In this document: positions 1 through 56,066 of the stretch, one piece after another
Numbering within the stretch: the stretch's first letter is position 1
How the letters are laid out: every line of letters begins with the position of its first letter
Source: Leptolyngbyaceae cyanobacterium T60_A2020_046
Lineage (GTDB): Bacteria; Cyanobacteriota; Cyanobacteriia; Phormidesmidales; Phormidesmidaceae
Direction of reading: 5' to 3'
Assembly: GCA_015272155.1 (NCBI GenBank)
Contig: JACYME010000008.1
Location: 1-56,066 of the forward strand
Length of the DNA stretch: 56,066 nt
The notes under the pieces: model-generated
The model's database searches: none
Told to the model about the DNA's origin: nothing
Seen by the model: only the letters and a program-made list of their open reading frames with translations
Program-made: the position numbers and the translations under genes

Positions 1-1441
1 GGCTCGGCGCATCCCCTGACAGCAGCGATTGGAACATGCGCCGGGTTTCGGCCCCGTCGTGGGTGCGCGTCAGGTCAAAAAAGCGCATCGCCTGCACCTC
101 GTCGGCAGCGTAGCCTGTAATTTCGCAATATTTTTCATTTGCTTGAACGAGCGTGCCATCAAACCGCCAAAAAGCAATTCCCATCGCAGCCTGTTCAAAT
201 AGGGATTGAAACAGCGCCTCTCGACGGGTCAGCGCCGTTTCCATCTGCTGGCGTTTGATTAAATCACGCTGCGCTTTTTCATAGAGTTCGACCTGGTCGA
301 TCGCGATGCCCAACTGCGCGGCCATCTGCTGAGTCAGGGTGATTTCATGATCCCGCCAGGATTGCGCCGTTGCCCGGATCAGCACTAGGCTGCCCCACAC
401 CTGTCCTTGCACTTGAATGGGCGTCAACAACCACGGCCCAGGGGATTTTTCTGCCAACGAACCCTGGATGAAATTCTTGAGATCGCTGAGGTCATCGAGG
501 CGCACCGTTTCCAAGCGCTTGAGGGCCTCGGTGATGGGGTTGTCTTGGTCAGTGATGGGGTGGCTCACGTCTAGCCAGTCCAAGTCGGGACTGTCGTAGG
601 GCGTGCGATAAATCCAGCACTGGCGATCGCGCTGATACTGGATCACCACAACCTCACTGCCCAGAACCCTCTGGATAGCCTGCTTCGCAGCGGTAAACAC
701 CGCATCGAGGTCAAGGGATCTGCAAATGGCGTGCAAGACGTGGTTGAGCGCTTCGGCCTGTTGGGCTTGCCATTGCAGTTCCTCTTGCGCTTCCTTGAGG
801 GACCGAATGTCGATGGAAACACTCAGCACGCCCAGCACGGTTCCAGCATCGTCACAGAAGGGGGACAGGGAGACCAAGACCGGGAAAGTCGAGCCATCCC
901 GATGGTTAACGACACACTCCCCCGACCAGCGGGCCTCGTGCTGGAGTCGCGCGATCGCATCCAGAATTTGTGCCCGACTCTCAGGTGAGGTGATCAGCGT
1001 TGGCGCGTGCTCCCCCAAGGCTTCCGCCGCCGTCCAACCATAGAGGGCTTCAGCGGCAGGGTTCCAATACACGACAAAGCCGTTGAGATCGGTCGCAATC
1101 ATCGGCTGCGTCATTGCTGAAAGGAGCCAGCTTGGCAGTGGATCGGGGCCGACGTTTTCCTCACAAGCGGAGGGGGCAAGCGGGCGGGTGTCACGATCGC
1201 GCGCTCGCCCCCAGAACCAAGCCACGAGGGTCAACCCCAGCACCAGTCCCCCATAGCTCCATCCAGGTGCAAGGGGCGGCAAGCTCCATTCGGTGATCCC
1301 CCAGAGCGAGATCGCGGGCCAAGGAATCACAGCCTGGCGTGAACTGTCAGCAAACGGTGGTAGGAAGAACGCAGCGATCTCGCCTCGCGTGTGTGCTATC
1401 GGTGCAGGCGACTTGGCTGACTTAAAAAAGTATTGATGCAT
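1..1441 (-). CDS. PAS-GAF-PAS sensor protein, 3' part outside the window
   Basis: The minus-strand frame is open from ATG 1441 to the window edge, giving about 480 residues of a multidomain sensor. One hydrophobic segment (about residues 61-78, ending WFWGRAR) is followed by a PAS domain (about 108-215, with the typical NPAAEALYGW core), a short coiled linker, a GAF domain (about 245-390, ending WRDHEITLTQQMAAQLGIAI) and a second PAS domain starting near residue 405 with ANEKYCEITGY. This is the usual N-terminal half of cyanobacterial histidine kinases or diguanylate cyclases; the output domain lies outside the window, so the enzyme type cannot be named. No clear Shine-Dalgarno precedes ATG 1441 and the frame stays open upstream, so the start is uncertain. 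The domain calls are secure; signal and target are unknown. Confidence 0.8.
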   Translation of the reverse strand, partial: MHQYFFKSAKSPAPIAHTRGEIAAFFLPPFADSSRQAVIPWPAISLWGITEWSLPPLAPGWSYGGLVLGLTLVAWFWGRARDRDTRPLAPSACEENVGPDPLPSWLLSAMTQPMIATDLNGFVVYWNPAAEALYGWTAAEALGEHAPTLITSPESRAQILDAIARLQHEARWSGECVVNHRDGSTFPVLVSLSPFCDDAGTVLGVLSVSIDIRSLKEAQEELQWQAQQAEALNHVLHAICRSLDLDAVFTAAKQAIQRVLGSEVVVIQYQRDRQCWIYRTPYDSPDLDWLDVSHPITDQDNPITEALKRLETVRLDDLSDLKNFIQGSLAEKSPGPWLLTPIQVQGQVWGSLVLIRATAQSWRDHEITLTQQMAAQLGIAIDQVELYEKAQRDLIKRQQMETALTRREALFQSLFEQAAMGIAFWRFDGTLVQANEKYCEITGYAADEVQAMRFFDLTRTHDGAETRRMFQSLLSGDAPS

Positions 1442-2244
1442 CAATCGCGCGGCTTGATTAAATAGGGGGTGAATTGTAACCAAAGCGTGCCCAAGTTTGG
1501 GGATAACGGATGGGTTGATGGTCTTAGTGTTAACGATCTGATGGCGTTCGGCTACAGCCTAAAACATGAAATCGGCCCAGTGGATGATAGGGCCAAAGCG
1601 CCTGCGGCTGTGAATTTTTTGTGACCTTTTTCGAGAGCGTGTTGCTTGAGGACAAGCATTCTAGCCCCCGAAAATCAAGCACACTTGCCCACGCTCAAAC
1701 CAAACTTCGATTTAAGGGGGCGATCGCCGATGACAGATCGGCCTATAGTTTGCCTTAGCTTTTTGGGAAAACCTGTGACATGAGTACCCAACTGCGAAAA
1801 AAACATAAAAGCACCCCCCGCCGAGATCCCCGCAACAGTAGAAAATATCGATGATGCTGACATGCCGGACCTAACGATGAAAACTGGGCGTTGCAAATGG
1901 GCAAAATGGATGTCTCGCATCCCACATCTTGCTCCCCGGGCAAAAGGGCTTAAAAGACAAGTCTCGCTCCTGAGGAAATCGGGCGAGGGCCCTAGCGGGA
2001 GACTTCAGCGAGAGGCTTCAGCGGGAGATCAGTTAAACGCTGAACCCAACAGGGAGAACCTGAAGAACATTCATCCCTTGAACCCAGCAGCGCCCCAACA
2101 ATGAATTCTAGGGCTCCCAATTTCGCGATCGCGTTCCCCCGCAGATGCATAATCCGGCAGCAACCGGAAATCTGGTGGCACAATTTGCGGGAAAAATCAG
2201 GACAAGAATTTTTCTCTAGAAAACGTCAAAACACTGCGCTACCC
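1442..2244. other. non-coding stretch between sensor gene and gap2 terminator
   Basis: About 800 bases without a supportable gene. Short frames occur on both strands but none has a ribosome-binding site plus a recognisable product. It holds a small direct repeat (cttcagcgagagg / cttcagcggga near 2002-2025) and a 24-codon basic frame from ATG 1780 that lacks a Shine-Dalgarno. The promoter of the sensor gene should lie in 1445-1600, but I see no convincing -35/-10 pair. Confidence 0.5.
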
Positions 2245-2280
2245 CAATAAAAAAGGGGAAGTAGAGTACGTACTTCCCCT
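2245..2280 (-). terminator. rho-independent terminator of gap2
   Basis: A perfect 10-bp stem (2254-2263 with 2271-2280, arms aggggaagta / tacttcccct) with a 7-base loop is followed, reading the minus strand, by TTTTTTATT. It lies about 45 bases beyond the gap2 stop codon on the same strand, the geometry of an intrinsic terminator. Confidence 0.88.
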
Positions 2281-2324
2281 CAAATTTCCCCTTCAAGGAC
2301 GGGTTAAGTTTTGGCAGTATTTGC

Positions 2325-3341
2325 CTAAGCAACCCACTTTTGAGCGACCAGTTCAGCCAGGTCAACCACGCGCTGGCTATAGCCCCACTCATTGTCGTAC
2401 CAAGCAACGACCTTCACCATGTCGCCGCCCATCACCATCGTCAGGCTAGAGTCCACAATCGAAGACTCATCGGTCTTGCGATAGTCAATCGAAACCAGAG
2501 GCAGGTCGCTGTAGGCAAGAATGCCTTTCATCGAGCCTTCTGAGGCAGCCTTCAGGGCTTCGTTCACTTGCTCCGCAATCACAGGCTTGCTGACCTGAGC
2601 CACCAAGTCAACCACTGAGACATTGGGGGTGGGGACGCGCAGGGCAATCCCGTTGAGCTTGCCTGCCATTTCAGGAATGACCAGGGCAACCGCCTTTGCA
2701 GCTCCAGTGGTGGTCGGCACAATGTTCAGCGCAGCTGCCCGAGCCCGGCGCAGATCGCGGTGGCTCGCATCCAGCAGACGCTGGTCGCCCGTGTAGCTGT
2801 GGGTGGTGGTCATGGTGCCTTTGATAATGCCAAAGTTTTCGTGCAGAACTTTGACAACCGGGGCGAGGCAGTTGGTGGTGCAGCTCGCGTTGCTCACCAC
2901 ATTCTGCGCTTCGTGGGTGTATTGCTCATGGTTCACACCCATCACGTAGGTGCCGATGTTTCCACCTTTGCCCGGTGCGGTGATCAAAACTTTCTTGGCC
3001 CCTGCTTCAATGTGGCGAGAAGCGCCCTCTTCGCTCACAAAAACGCCTGTGGACTCAATCACAAGGTCAATATCCCAGGCTTTCCAGGGCAGGTTGTTGG
3101 GGTTGCGATCAGAGTAGCATTTGATCGTTTTGCCGTTGACGATTAGAGTGTCTTCGCCAGCTTGAACATCTGCGTCAAGACGACCCAACATGGAGTCATA
3201 TTTCAAGAGGTGGGAGTTGGTTTTGGGATCAGACGTGTCATTAATGGCGACAACTTCGAGCTGGCTGTTCTCACGGGTCAACCAGCAACGCAGGAAGTTA
3301 CGTCCAATGCGACCAAAACCGTTGATTGCTACTCTAATCAC
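2325..3341 (-). CDS. gap2: Type I glyceraldehyde-3-phosphate dehydrogenase, Gap2 type
   Basis: Interconverts 1,3-bisphosphoglycerate and glyceraldehyde 3-phosphate; the cyanobacterial Gap2 form uses NADPH or NADH and works in the Calvin cycle and gluconeogenesis. The sequence shows the nucleotide-binding start [13 protein letters not shown], the catalytic-cysteine motif [12 protein letters not shown], the [11 protein letters not shown] loop and the C-terminal [13 protein letters not shown] chose GTG 3341 (338 residues, protein starting [10 protein letters not shown], initiator read as Met) because AGAGGG lies 9 bases upstream and family members begin at this residue; an in-frame GTG at 3362 would add seven residues without a ribosome-binding site. 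It is a single-gene unit with its own terminator, divergent from the flavoprotein gene at 3.6 kb. The Gap2 rather than Gap1 assignment rests on overall similarity to cyanobacterial Gap2. Confidence 0.95.
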
Positions 3342-3583
3342 TGCGTTTAACCCTCTGTGCACTCAATAGGTAAGATTTCCTAGCCGGAACCATCATATCG
3401 CAAAGGATGATCCCATTTATAGTCACCCAATGAACCCTCGTCGCCCAGCGAGTGAGTGTTTATGCTCAGCTTGGGATCGATCGCGGCGTGGCCTGTAGGT
3501 GTGATAGTACAAGGCTAAGCACCCCGATTTGAAGCGTCTGTTGATGAAAATCCGCCGCGATCGCGGGTTACGGTTGGGGCAAC

Positions 3584-4264
3584 GTGAACCTGACTCCTGG
3601 ATATCGGAGTCTACTGGATTCACAGGCTAGGGCTAGAAAGCTCCGTCTCTTTAGAGCGGGGATTGGTTACCCCGCCTTGATTATTGGCATTGTCGGGAGT
3701 TATCGCAAGCACGGCACCGTTGACACTGCCGTAAGCGAAATCCTGGAAGCTGCTGCACACCAAGGCGCTGAAGTCCGCAAAATTTACTTGCAAGACCAGC
3801 ACATTGAGTTTTGCACCAACTGCCGCCACTGTTTACAGGTGCCGGGGCGTGGGCCTTGCGTCCACGACGATGACATGGCCCAGATTTTAGATGCCATTGA
3901 GGCTGCGGATGCCCTTGTGCTGGGAGCCCCCGTCAATTTTGGCAATGTGAATGCGCTAACACGCCGCTTTTTAGAGCGCACGGTATGCTACGGCTATTGG
4001 CCGTGGGAAGCCAAGGCTCCGCTACCTCCAACTTCAAAACCGCCGAAAAAGGCAGTGCTAGTAACTTCAAGCGCCGCGCCGGGCTTTTTGGCTCGGTGGC
4101 TCACAGGGGCGCTATCGGCGCTGAAGGATTTGGCGAGGATGCTAGGGGCAAAACCCATTGGCAGTCTTTGGTTAGGGATGATCGACCCGCGCCATAGTCA
4201 ATTGTCAGCGGCGCAACGACGGCGGGCTCAGTATTTGGGTCATCAACTGGCGATCGCATCGTAA
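3584..4264 (+). CDS. NAD(P)H-dependent flavin oxidoreductase, flavodoxin-like fold
   Basis: A flavodoxin-fold protein of the NADPH-dependent FMN reductase / iron-sulfur-flavoprotein-like superfamily. The FMN phosphate loop is GIVGSYRKHGTVD near residues 35-47, followed by the cysteine cluster CTNCRHC (about 77-83) and a flavin-binding segment LVLGAPVNFGNVNA. The cysteine spacing (C-x2-C-x2-C) is typical of this subfamily; whether it binds a metal or forms a disulfide cannot be told. The C-terminal 50 residues look membrane-peripheral (LARWLTGALSALKDLARMLG). The longest frame starts at GTG 3584, but the first 31 residues look non-homologous; TTG 3677, immediately ahead of IIGIVGS, is a plausible true start and is preceded by a 6-bp hairpin (gcgggg/ccccgc). 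Substrate unknown. Confidence 0.72.
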   Translation: MNLTPGYRSLLDSQARARKLRLFRAGIGYPALIIGIVGSYRKHGTVDTAVSEILEAAAHQGAEVRKIYLQDQHIEFCTNCRHCLQVPGRGPCVHDDDMAQILDAIEAADALVLGAPVNFGNVNALTRRFLERTVCYGYWPWEAKAPLPPTSKPPKKAVLVTSSAAPGFLARWLTGALSALKDLARMLGAKPIGSLWLGMIDPRHSQLSAAQRRRAQYLGHQLAIAS

Positions 4265-4689
4265 TCTCCAAGCTTCAAAGATCTGGCAAGGGACAGAGAG
4301 GTCGCAAATCTCGGGGATGGGAGGTTAAGAAATATCGGCGCGATCAGACGATTTCTAGCCGAATTTAACGTTCTGTATCCCAATCTGGCAGGGATTTCTG
4401 TTCGCCATCCAGCCCTGCTTAACCCAGCATTAACCGTCTACGCGCTGGTTTAGAAAGGGGTTCAGCGATTGTACGCGCAGGTTGCAGGCGGAGGAGCGAT
4501 CGCTCGACACCGCGATCTCACCCCTGCCTGCAACCTGATGTTTTCAATCATGAAACACCCCAGCAGCCTCGGGGTTCAAAAACACAGTTGTCGATTTTGG
4601 CGAGATTCACTACTTTAGCTGAAAACCTGTCCTCACTGTGAGGGCAGGGTTTGCTGTCATTTGATACGCCAGCCAGGAGTCTAGTCAGA
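4265..4689. other. structured intergenic region upstream of the sugar phosphorylase
   Basis: A 425-base non-coding stretch rich in inverted repeats: a 12-bp perfect pair at 4478-4489/4526-4537 whose loop holds a 12-bp palindrome at 4494-4505, a 5-bp stem around 4557-4574, and an imperfect 10-bp hairpin at 4626-4648. It probably carries the 3' end of the flavoprotein transcript and the leader of the phosphorylase gene. I see no gene here. Confidence 0.55.
4478..4537. repeat. 12-bp inverted repeat with internal palindrome (cruciform-like)
   Basis: Arms caggttgcaggc (4478-4489) and gcctgcaacctg (4526-4537) are perfect reverse complements. The 36-base loop contains the palindrome gagcgatcgctc (4494-4505), which embeds a HIP1 octamer. 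There is no U-tract after either arm, so it is not an obvious intrinsic terminator. Confidence 0.75.
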
Positions 4690-6492
4690 ATGGTCGTCGC
4701 TTCCCATGAAAAGTTTGCAGTTTTCTCGGCTCGGGTGCGGCCACTGTTATCCATCATCTATCCGACTGAGGTCTTAGAGGACTTAATCCAACAGCTCTTT
4801 GATCTCGTGTTGCCCCACCTCCAACAGGCGAGCCGCGAAAATCTACGCAAATGGAGCCACGACAATATCCTCGTTATTACCTACGGAGATAGCTTGATTA
4901 GCAAAGACACGCGATCGCCCCTCTCCGTCCTCGCAGACTTTTTGGAACGATACTTAAAAGACACAGTCACTGGCGTTCATATCCTGCCCTTTTTTCCCTA
5001 CAGCTCCGATGACGGGTTTGCCATTATTGACTATACCCAAGTCAATCCAGAGCTGGGAAATTGGGATGAAATTAAACGCATCGCCCACAGCTTCAACCTC
5101 ATGGTTGACTTGGTGGTCAATCACATTTCAAGCCAACACATCTGGGTCAAACAATTTCAAGCTGGGGAACAACCAGGCTGCAACTATTTGATTGAAGTCA
5201 ACGCTGAGGAAAGCGATCTTTCAGAGGTGGTTCGCCCGCGTAGTTCGCCATTGCTGACGCCGTTAGAAACTGTTCATGGCCCCAAGTCAGTCTGGTCAAC
5301 CTTCAGTGCCGACCAAATTGATGTGAACTTTGAGAACCCCAATGTCTTGCTTGAATATGTCAAGATAATTCTCTTTTACATCAACGCTGGAGCCCGCTAT
5401 ATCCGCCTTGATGCCGTCGGCTTTTTGTGGAAGAAACCGGGCACTCGCTGCATTCATTTGCCTGAGACCCACGCCATTGTGCGCCTCTTTCGTGAGCTGC
5501 TGCAAATGATCGACCCTGGCATTGCGATTATCACCGAAACCAATGTTCCAAATCGCGAAAACCTGAGCTATTTCGGCAATCGAAACGAAGCTCACATGAT
5601 CTACAACTTTAGCTTGCCGCCACTGTTGCTCAATGCGCTGATGCAGGGTCGCTCTGACCACCTCAAAACCTGGATGATGAGTATGCCACCTGCACCAATT
5701 GGGTGCGCCTACTTCAACTTCACCGCTTCCCATGATGGCATTGGCATGCGTCCCGCAGAAGGGCTCTTGACCCATGACGAATATGAGGCATTACTTGACA
5801 CCATGAAACGGTTTGGGGGACGCATTAGTATGCGTCGTCACCCCGATGGTAGTGAGTCCCCCTATGAGATCAATATTTCACTGTTTGATGCGATGAAAGG
5901 GACGGTTGAGGGCGAAGATGACTGGCAGATTGAGCGTTTTCTCTGTTCTCAAACCATCATGATGGCGCTAGAAGGAATTCCCGCATTTTACATTCACAGT
6001 CTGCTGGCAACCCACAACGATGAAGAAGGGGTAAAGCGCACAGGGCACAATCGCACGATTAATCGCTATAAGTGGGATATTGATGCGTTGGAAGCGACGT
6101 TATCAGACCCACAGTCACCTCACTCGGTCGTGTTGGCAGAACTCTGTCGCCTGATCAAAATTCGACGGCGACAACGGGCATTTCATCCCAATGCGACGCA
6201 GTACACCTTACATCCATTGAATTCATCCTTGTTTGCATTTTGGCGGCAAAGTATGGCTCGGGATCAAAGCATTTTTTCAATCCATAATCTCAGCAAGCAC
6301 CCACAGGAATTTCGCTTGTCTGATCTCAATCTTGTGAGCACAGACGAATGGACAGATTTGATTAGTGGCGATCGCTTTCATTCCCTGACTGAGGTGTATC
6401 AACTCCGGCCCTATCAATCCCTTTGGATTACGAATAAAGTCGATTCGGCAACGGATCTCTCTACCCCTGATCCGCTTTTGGGTGAGCCCTAA
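4690..6492 (+). CDS. GH13_18 sugar phosphorylase (sucrose / glucosylglycerate phosphorylase-like)
   Basis: A glycoside hydrolase family 13 subfamily 18 phosphorylase, releasing glucose 1-phosphate from a glucoside plus phosphate. From ATG 4690 (600 residues) the nucleophile Asp lies in RLDAVGF (about residue 241), the acid/base Glu in ITETNVP (about 283) and the transition-state Asp in TASHDGIGMRP (about 349). The N-terminal strand ILVITYGDSL matches the family's TYADRL element. The protein is about 100 residues longer than bifidobacterial sucrose phosphorylase, and the acceptor-loop segment reads YEINISLFDAM rather than the YQVNCTYYDAL-type of true sucrose phosphorylases, so glucosylglycerate or glucosylglycerol phosphorylase is possible. 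I chose ATG 4690 because AGGAG lies 10 bases upstream; an in-frame start at 4651 has none. Family certain, substrate not. Confidence 0.88.
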   Translation: MVVASHEKFAVFSARVRPLLSIIYPTEVLEDLIQQLFDLVLPHLQQASRENLRKWSHDNILVITYGDSLISKDTRSPLSVLADFLERYLKDTVTGVHILPFFPYSSDDGFAIIDYTQVNPELGNWDEIKRIAHSFNLMVDLVVNHISSQHIWVKQFQAGEQPGCNYLIEVNAEESDLSEVVRPRSSPLLTPLETVHGPKSVWSTFSADQIDVNFENPNVLLEYVKIILFYINAGARYIRLDAVGFLWKKPGTRCIHLPETHAIVRLFRELLQMIDPGIAIITETNVPNRENLSYFGNRNEAHMIYNFSLPPLLLNALMQGRSDHLKTWMMSMPPAPIGCAYFNFTASHDGIGMRPAEGLLTHDEYEALLDTMKRFGGRISMRRHPDGSESPYEINISLFDAMKGTVEGEDDWQIERFLCSQTIMMALEGIPAFYIHSLLATHNDEEGVKRTGHNRTINRYKWDIDALEATLSDPQSPHSVVLAELCRLIKIRRRQRAFHPNATQYTLHPLNSSLFAFWRQSMARDQSIFSIHNLSKHPQEFRLSDLNLVSTDEWTDLISGDRFHSLTEVYQLRPYQSLWITNKVDSATDLSTPDPLLGEP

Positions 6493-6567
6493 CTCAGATC
6501 AGTTCAGATCAATCGAGGGATTTTCGCTTGATCGCACCGTGCAATCTCTACCACTGCCCCCCTAAAA

Positions 6568-6755
6568 GCGGTAGGATCTTGGTGGTGCAGAAAAGTCCTG
6601 AAACCCTTGTAGATAAAGGATTCTCAACGAAACAGCGAATTTGGGATTTCTCGACGACTTGAACGAAGGCAGTGGGTTTCAGCCGCTATTTTGGCCATCT
6701 GGACTGTCCACTATGAGACTCGAAAAAGTTTTCTGCACCACTAAGGCGGTAGGGT
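6568..6755. mobile_element. MITE-like element (168 bp) with 17-bp TIRs and 10-bp target duplication
   Basis: The element spans 6578-6745. Its ends, read inward, are CTTGGTGGTGCAGAAAA (6578-6594) and, on the other strand, CTTAGTGGTGCAGAAAA (6729-6745): 16 of 17 bases identical as terminal inverted repeats. Directly outside lie gcggtaggat (6568-6577) and gcggtagggt (6746-6755), 9 of 10 identical, the layout expected of a target-site duplication. Inside there is a further 9-bp inverted pair (ctgaaaccc 6598-6606, gggtttcag 6674-6682) and no reading frame of note. This is a non-autonomous miniature transposable element by structure; the mobilising transposase is not in the window. It lies between the phosphorylase gene and leuD. 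Confidence 0.72.
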
Positions 6756-6760
6756 AGTAT
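6729..6760 (+). promoter_or_regulatory. possible leuD promoter spanning the element's right end
   Basis: TAGTAT (6755-6760) is a fair -10 hexamer, with a weak -35-like TTCTGC (6731-6736) 18 bases upstream, inside the right inverted repeat of the inserted element. The leuD start follows 37 bases downstream of the -10. If real, the -35 half is supplied by the insertion. No experimental or comparative support is available. Confidence 0.3.
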
Positions 6761-6796
6761 ACCGTGCAGGTTACATCAATTAAGTTGAGCAAGGTC

Positions 6797-7390
6797 ATGA
6801 CACAGGTAAAAACCGTTGCTGGGCGAGGGATTCCACTTAAGGGTGATGATATCGATACCGATCGCATCATTCCCGCGCGTTTTTTGCGGTGCGTCACCTT
6901 TGATGGCCTTGGCGAGCAGGTTTTTGCAGACGACCGCGCCCAACTGGAGGGGGCACACCCCTTTGATCAGCCTCAGTACCAAGGGGCTCAGGTGCTGGTG
7001 GTAAACCGCAACTTTGGTTGTGGCTCCTCTCGCGAACATGCCCCGCAGGCGATCGCGCGCTGGGGCATTCAAGCGCTGGTCGGTGAAAGTTTTGCAGAGA
7101 TTTTCTTTGGGAATTGTGTGGCGATGGGGGTTCCCTGTGTCACGGTGACAACGGAAGGTGCACAGGCGCTTCAGGATGCGATCGCAGTGAATCCACAGCA
7201 GATCGTCACGGTGGATCTCAACACCATGACCGTGACCTGTGGCGACCTGACCGTGCCCGCCACAATGGGGGATGGCCCCCGGCAAATGTTCCTGGATGGG
7301 AACTGGGATGCCTGCGGTCAGTTGGTAGCTCAAGCTGAGGATATTAAGGCTACGGCGGCAAACCTGCCCTACTTTGCTTGGTCTGCATAG
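6797..7390 (+). CDS. leuD: 3-isopropylmalate dehydratase small subunit
   Basis: Small (swivelling-domain) subunit of isopropylmalate isomerase, second step of leucine biosynthesis; it pairs with LeuC, which is not in this window. The 197-residue protein has the family hallmarks [15 protein letters not shown] near the start and [14 protein letters not shown], the loop that contacts substrate in the LeuC active site. Length matches standalone LeuD. ATG 6797 is preferred because it gives the usual MTQVKT-type start; an in-frame start at 6764 adds 11 unrelated residues. It is a single gene here, 36 bases after the MITE-like element, so its expression may depend on that insertion. Confidence 0.93.
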
Positions 7391-7486
7391 GGGGTTGTCC
7401 AGCGCCTAAATTGAGAATGGGGTTGTGGAAGGTTCCAGATTCAATTGAGCGGCGACTAGAAGACGACCAACCCATGATGAAAGAGG

Positions 7487-7550
7487 AACCCGGTTTCTCT
7501 TCGGCAATTTGCCTCATCTCGTGAATCCGCCCTTGAAGAAACTGGGTTTT
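7487..7550. repeat. interspersed hairpin repeat (aacccggtttct / agaaactgggtt)
   Basis: Left arm aacccggtttct (7487-7498) and right arm agaaactgggtt (7537-7548) pair over 11 of 12 bases, with flanks rich in GAAGAA and TTTTTCG. Arms of this kind (AGAAACCGGGTTTCT) are known to me as short dispersed repeats in many cyanobacterial intergenic regions. The 230-base gap between leuD and the TPR gene holds nothing else visible. Confidence 0.55.
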
Positions 7551-7623
7551 TCGTCACCCGATATCGGTGCTTTCGCCCAAGTCGTGGCAACTGGTATCGC
7601 TCCGTCTGGTTCGGTTCGTGGCG

Positions 7624-8964
7624 TTAATCATCATCATCCCCGGTGCTCGGGAAGTTTCCCTGGCTCTCTCCGGTAATGGGGAAACGCTCTGGAACACGAC
7701 CTTGGGCAAGATACGTTTCGGCAATGTAGGCCCAGGCGTCTTGGGTGGGATCACTGCGATCGAAGATCGCCACGCACTGGGCAGCGGCAGCGGCGGCCTC
7801 TGGGGAATCTTCCGCAATGCTGACCTGAGCCAGCAGACAAACCGATTTGCCATCATCAGAGGACAGCGTGATCACAGCGTCAGGACTCTCCCCCGCCTCG
7901 AGATCAGGCGGCGAGGCGGATTGCGTTGCTAACGCCAGTGCCTGCTTAAGGTGATCCTGCGCCTCAGGATAACGCCCCTGCTGAAACCGAGCCCAACCCA
8001 AATTACTTCACAGTTCTGCACGCAGGGCTTGGGTATCGGGCGTATCAGGAATTTTGGCAAGGGCATTGATCGCGATGCTCGCAGCTTCCCCCGGATCCCC
8101 CGCCAGTAGATAAAAATTCGCCAAACCGTTAAACGCAGGCCAATATCCGCCCCGCGCTGCCAAAACAAACTGATCCCGAGCTAGCTCGGTTTTGCCCCAG
8201 TCCATATACAGTTGCCCCAGGTTGTAATAGGCTTCAGCATTGCCATCATTGAGGCTGATGGCGCGCTGATATTTGGCCTCAGCTTGGGCGTAGTTGCCTT
8301 CGGCTTCAGCGGTTTGGGCCGCTTCAGACAACTGTTCTGAAATTCGTGGCAGGGTGCTATGAAATCCGACCAATCCCAGCAACAGGGCAATGGACAGCCC
8401 AAGTTTCGTTTCTTGCCACCAGTGACGACCGATACCCAGGCTTTCCATCGCTTCCTCGATCGCCCGCCGTCCACCCTCAGTCAAGACGCCCCCGGCGGTG
8501 GCGAGGGTGAGTCAGCTTTGACCAATCACCGCAAAGGAGCCGAACAGTCCTGGCCCGGCCCCGGTCAAAAACTTGCTGCAAATCTCGACAACGAGGCTGG
8601 CTGAGGCTGCCAGGGTCGCCAGGGTAAAGGTGCTCCAGACCCAGTCATAGCGGTCATAGCGATGCACGGGCTTGCTCAACCACCACCACCACGCGGTTTC
8701 TGGGGGTTGAAAGCTGGCCTGCCATGCCTCTAGGTTCACGGTGCTGTGAATTTTGCCCGCCAGCCCTCTGACCTGTTCATCAAGGGAGAGGATCTGAAGC
8801 AGGGTCGCAGGATCGGGAAGTTCCGATTGATCGGCGTTCAGAGCTTCGATGCGATCGCGCGCGGCCAGCAACCCTAGCACGGTTTCCGGTGCTGGCGCTG
8901 CCTGAAAAGTCGCGATCGCAGACCCATAGGCTTCAACGGCAGTTCGCAAAGAGTCCGACGACAT
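7624..8964 (-). pseudogene. TPR membrane protein gene interrupted by two in-frame TGA codons
   Basis: One continuous minus-strand frame of 447 codons from ATG 8964, with TGA at 8514-8512 and 8010-8008. Coding character runs straight through both: the first lies between FAVIGQS and LTLATAGGVLTEGG, the second between TQALRAEL and SNLGWARFQQGRY, in the middle of a TPR helix. The pieces after each TGA have no ATG near their start (only TTG), so three separate genes are unlikely. Layout: about 100 N-terminal residues, two or three membrane segments (around FTLATLAASASLVV and LSIALLLGLVGF), then TPR units (AEAYYNLGQLYMDWGKTELA and others), ending in four Asp. Cyanobacterial TPR proteins of this layout are common; function unknown. 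Other genes in the window use TGA as stop, so recoding is not expected. It is either a young pseudogene or contains base errors. Confidence 0.72.
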
Positions 8965-9141
8965 CACCACAATTGCCTGCAAAAAACAGCCTCAATTTTG
9001 GCATGGGTTATGCCCCGTCGCGCGTTAATGGCGCAGGTCAATGGGGTGAAACGCCTTCCAGCAGTGGAATGGGTGGAATCAGGTTCACAATCGTCGCAAC
9101 AGGCGCGCTGAAGCAGCTGAAGCAGGCGTTTTGTCGGGAAT

Positions 9142-10722
9142 TTAGAGCCCTGCACCGAGGCGATCGCGATAGAGGCCAACAATTTTCCCGACCACTTCGT
9201 CAATGGTAAGGCCATCAGTAATCAGTTCGATCGCGTCCTCAGCGCGACGCAGAGGCGCGACGCGGCGAGTACTGTCTTTGCGATCGCGCTCATCAATCGC
9301 CTGCTCCAAGGCTTCCAGGCTCATGGCGGGCTGGTTTTGGGCTTCCAGATCCCGCTTGCGTCGCCGGGCCCGCTCTTGCACCGAAGCCGTGAGAAAAACC
9401 TTCAGCTCCGCATGGGGAAAGACGTGGGTGCCAATATCGCGCCCCTCCATCACCACGCCGCCCGCCGCGCCATACTCCTGCTGCTGCTTAAGCAATAGAT
9501 GCCGCACAACAGGCTGGGCGGCAATCGCAGACACCTGAGCCGTCACCCGAGGACTCCGAATCGCCTGACTCACCTCCTTGTCATTCACCCATACCCGGGT
9601 TGGGCTAGGGACACCATCCACCGCAGGCTCTGAGGCGAGGCGAATCTGACAGTCTGCCAACAGCTCCGCCACGGCGACCTCATCGTGGAGATCCACCCCT
9701 GACTCTAGCGCTCGCCACGTCACCGCCCGATACATTGCGCCACTGTCGAGGTAGAGCAGCCCCAGGCGATCGGCCACCAGCCTGGCCACGGTGGACTTTC
9801 CCGCCCCAGCGGGGCCATCGATCGCGATAATGGGCTGCCGCGATCGCAGCGTTAGGTTATCGATGAGCCGTGTGCTGCCCAAATAGGCCGCGATCGCCAA
9901 CAATCCCGTCGTTTCCACCCGGTCTAACGGTTGCAAGGTCTGGGGGTCAACCAGTTCGGCATACTGCAAACGCACCGCAGCCTCGCTGCTGAGGGTCTGT
10001 TTTACTGCCATCAGCAACTCCACAGCCTCGCGATCGCCCTGCTCAAACCGAGCTTTCGCCGCCTGGAGCGCTCGATATATCACCGTCGCCTGCTGGCGCT
10101 CCCCCGCAGAAAGATATTGATTGCGCGAACTGCACGCCAGCCCATCCGCTTCCCGCACCGTGGGACAGCCCACCACCGTCACCGGCAGGTTCAAATCCGC
10201 CACCATGCGCCGCACAATCGCCAACTGTTGCGCGTCCTTTTCGCCAAAATAGGCGCGATTGGGCTGCACCAGATTCAACAGCTTGGCAACCACCGTCGTC
10301 ACCCCTGGAAAATGTCCTAGACGATGGGGACCGCACAGATGCAACATCATCGACGCCGGTGGCGTCACTTGAGTCAGGCGATCGGGTTCAGGCTGGGCAT
10401 GCCCGTATAGGGTTTTAGGATCAGGATAAAAAATCGCATCCACGCCCTCGGCTTCACATGCAGCAAGGTCGGCTTGCAGGGTTCGTGGATAGGTTTGCAA
10501 ATCTTCGCCGGGGGCAAACTGGAGCGGATTCACAAAAATCGTGACCACGACGTGGTCATTGTCCTGCCGGGCTCTGCGAATCAGGCTAAGGTGGCCCGAG
10601 TGGAGTGCCCCCATGGTCGGCACCAGCCCCACCGACGCGATCGCGGGATAGGGCTCCGCTGAGGGCTGTCGCCAGGCGGCTAAACAGCACCGTAATCCTT
10701 CAACGGTCTTGAGTAGTCTCAC
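9142..10722 (-). CDS. panC/cmk: Bifunctional pantoate ligase/cytidylate kinase (PanC-Cmk fusion)
   Basis: A 526-residue fusion typical of cyanobacteria. The N-terminal half is pantothenate synthetase, joining pantoate and beta-alanine with ATP: VPTMGALHSGHLSLI holds the HxGH signature, then FVNPLQF, YFGEKDAQQLAIVRRM and the SSRNQYLS motif. The C-terminal half from about residue 295 is CMP kinase, phosphorylating CMP/dCMP: IIAIDGPAGAGKSTVAR is the P-loop, followed by YLDSGAMYRAVTW and EGRDIGTHVFPHA. The start is GTG 10722 with AGGGG ten bases upstream. It has no close co-directional partner; the broken TPR gene follows after 177 bases. Both catalytic halves look intact. Confidence 0.95.
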   Translation of the reverse strand: MRLLKTVEGLRCCLAAWRQPSAEPYPAIASVGLVPTMGALHSGHLSLIRRARQDNDHVVVTIFVNPLQFAPGEDLQTYPRTLQADLAACEAEGVDAIFYPDPKTLYGHAQPEPDRLTQVTPPASMMLHLCGPHRLGHFPGVTTVVAKLLNLVQPNRAYFGEKDAQQLAIVRRMVADLNLPVTVVGCPTVREADGLACSSRNQYLSAGERQQATVIYRALQAAKARFEQGDREAVELLMAVKQTLSSEAAVRLQYAELVDPQTLQPLDRVETTGLLAIAAYLGSTRLIDNLTLRSRQPIIAIDGPAGAGKSTVARLVADRLGLLYLDSGAMYRAVTWRALESGVDLHDEVAVAELLADCQIRLASEPAVDGVPSPTRVWVNDKEVSQAIRSPRVTAQVSAIAAQPVVRHLLLKQQQEYGAAGGVVMEGRDIGTHVFPHAELKVFLTASVQERARRRKRDLEAQNQPAMSLEALEQAIDERDRKDSTRRVAPLRRAEDAIELITDGLTIDEVVGKIVGLYRDRLGAGL

Positions 10723-11274
10723 CGTTTTTGTACCCCTGTGAGTTTGCCGGTAACCGTCTCACAACACCGCACGCCCGAACAAAAGGAGTTTCCTTTAGTA
10801 TGCCGAACTCCATTCGGGGAGGCCAAAGCACCCGCCGATGACGCAGCCATCATCAGGTTCGCGATCGCTCAGCGCAATCAATGACCGCGCGATCGTCCAA
10901 AGACCTGAAAAGCCTTGCCGACTCCCGATAGAGTCGTGGGCACCGTCGGGAGCTAGAAATGTTTGTTTACAATCTCGGTCACAAGTTTTATAGGCTACCA
11001 GACTGTGACAACAAAGCGCCCCCTTGCCACCAGACAAAGGGGCGAAACGTCCTGATGGCCCCTTGGCTGCATCGCTCAACAGTAATGCGAGCGGCCTCCA
11101 GGTCATCATCAGGTGTCCAAACACAGGGCAGCATGCCCAAGAGAGAGAAGTCAAACCACAGCAGCCTAAGGCTGCACGGTCAGGAATCGAACGGAACTCA
11201 GAATCGTCTTTGTCGCTAATCGCAGTGAATTCGCGGTGAACTCACCCCATTGCTTGAGGTTTGAACCGCGCGGG
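10723..11274. other. non-coding stretch upstream of panC/cmk
   Basis: About 550 bases with no supportable gene. Visible structures are a 6-bp hairpin aaagga/tccttt near 10782-10796, a 7-bp pair ctcccga (10922-10928)/tcgggag (10946-10952), and a hairpin cgcccc...ggggcg at 11017-11044. Frames of up to 119 codons on the minus strand show no recognisable domain, ribosome-binding site or protein-like composition. Confidence 0.45.
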
Positions 11275-11299
11275 AGCTTAGACCGCTTGCGTCTAAGCT
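11275..11299 (-). terminator. hairpin at the 3' end of the RlpA-like gene
   Basis: Arms agcttagac and gtctaagct form a perfect 9-bp stem with a 7-base loop, overlapping the stop codon of the RlpA-like gene. No T-run follows on the minus strand, so it may protect or attenuate the transcript rather than act as a full intrinsic terminator. Confidence 0.4.
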
Positions 11300-12366
11300 T
11301 AGGGCGTCGATAGAACCTCAATGCGCACCGCACCGACGCCAGCACGATCCAGCCCAATTTCGCGGGCGGCGGCGGCGGACAGGTCAATCACCCGGTCCCG
11401 GCTAAAGGGGCCGCGATCGTTGATGCGCAAAATCACCTGACGGTTATTGGACACATTAGTCACCCGCACCGTAGTGCCAAAGGGTAGGGTGCGGTGGGCA
11501 GCGGTCAGCGCATTTTGGTTAAACACCTCGCCGCTGGCGGTGCGCCGTCCGTGCAAGCCAGGGCCATACCAAGAGGCTTGCCCAGTCTGAACGGAGACGA
11601 CATTCCAGTTGCCACTGGGGGCTGCCTCGGATGAAGGCGCGCCGGGCCGAGGCCGACCAGGAATTTCAGCCAACGGTTCGGCACCGCCCAGCAGTCGCCG
11701 CAGCCGATTGGCAATCTGCAACGCGTCATCACCGGGGTTATTCGTGGTGTCTGGAAGAATGGTGTCGCCATCAACAACGACAAGATCTTCGTCCGCCAAG
11801 GACACGACGAAGGCGTCGTCTGCATCATTCCAGCGAACTTCGATCGCGTCAGGGTCGCCGTTGTCTTGATGGAACTGGTCAATGCGAGCTGCGATCGCCG
11901 TTGCCCGCGCAGCAGGGTCAGTTTCAAGGGGAAGGGTCGCGTCTGCCCCGGCCCGAGCTTTATCTTCGTTGCTCGGAAACTCTGGGCCAAGGAAAGTTAG
12001 AACGGGAATATCGTTAACGTACAGCGTTGCAGCGTAGTTGCTGTCGAGGGTGTGAGGAATGACAAGGACGAGGTCAGATAAGCCTCGGGCAAGGTCGGTT
12101 GAGGGATCAGAATTTGCAGAAATTGCCGGATCAGAAAGGTCGGACTCGAGACTCGCAGAATCGCTCTGAACAGTCTGGGAAGCTGAAGTTGTCTCAAGAT
12201 CAGCCGGAGGCTCAGTGGATTCCAAGGGCACCGACTCGGCGGAGTCGGGGCTAAGGTTCAGAGAGGCTTCGAGCTGACTAATCTGCTGGGCACTCGCCGG
12301 GAGGGTCGTCCCCATCGCAGACATGACAACGGCAGCGGTAAGGCTGCGCAGAAGGCATTGGTTCAT
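11299..12366 (-). CDS. Secreted RlpA-like double-psi beta-barrel protein
   Basis: A 355-residue exported protein. An N-terminal signal peptide (MNQCLLRSLTAAVVMSAMG, probable cleavage after ASA near residue 26) is followed by a Ser/Asp-rich linker, a central region of about 130 residues with the element VIPHTLDSNYAATLYVNDIP, and a C-terminal RlpA-type double-psi beta-barrel (about 258-355) with QASWYGPGLHGRRTASGE, TAAHRTLPFGTTVRVTN and LRINDRGPFSRDRVIDLS. RlpA proteins in other bacteria cleave naked glycan strands of peptidoglycan at the septum; the Asp of the NDRGPF loop is kept. Start ATG 12366 is the only one giving a signal peptide. The central region is usual in cyanobacterial members and of unknown use. 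Single-gene unit. Confidence 0.85.
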   Translation of the reverse strand: MNQCLLRSLTAAVVMSAMGTTLPASAQQISQLEASLNLSPDSAESVPLESTEPPADLETTSASQTVQSDSASLESDLSDPAISANSDPSTDLARGLSDLVLVIPHTLDSNYAATLYVNDIPVLTFLGPEFPSNEDKARAGADATLPLETDPAARATAIAARIDQFHQDNGDPDAIEVRWNDADDAFVVSLADEDLVVVDGDTILPDTTNNPGDDALQIANRLRRLLGGAEPLAEIPGRPRPGAPSSEAAPSGNWNVVSVQTGQASWYGPGLHGRRTASGEVFNQNALTAAHRTLPFGTTVRVTNVSNNRQVILRINDRGPFSRDRVIDLSAAAAREIGLDRAGVGAVRIEVLSTP

Positions 12367-12948
12367 ATGGGTAACAAGAGCTCAACAGGGCGGGCTGAGA
12401 TGCATCGCGGAACCGCAAGGATTGCAAATACGTTTGGAGATAAACGCCATCTCATACCCGATTCGACTTCACTCTGTACTTCGTTTTGGACGACCAGTAC
12501 CCTAGCACGAAGGTTTGGGTTCGGGGATCCGGGAAGTTGAGTGAGCGATCCCTAGCAAGCTCGTTTCAAGAAAACTTGATGCAGGGAGGCGAAGGAGCGA
12601 AAACAAGACCCCATCGCCCTCCTGTAAGTTCCAGAATGCCCCAGAATGTTTTGCAAAACTTATTGATTAGAGCCTTTTTCTGTGAGAAATGTAATCAATA
12701 AAAGGCGCGATCGCAGGGCCTTGAACTCATCAAAAAATGACAATCTATTCCACTAGTTGCATAATCTGATTCTCACCATTGGGGGCTTGCCCAGCGCTTC
12801 GCATTAGCTCGCCTGATTTGTTAAATACCTTTTGCTGATGGATTGGAGGCGCTGTGGATCTGCCCCTTGCGATCGCGGAAGTTGACTCTAATTGATCGCC
12901 CGCCCTGAGACATCATTAAATGCGGTGTTGTTTCGAGGCCAGAAGGGC
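12367..12948. other. intergenic region between divergent RlpA-like gene and purM
   Basis: A 580-base divergent intergenic region with no gene I can support. It holds a perfect 10-bp inverted repeat at 12660-12701. Promoters for both flanking genes must lie here, but I cannot pick convincing hexamers. Confidence 0.45.
12660..12701. repeat. 10-bp AT-rich inverted repeat, possible operator or RNA hairpin
   Basis: ttattgatta (12660-12669) and taatcaataa (12692-12701) are perfect reverse complements separated by 22 bases. It lies about 250 bases upstream of purM in the divergent intergenic region. It could be a regulator-binding site or a leader hairpin; no U-tract follows. Confidence 0.45.
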
Positions 12949-14007
12949 ATGGATTATCGCGAAGCTGGAGTAGATGTTGTGGCGGGTCGCGCCTTTGTGG
13001 ATCGGATTCGATCGCTGGTGGACAGCACACGACGCCCCGAAGTGCTCGGCGGGCTGGGCGGCTTTGGGGGCTGCTTTCAATTACCAACGGGCTATCAAGA
13101 GCCAGTGCTGATTTCTGGCGCCGATGGCGTCGGCACCAAGCTCAAAATCGCCCACCAGTTAAACCGTCACGACACCGTCGGCATTGACCTCGTCGCCATG
13201 TGCGTCAACGATGTCCTGACCAGTGGCGCTGAGCCCCTCTTCTTTTTGGACTACCTGGCCACGGGCAAGCTAGAGTCCGCCCAACTCGCCGATGTGGTCT
13301 CTGGCGTTGCAGAGGGATGCCGCCAGGCGGGCTGTGCCCTGCTGGGCGGCGAAACCGCTGAAATGCCTGGATTCTACGCGCCGGGAGAATATGACCTGGC
13401 GGGCTTTTGTGTTGGCATTGCAGAAAAACAGGCGCTGCTAACGGGCGATCGCGTGCAGCTTGGCGATGTGGCGATCGCGCTGCCCAGCCGTGGCGTCCAC
13501 AGCAATGGCTTTAGCCTCGTGCGTAAAATCGTTGCCGAAGCGCCCCGCAGCGATCGCGACACCCCCGGCTACGACTGGGACGATTGCCTGGCCCAGTTCG
13601 GCGGGGTGTCTCTCGGCGAGACTCTCCTCACCCCCACGCAGATCTATGTGAAACCCGTGTTGGCTGCCCTGCGCAGTGGATTACCCATCCACGCAATGGC
13701 ACACATCACCGGGGGCGGACTGCCCGAAAACCTGCCACGCTGCCTTGGGCCGGGGCAATCCCTTCAGTTAAACCCCGGTAGTTGGCCGATTTTGCCCGTG
13801 TTTGAATGGCTGGCAGCAGCGGGTTCCGTCGCCCCAGTCGATATGTTTGACACCTTTAATATGGGCGTCGGGTTTGTGGTGATTGTGCCTCCGACTGCGG
13901 TGGAGCGCGCGATCGCCATCTTTGCGGATCAGGGCATGGCCGCTTACGCCATTGGCGAGGTCATCGCGGGGGATGGCAAGGTTTGCGGCATTCCGCTCCG
14001 ATCCTAG
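12949..14007 (+). CDS. purM: Phosphoribosylformylglycinamidine cyclo-ligase (AIR synthetase)
   Basis: Fifth step of purine biosynthesis: ATP-dependent ring closure of FGAM to aminoimidazole ribonucleotide. The 352-residue protein starts [17 protein letters not shown] and shows [12 protein letters not shown], the [17 protein letters not shown] segment, [13 protein letters not shown] and [13 protein letters not shown], all PurM hallmarks. ATG 12949 is supported by AGAAGG close upstream and by the family start; the longer frame from 12892 adds 19 unrelated residues. The stop is followed by GGGAGGA with no ATG after it. Transcribed toward the prohibitin-like gene 154 bases downstream. Confidence 0.95.
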
Positions 14008-14019
14008 GGAGGAATACTA

Positions 14020-14079
14020 CAACCTTGCATTCAGACCCGAGCGGCAAGATGCTGGCGCGATCGCATTAGAGCAAGGTTG
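14020..14079. repeat. 9-bp inverted repeat between purM and the prohibitin-like gene
   Basis: caaccttgc (14020-14028) and gcaaggttg (14071-14079) are perfect reverse complements 42 bases apart. No T-run follows. Possible long-loop hairpin in the read-through transcript. Confidence 0.4.
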
Positions 14080-14161
14080 AGATTTGCGGCCCCCCAGCGC
14101 CAACTCCCTAGAATGGGAACGGCATGTTGGAAGCAATCAAGACGATTTAGGAGTATTTCCC

Positions 14162-15001
14162 TTGAAATCACAAACTACCGGCTGGCAGCCGATTGTGCTG
14201 GCCTTCCTCGCCCTCGTGGTGCTTGCGATCGGCTCAAGCTGTTTCGTCATCATCAACCCCGGCCAGGCGGGCGTGCTCAGCATCCTCGGTAAGGCCCAAG
14301 ACGGAGCCCTGCTTGAAGGCATTCATATCAAACCGCCCCTAATATCAGCGGTCGATATTTATGATGTCACCGTCCAAAAATTTGAGGTGCCAGCCCAAAG
14401 TTCTACCAAAGACCTCCAAGACCTGACCGCAAGCTTTGCCATTAACTTTCGGCTCGACCCCAGCGAAGTCGTCACCGTGCGTCGCACCCAAGGCACCCTG
14501 GCAAATATCGTGTCGAAGATCATCGCACCACAAACCCAGGAATCTTTCAAAATTGCGGCAGCAAAGCGCACGGTCGAAGAAGCCATCACCCAGCGGGCCG
14601 CGCTTAAGGAAGACTTCGACGAAGCACTGGGAACCCGATTGGAGAAATACGGCATTATCGTGCTCGATACGAGCGTGGTGGATCTGAACTTCTCACCGGA
14701 GTTTGCCAAAGCAGTAGAAGAGAAGCAGATTGCCGAACAGCGGGCGCGGCGGGCAGTCTACATCGCCCAAGAGGCGGAGCAAGAAGCCCAGGCCGAAATT
14801 AACCGAGCCAAGGGGCGCGCCGAAGCCCAGCGACTGTTGGCCGAAACCCTGAAGGCCCAGGGCGGCACCCTGGTGTTGCAAAAGGAAGCGATTGAAGCTT
14901 GGAAGGCTGGGGGCTCGCAGATGCCTCGGGTGCTCGTCACAGGCAAGGATTCGGGAAGTTTACCCTTCCTCTTTAATGTGTCAGAGGCTGATGTGAAGTA
15001 G
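14162..15001 (+). CDS. Prohibitin/SPFH-domain membrane protein
   Basis: A 279-residue SPFH-family protein. One N-terminal membrane segment (about residues 9-30, LAFLALVVLAIGSSCFVIIN) is followed by the SPFH/band-7 domain (about 30-200) and a heptad-rich Ala/Glu/Gln helix (AQEAEQEAQAEINRAKGRAE) that assembles the ring. Prohibitins form large membrane rings that scaffold or regulate FtsH-type proteases; cyanobacterial forms sit in thylakoid or plasma membrane. I chose TTG 14162 because TAGGAG lies 8 bases upstream and the protein then begins just before the anchor; the in-frame ATG 14084 adds 26 residues without homology-like character. No FtsH gene is nearby. Confidence 0.88.
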   Translation: MKSQTTGWQPIVLAFLALVVLAIGSSCFVIINPGQAGVLSILGKAQDGALLEGIHIKPPLISAVDIYDVTVQKFEVPAQSSTKDLQDLTASFAINFRLDPSEVVTVRRTQGTLANIVSKIIAPQTQESFKIAAAKRTVEEAITQRAALKEDFDEALGTRLEKYGIIVLDTSVVDLNFSPEFAKAVEEKQIAEQRARRAVYIAQEAEQEAQAEINRAKGRAEAQRLLAETLKAQGGTLVLQKEAIEAWKAGGSQMPRVLVTGKDSGSLPFLFNVSEADVK

Positions 15002-15020
15002 CGGTACGAAGGTTCAGGGG

Positions 15021-15051
15021 TTTGCGATCGTGAATCTAATGCGATCGCAAA
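15021..15051. terminator. 10-bp hairpin downstream of the prohibitin-like gene
   Basis: tttgcgatcg (15021-15030) and cgatcgcaaa (15042-15051) pair perfectly with an 11-base loop, between two genes that converge. Each arm carries part of a HIP1 motif. The T-run is only three or four bases on the minus-strand reading, so it is at best a weak bidirectional terminator. Confidence 0.4.
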
Positions 15052-15120
15052 TCTCTGCACTGTTCAATAACCGGTTGCGCGATCGCGACGCTTCACCTCA
15101 ACAAGACCCAACATCACCCA

Positions 15121-15369
15121 TTAGTAGTAATCCAAATCAGGCTCAGCTTGAGGCACCGCAAAATTCGACGGGTCTAGCAAAAACTTCAAAGCCTCTTGCT
15201 CAAGGCGATTGATATGGTAAGGCTCTAGGGCATCAGAATGACGCAGACAGGTGATGTAGCCCTCAAGATAAAGGCGTAACTCGTCGGTACGATACCCGCG
15301 GTTCCAATGATCGACAAGGGCATCGGTAACCCGTTGGTAATATCGAATGGACTTAGCATCCTGGAGCAT
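15121..15369 (-). CDS. DUF6761 family cyanobacterial protein
   Basis: A small soluble protein of 82 residues starting MLQDAKSIRYYQRVTDALVD and ending in an acidic tail (PDLDYY). The core LRLYLEGYITCLRHSDALEPY is characteristic of DUF6761, found across cyanobacteria with unknown function. ATG 15369 matches the family start; the frame stays open to 15453 but the extra 28 residues are basic and unlike the family. Predicted all-helical. No operon partner; it lies antisense to the neighbouring prohibitin-like and response regulator genes. Confidence 0.8.
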   Translation of the reverse strand: MLQDAKSIRYYQRVTDALVDHWNRGYRTDELRLYLEGYITCLRHSDALEPYHINRLEQEALKFLLDPSNFAVPQAEPDLDYY

Positions 15370-15558
15370 GGATAGTGACCTATTTGATCTCGTCATCGGG
15401 AGAGCCCCAGGGACTAGACGCTTGAATCTAGCCTCCAGATGCTTCCGCAACAAAACAGCGCACTACGCAATATTGCTTCTCTTTCTTATATCTTACTTGT
15501 TTCAGAGCCGAGGCACCACTGCGGCCAACCCGCCGCCCAAGTCAGATTGCCTCACCTC

Positions 15559-15586
15559 TGTTATGCCCAATTGGAGGGGCATAACA
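15559..15586. repeat. 10-bp perfect hairpin in the response-regulator leader
   Basis: tgttatgccc (15559-15568) and gggcataaca (15577-15586) are perfect reverse complements with an 8-base loop. It lies between the divergent DUF6761 and response regulator genes, upstream of the regulator's likely start. It could be an operator for either gene or a leader hairpin. Confidence 0.5.
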
Positions 15587-15624
15587 AACGGTGTCTGAAG
15601 GATTCCATTCCTATTCTCAAGGGT

Positions 15625-16500
15625 GTGAAGCGCAGGGGCTCGGGTAACGGCAGCTACAAAAACCCCTCGGAGCCTTTGCTAGGCTATGACTCATCTTCTA
15701 CCGCTTCTCGTTCCTACAGCAGCTTGATCAGTGTGGCGTGTATTCAAATTGTTGAAGGGAATCCTCATTTGCGATCGCTGTTAGGTTGGCACTTGCAGCA
15801 GTCTGGGTTTCGGGTTTATCAGTCCGCAGATATTGTGCGTGCCCGAGAGGTGTTTCAAACCCACCGCCCCAATGTGGTGGTGCTGGATGCCCAAATGCCA
15901 GAGGGCAACGGCTTAGAGTTTTGCCGATGGCTTTATCAGCAAGGACAGACCTATATTCTGATGTTGTCCGCCCGTTCGACCGAGGCGGACATTGTATCTG
16001 GCCTGAAGGCAGGGGCTGATGATTATTTGACCAAGCCCTTTGGGATGCAGGAGTTTTTGGCTCGGGTTGAAGCGCTGACCCGCCGTATGAGCCGCACCAC
16101 GGCCCCCGCATCACTCACTTATGGCGCATTGAACATTGATCTGGTGCAGCGGCGCGTTCGGTATCGCGATACGTTTATTGACCTGACGCCGCAGGAATTT
16201 AGCTTGCTCTATGTGCTGACCCAAGCGGGTGGTGCGCCACTTAGTCGCACGGATTTGCTCCAGCGTGCCTGGCCTGATGCGATAGACAATCCACGTACGG
16301 TCGATACCCACATTCTGTCGCTGCGCAAAAAGATTGAGCGCGATCCGCGTCAACCGAGCATTATTCAAACCGTTCGCAATGTGGGGTACCGCTTCAATGT
16401 TGATCGCCTCGTGACAGATAGCACTCCGCGATCGCCCGTCGAAAATAATGGCACCCATGCCAGGATGGCGGCGGAAGTTTTGCGCGGCGTTTCGCCTTAG
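15625..16500 (+). CDS. OmpR-family response regulator with altered acidic pocket
   Basis: Receiver domain plus winged-helix DNA-binding domain. The receiver begins CIQIVEGNPHLRSLLGWHL; the phosphoacceptor Asp lies in VVVLDAQMPEGNG, the switch Ser in LMLSARS and the Lys in DDYLTKPFGMQEF. The first-strand acidic pair, normally DD or ED, reads E-G here, so one metal-binding acid is missing. The C-terminal Trans_reg_C domain includes LTPQEFSLLYVL, RTVDTHILSLRKKIE and VRNVGYRF. The true start is uncertain: no ATG occurs in frame after 15439, which lies upstream of the leader hairpin. GTG 15625 is one option; GTG 15733, just ahead of the receiver, is another. It is an orphan with no kinase beside it. 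Target genes unknown. Confidence 0.82.
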   Translation: MKRRGSGNGSYKNPSEPLLGYDSSSTASRSYSSLISVACIQIVEGNPHLRSLLGWHLQQSGFRVYQSADIVRAREVFQTHRPNVVVLDAQMPEGNGLEFCRWLYQQGQTYILMLSARSTEADIVSGLKAGADDYLTKPFGMQEFLARVEALTRRMSRTTAPASLTYGALNIDLVQRRVRYRDTFIDLTPQEFSLLYVLTQAGGAPLSRTDLLQRAWPDAIDNPRTVDTHILSLRKKIERDPRQPSIIQTVRNVGYRFNVDRLVTDSTPRSPVENNGTHARMAAEVLRGVSP

Positions 16501-16515
16501 GCGCTCGGCTCCTGG

Positions 16516-17277
16516 TTAAGCTTCGCCCCATTCTGCAACATCTTGCTGTTTGGCAGCCAGGATGCGATCGCGAATATCATCCCAAGGAACTGCGTGTGCG
16601 GCCCCTTCCAATTTAATGTGGCCCTGTTCTAAATAAAGGACGCGATCGCAAAACTCAGCCACCAACTCAAGCTGATGATTCGTCATGATCACCGTCAGCC
16701 CACGGTGTTGCATCTCAGCTCGAATCGCCGCCAAAATTTGGTGGGCAGTGCCCAGATCCTGTGCCGACGTGGGCTCATCGAGCAGCAGCACTGTGGGCTG
16801 GGCAATGAGGGCACGAGCAATCGCCACCCGTTGCTGCTGGCCACCAGACAGCTCTAGGGCAGAGCGCCCCAGCCATTCCGTCGGAATCGTGAGCCGCGCT
16901 AACCAAGGACGAATGCGATCGTCTTGGGCTGACGTCGGGATATTTTGGAGCTGTAGCGGGTACCGCAGCGCTGCTTCGACGGTCATGCCCAGCAGTCGGG
17001 TATCTTGACCCACTAGCATGATTTGCTGGCGCAGCGCAATGACGGGATAACTCTCCAGCGGCGCATGGCGGAACCTTAGATCTCCGATATTGGGGTCTTG
17101 TAACCGGTTCAGCAAGCGCAACAGCGAGGTTTTTCCAGCGCCGGAGGGGCCGACGATCCCCAAAAATTCTCCCGCCGCGATCGCAAAGGAAATGTGCTGA
17201 AGAATCCAGCCACTGCCCACCTTTGCCGACAGCCCAATGGAGTCTGCCTGAAGCAGGGGGGATGCGATCGCGCTCAT
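16516..17277 (-). CDS. ABC transporter ATP-binding protein
   Basis: A 253-residue ATPase subunit with Walker A GPSGAGKTSLLRLL, Q-loop LVGQDTRLLGMTVE, signature LSGGQQQRVAIARAL, Walker B VLLLDEPTSAQD and switch His in VIMTNHQLELV. The layout resembles FetA/YbbL-type and phosphate-type ATPases, but no permease lies next to it, so the substrate is open. ATG 17277 overlaps the TGA of the upstream membrane protein in an ATGA junction, which indicates translational coupling. A longer frame to 17316 exists but runs into that gene. The partner membrane protein may anchor or regulate it, or the true permease is elsewhere. Confidence 0.88.
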   Translation of the reverse strand: MSAIASPLLQADSIGLSAKVGSGWILQHISFAIAAGEFLGIVGPSGAGKTSLLRLLNRLQDPNIGDLRFRHAPLESYPVIALRQQIMLVGQDTRLLGMTVEAALRYPLQLQNIPTSAQDDRIRPWLARLTIPTEWLGRSALELSGGQQQRVAIARALIAQPTVLLLDEPTSAQDLGTAHQILAAIRAEMQHRGLTVIMTNHQLELVAEFCDRVLYLEQGHIKLEGAAHAVPWDDIRDRILAAKQQDVAEWGEA

Positions 17278-17879
17278 TGTAAAGCCGCAAGAGAATGGGC
17301 TGTCCAAATTGTCCAAGCGTCTACCGCAAGCAGCAGCAGGCTAAACCCCAAGAGGATCACATACATCCAGGGTTGCGACAAAGGCTTCACATCCTGAGTG
17401 TCAATGGCGGTCTGGGCCTGCACGCAGCGCACCAGTTGCGCAAATCCTGCCACTCGCATGGGCAGCAAATAAGCCTGCTGATCCTGATTCACGAAATAGT
17501 AAACGAGCCCGCCTTGGCCCGTGGTGCGCGGCTTCAGGGCAGTGATTTGATCCCACCGCAGCACCCAGCCCCGCCGCAATAGCCACCGAATCCAAGCGGG
17601 ATAACGCACCTGGATTTGGGTATCGTCTACGACCACCTGTTCACTGAGTCCGCCATAGAGCGCGATCGCCCCCAACCCAATACCCATCCACAACGCTGCC
17701 GCTGGGATCGGCGCATGGGTCAAGGTCGCCAAAAACGGCAAGGGAATCGTCAAAGCACCATAGAGCAGCAGCAAGGTTCCCCGGATCAACGGCGACACCC
17801 GAAACACCTGAACCGTCTCAGGGATGGCCGTGGTATTCGCTTCAGAAGTCTCTGGCGATCGCGAAGGAGAAGCAGCCAT
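17274..17879 (-). CDS. Membrane protein with a PH-like domain, coupled to the ABC ATPase
   Basis: A 201-residue protein of unknown function. Two hydrophobic segments near residues 31-75 (GTLLLLYGALTIPLPFLA and AALWMGIGLGAIALYGG) are followed by a soluble part whose pattern (VVVDDTQIQVRYPAWIRW, then WDQITALKP) resembles a bacterial PH-like fold, and a final segment VILLGFSLLLLAVDAW. ATG 17879 is preferred over TTG 17888. Its stop TGA overlaps the ATG of the ABC ATPase, so the two are made together. It has too few membrane spans for a normal permease, so it is better viewed as an accessory membrane subunit; that role is inferred only from coupling. Confidence 0.65.
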   Translation of the reverse strand: MAASPSRSPETSEANTTAIPETVQVFRVSPLIRGTLLLLYGALTIPLPFLATLTHAPIPAAALWMGIGLGAIALYGGLSEQVVVDDTQIQVRYPAWIRWLLRRGWVLRWDQITALKPRTTGQGGLVYYFVNQDQQAYLLPMRVAGFAQLVRCVQAQTAIDTQDVKPLSQPWMYVILLGFSLLLLAVDAWTIWTAHSLAALQ

Positions 17880-17974
17880 GATCGTCAAAACGCTTTGAAT
17901 AATTCATTACAGCTTAGTTTATCGGTTCTTGGCGGGGCGGGCCTAAAGGCAAGGGCAGAATTCGTGCAAACTCC

Positions 17975-18412
17975 TCACGGCAAATACTTTTGCACGACTT
18001 GCCAGCCCGTCCAGGTCACCAGAGTAAAGGCGATCGCCAGCGTCCCATTCGTTCCCCAATGGAGCGGGCGCGCCCAGGGCCGGGTCGGATGAATGCGCGT
18101 ACCACTCCAAGCTGAAAGCCCCACCAGCGCCACCACCGTCAGCCCTGCTGGCAGATGCAGAGAATGCCCCAGACTGCCGAATTCCCCCAGTGTGCCGACA
18201 ATCCCGATACTGAGCAGCAGCACTACTAAGCCCACCAAGGTAAACCCCAGCGTCAGGTGCAGGGGTCTGGCCCAACGCCCTGGGGCCTGATGCCCCACAC
18301 GCCGCCACAATAGCCATCCCCCGCTTAGCACAAGACAAAAATAGGCCGACAAGGAAAGCCCCATCGACCATGCTGCAATACGCCATAACCAAATAAATGA
18401 GGGTAGATCCAT
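17975..18412 (-). CDS. DUF4079 family four-helix membrane protein
   Basis: A 145-residue protein with four predicted membrane helices and the family core LHLTLGFTLVGLVVLLLSIG followed by TLGEFGSLGHSLHLPAGLT. DUF4079 proteins are cyanobacterial/plastid-lineage membrane proteins; the spaced His residues (HLTLG, GHSLHLP, PLHWG) recall haem-binding four-helix cytochrome-b561-like folds, but no function is established. ATG 18412 gives the expected short cytoplasmic N-terminus. It precedes the bPH/ABC pair on the same strand after a 95-base gap, so co-transcription is possible. Confidence 0.82.
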   Translation of the reverse strand: MDLPSFIWLWRIAAWSMGLSLSAYFCLVLSGGWLLWRRVGHQAPGRWARPLHLTLGFTLVGLVVLLLSIGIVGTLGEFGSLGHSLHLPAGLTVVALVGLSAWSGTRIHPTRPWARPLHWGTNGTLAIAFTLVTWTGWQVVQKYLP

Positions 18413-18465
18413 AGCCCTAGCCGCGACTCTGGCATCAGCCTACCCTAACCCGTGAAACGCTGAAT

Positions 18466-18789
18466 CTAATGGGCGAGTCCCGCCCCAGCGGCCACCGGGA
18501 CCGAGGCCACTGGAGCCTCAGCAGCAGGCTCCTCGGCAGGAACCGCCAGACGGTCACAGGGGATCGTATCTGACAAAATCGCACTCGCCATCATCCCCGT
18601 ATGAATTTCAAGTTGCGCTTCGGCCATAGCCTCGAACAACAACCGCTGTCCCGGAAACACAACTCGCTCAAAATACCAATTCTGAACGTTGGTGATACGC
18701 GCCACCTGCATTTTGCTTGTCGCATTCACGTAGCAGCAGAGTAGTCTTTGGGGCTGATCTGGTGGGAGAGAGTCGAGAATTTGAGCCAT
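18466..18789 (-). CDS. DUF1830 family protein
   Basis: A 107-residue protein whose core matches the cyanobacterial DUF1830 family: ILDSLPPDQPQRLLCCYVNA near the start, NVQNWYFERVVFPGQRLLFEA in the middle, and IHTGMMASAILSDTIPCDRL near the end. The C-terminal 30 residues are an Ala/Pro/Glu-rich tail. The family is small, soluble and of unknown function. I chose ATG 18789 because homologous proteins begin MAQILD; the frame stays open to 18909 with 40 unrelated residues. It lies upstream of DUF4079 on the same strand with 53 bases between. Confidence 0.82.
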   Translation of the reverse strand: MAQILDSLPPDQPQRLLCCYVNATSKMQVARITNVQNWYFERVVFPGQRLLFEAMAEAQLEIHTGMMASAILSDTIPCDRLAVPAEEPAAEAPVASVPVAAGAGLAH

Positions 18790-18909
18790 AAGTCCGGAGG
18801 GCGAACCGCAATGAACTACCGTGAACACGGTAACATTCGCTGATCCCGGTTGGCTGTAAACGTGACTACCAACGCTGTAACAGCTCTCATAAGCCGCTAC
18901 AAAACTCAA

Positions 18910-19255
18910 AGTTCCGAAACAGTTTTAGGGCGAGCAACCTGGACTCAATGGCCCTGTGCCGCGATGATGAAGCGAAGTGATCCTAAAGAAAACCTTAACT
19001 CGTGCTCAAATATACCACGTTCGACGGTTGCGACCTATGGATCGCAAAATCCTTTGCAATCTATCGCGAGGGCGTGGCGCACTGCACCAAAAATGAGAGG
19101 TGCTAGGATGAACGTAAAGATACATAAAGTTGCCCGGTGGTCGCCGCCGAGTAGTTCGGCATTGTTCGAGCAGGTTTTGAGACATTAGGGGTGATCGCAG
19201 AGTTAGCGCCGCTCTTAACTAAGCCACCCCGAATAGCAGTGATCCCATTTCTCCT
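18910..19255. other. divergent intergenic region upstream of the radical-SAM gene
   Basis: About 350 bases (466 counting from the DUF1830 start) between two divergent genes. It contains a G-C rich segment and short frames but no supportable gene or clear hairpin. The radical-SAM leader should lie at the right end. Confidence 0.4.
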
Positions 19256-20830
19256 ATGACTGACCGCATTCTCTATGTTCGTCTTCCCTGCAACCCCATT
19301 TTCCCCATTGGAGTCGTTTACCTGGCAGACCACATTCACAAGTGCTTTCCCAACATCGAACAGCGCATTTTTGACCTAGGAGCCGTGCCTCCGCTAGATT
19401 ATGGCGCTGCCCTTGATCGGTGTGTGGATGCTTTTCAGCCCTCAGTGCTAGTTTTTTCCTGGCGAGACATTCAGATCTATGCCCCCGTGGGAGGACGAGG
19501 GGGCAACCCACTGCAACATGCCTTTGAGGTGTTCTATGCCCGCAATCCGCTGTTAAAGCTGCGCGGAGCAATAGGTGGGCTGCGGGTCACGACAGCCTAT
19601 TACACCGAGCTGTGGCGTAACCTGGGCTTGATTCGCCGAGGTCTGAACCGGGCCAAGCGCTATCGCACTGAGGTGCGGGCTGTGGTGGGCGGCGGTGCAG
19701 TCAGCGTGTTTTATGAGCAACTGGGGCGATCGCTGCCCAAGGGCACCATCGTTTCTGTGGGTGAGGGTGAAACCCTGCTCGAAAAGCTCATCCGGGGTGA
19801 AGGATTAGCGCAGGAACGCTGCTACATTGCCGGAGAAACGAAACCCCGTGATCGCCTCATCCACGAATTTCCTACGCCGATCGAAAAAACTGCCTGCAAC
19901 TACGAATACATCGATAAAATTTGGCCTGAATTTCAGTACTACCTGCAAGAAAATGATTTCTATGTCGGTGTGCAGACCAAGCGGGGCTGTCCACACAACT
20001 GCTGTTACTGTATCTACACCGTGATCGAGGGCAAACAGGTTCGCATCAACCCTGCCGATGAGGTCGTGGCAGAAATGCGTCAGCTCTACGCGCGGGGCAT
20101 TCGTAACTTTTGGTTTACCGATGCTCAGTTCATCCCGGCCCGTCGATACATTCAAGATGCGGAAGAACTGCTGGAAAAAATTGTGGCCTCGGGCATGACC
20201 GATATTCACTGGGCAGCCTACATCCGGGCCGACAACTTGACCCCCAACCTGTGTCGGTTGATGGTAGAAACAGGTATGAACTATTTCGAGATTGGCATTA
20301 CCAGCGGATCTCAGGAACTGGTGCGAAAAATGCGCATGGGCTACAACCTACGCACCGTGCTGCAAAACTGCCGCGACCTCAAGGCCGCAGGCTTCAACGA
20401 TCTCGTGTCGGTCAACTATTCTTTCAATGTTATCGACGAGCGGCCCGAAACGATTCGTCAAACCATTGCCTACCACCGAGAACTAGAGGCTGTGTTTGGA
20501 CGTGAAAAGGTCGAACCGGCCATTTTCTTCATCGGGCTCCAGCCCCACACACACTTAGAGGATTACGCCCTTGAGAACAACATTCTCAAGCCTGACTACA
20601 ATCCCATGAGCATGATGCCCTGGACAGCCCGCAAGCTGCTGTGGAACCCAGAGCCCATGGGCTCGGTGTTTGGGGAAGTGTGTCTCCAGGCGTGGCGACG
20701 CAATCCTAAGGATTTTGGCCGTGAGGTGATGGATATTTTGGAAGAACGGTTTGGGCGGGCTCCGCTCGAAGAGGCGTTGTCTGCGCCGATTGTGGATGCA
20801 CCGCGAAAATTGGCTGCGGTATCATCCTGA
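19256..20830 (+). CDS. Photosystem II high-light-acclimation radical SAM protein
   Basis: A 524-residue radical-SAM enzyme with a B12-binding-type N-terminal region. The first 190 residues are Rossmann-like (starting MTDRILYVRLPCNPIFPIGV) and end in the VSVGEGETLLEKL motif typical of cobalamin-binding radical-SAM proteins. The [4Fe-4S] cluster motif is CPHNCCYC (C-x3-C-x2-C) near residue 247, followed by WFTDAQFIPARRY, the GITSGSQELVRKM strand and a C-terminal extension WTARKLLWNPEPMGS. It matches the cyanobacterial family annotated as photosystem II high-light acclimation radical SAM protein; the substrate is not known. ATG 19256 fits the family start. It is followed at 99 bases by the DICT-domain gene on the same strand. 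Confidence 0.85.
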   Translation: MTDRILYVRLPCNPIFPIGVVYLADHIHKCFPNIEQRIFDLGAVPPLDYGAALDRCVDAFQPSVLVFSWRDIQIYAPVGGRGGNPLQHAFEVFYARNPLLKLRGAIGGLRVTTAYYTELWRNLGLIRRGLNRAKRYRTEVRAVVGGGAVSVFYEQLGRSLPKGTIVSVGEGETLLEKLIRGEGLAQERCYIAGETKPRDRLIHEFPTPIEKTACNYEYIDKIWPEFQYYLQENDFYVGVQTKRGCPHNCCYCIYTVIEGKQVRINPADEVVAEMRQLYARGIRNFWFTDAQFIPARRYIQDAEELLEKIVASGMTDIHWAAYIRADNLTPNLCRLMVETGMNYFEIGITSGSQELVRKMRMGYNLRTVLQNCRDLKAAGFNDLVSVNYSFNVIDERPETIRQTIAYHRELEAVFGREKVEPAIFFIGLQPHTHLEDYALENNILKPDYNPMSMMPWTARKLLWNPEPMGSVFGEVCLQAWRRNPKDFGREVMDILEERFGRAPLEEALSAPIVDAPRKLAAVSS

Positions 20831-20929
20831 TGCGGAGCCGTTGGGGGAAAGGATGCCGCGATCGCACGTTGATCTGCCATTTACGGTCTGCCCAACACGA
20901 TGATGATGTAACGCACTGGGCCATGCACC

Positions 20930-22315
20930 ATGCTTGAGGGTTCGATATTACAGCAGTTGATGGGCGATCGCGATCGCCACGATCGCCCGATGCTGAATTT
21001 TGGGGTGTATTACAAAAACACGCTGGTCGCGTTGTGCCATGCCCTTGAGGACTGCATTCTGGCAACCCAATGTCAGCCGCTGGTGATCACCGCCTTTCAG
21101 CAGGGCAAGTGGTATTTGCAGGAAGCTGATCGCTACGGTGCGATCGCGGACAATGCCGAGCAAATTGTGATCATGGCCGCCCCAGACACGGGTTTCCACA
21201 GTCACCCCACCAGCCAGCGATCGAATGTTGCCCTCATCGATCTCGACCCCAATGATCCCGTCGCTCAAGAATGGCACCTGATCATTCTGTCGCCCCAATA
21301 CACAGCGATGGTGCTCTGCCAAGAACTCAGCCCCGCAGACTACGGCCCCCAGGGAATTCCCCAGAATGACCTAGAACGAAAATTTTACGGATTTTGGACC
21401 TTTGATCCTGACTTGGTGAGGGCAACCGCCACCTGCGCGTTGCAACACGTCAGGCGATATCAGCCAGAACTGGAAACTCGGCTCTCGGCAACGATGGCGA
21501 GCATTCTGGCCGCGAACCCATCCCTCAGCGAAACTGGCTCGCACCAAACCGTTGGGGAAGCCGTGACCCGAGTGCTTGACTATCTTCAACACAGCGAAGA
21601 TCAAGTCAAGGGCAGCACGACCTTTCAGGGGTCAGACGACCTAACCCACAACCTCACCTCCAATGAACTGCAAGCCTTCCTGCGCATGGCTCAACTGGTG
21701 GATTTGATGGATCCCCTCAATCCTCAGGCAGCGGTTGAGGTGACAGCCCTGCTCGAAATGATGGCCCAGGTGATTGACCTCCCGGCCTGGCGGGTGAAGC
21801 GTCTGCGGCTAGCGGGCTGGCTACACCGGATTGCGCCCCTACAAACCGAGGTGGCGGGCACGGATCAGGCTCCGAGTTGTCCGCTAGTGCCAGGGGCACA
21901 GGTGTTGCGCCGCATGTCACAACTGCGGGCGGTGGCACAAATCATCACCCATCAGACGGAGCATTGGGATGGCTCGGGGCAGCCTGCGGGGCTGGCGGGC
22001 GATCAGATCCCTTTGGAATCGCGGATGTTAGGGTTGGCAGCTTATTTTCAGGCTCAGGCGATCGCGCGATCGCGCCAGGGCTCTGCCGACCCTCTCGGGG
22101 ACTGCCTTGCCCAATGCGAATCAGCCCAAGGCAAGCGCTGGGATCCGAAGCTAGTCGAAATCCTGTCCCTCGTGGTTCGGGGGTTACAGCAGGGGTTGAG
22201 CCTGCCGAATATTCCCATGCGGGTCACCTTGGGGGCAGGGTTGCTTGATCCAGCGGTGGTCGGGTGGGATAGTGAGTCCGACGCATCGCGATCGCCCGCA
22301 CGCCAGGAAGGGTAA
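20930..22315 (+). CDS. DICT sensory domain protein with degenerate HD-GYP-like domain
   Basis: A 461-residue predicted signalling protein. The N-terminal half is a DICT domain (KNTLVALCHALEDCILATQC, then FQQGKWYLQEADRYGAIADN), a sensory module found mainly with light- and c-di-GMP-related proteins. The C-terminal half (about 250-440) follows the HD-GYP fold: HWDGSGQPAGLAGDQIPLES matches the GYP-proximal segment, but the catalytic HD motif is replaced by LHRIAPL and the GYP triplet reads GQP. Cyclic-di-GMP hydrolysis is therefore unlikely; a binding or scaffold role is more plausible. It is 12 bases upstream of the pentapeptide gene, so the two form an operon, and both converge on the hps cluster. 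Confidence 0.82.
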   Translation: MLEGSILQQLMGDRDRHDRPMLNFGVYYKNTLVALCHALEDCILATQCQPLVITAFQQGKWYLQEADRYGAIADNAEQIVIMAAPDTGFHSHPTSQRSNVALIDLDPNDPVAQEWHLIILSPQYTAMVLCQELSPADYGPQGIPQNDLERKFYGFWTFDPDLVRATATCALQHVRRYQPELETRLSATMASILAANPSLSETGSHQTVGEAVTRVLDYLQHSEDQVKGSTTFQGSDDLTHNLTSNELQAFLRMAQLVDLMDPLNPQAAVEVTALLEMMAQVIDLPAWRVKRLRLAGWLHRIAPLQTEVAGTDQAPSCPLVPGAQVLRRMSQLRAVAQIITHQTEHWDGSGQPAGLAGDQIPLESRMLGLAAYFQAQAIARSRQGSADPLGDCLAQCESAQGKRWDPKLVEILSLVVRGLQQGLSLPNIPMRVTLGAGLLDPAVVGWDSESDASRSPARQEG

Positions 22316-22327
22316 ACAGCAGAGTCT

Positions 22328-22960
22328 ATGGATATCAACGCCATTCGCAGCGGCACCATTCGCAACTTAGCGGGGGCAGATTTAGAAGATGCCGACCTGT
22401 CAAGCTGCGACCTTAGCGGCGTGACGTTCAGCGGAGCCCAACTCACAGGAGCTAACCTTAGCAAAAGTACACTGTCACGGGCTAAGCTCGATGGCGCAAC
22501 CCTGCTGGGCGCGATCCTGACCGGGGCAGATTTGCGCGCTAGCTTTTGGGGCGCAAACCTGATGCAGGCTGACTTGACCGGATCCGACCTACGGGGCGCA
22601 AACCTGCGGGGCGCAAACCTGATGGGAACAACACTCACTGGGGCGAGCTTAGCCGGTGCGTTTCTCAACGGAGCAAACCTGATGGGGGTCAATCTGCAAG
22701 GGGTTGACCTGCGGGGATCTGACCTGCGCGGCGTTAACCTCAACGGGGCCAACCTAAAGGGGGCGGTTCTGTCACGGGCAGACCTGCAAGGAGCCATGCT
22801 CAACGACGCGAATCTGGAAGAGGCGGATCTCAGCGAGGCGAACTTGGCCGGAGCCTCTTTGAGCGGGGCAAACCTGCTCTGTGCAGATGTCAGCGGCACC
22901 CACACGGAGGGCGTTAATCTTGCTGGAGCCTGCCTAATCGGGACTCAACTTGCAGCGTGA
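22328..22960 (+). CDS. Pentapeptide-repeat protein
   Basis: A 210-residue protein made almost wholly of tandem A(D/N)LXX pentapeptides from about residue 14 to the end (for example LRGANLRGANLMGTTLTGA), which fold as a right-handed quadrilateral beta-helix. There is no signal peptide or membrane segment. Function is unknown; some members mimic DNA or act as scaffolds. It starts at ATG 22328, 12 bases after the DICT/HD gene. The repeats give a long artificial antisense frame (22054-22905) that is not a gene. Confidence 0.9.
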   Translation: MDINAIRSGTIRNLAGADLEDADLSSCDLSGVTFSGAQLTGANLSKSTLSRAKLDGATLLGAILTGADLRASFWGANLMQADLTGSDLRGANLRGANLMGTTLTGASLAGAFLNGANLMGVNLQGVDLRGSDLRGVNLNGANLKGAVLSRADLQGAMLNDANLEEADLSEANLAGASLSGANLLCADVSGTHTEGVNLAGACLIGTQLAA

Positions 22961-23072
22961 TGGCAGCAGATGCCCTAGACCCGCGACGCAAGCATTTCGC
23001 CCCTCTCCACGGTGCGCCAAAAGCCGCACCAGACTTCTGGCGCTGCTGGCAATCTGAGTGGAAGCGTCTGCG

Positions 23073-24260
23073 CTAGCGCGGGAGCAGCTTTTGGTAGGTG
23101 TCGAGGGTGCGCTGGGCGATCGCCTGCCAACTGTATTGAGCGCTGGCGAACTGTTGGGCTTGGCGACCCCGGCGCTGTCGTTCTGCTGGGTTCTGGAGGG
23201 CTACCTGCAATTGCTCGCCCAGGGATTCCTCCGTGCACGCACAGATCCAGCCCGACTCACTGTGCTGAATGTCTTGCCAGATGTGGACTTGATCAGAAAC
23301 GACGACCGGCACCCCGGCGAGCATCGCCTCTGCCACGGCGATGCCAAAATTCTCGTAGTAGGATGGCAGCACAAACAAGTCCGCCGCCGCCAACAGTGCA
23401 GTTTTCAGATCACCGGAGACAAAGCCGGTCACGGTGGTGCGAGCGCCCAAAGGTGAGGCCGCGATGCGCTGATAAATGGCCTGCTCATAGGCGCGGTCTT
23501 GGGGATTGGCTCCACACAACATCAGGTGAAAGTCGATGCCCTCGGCCTGCAACTTTTCAAGGGCGGGGATGAGTAAGTCCAGGCCTTTTTTGGGATCCAG
23601 CCGTGACATAAAGAGCACGATGGGGCGATCGCGGGGAATGGTGTAGCGATCGCGAACATCAATTTTTGCTGCGGGCGGGGGCAGAGGCGTCACACCCAAG
23701 GGCAGAACGATCCCCGGCGTTTGGGTGCCAAAGCGATGGGAAACGGCTGCCTCTTGCTCACTGGTAAAGTGGATGGCCGCTGCCCCGGCAAGATTCGGGC
23801 GCTCTAGCAACGTCGCATAGATCTGCTTAAGCTGGCGTTTTTTCTGGAGATCGGCGGGATCTAGTGTGCCTAAGGGCCGCAGCAGATAGGGGAGCCCCTG
23901 CCAGCGGGCGATCGCGGCAGCGGTAGAACTCACGGGCGAAAACAGGGCGTGGATGTGGGCAATGTCAAAGTCGTGGGCATTTTGCCACAGCCAGCGCAAG
24001 AGCCCCAGGGAAAACTTATAGCGGCGAAAGGGCGAACACCGAAAATACCAAACGGTATACCCCTCCTCCGGGACGGGCTGGTTCAGGGGAACCGCCAACG
24101 GCAGTTCATCTACGTCGCCGTTGGAGTCGGTGGTGGCAATAGTGACTTCAGCTCCTGCTGCTGCCAAAGCTGCGGAAAATCCGCGCACCATTTGGCTCGG
24201 CCCCCCGTAGACCAAGGAAATCGACGGCACGATTTGCAGGACACGCAGGGAACGACTCAT
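23073..24260 (-). CDS. hpsP: Hormogonium polysaccharide glycosyltransferase HpsP-like (GT4)
   Basis: A 395-residue GT-B fold retaining glycosyltransferase. The N-terminal domain starts MSRSLRVLQIVPSISLVYGG, with the glycine-rich YGGPSQMVRGFSAAL acceptor loop; the C-terminal domain has VLFMSRLDPKKGLDLLIPA and the donor-binding PSYYENFGIAVAEAMLAGVP (E-x7-E). It is the last gene of the four-gene cluster; ATG 24260 overlaps the TGA of the preceding gene (ATGA), so translation is coupled and the longer frame to 24401 is not used. The hpsP name is given from gene order with hpsL, hpsN and hpsO. Sugar specificity unknown. Works on the cytoplasmic face building the secreted polysaccharide. Confidence 0.82.
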   Translation of the reverse strand: MSRSLRVLQIVPSISLVYGGPSQMVRGFSAALAAAGAEVTIATTDSNGDVDELPLAVPLNQPVPEEGYTVWYFRCSPFRRYKFSLGLLRWLWQNAHDFDIAHIHALFSPVSSTAAAIARWQGLPYLLRPLGTLDPADLQKKRQLKQIYATLLERPNLAGAAAIHFTSEQEAAVSHRFGTQTPGIVLPLGVTPLPPPAAKIDVRDRYTIPRDRPIVLFMSRLDPKKGLDLLIPALEKLQAEGIDFHLMLCGANPQDRAYEQAIYQRIAASPLGARTTVTGFVSGDLKTALLAAADLFVLPSYYENFGIAVAEAMLAGVPVVVSDQVHIWQDIQHSESGWICACTEESLGEQLQVALQNPAERQRRGRQAQQFASAQYSWQAIAQRTLDTYQKLLPR

Positions 24261-25432
24261 GTCATCAGTTCTCGGTAAAAGTCTAGGGTTTCTTGGGCAA
24301 GGGCACGGTTGGTATAGCGTTCCATCGCGCGGGCATAGCCCCGCTTGCCGAGGTCTTGGTGCAGGGCAGGCGTTTCGATGAGCTGGCGCAGGCGATCGCA
24401 CAGTGCTTCGGCATTACCCTCCGGGAAAACCAGCCCTGCATCGTCAATCACAAAGGGAATTTCCCCAGAATCTGACCCTACGACGGGCACTTGGCAGGCC
24501 ATCGCTTCAATCAACACATGCCCAAATTGTTCCTTCCAGCCAACGGAGGTGAGAGCCTTGAAGCGATAGGTTGTCTCTGAGGGCAGCACCAGGGTAGACA
24601 TGAGGTTGATGTACCGGGGGACAGCATCGTGGGGGACGCTTTCGACCCAGCGCATGCGATCTCCGATTCCCAGTTCCGCCGCCTGGGCATGAAGGATGTC
24701 CTGCAACGGGCCGCGCCCCAGCATCAGGCACTTCCACGGTTTTTCGAGGGATTTGAGTTGCCCCAAAGCCTTCAGAAGGGTAAACAGGCCTTTTTCTTCC
24801 ACAAATCGACCCACAAAGCCGATTACAAATTCCCCAGGCTGGAGGTCAAGGCTGGCCGCGAGTTCTGGCTGAGGTTCTGGACGGAAGAGGGACTCATCAA
24901 TGCCGAGCTGGGGCATGACGCGAATGGGGCCAGTGTAGCCGCGATCGCGCAAAATATCCGCACCGTCTTGGTTCCCTGGAATCGCCCCGTGGGTGTTCTT
25001 GAGGTTGTAAGCCTCCAGCAACGACACCGGGAACTTTAGCTCATAGGGCAGGTTCCACCAGGTGAAAAACAGGTTTTTGGCCTTGAGACCCAGGAGACGA
25101 TTGAGGGTGATCAGTTGCGCGTAGGCGAGCCCTTTAGAGCCCTGCTCGACTTGAATGATGTGGGGCCGAAATTCCCGCAGCAGCTTCACCACATCCAGCC
25201 CAAAGGTCAGCAGACCCTGGTTGTTTTGGCTGAAGTTAGAAACCGGAACGACCCGAAATTGACCATCCTGCCAGGGGCGCGTCTCAACGATGCGATTTTG
25301 CACCCCACCGGGTCGCCAGCGCTTGGGGACAACAATCGTTACCTCGACATCGGGCTCAAGCTGGGCCAGGGTGCGAAACTTTTCGCAGTTCAGATCAACG
25401 ATGTAGGTGTGGCTGGCAACGAGCACTCTCAT
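24257..25432 (-). CDS. hpsO: Hormogonium polysaccharide glycosyltransferase HpsO-like (GT4)
   Basis: A 391-residue GT4 glycosyltransferase. Start MRVLVASHTYIVDLNCEKFR gives the N-terminal Rossmann domain; the C-terminal domain contains IGFVGRFVEEKGLFTLLKAL, GRGPLQDILHAQAAELGI and the nucleotide-sugar-binding WKEQFGHVLIEAMACQVPVV. It lies two bases after the hpsN stop and overlaps hpsP by four bases. Named from its similarity to cyanobacterial HpsO and its position. Substrate unknown. Confidence 0.82.
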   Translation of the reverse strand: MRVLVASHTYIVDLNCEKFRTLAQLEPDVEVTIVVPKRWRPGGVQNRIVETRPWQDGQFRVVPVSNFSQNNQGLLTFGLDVVKLLREFRPHIIQVEQGSKGLAYAQLITLNRLLGLKAKNLFFTWWNLPYELKFPVSLLEAYNLKNTHGAIPGNQDGADILRDRGYTGPIRVMPQLGIDESLFRPEPQPELAASLDLQPGEFVIGFVGRFVEEKGLFTLLKALGQLKSLEKPWKCLMLGRGPLQDILHAQAAELGIGDRMRWVESVPHDAVPRYINLMSTLVLPSETTYRFKALTSVGWKEQFGHVLIEAMACQVPVVGSDSGEIPFVIDDAGLVFPEGNAEALCDRLRQLIETPALHQDLGKRGYARAMERYTNRALAQETLDFYRELMT

Positions 25433-25434
25433 GG

Positions 25435-26454
25435 CTAAGACTCCAGGGGCAGGTCACGGCTGGGGGACGGCAGAGCAGCGTTAACAGGAGCAGCGGGGGG
25501 CTTGGTGTAGCGACGATAGCGTTTGCCAGTTTTGACCAGCGTCAACAGAGCGTCGAGGAAGCCCAAGCAATAAAAGCCGAACCGCGTCACGACTTTAATG
25601 GGTGAGCCGCTTTTATTACAGGGGGGGTTGCCCAGCACCTGGCAGTCGAATAGGCGTGCAAAGAGGCGGAGCGCTTGGCCCGGCGTGAGGTTTTTCAACG
25701 CCATTAAGAAGTGGTTGTGATAGAAGGTGACTTGATAGCTCAGCGATCGCGTCGAGATATCGTGGCACCCCCCAGTTTCTTCGCCTAGATGAACCAGGTG
25801 GGCATCTGGCGAATACCAAATAATCAGCCCCGTGTGGCGAATGTGCAGGCAAAAGTCCGATTCTTCGCGCACGGCATTGCCCCGAAAGCGCTCATCGAAA
25901 AGTAACCCGTGTTGGTCAAACAGCGATCGCCGGAAGGACATGTTGCACCCCCGCGCAGTGATCACCTGCTGGGGTTGGGTGGTGTGGACGAGGTCAATGT
26001 AGTACCAGGCGATTCCTGGATCCATCGCCTCGGGGGGGAGATAGTCGATGGTGAGATCCGGGCGATCGGCCAGCTTCATGCGGTCAAAAACACGCCCTGC
26101 CACGGCCCCCACCTCAGCCCGCTCTAGAAACACCTTGGCGTGGGCATAGAGATAGCCGGGGGGCAGCTCAACGTCATCGTCAATAAACACGATGATCTCG
26201 CCCCGCGATCGCTCAACCCCGTAATTCCGAGCGGCTGGTAGACTGGCCCACTCCACCTGGAACCATTGAATCGTCCCAGCCTTGGCGAGGCGATCTAGGC
26301 AGGCGGTTGTCTCAGGCTGGTGGTTGCGCGTTTGATCAACGACCAACACCTCAAAGTCGGGATAATCCTGACGGGTCAGCTCTTCTAGGGTGGAACACAA
26401 CACCGCCTCGCGTTGATAGGTCGGCACAATCACGCTGATCGAAGGCCACTGCAT
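25435..26454 (-). CDS. hpsN: Hormogonium polysaccharide glycosyltransferase HpsN-like (GT2)
   Basis: A 339-residue GT-A (family 2) inverting glycosyltransferase. PSISVIVPTYQREAVLCSTL opens the nucleotide-binding fold, VFIDDDVELPPGYL carries the DXD-type metal site, followed by MDPGIAWYYIDLVHTTQPQQ and ARGCNMSFRRSLFDQHGLLF, then EESDFCLHIR where catalytic acid residues are expected. The C-terminus has an amphipathic/basic region. ATG 26454 is chosen because family members start MxWPxISVIVPTY; the frame open to 26502 adds unrelated residues. It precedes hpsO by two bases. The name follows similarity to HpsN and the cluster order. Confidence 0.82.
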   Translation of the reverse strand: MQWPSISVIVPTYQREAVLCSTLEELTRQDYPDFEVLVVDQTRNHQPETTACLDRLAKAGTIQWFQVEWASLPAARNYGVERSRGEIIVFIDDDVELPPGYLYAHAKVFLERAEVGAVAGRVFDRMKLADRPDLTIDYLPPEAMDPGIAWYYIDLVHTTQPQQVITARGCNMSFRRSLFDQHGLLFDERFRGNAVREESDFCLHIRHTGLIIWYSPDAHLVHLGEETGGCHDISTRSLSYQVTFYHNHFLMALKNLTPGQALRLFARLFDCQVLGNPPCNKSGSPIKVVTRFGFYCLGFLDALLTLVKTGKRYRRYTKPPAAPVNAALPSPSRDLPLES

Positions 26455-26567
26455 GGGCAAAACGGGGGTAAAGAACAGAAAACTTGAGCGCTGGCTGAGC
26501 ACTCATCCTTAAGCTACGTCAACACCACAAGCTCATCCGCCAATTCCAAGCATTCCCGAGAACTTGA

Positions 26568-28253
26568 CTACTTAAACTCGGCCACCTTGTTGGACTTTTT
26601 CAATTGCCTGAGTTCTTTTTTCGAGAGTTTGACGTTTGAGCCCTCTTCTAGGCTTTGTTTTAGACGTTCTTGGCGATCAATATCGGGCAACTTGAGCACG
26701 ATTCCTGCCGCCAGCCAGTAATACACATTCACCGGGTCTACATCCAACGGATAGTAATAGGGAAAATAGCTGATAAAGAGCACAAAAACCCACATTGATG
26801 CGGCATAGCCCCGCAAGTTTGGATCTTTTACGGAACGATAGGCCCGAAACGTTGCAATCGTCAGCATCGTGAACAAGGCCAACAGCGCAATTAGGCCCGT
26901 CACACCAATTTCATACATCACCTTGGAGTGATAGGTTTCAACTAACTCGGTCTCCCCAAAGATACGGGCTGCATTCGTTGCCCGACCTAGGCCGCGGCCT
27001 AAAAAGCCCTGTTGCTTACTATATGCCCACTCGAGCTGCTGTATAATAAAAGATTGGGGCGGTGATGCATTCCAACGCGAAATAAAGCTATCAATCCGCT
27101 CTCGGACAATCTCTGGGTTTTGGGCAGAGACGTAGCTTAGGATGAAAAACAGCCCGACCCCAACTGGAATAAAGCGTTTTAGATTGGTAATTTGTCCGGT
27201 CAAGATTAAGAGAAGACCGACCGCCGCAGGCACCAATGCCAACGCGATTCTTTGGCCCGATAGCACGGACATGATCCCCACTGAGGCGAGAGCACCCACG
27301 CCCATCATGCGCCAGAAAAAGGAGCGATCGCTGAACGCCGTACCAAACGCGAAAAAGGCGCTAGAAATCAAAAACCAACCCCACTGCCACGGAGCAACAA
27401 AGGTTCCTGGCAAACGAATCTGTCGATGCTCAGGGGTGTAGAGCAGAGAACCTCCTACAAAACATCGAGATTCCAAAGATGCCCTGAATAACTCTTGGCC
27501 TGTACCCTGCGTCCCTTGGCACACTCCAGCCTTGAGCATGAGATACTGCATAAACCCCAGTCCGCAGCAAATGATGATTAACAAAACCTGTATCCGCAGG
27601 AGAAAATATAAATCCTCCTTTGTACGAATGAGATAGTAAATGCAGGTGATCAAAAGCAGGTAGCCCACTAACGCTTTGATACCCATAATGCCCAGTAGGA
27701 TTGGCTTCTCGTTGCCAGCGGCGGCTATTTGTTGGGCTCCATTAACCACTAGCAAAGTTGTCGCACAAAGCGTCATCAAAATGATTAACGGGATTCTGAT
27801 AGCTTGGGGCAGAATCAGGGGCTGCCTGTTCTTGCGGCAAAACTGAACAACGCCAATTAGGGCTGGGAAGAAAATGGCATCTTTGGCGAGCTGAAGAATA
27901 GCACTACCACCTAAGGCATAGGTGACAGTACCACTAAATGGCAGATAGATGATGAAGCCATAGATGGCATAGCGGGGATACTTAAATGCGAGGGCGAGAC
28001 ACATCAACGCCATAAAGGCAGCGGCCCCCAACTTGGGCTCAACTAAGACCCCTGCAAGAAAGCCGACTAGCAATGAAAATGCCGTTGCGGCGATCGTGAA
28101 CTGTATCAGTTGTTGCTTTGCCCTGGCCTCTTCTCGCTTTTTTTTCAGTTGCTCTTTGAAGGACAATTGGGGCTCGTTGCCTGCGCTCTTAGACTGGGCT
28201 TTACGCCGTCCTTTGCGTTTTGCTTTTGCGGGTTTCGCTTTCGCTGTGACCAT
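26568..28253 (-). CDS. hpsL: Hormogonium polysaccharide biosynthesis protein HpsL (polymerase/ligase-like)
   Basis: A 561-residue integral membrane protein with a very basic N-terminus (KAKPAKAKRKGRRK...), about eleven predicted membrane helices and a charged C-terminal tail. The core FIIYLPFSGTVTYALGGSA, LGFMQYLMLKAGVCQGTQG and a long periplasmic stretch with RHIxRPGTF-like residues (RQIRLPGTFVAPWQWGW) match the HpsL/O-antigen-ligase-like family. In Nostoc, hps genes make the secreted polysaccharide that hormogonia need for gliding; HpsL probably polymerises or exports it. ATG 28253 fits the family; an in-frame GTG at 28274 is less likely. First gene of the minus-strand hpsL-N-O-P operon, 113 bases before hpsN. 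Confidence 0.87.
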   Translation of the reverse strand: MVTAKAKPAKAKRKGRRKAQSKSAGNEPQLSFKEQLKKKREEARAKQQLIQFTIAATAFSLLVGFLAGVLVEPKLGAAAFMALMCLALAFKYPRYAIYGFIIYLPFSGTVTYALGGSAILQLAKDAIFFPALIGVVQFCRKNRQPLILPQAIRIPLIILMTLCATTLLVVNGAQQIAAAGNEKPILLGIMGIKALVGYLLLITCIYYLIRTKEDLYFLLRIQVLLIIICCGLGFMQYLMLKAGVCQGTQGTGQELFRASLESRCFVGGSLLYTPEHRQIRLPGTFVAPWQWGWFLISSAFFAFGTAFSDRSFFWRMMGVGALASVGIMSVLSGQRIALALVPAAVGLLLILTGQITNLKRFIPVGVGLFFILSYVSAQNPEIVRERIDSFISRWNASPPQSFIIQQLEWAYSKQQGFLGRGLGRATNAARIFGETELVETYHSKVMYEIGVTGLIALLALFTMLTIATFRAYRSVKDPNLRGYAASMWVFVLFISYFPYYYPLDVDPVNVYYWLAAGIVLKLPDIDRQERLKQSLEEGSNVKLSKKELRQLKKSNKVAEFK

Positions 28254-28274
28254 AGGGCAGAGACAACTCAACAC

Positions 28275-28822
28275 GTATCAGAACAGAGCAGAATATCCTC
28301 AGCGCGATCGCGCTGAACATTGCTTCAAAGATGCAGTTCTTAGAGGATGTTTTAAAGGGGTGGATTTGAGCATCAGAAGCGACATATACAGATGACCTCA
28401 ATGCTTGAAACCCTTATTCCCTTGTTGCTAGTTCTCCATCGCCAAGGTGGTTCAAGCTACCCTGGAAGACTTTTCAAACGCCCTCTTAGAGCGACTGGCC
28501 AAGGTAGCTAGGTCTGGAGACCCTAGAACTAGGCTAGATTTCGTTTGAGTTGCCTGCCTGCAGCCTCAACCTGCGTCAGTGACACTGGGCTGGAGGGGAA
28601 AGGGACAAACTCAATTCAGGACACTCTCCTCAAAAAAATGCCGCAACACGCCCAGTGTATTGCACCCGACCCTCAAATCTGGAGCCTGATGGGACGTGCT
28701 TTCCGTAGATATACGAAATCTTTACACGGGTTCCTGAGGCTTTGCAGATTTCTTGAGGACTCGAAACTCATCGGCTCTGAGGGTGGTTTTGCGGTGTGGG
28801 CGTTATGCTTGAGAAACGATCC
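28275..28822. other. non-coding stretch upstream of hpsL
   Basis: About 550 bases between hpsL and the 3' end of the pentapeptide membrane-protein gene. It should contain the hps promoter. A bulged hairpin lies at 28509-28527 (ctaggtct/agaccctag). A plus-strand frame at 28545-28826 has no recognisable domain. I see no further feature. Confidence 0.4.
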
Positions 28823-30100
28823 CTAGCGACCAAGACGGTTTTCGATGCCTTCACAGCCGCCGGGGATAGTCGCCCGAGCGCGATCGCCACACCACTGACA
28901 ACAATATTGACGTTGCGCGTCAGACATCCGTTTCACCCCAGTAAAATCCACACCTTCCACAACGGCCCCGGTGTGAGCTCCAGTTTCGTAATTGGGGAGA
29001 GTGTTGCGACTCCGGGGAGAGGCCGTCTCCGGGGAACCACAGAATAACTGAGCCCCCATTAGGTCAGCCCCTGCAAGGTTTGCATAGTAGAGGATGGTGC
29101 GCGTCAACGTTGCGCGGACGAGGTCGGCTCGGGAAAGGTCGGCGCGAATGAGGTTGGCATCACTGAGATCCGTCCACCGTAGATCAGTGCCCGAGAGATC
29201 AGACCCAGCCAACATGGCACCCAGGTTAATGACCCGTACCCCATTGGCGCGATCGTCAGCATAGCCCCCAGAACCATCCAGAATTGGGCGTCCTAGGTGG
29301 CGATCGCGCTTCAACGGCGTCAGCAGTTTTGACCGGGACAAAAACCGAATCACCTTGGCCTTGCCAGGGCCATCAACGCTGCCCAAAATCGCAGCGGTGC
29401 GAGCTTCCGCAATGATGCGCTCTTGGGGCCAATCTTCGAGCAGCCCTTCATCATCAAGCACCAAATCCGACACCCCCTGAAAATAGGAGTCAATGGTTTG
29501 TTGTTGGGTAATGAGGTTTTGCTGCTGGGTGAGATCGCGGGAGATGACATACTGTCGCCATGCGACGTAGAGCGCCAGCATCGCGACAAAAATTTGCCCA
29601 ATCGCACCCAAAAAGTCCCCAAGCGCGCCGATCACTTCCCAGCGAATCGTGCGCCCCCAAGCCTGAATGGCGCGATTGATGCCCACTACCTGCATAAGCC
29701 CAAACACCCCGAGCCCGAATACTGGAATTGCCAAAAGCAAACGTTGTTGTTGAGGGGATAGGGCTGCGAGTAGCCCGGCCAGCGCTGGGCGAATAAAGCG
29801 CCACGAAATTCCGATACAGAGCAACGCGCCCACCAGCGTAAGCCAGCTCAGGCTAAACCCCAACCCGAGGAAAAGGAGCACAGCTCCTAGACCCAAAATC
29901 AAGGGCGTAGGCAGGCTTTTCTCAGGGGAAAGGGGCGATCGCGCCTCAATCAGATTCATTTCGTCAGATTCTGATCCGTTGCTGACGTCAGCCGCCCTAT
30001 CGCGATCGTTGTTACCAGGCGATGATAATCCGTTACCCGTCACCGCACTCGGGGAGACTTCTAGACTCGGTTTGGAATCGGTATCAGATTCAGCAGTCAT
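28823..30100 (-). CDS. Membrane-anchored pentapeptide-repeat protein
   Basis: A 425-residue protein with a Ser/Asp-rich disordered N-terminus (about 1-60), membrane segments near PLILGLGAVLLFLGLGFSL and LLLAIPVFGLGVFGLMQVVG and a further helix QIFVAMLALYVAWRQYV, then a cytoplasmic coiled segment RDLTQQQNLITQQQTID, a helical domain, and a short run of pentapeptides (LAGSDLSGTDLRWTDLSDAN...). The C-terminus has a Cys pair (YCCQWC). This layout recurs in cyanobacteria; function is unknown. Start ATG 30100. It stands alone, co-directional with hpsL but 570 bases upstream. Confidence 0.78.
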   Translation of the reverse strand: MTAESDTDSKPSLEVSPSAVTGNGLSSPGNNDRDRAADVSNGSESDEMNLIEARSPLSPEKSLPTPLILGLGAVLLFLGLGFSLSWLTLVGALLCIGISWRFIRPALAGLLAALSPQQQRLLLAIPVFGLGVFGLMQVVGINRAIQAWGRTIRWEVIGALGDFLGAIGQIFVAMLALYVAWRQYVISRDLTQQQNLITQQQTIDSYFQGVSDLVLDDEGLLEDWPQERIIAEARTAAILGSVDGPGKAKVIRFLSRSKLLTPLKRDRHLGRPILDGSGGYADDRANGVRVINLGAMLAGSDLSGTDLRWTDLSDANLIRADLSRADLVRATLTRTILYYANLAGADLMGAQLFCGSPETASPRSRNTLPNYETGAHTGAVVEGVDFTGVKRMSDAQRQYCCQWCGDRARATIPGGCEGIENRLGR

Positions 30101-30879
30101 AGGCTAAGAGCTAAGTTATAGAGGAAACCTTAAGGGCGCTAAAACCTTGATTCAGCAAGGCTTTGGCGACTCTAAGCGGGATGCAAGATCAACCGTCTGA
30201 AAGCATTGCCATCCAACGATTCCGGCGATCTTAGGAAATCAGGTCTCAATACCCGACCAAAGTAAGCTTAATCAGCTTTTAAGAGTAAACGGATCTAAAA
30301 TGCGTCCCGTCCCTTCCTGTTTCCGGACACTAACCCTATCGTCGATAATTTTGCAACAGGTGAGCACAAGAAGGTGACCTATACAGAATGTTGTATCGCC
30401 CTTGGCAATGCTGCTGTTTCGCAGCATAAAATCCGAGAACTGTCACCCTTCGATGTTCTCAGATAGAAAACAACAACCGTCTCGACACGCACTAAGGATT
30501 GTCATCACTTTACCGCTTCATGCTTAGAGAGCAAGGGGTGCAGCTCCTCGCAGATGCAAGCCTGCGCTATCCTCGGCGGGAGACTCTTATAACTCGTTGG
30601 CACTCAGCAGTAGGCAACGGCGATCGCCTATCCGTCACAAACGGCCCTCAACTATGAGCGTTCTACACCCAGCATAAGCACACCCAATAGACGCTAAAAG
30701 ATTCAGGGAAATGCGCGATCGCGGGCCCCCTCGGGAACTCTGACCTAGGGTTTTCTTTAGGAGACGTAGGTTCTCCCATAACAAAAGGCCGCATCTTCCC
30801 CATCAGTGCTTTGAGGTGCGATCGCACCCTGACGAACCGACTCTAGAGAGCCACAACTTTTCCAAATCAGGTGATAACC
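30101..30879. other. long non-coding stretch between divergent genes
   Basis: About 780 bases without a supportable gene. A perfect hairpin atgctgc/gcagcat lies at 30408-30427, followed by gagaac...gttctc near 30434-30460. A further stem ggaga...tctcc lies near 30760-30776. The length is unusual for this window and leaves room for an untranslated leader or small RNA, which I cannot confirm. Confidence 0.4.
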
Positions 30880-31842
30880 ATGGCGAATAACCAAGAGCAG
30901 GCTAAGATTTACGATGATCCACTCTGGAAAAAAGCCCTTAAAAAGCCAGGATATGCTAGCAGAAAGCTCACCCGTAAGATGCAGCATATATTTCAAGACG
31001 CCATCAGACTTACCACACAGAATCCTGAAGCGTGGGGAATCATCAATCAAACGGAGATTCGCATGATTGGCCTACGAAGAAGCGGCAATCATGCCCTAAT
31101 TAAGTGGATTCAAAAGCAGCAAGAGGGCAAGTTCACCCACATTAATGATATCCCTGTCAGAGAAAATCCATATCGTCATGAATATGAATACTTCATCGAT
31201 CACTATCCCGAATATCCCAAGGTGATTCAGCGACTTCAGCGAGAATCCAGGGGAATATTTGAACCTAAAGATTGCCTAATTTACAATTATGAAGACCATA
31301 CCTTAGGAGAAATATTAGATCCAGGATTAGAGAGAAAGCATGACTGGTATGTCGGAAAAAGTGCAAAAAGGATCGATATTCTCATCATGAGAGATCCATT
31401 TAATCTATTGGCCAGCCGTATAAAAAAAGGTTTTATTAGTGTTAAGTCAACGCGGGCAAACTTCACCGATCTATGGCTATCCTACGCGCGGGAGTTTGTG
31501 GGGGAAACAAACTACCTGACCCATAATAAAGTTTGCGTAAGCTACAACCGTTGGATTCAAGATGAAGCCTACCGCCGGGAAATTGCAGAGCAACTGGGGC
31601 TTACCTTTACCGATGCAGGCTTCAATCATGTTGCCCGCCGTGCCGGGGGAAGTTCCTTTGATGGTACTCAACACAATGGCGACCCGACCAAAATGGACTT
31701 GACGGGACGGTGGCGTCACTATCTAGACAACAATCTATATCGAAGCTTACTAAACAATCCCGAGATCATGGCCTATTCAGAGAAGATTTTTGGGCAAGTC
31801 GAGGGATTAAATGAAGTTCGCTCGGTTCTGAATATGGAATAA
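30880..31842 (+). CDS. Sulfotransferase-like P-loop protein
   Basis: A 320-residue protein of the sulfotransferase-like P-loop superfamily. The 5'-phosphosulfate loop resembles IGLRRSGNHALIKWI (near residue 67) and the 3'-phosphate motif IDILIMRDPFNLLASRI (near 167), both as in PAPS-dependent sulfotransferases. There is no signal peptide or membrane helix. Its codons are visibly more AT-rich than those of flanking genes (many AAA, ATT, GAA), and it sits between two roughly 800-base non-coding stretches, which suggests acquisition. ATG 30880 follows AGGTG; the GTG at 30871 is less likely. Substrate unknown; sulfation of an extracellular polysaccharide is one possibility given the hps cluster 2.6 kb away. 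A kinase-like P-loop protein is the alternative. Confidence 0.6.
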   Translation: MANNQEQAKIYDDPLWKKALKKPGYASRKLTRKMQHIFQDAIRLTTQNPEAWGIINQTEIRMIGLRRSGNHALIKWIQKQQEGKFTHINDIPVRENPYRHEYEYFIDHYPEYPKVIQRLQRESRGIFEPKDCLIYNYEDHTLGEILDPGLERKHDWYVGKSAKRIDILIMRDPFNLLASRIKKGFISVKSTRANFTDLWLSYAREFVGETNYLTHNKVCVSYNRWIQDEAYRREIAEQLGLTFTDAGFNHVARRAGGSSFDGTQHNGDPTKMDLTGRWRHYLDNNLYRSLLNNPEIMAYSEKIFGQVEGLNEVRSVLNME

Positions 31843-32649
31843 CTCAAGGGTTGCAGCCTTGAAATAGGGGCCTGACCACTCCGATATCTAGTGCTCATTC
31901 AAGGCACTAGACGATGAAAGCGTGATAGAACTCGAAAGGATATATCTAGAAAAATGTTTCGGAAAATTGTCCGCACACAGCCAAAAGTCTGTCAGGAAGA
32001 GTTCTTTAGCCACTCATCATCCCTCGGAGAATGACCACGTTTACCCCTTCAGTGCTTGGCCTAGGCTGCTCTGGATACGGTTACAGCATTTTTGAAGCCA
32101 GTGAGGTTCAAAAACAGCCCCACAATCATTGCCATCAGGAGATAAGGTATCCTTCACCAAGCAAGGAAATACTGTATTTACCTAAGCCTGTTTGATACGG
32201 GCTGTGTGGGTGCGGCGGAGCCAGTAATTGAGTTCGGCGCGGGTGCAGTCGCGTTCGCAGGCGGTAGTGGCGTAGCGTAGACGACAGTGCAACTCCAGAA
32301 TGCGAAGGGAGCGATCGCAGGGGGTGGCGGGGATAAGCAATGGCTCCGGTAAAACTGAGTGGTGGTATCAATTCTCTGAAGCAGGACGACAAAACCTGTC
32401 TCTTCAAAGCCCTGCTCCCAATCGTGGGGGTTGGGGTGAGGGCCAAGTGTTGCAGCAAAGTGCAGAACTGGCATGACCTGAGAAAACCACAAGCCCGATC
32501 GCGTCTATCCCCCATCAAAATCCGTGATCTGGGGCACAGGTGTCGCAGCCCTAACCCGATTAGGGAGAATACTACGTGCCATAAAAGCAGCGCTTCCTGA
32601 ACTTGGTTCAAGAAGCACCGCAGTATGAAATAGATTGAGCGATCGCGCG
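31843..32649. other. long non-coding stretch with possible gene remnants
   Basis: About 800 bases. Two small hairpins follow the sulfotransferase-like gene (caagg/ccttg at 31844-31861; ctagtgc/gcactag at 31888-31910). The minus strand carries a 52-codon frame (32182-32340) with protein-like composition but no ATG. No complete gene is supportable. Confidence 0.4.
32182..32340 (-). pseudogene. possible remnant of a small protein gene, no ATG
   Basis: This frame reads like protein (RSLRILELHCRLRYATTACE, ending YWLRRTHTARIKQA) and is stopped upstream by TGA. It has no ATG; the only candidate start is TTG 32340. Just upstream, another minus frame reads GFEETGFVVLLQRIDTTTQF, so a frame change near 32335 may split one older gene. 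I do not recognise the family. Confidence 0.25.
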
Positions 32650-33039
32650 TTATCGGCTCGTTAGGGCATGTTCAACCTGGCGCTCAGGGGTAGATGGCAT
32701 GCGATCAAGCATGTACTGCCGCCAGAGTTCCGACAGATCCTCCGCCCGCATCCGCCAATCGGGGTTAAGGCGATACATCCGGCGCGGACGTCCCCGCCCC
32801 TCGACCTTTTTCCAGTAACCATCGATCGCGCGTTGATCTTCCAAAAACTTCAGCGCACTATACAGCACCGTATCGGATAGCCGATAGTCAGCATAGGTTT
32901 CGGTAAGCTTTTGAATCAGCTCTGTGCCGTAGGAATCTTGCTGTAAAAGGACAGCCAGAACGTAGCACACAGCCAGTTCTTTATTGAGGTAAACCGGCGG
33001 TGGATCCTCAAAGAACTGATAAATATCTTCAAATTTCAT
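32650..33039 (-). CDS. PadR-family transcriptional regulator
   Basis: A 129-residue DNA-binding protein. The winged-helix domain spans most of the length: ELAVCYVLAVLLQQDSYGTE and LSDTVLYSALKFLEDQRAI form the helix-turn-helix, then GYWKKVEGRGRPRRMYRL is the wing. The short C-terminal helix (SELWRQYMLDRM) serves dimerisation, as in the compact PadR subfamily. ATG 33039 has GAGGAG seven bases upstream, a strong ribosome-binding site. PadR proteins usually repress a linked gene; none is adjacent, so the target is unknown. It may bind its own promoter in the AT-rich stretch upstream. Confidence 0.85.
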   Translation of the reverse strand: MKFEDIYQFFEDPPPVYLNKELAVCYVLAVLLQQDSYGTELIQKLTETYADYRLSDTVLYSALKFLEDQRAIDGYWKKVEGRGRPRRMYRLNPDWRMRAEDLSELWRQYMLDRMPSTPERQVEHALTSR

Positions 33040-33550
33040 CGGATTGCTCCTCGTTCTTAAACGCCGATATTAAAGCGTGGGCAAAATTGCAGTGGCAAAC
33101 TTCACCACGGAGCTCAAATCCTGGGGAGGTTGTGTGGCACTCGGTAAGCCTTACATCACACAAGCCATCAGCAGATGAGCCTATCGTCTGGCTATCCATT
33201 CATTAGCGAGGCCATCACCCAGGGCAGTCTCCCAGTTTTGAGAGCGATCCCCGACCCAACTAATGAATTTCTTGTTGGTAGGTTAATTCTAATCACTGGC
33301 GTTTGACTTCAGAGCATTGAGGGCTCAGACAGTAACTATCTGCAAATTTTTTTAGACATTATTAAATAATTTCTGTCAAAGAAAAATGAGCAGTAGATAT
33401 CAAGGCCATTTCCAGGACTTTACGGGGGAAGTTTCCTTGACCCGTCATCCTCCCTTGAACCCTGAATCCCAGCCGTCACGAGTCATTGGTTTTTATATCG
33501 GTTTCTACTTGTTTTTTATATCGGTTTCTACTTGAGAGGTGTGGCATCCC
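33040..33550. other. AT-rich intergenic region upstream of padR
   Basis: About 510 bases, richer in A+T than its surroundings between 33340 and 33400, with no gene I can support. It ends in a tandem 22/23-bp repeat (33489-33533) next to the 3' end of the GTPase gene. Confidence 0.4.
33489..33533. repeat. two tandem copies of a 22/23-bp unit
   Basis: The unit G-T(5 or 6)-ATATCGGTTTCTACTT occurs twice in direct succession (33489-33510 and 33511-33533), differing only by one T in the T-run. It lies just beyond the 3' end of the minus-strand GTPase gene. It looks like a recent tandem duplication. Confidence 0.75.
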
Positions 33551-34987
33551 CTAGGATTGACGGGCGGCGGCGGCGAGTTCGGCCTCAATCTCGCGGCGCA
33601 GGCGAGCGACGGTGGAGTCGGTGTCAATTTGGCTGAGGATGTCTTTCATCACTGCTTTGACGCCCTCTGGCCCCCAGGTGCAGCCACGTTCCAGGTAAAC
33701 TTGGGCGGCTTTTCCCACGGCGTAGGTGCCATAGCCTGCGGCTCCGGCCTGGGCGGCCATGGCCCCTAAAAGTGCTGTAAACCCAGACACCCCATCGATC
33801 GCGCTCCATGCAACGGCGGCGGTTTTGCCCCCTCCCAATAGCAATCCTGTGCCCAGTTCACTCAGCAGTAGAACGCCAGACCCTTTGGCGATCGCGATCC
33901 AGAGTTTGCGGGCTTCGTGCTGGGTCACGGGCAGCCCATAGAGTTTTGCCAAGGCTCGAATCATCAGCAAATCGGCCATAAAGCCACCGAGCAGATCCAA
34001 GACTGCGATGGGATTCAAGGCAACGGCGAGGGATTTGTATTTGGCAAACTTCCAGATCAGATCCTCCGCGTCTTGATCGTGGAGGGCGATCGCGCGACGG
34101 GCAATTTCGGTTTCTAGGGAATCCGCCTCACGTAGGGCATTCAGGGCAATCAGGGCAGTGCCGTCTTGGCGGGCAATGGTCAATAACGCTTGTTTCAGAT
34201 CATCCAATTGGGGGGGCGGGGTTTCCCACTCGTGGGTGATGGTGCCATCGGGCCACTCGATGCGCACCTGAAGCGGGGCAGGGGCAGCGGCCACCATCAC
34301 AATATCATCAACAGACAGGGCGACGTTGGGCTGGCGATCGCCACTACTTTTCCAAAGACGGGCTAGGGCGTCATAAATGGCCGCGCGATCGGTGTCTGGA
34401 TAGAGATCAATCTTGTTAAACACTAACAGTAGCGGTTTGCGGGCGGTCTGCAACTCTGCCAGGGCTGCATATTCCGTGCGGGTAATATCTCCCGCCACCA
34501 CAAACAAAATGAGGTCAGCTTGGTAGGCGACTTCCTGGGCTATGTCGCTACGGGCCTGACCGTCCACCTCATCTAGACCGGGAGTGTCAATCAGTTCGAT
34601 TTGGGGGAGTTCGTCGGCGTCGTGAACGGGGTCGATCGCGGGATGCCACATCACCGATCGCGGCCAGCGTGTCACCCCATGCAGTGGCCCAGTAGGCAGC
34701 ACCGACTCCCCCAACAGAGCATTAATCACAGCGGACTTACCCCGACTCACCAACCCAAAGACTGCAATGCGCAGCACCGGATTAGCCAGCCGGGCCTCCA
34801 GTGCCGACAGCGCATTGACGCGATCTTTGACAGTGGCGTGCTGGACATTGTCTTCTGTCACTCTACCCTGGAGAACACGAGAGTGACGCTGTGCCGCCTG
34901 ACGGAGGCTCAAGCGAACACGGTTCAACCAAGTAGCACGGGATTCAGTCACAGCGGCGGGGGAGGGATCGGGCGCAGGGGAAATCAA
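33551..34987 (-). CDS. GTP-binding protein with C-terminal membrane domain (DUF697-like)
   Basis: A 478-residue GTPase. G1 is VFGLVSRGKSAVINALLG, G3 is LIDTPGLDEVDG, and G4 is LLVFNKIDLYP. After the G domain (about 70-300) comes a hydrophobic, Ala/Gly-rich region (about 315-440, AVLDLLGGFMADLLMIRALA and later SELGTGLLLGGGKTAAVAW) as in the DUF697 family of cyanobacterial membrane-associated GTPases. Its TTG start at 34987 overlaps the TGA of the upstream GTPase in a TTGA junction, so it is probably translated by coupling; an internal GTG at 34948 is an alternative. Function unknown; likely a membrane-associated GTPase partner of its neighbour. Confidence 0.82.
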   Translation of the reverse strand: MISPAPDPSPAAVTESRATWLNRVRLSLRQAAQRHSRVLQGRVTEDNVQHATVKDRVNALSALEARLANPVLRIAVFGLVSRGKSAVINALLGESVLPTGPLHGVTRWPRSVMWHPAIDPVHDADELPQIELIDTPGLDEVDGQARSDIAQEVAYQADLILFVVAGDITRTEYAALAELQTARKPLLLVFNKIDLYPDTDRAAIYDALARLWKSSGDRQPNVALSVDDIVMVAAAPAPLQVRIEWPDGTITHEWETPPPQLDDLKQALLTIARQDGTALIALNALREADSLETEIARRAIALHDQDAEDLIWKFAKYKSLAVALNPIAVLDLLGGFMADLLMIRALAKLYGLPVTQHEARKLWIAIAKGSGVLLLSELGTGLLLGGGKTAAVAWSAIDGVSGFTALLGAMAAQAGAAGYGTYAVGKAAQVYLERGCTWGPEGVKAVMKDILSQIDTDSTVARLRREIEAELAAAARQS

Positions 34988-36528
34988 GGCAGCTCAACGG
35001 GTAGGACTGTTTCTGATTGTGCCATGATCGGGATAGGGGGCTGAGATAGGGCGATCGCAGCGGTTTCTCCCGGGGCAAAAGCAGGGGCACTACTGCTCAG
35101 CCCAAGGCGTTGGATACCCTGCTGCACCAGGGTTTTTAGAAAGGCAGGCTGTTGGGTTGCTTGAATCCGTGCTTTGAGGCGATCGGCCAGGGTTTCGACC
35201 GCGAGGGGAGCATTGCCTGCGCCCGCGATCGCCCGCGCTTCAAATTCCGCCATCAAGGTTTCGCCAGCCATGTGAGTCAGGTAGGCCGCGCTCAAACCCT
35301 GCACGCCACCACCCACAACATAGGTGGCGGCGTGTCCCTTGAGCGCCACGGTCAACATCTGGGTCGAAACTTCCACCAAGCCAAGCTTGACCACTAGGCT
35401 GGCGAGGGTACCTGCGGTCGTTTTGGCTTGGTCTAAGGAGAGGGGCTGCTGATAAATGCGGCCTAGATCCATGACGAGCTGGCCGTTGATGGCGGCGGTC
35501 GCCAGCACATCTAAGGAAGGCACGGGGTTGGCAAAGGCGGTTGCGGCGGCAGCCCATTGGAGTTGCTCGACGATAGGCCGGGCGCGATCGCGACGAACCT
35601 GATTCAAGAGACGCTGCACCTCCTGTTGGAGGGTGCGGGTCTGGCGCATCACCGTTTGCAAGACAAGATGGGTGGTGTCTTGGCTGAGCCAAGGGGTGAG
35701 CAGATCCGTAACCGCCGCCACATCGGGGGCGGGGGTTTCGAGGCGTTCCTGAACCTGTCCATCGGCCTGGTAAGTGCGCACTTTTAGCGGATTTGGGGCG
35801 GCGGCGATCGCGGCGACGGGGACAGGCTGCGGCAGGGTTTGCACCCGCGCCCGAATCTGGTTGAGCACGAGGGCGCGATCGTCAGGCAAGTAGTGATCCT
35901 GTTTGTTGAAGACCAACAACACCCGATGCCCGGCTCCCACCAGCGCGAGTAGATCCTGGCGGTTCGATTCAGTTAAATCTTCGGTAATTACATAGAGCAC
36001 GATGTCGCAATCGCAGAGGAGATCGGCAACTTTCACATCAGACTCTGGCGCGATCGCCCATTCCTGAAATTCAGCCTTGATATCGTGATCTCCGCCCGGG
36101 GTGAGGGATGTCAGGAGGGTGGTTTTGCCCGTGCGCGGGGTGCCCGCGATCGCCACCCGCAGGGTGTCACGGTCGAGGGCGGCCAGCAGTGCGAACCGCT
36201 GTGCTGCAAGATCCGTCGCCTGGGCCGGAACCGCAACCCCTGTGTCGCCACATTCGGTCGCTAGGGCTGTTAATTGCTCAGCAACCAGCGCCAATGAGGC
36301 TTCGACATTAGGGCGATCAACTGCCGCTGGGGGTTCCGCAACCGCAACTGCTGTGCTGCTCTGGGGTCGATGACGCCACCACCAAATCCCCGCTCCGATC
36401 GCGATCGCACCCGTCAGCGTAGAGCCATCCAAACCTGTGCCATGCAGGGCATTCATCACCCAAAGGCTGGCAGTGAGTCCTAACCCTCCGATTAAAATTG
36501 GCCGCTTGAGAAATGCATCACGAACCAT
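34984..36528 (-). CDS. GTP-binding protein with membrane domain (DUF697-like), paralogue
   Basis: A 514-residue GTPase paralogous to the downstream one. An N-terminal hydrophobic segment (ILIGGLGLTASLWVMNALHG) and a spacer precede the G domain: G1 VAIAGTPRTGKTTLLTSL, G4 LLVFNKQDHYLPD. A clear G3 DTPG is missing; the strand reads IVLYVITEDLTE after a short acidic segment, so GTP hydrolysis may be altered. The C-terminal third is again Ala-rich and membrane-associated (PSLDVLATAAINGQLVMDLG). ATG 36528 is chosen; a TTG at 36534 is possible. It is the first gene of the coupled pair. Confidence 0.8.
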   Translation of the reverse strand: MVRDAFLKRPILIGGLGLTASLWVMNALHGTGLDGSTLTGAIAIGAGIWWWRHRPQSSTAVAVAEPPAAVDRPNVEASLALVAEQLTALATECGDTGVAVPAQATDLAAQRFALLAALDRDTLRVAIAGTPRTGKTTLLTSLTPGGDHDIKAEFQEWAIAPESDVKVADLLCDCDIVLYVITEDLTESNRQDLLALVGAGHRVLLVFNKQDHYLPDDRALVLNQIRARVQTLPQPVPVAAIAAAPNPLKVRTYQADGQVQERLETPAPDVAAVTDLLTPWLSQDTTHLVLQTVMRQTRTLQQEVQRLLNQVRRDRARPIVEQLQWAAAATAFANPVPSLDVLATAAINGQLVMDLGRIYQQPLSLDQAKTTAGTLASLVVKLGLVEVSTQMLTVALKGHAATYVVGGGVQGLSAAYLTHMAGETLMAEFEARAIAGAGNAPLAVETLADRLKARIQATQQPAFLKTLVQQGIQRLGLSSSAPAFAPGETAAIALSQPPIPIMAQSETVLPVELP

Positions 36529-36779
36529 CGACAACCCCCCACCGGGATGATGTGCGCCTCCTGCCCCAGATGGATGCGGGCATCCTTATTCTAAGGGGCA
36601 GCGATCGCCCCAGCGCGCCCAATCTCTAGATGAACGGGGAGATTTTTCGGGCGCTGTTGACTACAGCCCTCCCAAAAGGCCACCGGGCGCGATCGCGCCG
36701 TTCCTTGACTTGGCGGGCACAGTTCCTAGGTCAATTCAGGCCTGTTCTCGAACCCCAGACTATCCTGCTAACCAGATAC

Positions 36780-36950
36780 TCAGGCTTGTTCGTGATCAGT
36801 GGCATCAACGGCGGTGCCAAACGGCGATAGCCCTTCTCCTGCATAGGCTCGTGCTACCCAGTAAGCCAGCGTCCACCAGAGGCAGACGGCGGCTATGAGC
36901 CCTCCGATAATGGCAATTAAATGCGGTGATGAATGGGTGATCGGCGGCAT
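36780..36950 (-). CDS. Small single-span membrane protein (56 residues)
   Basis: A short gene from ATG 36950 to TGA 36780. The protein starts MPPITHSSPH, has one strongly hydrophobic helix (residues 11-31, LIAIIGGLIAAVCLWWTLAY) and a short polar tail (ARAYAGEGLSPFGTAVDATD...). GGAG lies 12 bases upstream. Composition and the clean membrane segment with positively charged flank (WVARAY) are convincing for a real cyanobacterial small membrane protein, although I do not recognise the family. It lies alone between the GTPase pair and the kinase. Confidence 0.6.
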   Translation of the reverse strand: MPPITHSSPHLIAIIGGLIAAVCLWWTLAYWVARAYAGEGLSPFGTAVDATDHEQA

Positions 36951-37461
36951 GGCGACAATGCTCTCCAGAGGCTAACTGAGCAAAATTTGCTTGAAATCGA
37001 CTCAGAGGTGGGACGGCATAACCGCAACCCTGACAAAGGGCCAAAGAGCTGAGTTTAGGTAGTGGGCCAGGCCATCCACCCCTGTTGTAGTTGAGCCTCA
37101 AACCCCTGCTGTGCAATGCATCTGGCCTGTTAGAGTTCTTTGAGATTCTTCAAGATTGCTTGAAACAGTGGTTCACAGATGATGAATAGCCCGTGCTCGG
37201 GCGTGATCCCTTAGCCGATGTCTTCCCCGACAAAACCCGAACATCTGGAGGGGCGAGTTGCAGGGCAAATCTTTGGCGCAGATCTTCAGAGATCAAGGGC
37301 ATTGGGCGCGTTTAAGAGGGGTGAACGATCGCGAGCGCGGGGGTGGCTTCAGCATTCCCAATCCCGTGAACTACGATCAAGGTTCTACAATCATTAATCG
37401 GAAAAGCAGGGTACTGTGAATGGGTGCCTGCGACTGTTCTTAACTCCCAGAGATCTTGGCT
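36951..37461. other. non-coding stretch upstream of the Ser/Thr kinase
   Basis: About 510 bases containing the divergent promoters of the small membrane protein and the kinase. No hairpin above 7 bp and no supportable gene were found. Confidence 0.35.
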
Positions 37462-39378
<1,917 letters not shown>

Positions 39379-39381
39379 TCC

Positions 39382-40110
39382 ATGACCGCGATCGCCCATG
39401 CCCTGCTAATCACGGGCACCGACACCGATGTCGGCAAAACGATTGTCACCAGCGCGTTGGTGGCCCACGGCTTAGCGACCTATCCCCACCATCGGCTAGG
39501 GCTGATGAAGCCCGTCCAGTCTGGCGTCGGTGATTTGGAGTGCTACCAAGATTTGTTTCCTGAGCTGGGACAGCGCCCGGAGGAAACGACACCCCAACGC
39601 TTTACTGCGCCCTTGGCACCGCCCTTAGCTGCGGCTCAGGAGGGGCGCGAGATTGATTTAGGGCTCGTATGGTCAACCTTGCAGCGGTTTTTGAGCGATC
39701 GCGACTGGGTGATCATCGAAGCGCTGGGCGGGTTGGGTTCCCCCGTCACCGATGAATGGACGGTGGCGGATCTGGCGGCGGCCTGGCGGTTGCCGATCGC
39801 ACTGGTGGTGCCAGTCAAACTGGGGGCGATCGCCCAGGCCGTCGCCAACGTTGCCCTCGCACGCCAACAGGGGCTCGCCCTGCGTGGCCTAGTGTTGAAC
39901 TGCACCATCCCCGAAGCGATGACCCACCTCGACGACTGGGCTCCAGTGGGCCTCATTGAGTCCCTCACTCAGGTGCCCATCCTCGGAACCATGCCCTGGT
40001 TACCGGACTGCCGTGATCGCGATCGCCTAGCCGCGATCGCCCAAGATTGGCATCTTGACCCGCTCCTCCCCAATTTCGGTGCAGGCACTCCACAAATATC
40101 CGTACCGTAG
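39382..40110 (+). CDS. bioD: Dethiobiotin synthase
   Basis: ATP-dependent carboxylation of 7,8-diaminopelargonate to dethiobiotin, the penultimate step of biotin synthesis. The 242-residue protein starts with LLITGTDTDVGKTIVTSALV, the modified P-loop diagnostic of BioD, then GLMKPVQSG, the EALGGLGSPVTDEWTVADLA segment and IALVVPVKLGAIAQAV, where the second nucleotide-binding Lys/Gly are found. C-terminal NCT motif (LRGLVLNCTIPE) is present. ATG 39382 lies three bases after the kinase stop, so it is probably co-transcribed with the kinase. No other bio gene is in the window. Confidence 0.92.
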   Translation: MTAIAHALLITGTDTDVGKTIVTSALVAHGLATYPHHRLGLMKPVQSGVGDLECYQDLFPELGQRPEETTPQRFTAPLAPPLAAAQEGREIDLGLVWSTLQRFLSDRDWVIIEALGGLGSPVTDEWTVADLAAAWRLPIALVVPVKLGAIAQAVANVALARQQGLALRGLVLNCTIPEAMTHLDDWAPVGLIESLTQVPILGTMPWLPDCRDRDRLAAIAQDWHLDPLLPNFGAGTPQISVP

Positions 40111-40615
40111 CGTGCGCTTTGTCACCGTTCTATGACATCACCAGGGAAAATACCGAAGCGATTGCGATCAATTCCTGACGATACCCGGACGCCAAGGCAG
40201 GCGCCCTCCCCAGCCGCATGGCGGATTGCCTGCCTCCTTGATCCCAGACAGGGCTAGGGTTTCGCTGGCGCGATCGGCAAGTGCCATCCGCAAAACTACC
40301 CAGATAGATTCGAGAATCTTTACGGAGCGAAGAGACGGGGATCACACATGACCGAAAAGTAACCTCCCATAATGACCCCTAAGGCTCTTTTCATGGGACT
40401 CTCAGAATCGCGAAATCAGGCCGATTGCTTGGCTTTTCTCCCTTGAGTGTCCTCTCCTTATTTTTCGCTTGATGATGGGGTGTCCGTTTACCGTTGCTTT
40501 GATTCGCGCTGATTCTCTTGACCGCAAAGGAGCCCCTGATGACGATCCTTCCCCCTAAGGCTCTCGGCATCGTCGTTTTAAAGCTGAAATCCCTTGCAAC
40601 GGGTTTTAAATCACT
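40111..40615. other. intergenic region with a Shine-Dalgarno-preceded short frame
   Basis: About 500 bases between bioD and the amidohydrolase. AAGGAG at 40527-40532 precedes ATG 40539 by six bases; that frame runs to 40841, overlapping the amidohydrolase in another frame. The first 26 residues (MTILPPKALGIVVLKLKSLA...) could be a leader peptide. No hairpin or promoter is certain. Confidence 0.35.
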
Positions 40616-41830
40616 ATGGTTTCAACGGTTTTTCCTGCCCCCAACGCCCAAATCTCTGGTGTACGATTGCCCATCCGGGCATTGCAACCCCAGCTTTCGG
40701 TCTGGCGTCGCCAGATTCACCAGCGCCCCGAACTGGGCTTTCAAGAAAAGATTACGGCTGAGTTTATCCATCAAAAGCTGGCCCAGTGGGGAGTTCCCCA
40801 CGAGTGTGGCGTTGCGCACACTGGCATTGTGGCCACGCTGACGGGGCATCAGCCCGGGCCAGTGCTAGCCATTCGTGCAGATATGGATGCGTTGCCCGTG
40901 CACGAGCAAAACGAGGTGGACTATCGATCGCAGCATGATGGAATCATGCACGCTTGCGGCCATGATGGGCACGTGGCGATCGCGCTGGGTACTGCATACT
41001 ACCTCTCCCAGCATCCCAAAAGCTTTGCAGGCACCGTTAAGATCCTTTTTCAACCCGCTGAGGAGGGGCCAGGAGGGGCAAAGCCGATGATTGAATCGGG
41101 GGTGTTAGAGAACCCCAAGGTTGATGCCATCATCGGTCTGCATCTTTGGAATAACCTCCCCGTGGGCACCTTGGGAGTCCGTACTGGGCCAATGATGGCC
41201 GCGACGGAACTGTTCCACTGCACGATTCATGGACGGGGTGGTCACGGTGCCATTCCGCACCAAACCGTTGATTCCATCGTCGTTGCAGCCCAGGTAGTCA
41301 ACGCGCTGCAAACCATCGTGTCCCGCAATATTGATCCGCTGAAGTCGGCGGTGGTGACCGTGGGCAAGCTTCACGCAGGCACGGCACTCAACGTCATTGC
41401 AGACACAGCTCACATGAGTGGCACCATTCGCTACTTTGATGACGCCTATGAGCGCTTTTTTGAAGAGCGGCTGCATCAGGTAATTGGGGGCATTTGTCAG
41501 GCCCACGGAGCGACCTACAGTCTGGACTACACGGCCCTTTACCCGGCGGTGATTAACCATCCTGACATTACGGAAATGGTGCGATCGGCGGCCCTCAGCG
41601 TCGTTGAAACACCGGCAGGGGTTGTGCCAGAGTGCCAGACGATGGGGGGCGAAGACATGGCGTTTTTCCTGCGGGAGGTGCCGGGGTGCTACTTCTTTCT
41701 GGGCTCAGCCAATGCTGCCCGCAACCTCAACTATCCCCATCATCATCCCCGCTTTGATTTTGACGAAACGGCGCTTTCCACTGGCGTTGAAATGTTTGTG
41801 CGCTGTGTCGAAGCTTTTTGTGTTCGTTAA
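40616..41830 (+). CDS. M20 family amidohydrolase (N-acyl amino acid hydrolase)
   Basis: A 404-residue metal-dependent amidohydrolase of the HipO/IAA-amino-acid hydrolase type. Metal ligands are visible in HACGHDGHVAIALGTAY and LFQPAEEGPGGAKPMI; the dimerisation-domain His lies in GRGGHGAIPHQTVDSIV, and the C-terminal MGGEDMAFFLREVPG completes the site. It hydrolyses N-acyl amino acids such as N-acetyl-ornithine-like, hippurate or auxin conjugates; the natural substrate is unknown. The start MVSTVFPAPNAQ matches cyanobacterial members, though no Shine-Dalgarno precedes it; the nearest ribosome-binding site belongs to another frame at 40539. Confidence 0.9.
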   Translation: MVSTVFPAPNAQISGVRLPIRALQPQLSVWRRQIHQRPELGFQEKITAEFIHQKLAQWGVPHECGVAHTGIVATLTGHQPGPVLAIRADMDALPVHEQNEVDYRSQHDGIMHACGHDGHVAIALGTAYYLSQHPKSFAGTVKILFQPAEEGPGGAKPMIESGVLENPKVDAIIGLHLWNNLPVGTLGVRTGPMMAATELFHCTIHGRGGHGAIPHQTVDSIVVAAQVVNALQTIVSRNIDPLKSAVVTVGKLHAGTALNVIADTAHMSGTIRYFDDAYERFFEERLHQVIGGICQAHGATYSLDYTALYPAVINHPDITEMVRSAALSVVETPAGVVPECQTMGGEDMAFFLREVPGCYFFLGSANAARNLNYPHHHPRFDFDETALSTGVEMFVRCVEAFCVR

Positions 41831-41908
41831 TTTCTCCCATCGGGGCGATCGCGCTTTAGGTTTGCCCGCTAAGCTAGGGGCTGAAAACCGCACCCATCGG
41901 TGGAGACT

Positions 41909-42541
41909 ATGCAGCGACGTTTGCTTTGGTGGCTCAGTTTGGCCGCGATCGCCCTTTCTGTCACCCTGCTCTTTGGCTTTGGCCGATCGCACTCTGCCGC
42001 GATCTCGCCACCCGCCTCGGCTCCCGCCGCCGCCATTCAGCTTGCCCAAGCCCCAGACCCCGCCCCCGATTCTGCCGCAGAACCTGCGGCCCTAGTGATC
42101 AGCGGCAACTATGAAGATCCCCAAGGACAATTTCAGGTCGGCATCATTGAAGGGTATACCGTGGGCTCTGCCGCCGGTGCGCCCCTGTTTGAATCCCCCG
42201 ATGGCAGCTTGGCCTATAGCGTGGTCGCGGCTCCGGTGCCGGGTGGCGGCGAGCTATCCGACATTGGCCTTGTGGATCTGGCCCAGAGCACCTTTGGCCG
42301 AGGGGAAGGGTTTCAAACGCGATCGTTTTCCCCCATTGATGGGGGCGGCCTGCAAATTGCTTGGACGGGTCGCCTGACCAAGGGAGCCGCGCCACCGTTG
42401 CCTATCACGGGGCTAATTGTCGCGAAGCAGCAAGGCGAAACCGCGTATCTTTTAGTTGTGTCTGCAACCGCAGCCTCCACTGAGCAAGTGCCCAACGCTG
42501 CGGCCACTCTGGCGGGAAGTCTCGAAGCCTTGGGTAGCTAG
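41909..42541 (+). CDS. Exported hypothetical protein
   Basis: A 210-residue protein with an N-terminal membrane/signal segment (RRLLWWLSLAAIALSVTLLF) and an Ala/Pro-rich spacer, then a globular domain of about 145 residues (YEDPQGQFQVGIIEGYTVG ... VVSATAASTEQVPNAAATL) that reads like a PsbP-fold-like extracytoplasmic domain, but I do not recognise a named family. ATG 41909 follows GGAG closely; GTG 41900 is in frame just upstream. It follows the amidohydrolase on the same strand by about 80 bases and precedes the substrate-binding protein gene. Confidence 0.62.
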   Translation: MQRRLLWWLSLAAIALSVTLLFGFGRSHSAAISPPASAPAAAIQLAQAPDPAPDSAAEPAALVISGNYEDPQGQFQVGIIEGYTVGSAAGAPLFESPDGSLAYSVVAAPVPGGGELSDIGLVDLAQSTFGRGEGFQTRSFSPIDGGGLQIAWTGRLTKGAAPPLPITGLIVAKQQGETAYLLVVSATAASTEQVPNAAATLAGSLEALGS

Positions 42542-42694
42542 GGCTGAGGGCATGGATCCAGAGCGGACACATTGGCATCCCTGGCTAGGGTGTGTTGTCC
42601 CTGTCGCCTGGGAAAATGATGGGCACTCAGGCACTCACATCGGTCGTGCCGCAACAGAGAGTCTCGTCTGGCGAAAACGGCGATCGCTGAGGTT

Positions 42695-44119
42695 ATGACA
42701 AAACGAAACGAAATTCCGGCATTGATCCTTACCCTAGGCGTCACGCTAGGACTGGTGGGCGGGGGCTACTGGTGGTTTACCCGCCACACTGACCTGGGGC
42801 GCAACTTGAGTAACTCACTCCCCAGCCTCGATCCAAATTCCTCTGGGGGAATACCCGGTTCCTCGGCTCCGACGGAGCGGTTGAGCGCTGGGGAGAAAGT
42901 TTTGGTGACCGGCGTGACTTCGCCGGATAAGCTGGCGGGGGTGCAGGCGATCGCGGCAGGCAATTATCCCGAGGCTGTTGCCCGCTTAGAAGCCTCACTC
43001 CAGCAAAATCGCAACGATCCTGAGGCGCGGATTTACCTCAACAACGCCCGCATTGGCAGCCAACCCAGCTATACTCTCGCCGTGGCGGCTCCGACCATCA
43101 CCGCCGTTGACCCGGCCCAGGAAATTTTGCGTGGGGTGGCCCAGGCCCAAGAAGCTTTGAATCAGGCTGGCGGCGTGAACGGCGTGCCGCTGCGGATTGT
43201 GATTGTGAATGATGACAACGATCCTGCCGTTGCCACGCAGGTCGCTGAGGCGCTGGTGGCCGACGATGCGGTGCTGGGCGTGATTGGTCACTTTGGCAGC
43301 GAAACCTCCCTCGCTGCGAGTGCCGTTTATCAGCCGGCAGGGTTGGTGATGGTGTCGCCGACGAGTACCTCGATTCAACTATCTGGAGTCGGGAATGCGG
43401 TGTTTCGGACGGTGCCGAGCGATCGCTTTACCGCAACTGCCCTGTCACGCTATTTGGTTAACGTCAGTCAGCGGCGCAACGTCGCCCTCTATTTCAACGG
43501 CGACAGCGATTACAGCCGCTCCCTCAAGGACGAATTGACCACCGCACTCTACAGTGATGGGGGCCAGGTGGTGGCCGAGTTCAACGTGGTGGAGTCGGGC
43601 TTTGATGCGGCTGGGAGTTTGAACCAAGCAACTCAGCAAGGGGCGGAGGCCGTCGCCTTGCTGACCAATGCCGCCACGCTGGATCAGGCGCTGCAAGTGT
43701 TGGCCGCCAATCAGAACCGTCTGTCCGTTGTTGGGGGCGACAGCCTTTACAATCCGCGCCTGTTGCAGCAGGGGGGGGCCAGTGCCGTCAACATGGCAGT
43801 GGCGGTGCCGTGGATCTTCTTGTCGGATCCCGATGCGCCCTTTGCCCGTGAGGCGCGGCAGCTCTGGGGCGGGGATGTAAACTGGCGCACGGCGATGACC
43901 TATGACGCCACGATCGCGCTGGCTGAAGCCCTAGAGGGGACACCAACCCGGGCAGGTGTCCTCAGCCGCCTCGGGGATGCGGGATTTAGCGCAGAGGGAG
44001 CAACGGGGCAAATTCGCTTCTTGCCATCGGGCGATCGCAACCAGGCCATGCAGCTTGTGGAAGTGGTACCCGGTTCGCGATCGGGGTTTGGCTACGATTT
44101 TGTCCCCGTGCAGCCCTAG
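42695..44119 (+). CDS. ABC transporter substrate-binding protein, branched-chain amino acid type
   Basis: A 474-residue membrane-anchored type I periplasmic binding protein. The N-terminal helix ALILTLGVTLGLVGGGYWW anchors it; a short TPR-like region (VQAIAAGNYPEAVARLEASL) follows, then the Leu/Ile/Val-binding fold from about residue 125: GVNGVPLRIVIVNDDNDPAV, IGHFGSETSLAASAVYQPAG, VSPTSTSIQL and VALYFNGDSDYSRSL. The presence of a helical prefix before the binding fold is a cyanobacterial variant. No permease or ATPase is adjacent, so it may act as a receptor rather than in transport. ATG 42695 is preceded by GAGG. Confidence 0.85.
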   Translation: MTKRNEIPALILTLGVTLGLVGGGYWWFTRHTDLGRNLSNSLPSLDPNSSGGIPGSSAPTERLSAGEKVLVTGVTSPDKLAGVQAIAAGNYPEAVARLEASLQQNRNDPEARIYLNNARIGSQPSYTLAVAAPTITAVDPAQEILRGVAQAQEALNQAGGVNGVPLRIVIVNDDNDPAVATQVAEALVADDAVLGVIGHFGSETSLAASAVYQPAGLVMVSPTSTSIQLSGVGNAVFRTVPSDRFTATALSRYLVNVSQRRNVALYFNGDSDYSRSLKDELTTALYSDGGQVVAEFNVVESGFDAAGSLNQATQQGAEAVALLTNAATLDQALQVLAANQNRLSVVGGDSLYNPRLLQQGGASAVNMAVAVPWIFLSDPDAPFAREARQLWGGDVNWRTAMTYDATIALAEALEGTPTRAGVLSRLGDAGFSAEGATGQIRFLPSGDRNQAMQLVEVVPGSRSGFGYDFVPVQP

Positions 44120-44150
44120 TGGGGGCCGTATCCCTGCTTCCCTGCCCCTT

Positions 44151-45746
44151 CTACGATTCTGCTATCTCCGGCACATCCTCAACCAATACAGACTGGAGCA
44201 GTGGTGCTAGCTCCTCCTTGAGCTGCCCGGCGCGAATGAGTTCAGCATAGGTGTCGGCCTCGATCGCGAGCAATTCGTCCTTGAGCTGCTGAAGCGCAAA
44301 AGCTTGTAGCTCAGGGTGTTGCTGCTGCATCGCGGCGATTTCTTGTTGCACGATGTCGAGCTGATCTTTGACCAACACCACCTGATAGTTGCAAAACTCA
44401 GGATCGACCTCTTGGGTGGTTTGAAGCTGCTGGAGGCGATTTAAGACGCGGTTGAGGGCTATACGACGGGCAACGATTTGGGTATAGGCCTGACGGAGAG
44501 GCTGGTCGCCCAGTAGCCCCAGGGTTTCCAGCAGCGGTTTGGTCGTTAACCCCTGCACCAACAGGGTAAAGAGCATCACCCCAAAGACGATCGCGATAAT
44601 GTCGTCGCGCTCGGCCAGGGCATTGGGCACGCTGAGCGCCAACGCCACAGACACCGAGCCCCGCAACCCGCCCCACCACAACACCACCTGTCCCCGGCCG
44701 CTGATGTCGGCATTACTGAGCCAGTTGCTGACAAAGCCCAGCCCAAAGATGCTGATGGCCCGAACGCCAATGATGATCGCGATCGCGATCAAAATCGTGT
44801 CCAGATTCTCTAGCAGACCATCGAACACTACCTGATCGCCAATCAACAAGAACACAATGGAATTGACAAAAAAGGCAACAAATTCCCAAAACTCAGACAC
44901 CACCAAGCGCGTCCGGGGATTCATGCCAATGCGAGAGCCAAAGTTGCCGAGAATCAGCCCCGTTGTTACCACCGCGATCACCCCTGAGCCTTGCAGTTCT
45001 TCCGCAATCAGGTAGGTGCCATAGGCCGCCACCAGAGTCAATGACTGCTCCACCAGGGGCAGGTCAAAGCGCTGGGTTAAAAAGGAGAGGCCAAACCCAA
45101 CCAGACCACCAACGCTGACCCCGATGCCCACAAATACGAGAAAGCGCGCGATCGTGACGGGAATATCGAATTGCTCGATGCCCAGGGCCAACCCCAACAG
45201 CAGATTAAAGGCGACGACGGCCACACCATCGTTAAAGAGGCTTTCACCCTCCATCAGCGTGGTAAGGCGTTTATCGACACCCAGCTCGCGAAACAGAGCG
45301 ACCACGGAAACCGGGTCGGTAGCGGCGAGGCTGGCCCCCACAAGCAGCGCCGTGGCCAGGGAAACTCCAGCGACGCTACGCAGACCCACTAACAGACCAC
45401 CGACGCAAATCACGACACCCAACACGGCATAGAGGGCAATGGGGAGGCGATCGCGCTTCAGGGCTGACCAGGGAATATTCCACGCCGCCTCAAACAACAG
45501 CGGCGGCAGAAAAATGAACAAAATCAACTCGGGGGAAAGATTGATCAGGCGGACATCTAGAATCGCCAGACCCAACCCCACTAACAGCAGCAGCAACGTA
45601 TAGGGAATGTTGCGCAGCCACGCGATCGCCCGCGACAGCGTCGCCACCCCTAACGACACTGACAATACCAACAAAAACTGACGCAACCCCGCCTCAATCG
45701 CAAGGGTTTCCATCGCGGCATCCACCACACCCACAAAACCCATCAT
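44151..45746 (-). CDS. Na+/H+ antiporter, CPA1 family (NhaP-like)
   Basis: A 531-residue transporter with about twelve membrane helices and a cytoplasmic tail. FLPPLLFEAAW and LLVGASLAATDPVSVVALFR carry the TDPV motif of CPA1 exchangers; GESLFNDGVAVVAFNLLLG contains the essential FND, and WWGGLRGSVSVALALSV the conserved Arg. The C-terminal 100 residues are a helical, Gln/Glu-rich tail (VDQLDIVQQEIAAMQQQH-like), as in cyanobacterial NhaS/ApNhaP proteins that set salt tolerance. ATG 45746 and ATG 45743 are adjacent; GGGAG lies 11 bases upstream. Single-gene unit, convergent with the substrate-binding protein gene. Confidence 0.9.
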   Translation of the reverse strand: MMGFVGVVDAAMETLAIEAGLRQFLLVLSVSLGVATLSRAIAWLRNIPYTLLLLLVGLGLAILDVRLINLSPELILFIFLPPLLFEAAWNIPWSALKRDRLPIALYAVLGVVICVGGLLVGLRSVAGVSLATALLVGASLAATDPVSVVALFRELGVDKRLTTLMEGESLFNDGVAVVAFNLLLGLALGIEQFDIPVTIARFLVFVGIGVSVGGLVGFGLSFLTQRFDLPLVEQSLTLVAAYGTYLIAEELQGSGVIAVVTTGLILGNFGSRIGMNPRTRLVVSEFWEFVAFFVNSIVFLLIGDQVVFDGLLENLDTILIAIAIIIGVRAISIFGLGFVSNWLSNADISGRGQVVLWWGGLRGSVSVALALSVPNALAERDDIIAIVFGVMLFTLLVQGLTTKPLLETLGLLGDQPLRQAYTQIVARRIALNRVLNRLQQLQTTQEVDPEFCNYQVVLVKDQLDIVQQEIAAMQQQHPELQAFALQQLKDELLAIEADTYAELIRAGQLKEELAPLLQSVLVEDVPEIAES

Positions 45747-45830
45747 GGCGCTGACTCACTCCCCCAAAACAACCTGCCCACAGCCTACCAAGCCCCACCC
45801 CTCTCGCGCCGTGAATCAAGCAGGCCATTT

Positions 45831-46122
45831 TCGATGGATCTGGTTGCTCGTTATGGTGGAGAAGAATTTGCCATCATTCTGTCGAATATCGATAGTGAAG
45901 GGGCTGTGCATCTGGCTCAACAGATTATTACGGCTTATTACGGCGATCCGCGCACTCCAGATCGTCCATGCTGGTTCTGACAAGCAATATGTCACCGTGA
46001 GTATTGGCCTTGCGACAGTGGTGCCCAGCAGTCAGGAAACCTTGCGATCGCTCGTGCTATCCGCCGATCGCGCGCTTTATGCCGCCAAAGCGCTAGGGCG
46101 CGATCGCTACTACACGGCATAA
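45831..46122 (+). pseudogene. diguanylate cyclase (GGDEF) remnant broken by a 10-bp duplication
   Basis: The C-terminal half of a GGDEF domain without its N-terminal half. Frame one reads MDLVARYGGEEFAIILSNID, containing the catalytic GGEEF loop, and runs into an early stop after PCWF. The rest (TAIRALQIVHAGSDKQYVTV, then SIGLATVVPS and ADRALYAAKALGRDRY) is in another frame. The switch lies at a direct tandem duplication of ttattacggc (45925-45934, 45935-45944); removing one copy restores QIITAIRALQI in one frame. The domain starts directly beside the antiporter gene with no upstream cyclase part, so it is a truncated, non-functional remnant. Confidence 0.85.
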
Positions 46123-46182
46123 ATAAGCCCGCACTGGACGGCACCTTGGCCTAACGTTATCTCAGACATCGTAAAGGCGAGT

Positions 46183-46707
46183 TTAGGATTCTTGCCAGAC
46201 AAACTTGCCATCGCGCCAGAGGGCGACGATCGCGCCGATCACGTATTTGGTAATCGTTTCGCCAAACAAGAGCGACACAATTTCCCAGGTCGGCAGCACC
46301 CCAGCAAAGGCAATCACGGTGAAAAGGAGCGTATCGAGGGGCACGGAAACCGCGTTACTGCCTGCGACCCGCACCAACCAGGGATAGCGCAGGAGGCGTT
46401 GGTAGACCTCGGTATCTGCGGTTTCCGCCAGCAGAATGGTAAGGAAGCTGGCGAGGATAATGCGCAGTGGGACGTCCAGCAGAGCACTCATGAAGACGTT
46501 GGCGAGGGCCGCGATCGCGATCGCGACATAAACCCAAAGGCGACCGGCACTATGGAGGCGATCGCGCTGGGTAAAGGTCACGCCGAAGATAAACGTGCCT
46601 ACGGCCACCTGACCAAAGAGAGGGAAGGGAATAAACCACGCCGCTGTGTAGTTTGCGCCGAGGGTCGCAAGGACGTAGATGCTGGCATTGAGAAGATGTC
46701 TTTTCAT
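46183..46707 (-). CDS. VUT family protein (putative queuosine precursor transporter)
   Basis: A 174-residue membrane protein with about six predicted helices, matching the VUT/YhhQ-like family (LGANYTAAWFIPFPLFGQVA, then FGVTFTQRDRLHSAGR). Members import queuosine precursors such as 7-cyano-7-deazaguanine in E. coli. The family segment TADTEVYQRLLRYPWLVRVAGSN holds conserved polar residues. ATG 46707 is preferred; the longer frame to 46746 would overlap the gltB terminator's T-run. It lies directly downstream of the gltB terminator on the same strand. No preQ1 riboswitch is recognisable upstream; the space is only about 90 bases. Confidence 0.8.
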   Translation of the reverse strand: MKRHLLNASIYVLATLGANYTAAWFIPFPLFGQVAVGTFIFGVTFTQRDRLHSAGRLWVYVAIAIAALANVFMSALLDVPLRIILASFLTILLAETADTEVYQRLLRYPWLVRVAGSNAVSVPLDTLLFTVIAFAGVLPTWEIVSLLFGETITKYVIGAIVALWRDGKFVWQES

Positions 46708-46744
46708 CGAAGCGTTTGGGTAAAAGTGGGCAAGCCTATCCATC

Positions 46745-46778
46745 AAAAAGGAGCCTCAAAACGGGGTCTGAGGCTCCT
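46745..46778 (-). terminator. rho-independent terminator of gltB
   Basis: Perfect 10-bp stem: minus-strand AGGAGCCTCA and TGAGGCTCCT with a 10-base loop, followed by TTTTTG. It begins 18 bases after the gltB stop codon and separates gltB from the VUT gene. Confidence 0.93.
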
Positions 46779-46795
46779 GGCAGACGAGTCCGCGA

Positions 46796-49700
46796 TTACT
46801 GAACGGAACTCAGGACTTTATCGTCGGCAGTGGTGTCGGGGTTGGTTTCGGGAATGTCCGCCTCTGATGGGGGCACCACCTGCCAGAATTTGGGCAGGTA
46901 GTCGGCCCAGTTTGCCAGGATATGGGCGGCCTTGGGGCTGCCCGTGCGGGCCGCGTGGGCTTCAATCATGCCCTTGAGCTGCTGTTCGCCCGCTGGGGTA
47001 ATCACCCGCTGCACCTTGACGATTTCGGGGTTGACTCGGGTCGGGAAGTTCCCGGCTTCATCCAGGAAGTAGCCGAGGCCGCCGGTCATCCCTGCACCGA
47101 CGTTACGACCCGCTGGGCCAAGCACGACAACGGTGCCGCCGGTCATGTATTCGCAGCAGTGGTCGCCTGCGCCCTCGATAACGGCCTGCCCTTTGGAGTT
47201 GCGTACGGCGAAGCGCTCCCCGGCGATGCCCAGGGCGTAGAGGGTGCCGCCGGTGGCCCCATAGAGACAGGTGTTGCCGATGATGACATTCTCTGAGGGG
47301 TTGTAGGTAACCTCGCGGAAGGGTTTGATAATCAGCTCGCCGCCGTGCATTCCCTTGCCGACGTAGTCGTTGGCTTCGCCGATGAGGGTGAGGGTCATGC
47401 CGGGGAGGTTGAAGGCTCCGAAGCTTTGACCGACGCTGCCTTCGAAGGTGAAGTTAAGCTGTCCTTCAAAGCCTGTGTTGCCATACTGCTGGGCGATCGC
47501 GCCTGAAACCCGTGCGCCGACGGTGCGATCGGTATTGACCACGGCAAAGGTTTTGTAGACAGTGCCTTGCTGGGCGATCGCCCGCTGCACCTCTGCATCC
47601 GCGAGGATTTGGTCGTCCAACACAGGGCCGTTGCTGTGAACCTCGCCGTGGTTGAGCCACTGGCGCTGCTCGCGCACATCGGGCAGGTTCAGCAGGGTAG
47701 ACAGATCCAGGGCAGCGGTTTTCGTCAGGCTGACGCCTTCGCGAGGCTTCAGGAGATCCGTGCGGCCCACAATTTCGGTAATGGAACGATAGCCTAGGTG
47801 GGCCAGCAGCGATCGCACCTCCTCCGCGATGAAGTGGAAGAAGTTGACCACATGCTCGGGAATGCCTGTGAAGCGTTTGCGCAGATCTTCGCGCTGGGTG
47901 GCAACGCCAACCGGGCAGGTATTGGTGTGGCAAACCCGCGCCATGATGCAGCCTTCCGCAATCATGGCAATGGAGCCAAAGCCAAACTCTTCCGCGCCCA
48001 TCAGAGCGCCCATCACCACATCCCAGCCGGTTTTGAGGCCACCATCGACCCGTAGCAGGACGCGATCGCGCAGTTGATTTTCCAGCAGAACGCGATGCAC
48101 CTCCGTCAGGCCCAGTTCCCAGGGCAGCCCGGCGTGCTTGATTGAGCTGAGGGGCGATGCGCCCGTGCCGCCGTCATGGCCCGACACCTGGATGATGTCG
48201 GCGTTGGCCTTGGCGACCCCCGCCGCGATCGTGCCGATGCCCACTTCTGCCACCAGCTTCACCGAAACGCCTGCCTTGGGGTTGATCTGGTGCAGGTCAA
48301 AGATGAGCTGAGCCAGGTCTTCGATGGAGTAGATGTCGTGGTGAGGCGGGGGCGAAATCAGGGGCACACCGGGCTTCGAGCGCCGCAGCATGGCAATGTA
48401 AGGGCTCACTTTCTTGCCAGGAAGTTGCCCCCCTTCGCCGGGCTTGGCCCCCTGCGCCACCTTGATTTCAATCTGTTGGGCGTGCATCAGATATTCCGGC
48501 GTCACCCCAAAACGCCCCGAGGCGACCTGCTTGATGGCCGAGCTGGCGATATCACCGTTCCGCAAGCCCTTTAGGTTCGGGAATGTGGGGGATTGCCCGT
48601 TGGCGTCTACGTCTTTGAGGGGAACAAAGCGCTTGGAATCTTCGCCGCCTTCCCCAGAGTTGGACTTGCCTCCGATGCGGTTCATGGCGATCGCCAACAC
48701 CTCGTGGGCTTCCTGGGACAACGCTCCTAGCGACATCCCCCCGGTGCAGAAACGGGTCATAATCTCGGCGGCAGATTCCACCTCTTCTAAGGGAATGGAC
48801 TCGCGATCGCCCTGGAGATCCAGCAAATCTCGCAGAGCCGTCGGGGGTCGCCCTTCCAGATGCGACTTATAGACCGCGTAGTGGTCGTACTGGTTAGACT
48901 CCAGTGCTTTGTGCAGCGCTTTAGTCATGGCGGGGTTATTCATGTGATATTCCCCCTTCGGCATGGCCTTGACAAAGCCCATGTTCTCCAATCGCTTGCC
49001 GCTGAGTTCTGGGAAGGCGCGCTGGTGGAAGGTGTTGGTTTCTTGGGCCAGTTCTGCGATGGACAGACCTCCCAAGCGAGAAGCGGTGCCCCAGAAAGCT
49101 AGGTTCAGCAGGTCTGGCCCAATGCCCACCGCTTCAAAAATCTGCGCCCCTTGATAGCTGGTGATCAGCGAAATCCCCATCTTCGAGAGGATTTTGAGCA
49201 GGCCATTTTCCACGGCCTTGCGGTAGTTATCCTGGGCTCCGTTCAGGGTGGAAACGGGCAGTTTGCCGGTTTCCATCAGCTTTTGGGTGCGGGCATCGTT
49301 CCACCAGTGGCGCACGGATTCCAGCGCTAGGTAGGGGCACACTGCGCTCGCGCCGTAGCCCACAAGGCACGCGAAGTGGTGGGTGCTCCAGCATTGAGCA
49401 GTTTCCACCACAAGGGAGGCCCGCATCCGCAAACCCTGGCGAATCAGGTGATGGTGAACGGCCCCGATCGCCAGCAAGGGCGGAATGTAGGTGGTTTCGG
49501 CGGTGAGGGTTACGTCTGCACCGCTGTGATTGGCGCGATCGCTGAGCACTAAAATTGTCTTGCCAGCCTGAACCGCTGCCGTGGCGCGATCGCACAGCGC
49601 CGCGATCGCGGCCTGGAGCCCCCCAGGGCCATCGGTCACCGCGTACAGCGTCGAGAGTGTCTCCGTCGCAAAGCCCGAATCCCGAATCAGCGCCAGCTCC

Positions 49701-51472
49701 GCCTCGTTCAGCACCGGCGACTCCAGCTTCAGCAGGCGGGCATGCTCGGGATGTTCTTCCAGGAGATTGCCCCGCGCCCCCAGTTGGGTGGTTAGCGACA
49801 TCACCAACCGCTCCCGCAGGGGATCGATGGCAGGGTTCGTCACCTGGGCAAAGCGCTGCTTGAAGTAGTCGTACAGCAGGTGTGCCTTGGTGGAAAGCAC
49901 CGCCAGAGGAATGTCATCGCCCATGCAGTAGGTGGGCTCTTTGCCCAGGGCGGCCATGTCCTGGATGATCATTTCCACGTCTTCGGCGGTGTAGCCGAAG
50001 GCGGTTTGCTGGCGCAGCAGTTCTTCCCCAGACAGGCGCATATATTCGGGGAAAAGCTGGGGATGAATGTCCTGACGATATTGACTGAGCCACTCGCCAT
50101 AGGGTCGCTGGGCCGCAACCCGTTCTTTGATCTCCCAGTTTTTGAGAATTTCCTGAGTCTGAAAATCGACGGCAATCATCTGCCCAGGGCCAAGGCGACC
50201 CTTCTCCACAATGGTGTCGGGGGCGATGTCAACAACGCCCGCCTCCGAGGACACGATTAGCAGACCATCCTGGGTGACCACATAGCGAGCCGGACGCAGC
50301 CCGTTGCGATCGAGGGTTGCGCCGACCTGTTTGCCATCGCTAAACACAATCAGCGCCGGGCCATCCCAGGGTTCTTGCAAGCCGCTGTAAAACTCGTAAA
50401 AATTGACGATTTCGGGGCGCTGCTCAAGGTCGGGCTGATTGTGGTACGCCTCGGGCACCATGATCATCAGCGCTTCCTGGGGGCTGCGGCCCGAGCGCAC
50501 CAGCAGCTCCATCACGGTGTCGAGGTTAGCGGAGTCGCTGCTTTCGGGATTGACGACGGGCTTCAGTTCGGGAATTTGCTCGCCCCACACCTCGTGGGTG
50601 AGGTCGGCTTCGCGGGCCATCATCCAGTTGATGTTGCCCACCAGGGTATTGATTTCGCCGTTGTGCCCGACGAGGCGCATGGGGTGCGACAGGGGCCACT
50701 TGGGCATGGTGTTGGTGCTAAAGCGGCGATGGTAGACTGCGAAGGAACTGATGTAGCGATCGTCCTGCAAGTCTTGGTAGAACTGGGCTAATACCTCCGA
50801 TCGCACCATACCCTTGTACACAATGGTGCGGCAGGAGAAGGAACAGACGTAGTAGTCCTTGAGGGCAGCGGCCAGATCCCCGGTCTGCGCGAGAAGCACT
50901 CGTCCGGCCTTGCGCCGTACCAGGTATAGCTCCCGCTCTAGTTCATCGCCGCTGAGAGTGGGCGAAGTGACGAGCAGTTGCTCGATCTGGGGCTGGTTTT
51001 GCTTAGCCTGAATGCCCAAAACCTGGGGCTGAACAGGCACCTCGCGCCAGCCCAAAACGGTCAGCCCCGCTTGGCTAGCCGCGTCTGAAAGGGCCTGACG
51101 CGCGATCGTGGCAGCCTCGGCGAATTGGGGCAAAAACACCATCGCCACCGCTGCCTTTTCGGGCTCTAGCGTTGCCGTGATGCCATTCGCCTGAGCCCAC
51201 TCGTTGAGCAACTGCCAGGGAATAGCCGTCATCACCCCGGCTCCGTCTCCAGAATCTTGGTCAGCACAGCAGCCACCCCGGTGCTCCATGCAGCCCAACG
51301 CCCCTAAGGCTTGTTTCACGAGGGTGTGGCTCGCGCGACCCCGGCGATCAGCAACAAAGCCGACCCCGCAGGCATCTCGCTCCTCATCAACGAGCCACCG
51401 AGGCGCTTGGATAGCCACCCCAGTTCCGTCACCCTCGCTCAACAAATTCTGATTCACACGTGTATTCCCCAT
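46796..51472 (-). CDS. gltB: Ferredoxin-dependent glutamate synthase, large subunit type
   Basis: A 1558-residue GOGAT: transfers the glutamine amide to 2-oxoglutarate, giving two glutamates, using reduced ferredoxin in cyanobacteria. The N-terminal glutamine amidotransferase domain is exposed after processing at [13 protein letters not shown], where the Cys becomes the catalytic N-terminus. The FMN/synthase domain carries the 3Fe-4S cysteines in [19 protein letters not shown] (C-x5-C-x4-C), with [16 protein letters not shown] and [18 protein letters not shown]. The C-terminal GltB beta-helix ([20 protein letters not shown]) is present. Length and the lack of a neighbouring gltD small subunit fit the ferredoxin type (GlsF). 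ATG 51472 chosen; a GTG/other start to 51529 adds unrelated residues. Strong promoter at 51603-51631. Confidence 0.95.
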
Positions 51473-51602
51473 GAGACAAGCCTTGATGCAGTGACTTTGA
51501 GTTTTAGACGGTTCGGACAGTTCGGGCAAATTTTAGGCGCACAATCTCCCGCCAGCCGATGGGTGGCTTCGCTCTCCGCCATCGAAGATGCGCTCTATAG
51601 GA

Positions 51603-51631
51603 ACTATAGGCAGGACAAAGCCCTAGAACAA
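51603..51631 (-). promoter_or_regulatory. predicted sigma-70-type promoter of gltB
   Basis: On the minus strand, TTGTTC (51631-51626) and TATAGT (51608-51603) are separated by exactly 17 bases. This is the best promoter match in the window and lies about 130 bases upstream of ATG 51472. No NtcA site (GTA-N8-TAC) is visible at the expected position. Confidence 0.6.
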
Positions 51632-51663
51632 CCAACGGAGTCTGGCGAGTTTTCCACAGAGGG

Positions 51664-51688
51664 CGCTGAATCAGCACCCTAGAGGGTG
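51664..51688. promoter_or_regulatory. paired palindromes upstream of the gltB promoter
   Basis: gctgaatcagc (11-base palindrome, about 51665-51675) abuts caccct-ag-agggtg (51675-51688). They lie 35-60 bases upstream of the -35 box of the predicted gltB promoter, an activator-like position. The binding protein is unknown. Confidence 0.4.
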
Positions 51689-52404
51689 AGATGAGGCGGA
51701 AACAATCAGACGTTCCAAGACCCAGTGACCGACTGGGGGTGGATGCGTCTTCAATGCTGTTCCAACGCGGTGAAAGTCGTTGCAATCGGAGACTTTCGTA
51801 CAAAATGCAGCTCACCGCAATCTCACCGCAATTGTGGGTATCGCCCAGTGCAATGCCACCAAAGTCGCAGGGACTTGGAGGACGTTGCGCCGGAAGAGCA
51901 GCCCTCGTCTCGAAGGGGGTTCGAGGCGGGTGAAGTGCCAGACTCCTGAGATCGCTGCCTCAAAAACAACGCTGGCCTTTCGGGTTCGCTCTGCTGGCAC
52001 ATTTCAACCTGGGCCATTCATTATACTCCCCAATTTCGGATCCTTGGCTGTAACCCTTGTTGCAGGTTAACGGCACATTTTGTGCAGGGCTCCGGTCTTA
52101 GGGGGGCAGGCGCGATCGCGAGAGTTCCGATTGTAAAGGGATCTTTCAGCAAAAACTGTTATCTGTGCTGCTGTCTGTGCTGCGCTGGGGCAGCGATCGC
52201 CCGTAACCTTCATTCCGCATTCCCCCAAGCAAACTTGGCGCACAGTGGCGCAAGTCGTGCCATCCTTTGAGTCACGGTTGTCCCAGGTTCGACGGTGACG
52301 GGCGATCGCACGGTGTGGAATGGGCTCAGCGCCCGTCCTGTCCTCGGGATAGCGAACCCCAGAATTTCCCAGCATCAGGGATTGACGTTTCACGGAGAGT
52401 CGAG

Positions 52405-54204
52405 ATGGTTGCAGGTCAGTATGGGGAAACCCTTCGCCAAGGTTGGCGGGTTCTCGAGGCCGGATTGACCGGAGTTTTCATGGTTTGGGGTGGCCTGCAT
52501 TGGAATGCCTTGGCCGTGTCGCGGGATGACTTGCCGCGTGTCGCCACCACGATTGCCCAGGCTGCCCAGCCCACCCAAGGGGAAACGGTCACCATTGGCG
52601 GCACCTCAGCGGCGATACCCTGGCAGCGCCGGGGCGATCGCATTGGCCTTGCGGATCTCTCTTTGATGCAGGTGCTTGGGGTTGACCTGGGTAACACCAA
52701 CACCCCGACCCAGCAGCCCGTGCTGTGGTTCAGCGAAACAGGCACTCCTCTGACGACCTGGTACGCCAACGGCTACCGCTATGTGGATGTCACAGACTGG
52801 GCCGCGCAGCAGGGCTGGCAGTTGCGCACAACGGGCACAGCGCTGACCATTCAGCCCCCCCCGGCCCAGGTGCTCGCAGGGCGGCGGGGCCGACAAACCT
52901 GGGGCGATCGCCTTGTTTTAGATATGGATCGCCCCGCCCTGTGGACGCTGAACGAAGATTTGGGGCAGTTTACCCTCACCTTGCATACGCAAACCGCCGC
53001 CACCTTTTCGCCCTTGGCGCTCGTGCAGGCCCAGGGCAACCTGCTGCGCAACGTGGAAGTCCGCCAGATCAGCAACCAACTCGTCATTCAGGCGACCTAT
53101 CCTGAATCGGCCCGGCCCCGCGTTTGGAGCTTGACGAATCCCAACCGGGTGGTGATTGATGTTCGACAAGATGATCTGCTACCGCGAGATATCGCCTGGG
53201 CTCCAGGTGTGCGCTGGCAGGCTCGCTATGTGACAGTGGGGGGACGAGCTTTCCCGGTGTCGATGCTGCGGCTGCGGGTATCCCAAGGGGCCAAGGCGCG
53301 CCCCGTCTGGGCGAATCCCCAATCGGCGGCGGGCATTGGCTCGCTGCGAGACATGGTGCGGAATTCGGGCGCGGTGGCGGGCATCAACGCCGGATTTTTT
53401 AACCGCAATAACCAACTGCCCCTGGGGGCAGTGCGGCGCGATGGGCGATGGATTTCTGGCCCGATTTTGAATCGCGGCGCGATCGCGTGGAATGAGCAGG
53501 GCGGTGCCCTCATGAGTCGCCTGTTTTTGGGCTATACCCTCACCACGAGCGAGGGTCGCAACTTCCCCGTTGGCCCCATCAACAGCGGGTATGTGCAGGC
53601 GGGCATCGGTCTCTACACTCCAGATTGGGGCTCCTACAGCCCGATTTTGGACAATGAAACGCTGGTATCAGTCAGCCAGAATCGGGTGCTCCGTCAAGAC
53701 CCGGGCAGAGCGGCGGCGAGTCGGACGACGGCGATTCCCCGGGATGGCTACCTGCTGGCGGTGCGGGCCTTGAGTGAAGCAGTGCGATCGCTGCCCCCTG
53801 GCACCACCCTGCGCCTCACCCCAGATCTTCGCCCCGCCGCCTTCGAGCCCTTTCCCCATGTCATCGGCGGTGGGCCACTGTTGGTGAAGGATCGCCAAGT
53901 GGTGCTGAGTGCATCCACCGAGGGATTTAGCGACGCCTTTGCAACGCAGGCCGCCCCCCGCAGCGCGATCGGCCTCACTCCCGAAGGCGACATGTTGCTC
54001 GTGGCAATCCACTTTAGCCCTGGCGGGCGTGGCCCCACCCTGGCTGAGACGGCACAAATTATGCTACAACTGGGCAGTGTTGATGCGCTCAACCTGGACG
54101 GTGGATCATCCTCGGGGCTCATGCTGGGGGGGCAAATGTTGAATCGCCATCCCCGCACCATAGGCCGCATCCACAACGCGATCGGGGTCTTTTTGGAGCC
54201 ATAG
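52405..54204 (+). CDS. Exported phosphodiester glycosidase family protein (NAGPA/DUF2233-like)
   Basis: A 599-residue protein. An N-terminal signal/anchor (VLEAGLTGVFMVWGGLHWNA) precedes an AMIN-like/beta-rich middle region (DRLVLDMDRPALWTLNEDLG, TNPNRVVIDVRQDDLLPRDI) and a C-terminal phosphodiester glycosidase domain (about 300-599): AVAGINAGFFNRNNQLPLGA, PRSAIGLTPEGDMLLVAI, and LGSVDALNLDGGSSSGLML with the conserved NLDGGSS. In NAGPA-type enzymes these residues hydrolyse sugar phosphodiesters such as teichoic-acid-like or GlcNAc-1-P diesters; the natural substrate here is unknown but likely extracellular. ATG 52405 is chosen because GGAGAG lies six bases upstream; the open frame to 52267 is ignored. 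Confidence 0.88.
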   Translation: MVAGQYGETLRQGWRVLEAGLTGVFMVWGGLHWNALAVSRDDLPRVATTIAQAAQPTQGETVTIGGTSAAIPWQRRGDRIGLADLSLMQVLGVDLGNTNTPTQQPVLWFSETGTPLTTWYANGYRYVDVTDWAAQQGWQLRTTGTALTIQPPPAQVLAGRRGRQTWGDRLVLDMDRPALWTLNEDLGQFTLTLHTQTAATFSPLALVQAQGNLLRNVEVRQISNQLVIQATYPESARPRVWSLTNPNRVVIDVRQDDLLPRDIAWAPGVRWQARYVTVGGRAFPVSMLRLRVSQGAKARPVWANPQSAAGIGSLRDMVRNSGAVAGINAGFFNRNNQLPLGAVRRDGRWISGPILNRGAIAWNEQGGALMSRLFLGYTLTTSEGRNFPVGPINSGYVQAGIGLYTPDWGSYSPILDNETLVSVSQNRVLRQDPGRAAASRTTAIPRDGYLLAVRALSEAVRSLPPGTTLRLTPDLRPAAFEPFPHVIGGGPLLVKDRQVVLSASTEGFSDAFATQAAPRSAIGLTPEGDMLLVAIHFSPGGRGPTLAETAQIMLQLGSVDALNLDGGSSSGLMLGGQMLNRHPRTIGRIHNAIGVFLEP

Positions 54205-54664
54205 CCTGGGCTTTGGTCTGGTCGGAAACTTTGGGGCTCGGGAACTGCGTAGAAGGGGAGATCGCGCCACCCAGTCACCCCTGCCTAGATTCACAAAGCG
54301 AGTAAAAATACTTACGACTTTGCCCTGAGACAGCGGCGTGAAATGAAGTTGATTTGAAGCCGCAAAACTGAGCATAAAGAGTTGGTATAAACTCCCAGAA
54401 CCCTTGTGGAGTTGACTTGGCTCGCGGGGTGGAGTTGTTATAGTTGGCGAGGTAAGCTGGTGCATCCGAAATTTTGAACGGCTGTAGGTGTCTGATGTCG
54501 CGGAATTTCGCGATCGCGCCTCGGCCCTTGCCCCCACTCACCCAAAGGTCGCTGACCGCATGGCCTGATGCCTGGTTGTCAAAACTGGGAAACCTTAAAA
54601 ATAAGTCATCGGTCGTCAACTCATCGCCATATCCAGTGTTACGGAACTTGGAGGACATGTCATC
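54205..54664. other. leader/intergenic region upstream of the cupin gene
   Basis: About 460 bases. Candidate -10 hexamers occur (TATAGT near 54439-54444; CATAAA near 54373), none with a good -35 at 17 bases. GGAGGA at 54650-54655 is the ribosome-binding site of the cupin gene. A plus frame 54474-54779 overlaps it but lacks support. Confidence 0.4.
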
Positions 54665-55087
54665 GTGCCGAAAACACAAGAACTTATCTCAACTGCGCCT
54701 ACCCTACCCGTCCCCGCTGCTGCTCCCAAAGGTGTCGCTGCGACTGAGCTGCGTCCCTGGGGATCCTTCACCGTTCTAGAAGAAGGCAAAGGCTACAAAA
54801 TCAAGCGCATTGAGGTGAAGCCGGGCCATCGCCTAAGCCTACAAATGCACCATCACCGGAGCGAGCACTGGATCGTCGTATCCGGCACCGCAAAAGTCAC
54901 CTGCGGCGACTGCGAAACGTTGCTCACCGCTAACCAATCCACCTATGTGCCGCCTTGCACCTCCCACCGCCTCGAAAATTCTGGCGTCATTCCGCTCATT
55001 CTGATTGAGGTGCAAAATGGCGAATACTTGGGCGAAGACGACATCGTTCGGTTCCAAGACGACTACGCCCGCACGAGCAAGAGCTAA
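54665..55087 (+). CDS. Cupin of mannose-6-phosphate isomerase type II C-terminal family
   Basis: A 140-residue single-domain cupin matching the C-terminal part of type II phosphomannose isomerases: ELRPWGSFTVLEEGKGYKIK, PGHRLSLQMHHHRSEHWIVV, and VPPCTSHRLENSGVIPLILI. Metal ligands (His in MHHHRSEHW and SHRLEN) are present, so isomerase or related sugar-phosphate activity is plausible. Standalone versions are common in cyanobacteria. The start is GTG 54665 with GGAGG ten bases upstream, which decides it over the out-of-frame ATG 54657. A strong terminator follows. Confidence 0.88.
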   Translation: MPKTQELISTAPTLPVPAAAPKGVAATELRPWGSFTVLEEGKGYKIKRIEVKPGHRLSLQMHHHRSEHWIVVSGTAKVTCGDCETLLTANQSTYVPPCTSHRLENSGVIPLILIEVQNGEYLGEDDIVRFQDDYARTSKS

Positions 55088-55166
55088 TCCCCTCATCTTG
55101 TGTGTTGGCGCGTTGACAAAACGCCATTGCAATTCTCAAATCCCGGAAGAACAAAAATCCTAGAAG

Positions 55167-55198
55167 ACAGAGCGTTGAGCATTCAACGCTCTGTTTTT
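55167..55198 (+). terminator. rho-independent terminator of the cupin gene
   Basis: acagagcgttga (55167-55178) and tcaacgctctgt (55183-55194) form a perfect 12-bp stem with a 4-base loop gcat, followed by TTTTG. It lies 80 bases after the cupin stop codon. Confidence 0.95.
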
Positions 55199-55211
55199 GT
55201 TCACAATCCTA

Positions 55212-56066
55212 ATGATGCTGGCACGCTACCCCAAAAGATGCTTTGTATCAGGTAAAAACGACAGCAATGTTGAAGGGGAGCGATCGCCGATTCCTAAAGT
55301 CGAACGATGCTTCCAAGAAGTGTTTGATCGAGAGTCTGTCCGTAAACTGGTTCTGGCTTATGAATCAGGACAAACACTCTTCTCCGTAAGGGAACAGATT
55401 GGCGATGACAAGCCCTGGACAGTAGCAAAAGCATTACGTCCTGCGGATCGAGTTGCATGGGTTCTAGAAATTGTGGCAAGTCTGTTCTCCTGCAAAATCT
55501 CATCCTCGACATTTGTGTGACTAACTCTCCCAAACTGACAAGCATCTATTTAATTGATCCTAAGATGGGAGTTGATTACGCCAACATTAGTGATCTACCT
55601 CATCTCAAAGAAGGAATCATTATTGAGCAAGATCGTGCAATTAAGGTTTTGGATCTTCTGATCAAGGAGATGGACGACAGATACCGAAAGTTTTTTCTCA
55701 GAAAGTGAAATCCTTACAGGATTATAACTGCAAGGTACCCGAGCAGGACAGACTTCCCGTATTGTGGCTAGTTCATGATGAGTTTGCAGAATGGATGCTA
55801 ATCGATGAATATAAAGCAGATGTGTCTGCTGCGGTGCAGCGACTTGGGGTGAAGGCAAGATCCGCAGGGATTTATCTTATATTTGCTGCTCAAAGGCCTG
55901 ATGCAAAGGTTCTTCCGGTTCAGCTTCGAGACAACTTGGGAAATCGTTTGATTTTAAGAGTTGAGAGTGTTGGCACTTCGGAAATTTCGCTCGGACAGAA
56001 AGGAGAAGAAAATCTTCTAGGCAAAGGACATTTAGCTGCCCGATTGATGAACCAGCCTGATCTTAT
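55212..56066 (+). pseudogene. FtsK/SpoIIIE-type DNA translocase, partial, with two frame changes
   Basis: A translocase-like gene that runs off the right edge. Frame one (from ATG 55212) reads KVERCFQEVFDRESVRKLVL and KPWTVAKALRPADRVAW; at tggg (55458-55461) the frame must slip by -1 to reach Walker A GSRNCGKSVLLQNLI. Then YLIDPKMGVDYANISDLPHL and MDDRYRKF follow; at the T6 run 55691-55696 another -1 slip reaches SLQDYNCKVPEQDRLPVLWL, Walker B LVHDEFAEWM, the conserved VKARSAGIYLIFAAQRPDA and LGNRLILRVESVG. Both slips lie at homopolymers and could be sequencing undercalls, gene decay or, less likely, programmed shifting. The N-terminal part seems short for a translocase. It is AT-richer than neighbours, suggesting transfer. 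Similar domains occur in FtsK-like proteins of defence and plasmid systems; the exact type is open. Confidence 0.6.

Follow-up and report, generated by a model that had tools for sequence, protein, structure and literature searches.

leuD, the gene for the small subunit of 3-isopropylmalate dehydratase, lies on the + strand at 6797–7390 of the window, which is the whole 56,066-nucleotide stretch of Leptolyngbyaceae cyanobacterium T60_A2020_046 that was analyzed. The gene has an alternative GTG start at 6764, and homologs occur in 36 of 39 relatives. Its upstream neighbor at 4651–6492 (+ strand), which we take to be a sucrose-phosphorylase/amylosucrase-like gene, precedes leuD in the same gene order in several relatives.

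Between the two genes lies a 168-bp segment (6578–6745) without a coding frame of note, which is absent from the same gene order in those relatives. The segment is bounded by terminal inverted repeats (TIRs) at 6578–6594 (CTTGGTGGTGCAGAAAA, + strand) and 6729–6745 (− strand, reading TTTTCTGCACCACTAAG on the + strand), which pair at 16 of 17 bases. Directly outside of the TIRs are two 10-bp direct repeats on the + strand that are identical at nine of ten bases, GCGGTAGGAT at 6568–6577 and GCGGTAGGGT at 6746–6755. Inside of the element, a perfect 9-bp inverted pair is formed by 6598–6606 (CTGAAACCC), whose sequence is conserved without compensatory changes, and 6674–6682 (GGGTTTCAG), both given for the + strand. 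Together with the TIRs, this inner pair gives rise to a long hairpin. Length, TIRs, direct repeats, internal pair, and the lack of a coding frame agree in every detail with an earlier note on this DNA. A scan of the whole 56-kb window for elements of 60–400 bp with TIRs matching at 16 or more of 17 bases found one, 6578–6745, which also has the 9/10 direct repeat; the same scan on five first-order Markov shuffles of the window found none.

A dispersed family of short elements

The segment 6578–6745 is a non-autonomous mobile element (MITE) that belongs to a dispersed cyanobacterial family. Three MITE matches are found in its own genome (G000), which include further 168-bp copies at C134:17819–17986 (duplication ATTCAACCGT/ATTCAACCGC) and C235:38916–39083. 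Matches at E ≤ 1e-8 are present in 25 of 65 genomes of the same family. The best of these is 93% identical over 168 of 168 bases, and one genome (G060) carries three copies at 90% identity. The number of matches rises to six each in G061 and G062, eight in G006, and nine in G048. Full-length matches with 75–80% identity were also found in four genomes of three other families within a 386-genome sample of the phylum. Among plasmids, the single find was a remnant of the right end, 43 bp long, in Leptolyngbya sp. BL0902. A literature search for the TIR sequence led to one paper, which deals with a human gene and is unrelated.

The target duplications were compared across 47 distinct copies of 150–185 bp, most of which are exactly 168 bp long. 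Perfect 10-bp duplications flank 22 of the 47, and the flanking 10-mers are identical at eight or more of ten positions in 28 (chance 0.0004 each). Four further copies have 9-bp duplications, and no duplication is seen at 15. At the other tested lengths (6–8 and 11–13 bp) flank identity is about 25%, which is the chance level. The target preference is weak, with G at position 1 and C at position 10. Copies with different flanking 10-bp repeats, which the earlier note had expected for a mobile element, are present at unrelated sites. The family thereby displays the properties of a MITE: a length below about 600 bp without a transposase gene, TIRs shared with an insertion sequence (IS), duplications of constant length, and dispersed copies.

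The alternative that the segment is a structured leader or riboswitch-like RNA, conserved before leuD for regulation, is extremely improbable. The + strand of the element does fold better than shuffled sequences (z of −3.5 as RNA and −2.3 as DNA), which is explained by the inverted ends. Against this reading, copies sit at many unrelated sites, the element is found upstream of leuD in no relative examined, and an Rfam match is lacking. Two-sided compensatory changes occur in none of 37 consensus pairs, so selection on an RNA structure is not supported. The pattern by which the earlier note would have recognized a leader, a single copy conserved upstream of leuD, was looked for and not observed. 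A structured leader was therefore rejected as the primary identity of the segment; a leader role acquired by the element after its arrival is possible.

Two of the copies have unusual surroundings. When the flanks of the C134 copy (L002 1506–1673) are joined, they give a stop-free frame of 402 codons, which indicates that this copy may interrupt a gene. On contig C1112 of G006 (L039 213–322 and 415–590), a shorter 110-bp form with the same ends lies beside a 176-bp MITE copy, and the sequences on the outer sides of the two agree at eight of nine bases, as if both had moved as one unit.

The partner insertion sequence and its transposase

A full IS with the same 17-bp ends, which the earlier note had proposed to look for, is present in the MITE's own genome. 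At C209, two matches mark the borders of a 1304-bp element with these ends (L008 1209–2512, equal to G000:C209:4708–6011); no other full-length copy of the IS was found in that genome. The transposase frame of the C209 copy is broken by one in-frame TAG, a premature stop in the N-terminal part, and no target duplication was found around it. Mobility within this genome is therefore doubtful, and the MITE probably does not move there at present. A second match at C157 is a broken and more distant relative of the IS with 33% identity. Intact 1304-bp copies occur in G008. Two of these have perfect 10-bp duplications, CCCTAGACCC in one case and GGGCGACATC in the other, while the duplication at another copy is 9 bp long. 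A 1306-bp copy in G061 is flanked by the perfect 10-bp duplication GCTAGATGGC. The 17-bp ends of the IS are identical or nearly identical to those of the MITE.

The transposase is encoded by a single ORF of 385 amino acids. The truncated own-genome ORF matches Pfam DDE_Tnp_1 (E 1e-8) and scores 110.9 bits with NCBIfam IS4_2, below the cut-off of 152. D101, D164, and E265 are invariant in nine transposases with spacers of 62 and 100 residues, as are Y257, R260, E265, and K272, which are spaced as Y(2)R(4)E(6)K. A single TGA recurred in the transposase matches and looked odd, but it was not taken for a real stop: the query started 12 codons upstream of the true ATG, the TGA of L008 is located in this leader, and most copies are open from the ATG onward. 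Searched by sequence, solved structures gave none for the transposase. A predicted model (mean pLDDT 75.4) has Tn5 transposase as its best structural match (Z 16.9 over 325 residues, rmsd 5.0), followed by piggyBac as the next kind (Z 11.3).

In the published definition of the IS4 family (PMC2266710), the transposase has D(60-110)D(100-150)E as well as Y(2)R(3)E(6)K and is encoded by a single ORF, and the duplication spans about one helical turn. The partner IS resembles the IS10/IS50 side of this family (De Palmenaer et al. 2008, PMC2266710) in its single-ORF DDE transposase with D(62)D(100)E, its Y-R-E-K residues, its duplication of about one helical turn, its 5′-CT ends, and its length of 1304 bp. 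It deviates in the YREK spacing, which is 2-4-6 compared to 2-3-6 in the family, while it agrees with the other points of the definition. Its duplication is mostly 10 bp, compared to 9 bp in IS10 and 8–9 bp in IS50. Within the family, the IS10 subgroup is characterized by 5′-CT ends, 1200–1350 bp, and a 9-bp duplication; the partner IS has CT ends, 1304 bp, and mostly 10-bp with few 9-bp duplications. Judged from its sequence, the transposase is of the DDE/IS4 type, and in the model it appears closest to Tn5 transposase. The DDE-type origin that the earlier note had read from the 10-bp duplication can thus be given a family.

The likeness between MITE and IS extends well past the TIRs. MITE positions 1–50 (6578–6627, + strand) match the IS at about 82% over 49–50 bp of its left end, which is the 5′ and transposase-proximal one, and positions 137–168 (6714–6745, + strand) match the right end at 91% over 32 bp. 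These shared ends and the equal duplication length suggest transposition in trans by this IS, which is the likely mobilizer of the MITE. The MITE would be cut and pasted by the IS4-family, Tn5-like DDE transposase of the 1304-bp IS with the same ends.

The 86-bp core between the two segments (positions 51–136; 6628–6713, + strand) has no match in any IS copy. A search with the core alone in the 65 genomes led only to places inside of MITE copies and to no core-only places. Leftover IS sequence was rejected on these grounds as the source of the core, and the sampled IS does not yield the MITE by simple loss of its interior. It is quite improbable that selection has preserved the core for an independent function, such as that of an RNA hairpin or a protein site; if it were functional, the leuD insertion and others like it would act as portable regulatory cassettes. 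The missing core could also indicate that the MITE is moved by a different transposase than the IS4-type enzyme described above, as could the presence of MITEs in some genomes, such as G048, without a transposase match at E ≤ 1e-60. Such a transposase is very improbable, as the ends match the IS over 32–50 bp, the 10-bp (and some 9-bp) duplications are the same, and MITE and IS transposase are found together in G000, G004, G016, G060, G061, and G062. At G008:C4 (L036 336–1407), a related IS has lost internal sequence, which leaves a 1072-bp derivative with a fused frame of 303 codons. This derivative is possibly an intermediate between IS and MITE.

The element resembles the prokaryotic IS-derived MITEs (review PMC10969869) in being short and non-coding, in its IS-shared TIRs and target duplication, and in its several copies per genome. 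It differs in that 86 of its 168 bp are not found in the IS and that its length stays near 168 bp in different genera and families. The MITE/IS pair has not been described so far, but it is of a known kind, and the element is an ordinary new member of that kind of mobile DNA. To the IS4-type, Tn5-like elements known from cyanobacteria it adds a defined combination of MITE and IS whose 10-bp duplications are clean. Nezha (Zhou et al. 2008, as cited in PMC10969869) is reportedly a cyanobacterial MITE as well, a likeness by description.

The target site upstream of leuD

The element is absent upstream of leuD in 29 loci from relatives and in 80 named loci (109 in total, with partly overlapping sets). 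In four genomes (G022, which matches Oscillatoria sp. CS-180 by sequence, G001, G008, and G014), the same upstream gene lies shortly before leuD without the element. The sample includes no relative of the same genus, so these empty sites come from other genera. The left repeat GCGGTAGGAT is found verbatim 67–72 bp before the leuD start in two of 21 element-free family relatives (L052, L063) and in Limnothrix sp. CACIAM 69d (L175), which provides the empty sites that the earlier note had foreseen. Several relatives carry either GCGGTAGGAT or GCG[AG]TA[TG][GC]AT 40–72 bp before leuD. The looser pattern G[CG][GA][GA]TAnnAT occurs at 40–72 bp in seven of the 21 family relatives, compared to 0.4 expected in shuffles, is missing in the other 14, and is not found in a control region further upstream. 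The search for the target 10-mer itself had been suggested in advance by the earlier note; the looser pattern was drawn after the sequences had been seen, so its enrichment is indicative.

The TAGGAT or TATGAT within these motifs at 40–72 bp resembles a −10 hexamer. The position of this motif in element-free relatives suggests that the insertion target was probably the leuD −10 box, which is now duplicated. The left copy of the duplication would be ancestral and the right copy, which reads TAGGGT, mutated. Taken together, the data are best explained by a MITE that was moved by an IS4-type, Tn5-like IS and inserted into the putative leuD −10 region, and this explanation is held with high confidence. 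Other copies, empty sites, and a full IS with the same ends speak for the MITE reading of the earlier note. On this reading, the insertion would have struck the ancestral leuD promoter in its −10 region and doubled that region. A −10-like box would then flank the MITE at either end, leuD would have been cut off from the sequence that originally preceded it, and a single base of the right-hand copy would have changed afterwards. The locus thereby offers a specific and testable case of a mini-transposon that lands in, and duplicates, the putative −10 region of a leucine-synthesis gene.

An effect on leuD expression, in which the insertion drives or tunes the gene through a promoter that combines the duplicated −10 box with the end of the MITE, is compatible with this explanation but rather doubtful. 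It is favored by the location of the insertion at the position of the relatives' −10-like motif and by the TAGTAT at 6755–6760. This hexamer overlaps TAGGGT at 6750–6755, and both are candidate −10 hexamers (+ strand) by the TAnnAT motif positions in relatives, without a consensus −35. It is disfavored by the adjacent TIR, which is nearly invariant across the family, as transposition requires, and is thus not adapted to leuD. No sigma-70-like consensus promoter was detected in 6480–6830 either, which leaves the proposal of the earlier note that the right end of the MITE supplies the leuD −35 region unsupported. The likeness of the target site itself to the leuD −10 box is the connection with better support.

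Downstream of leuD, a second and unrelated dispersed repeat is located at 7483–7560. It is about 67 bp long (AACCCGGTTTCT ... GAAACTGGGTTTTT), has palindromic ends, and gives 28 matches in the same genome.
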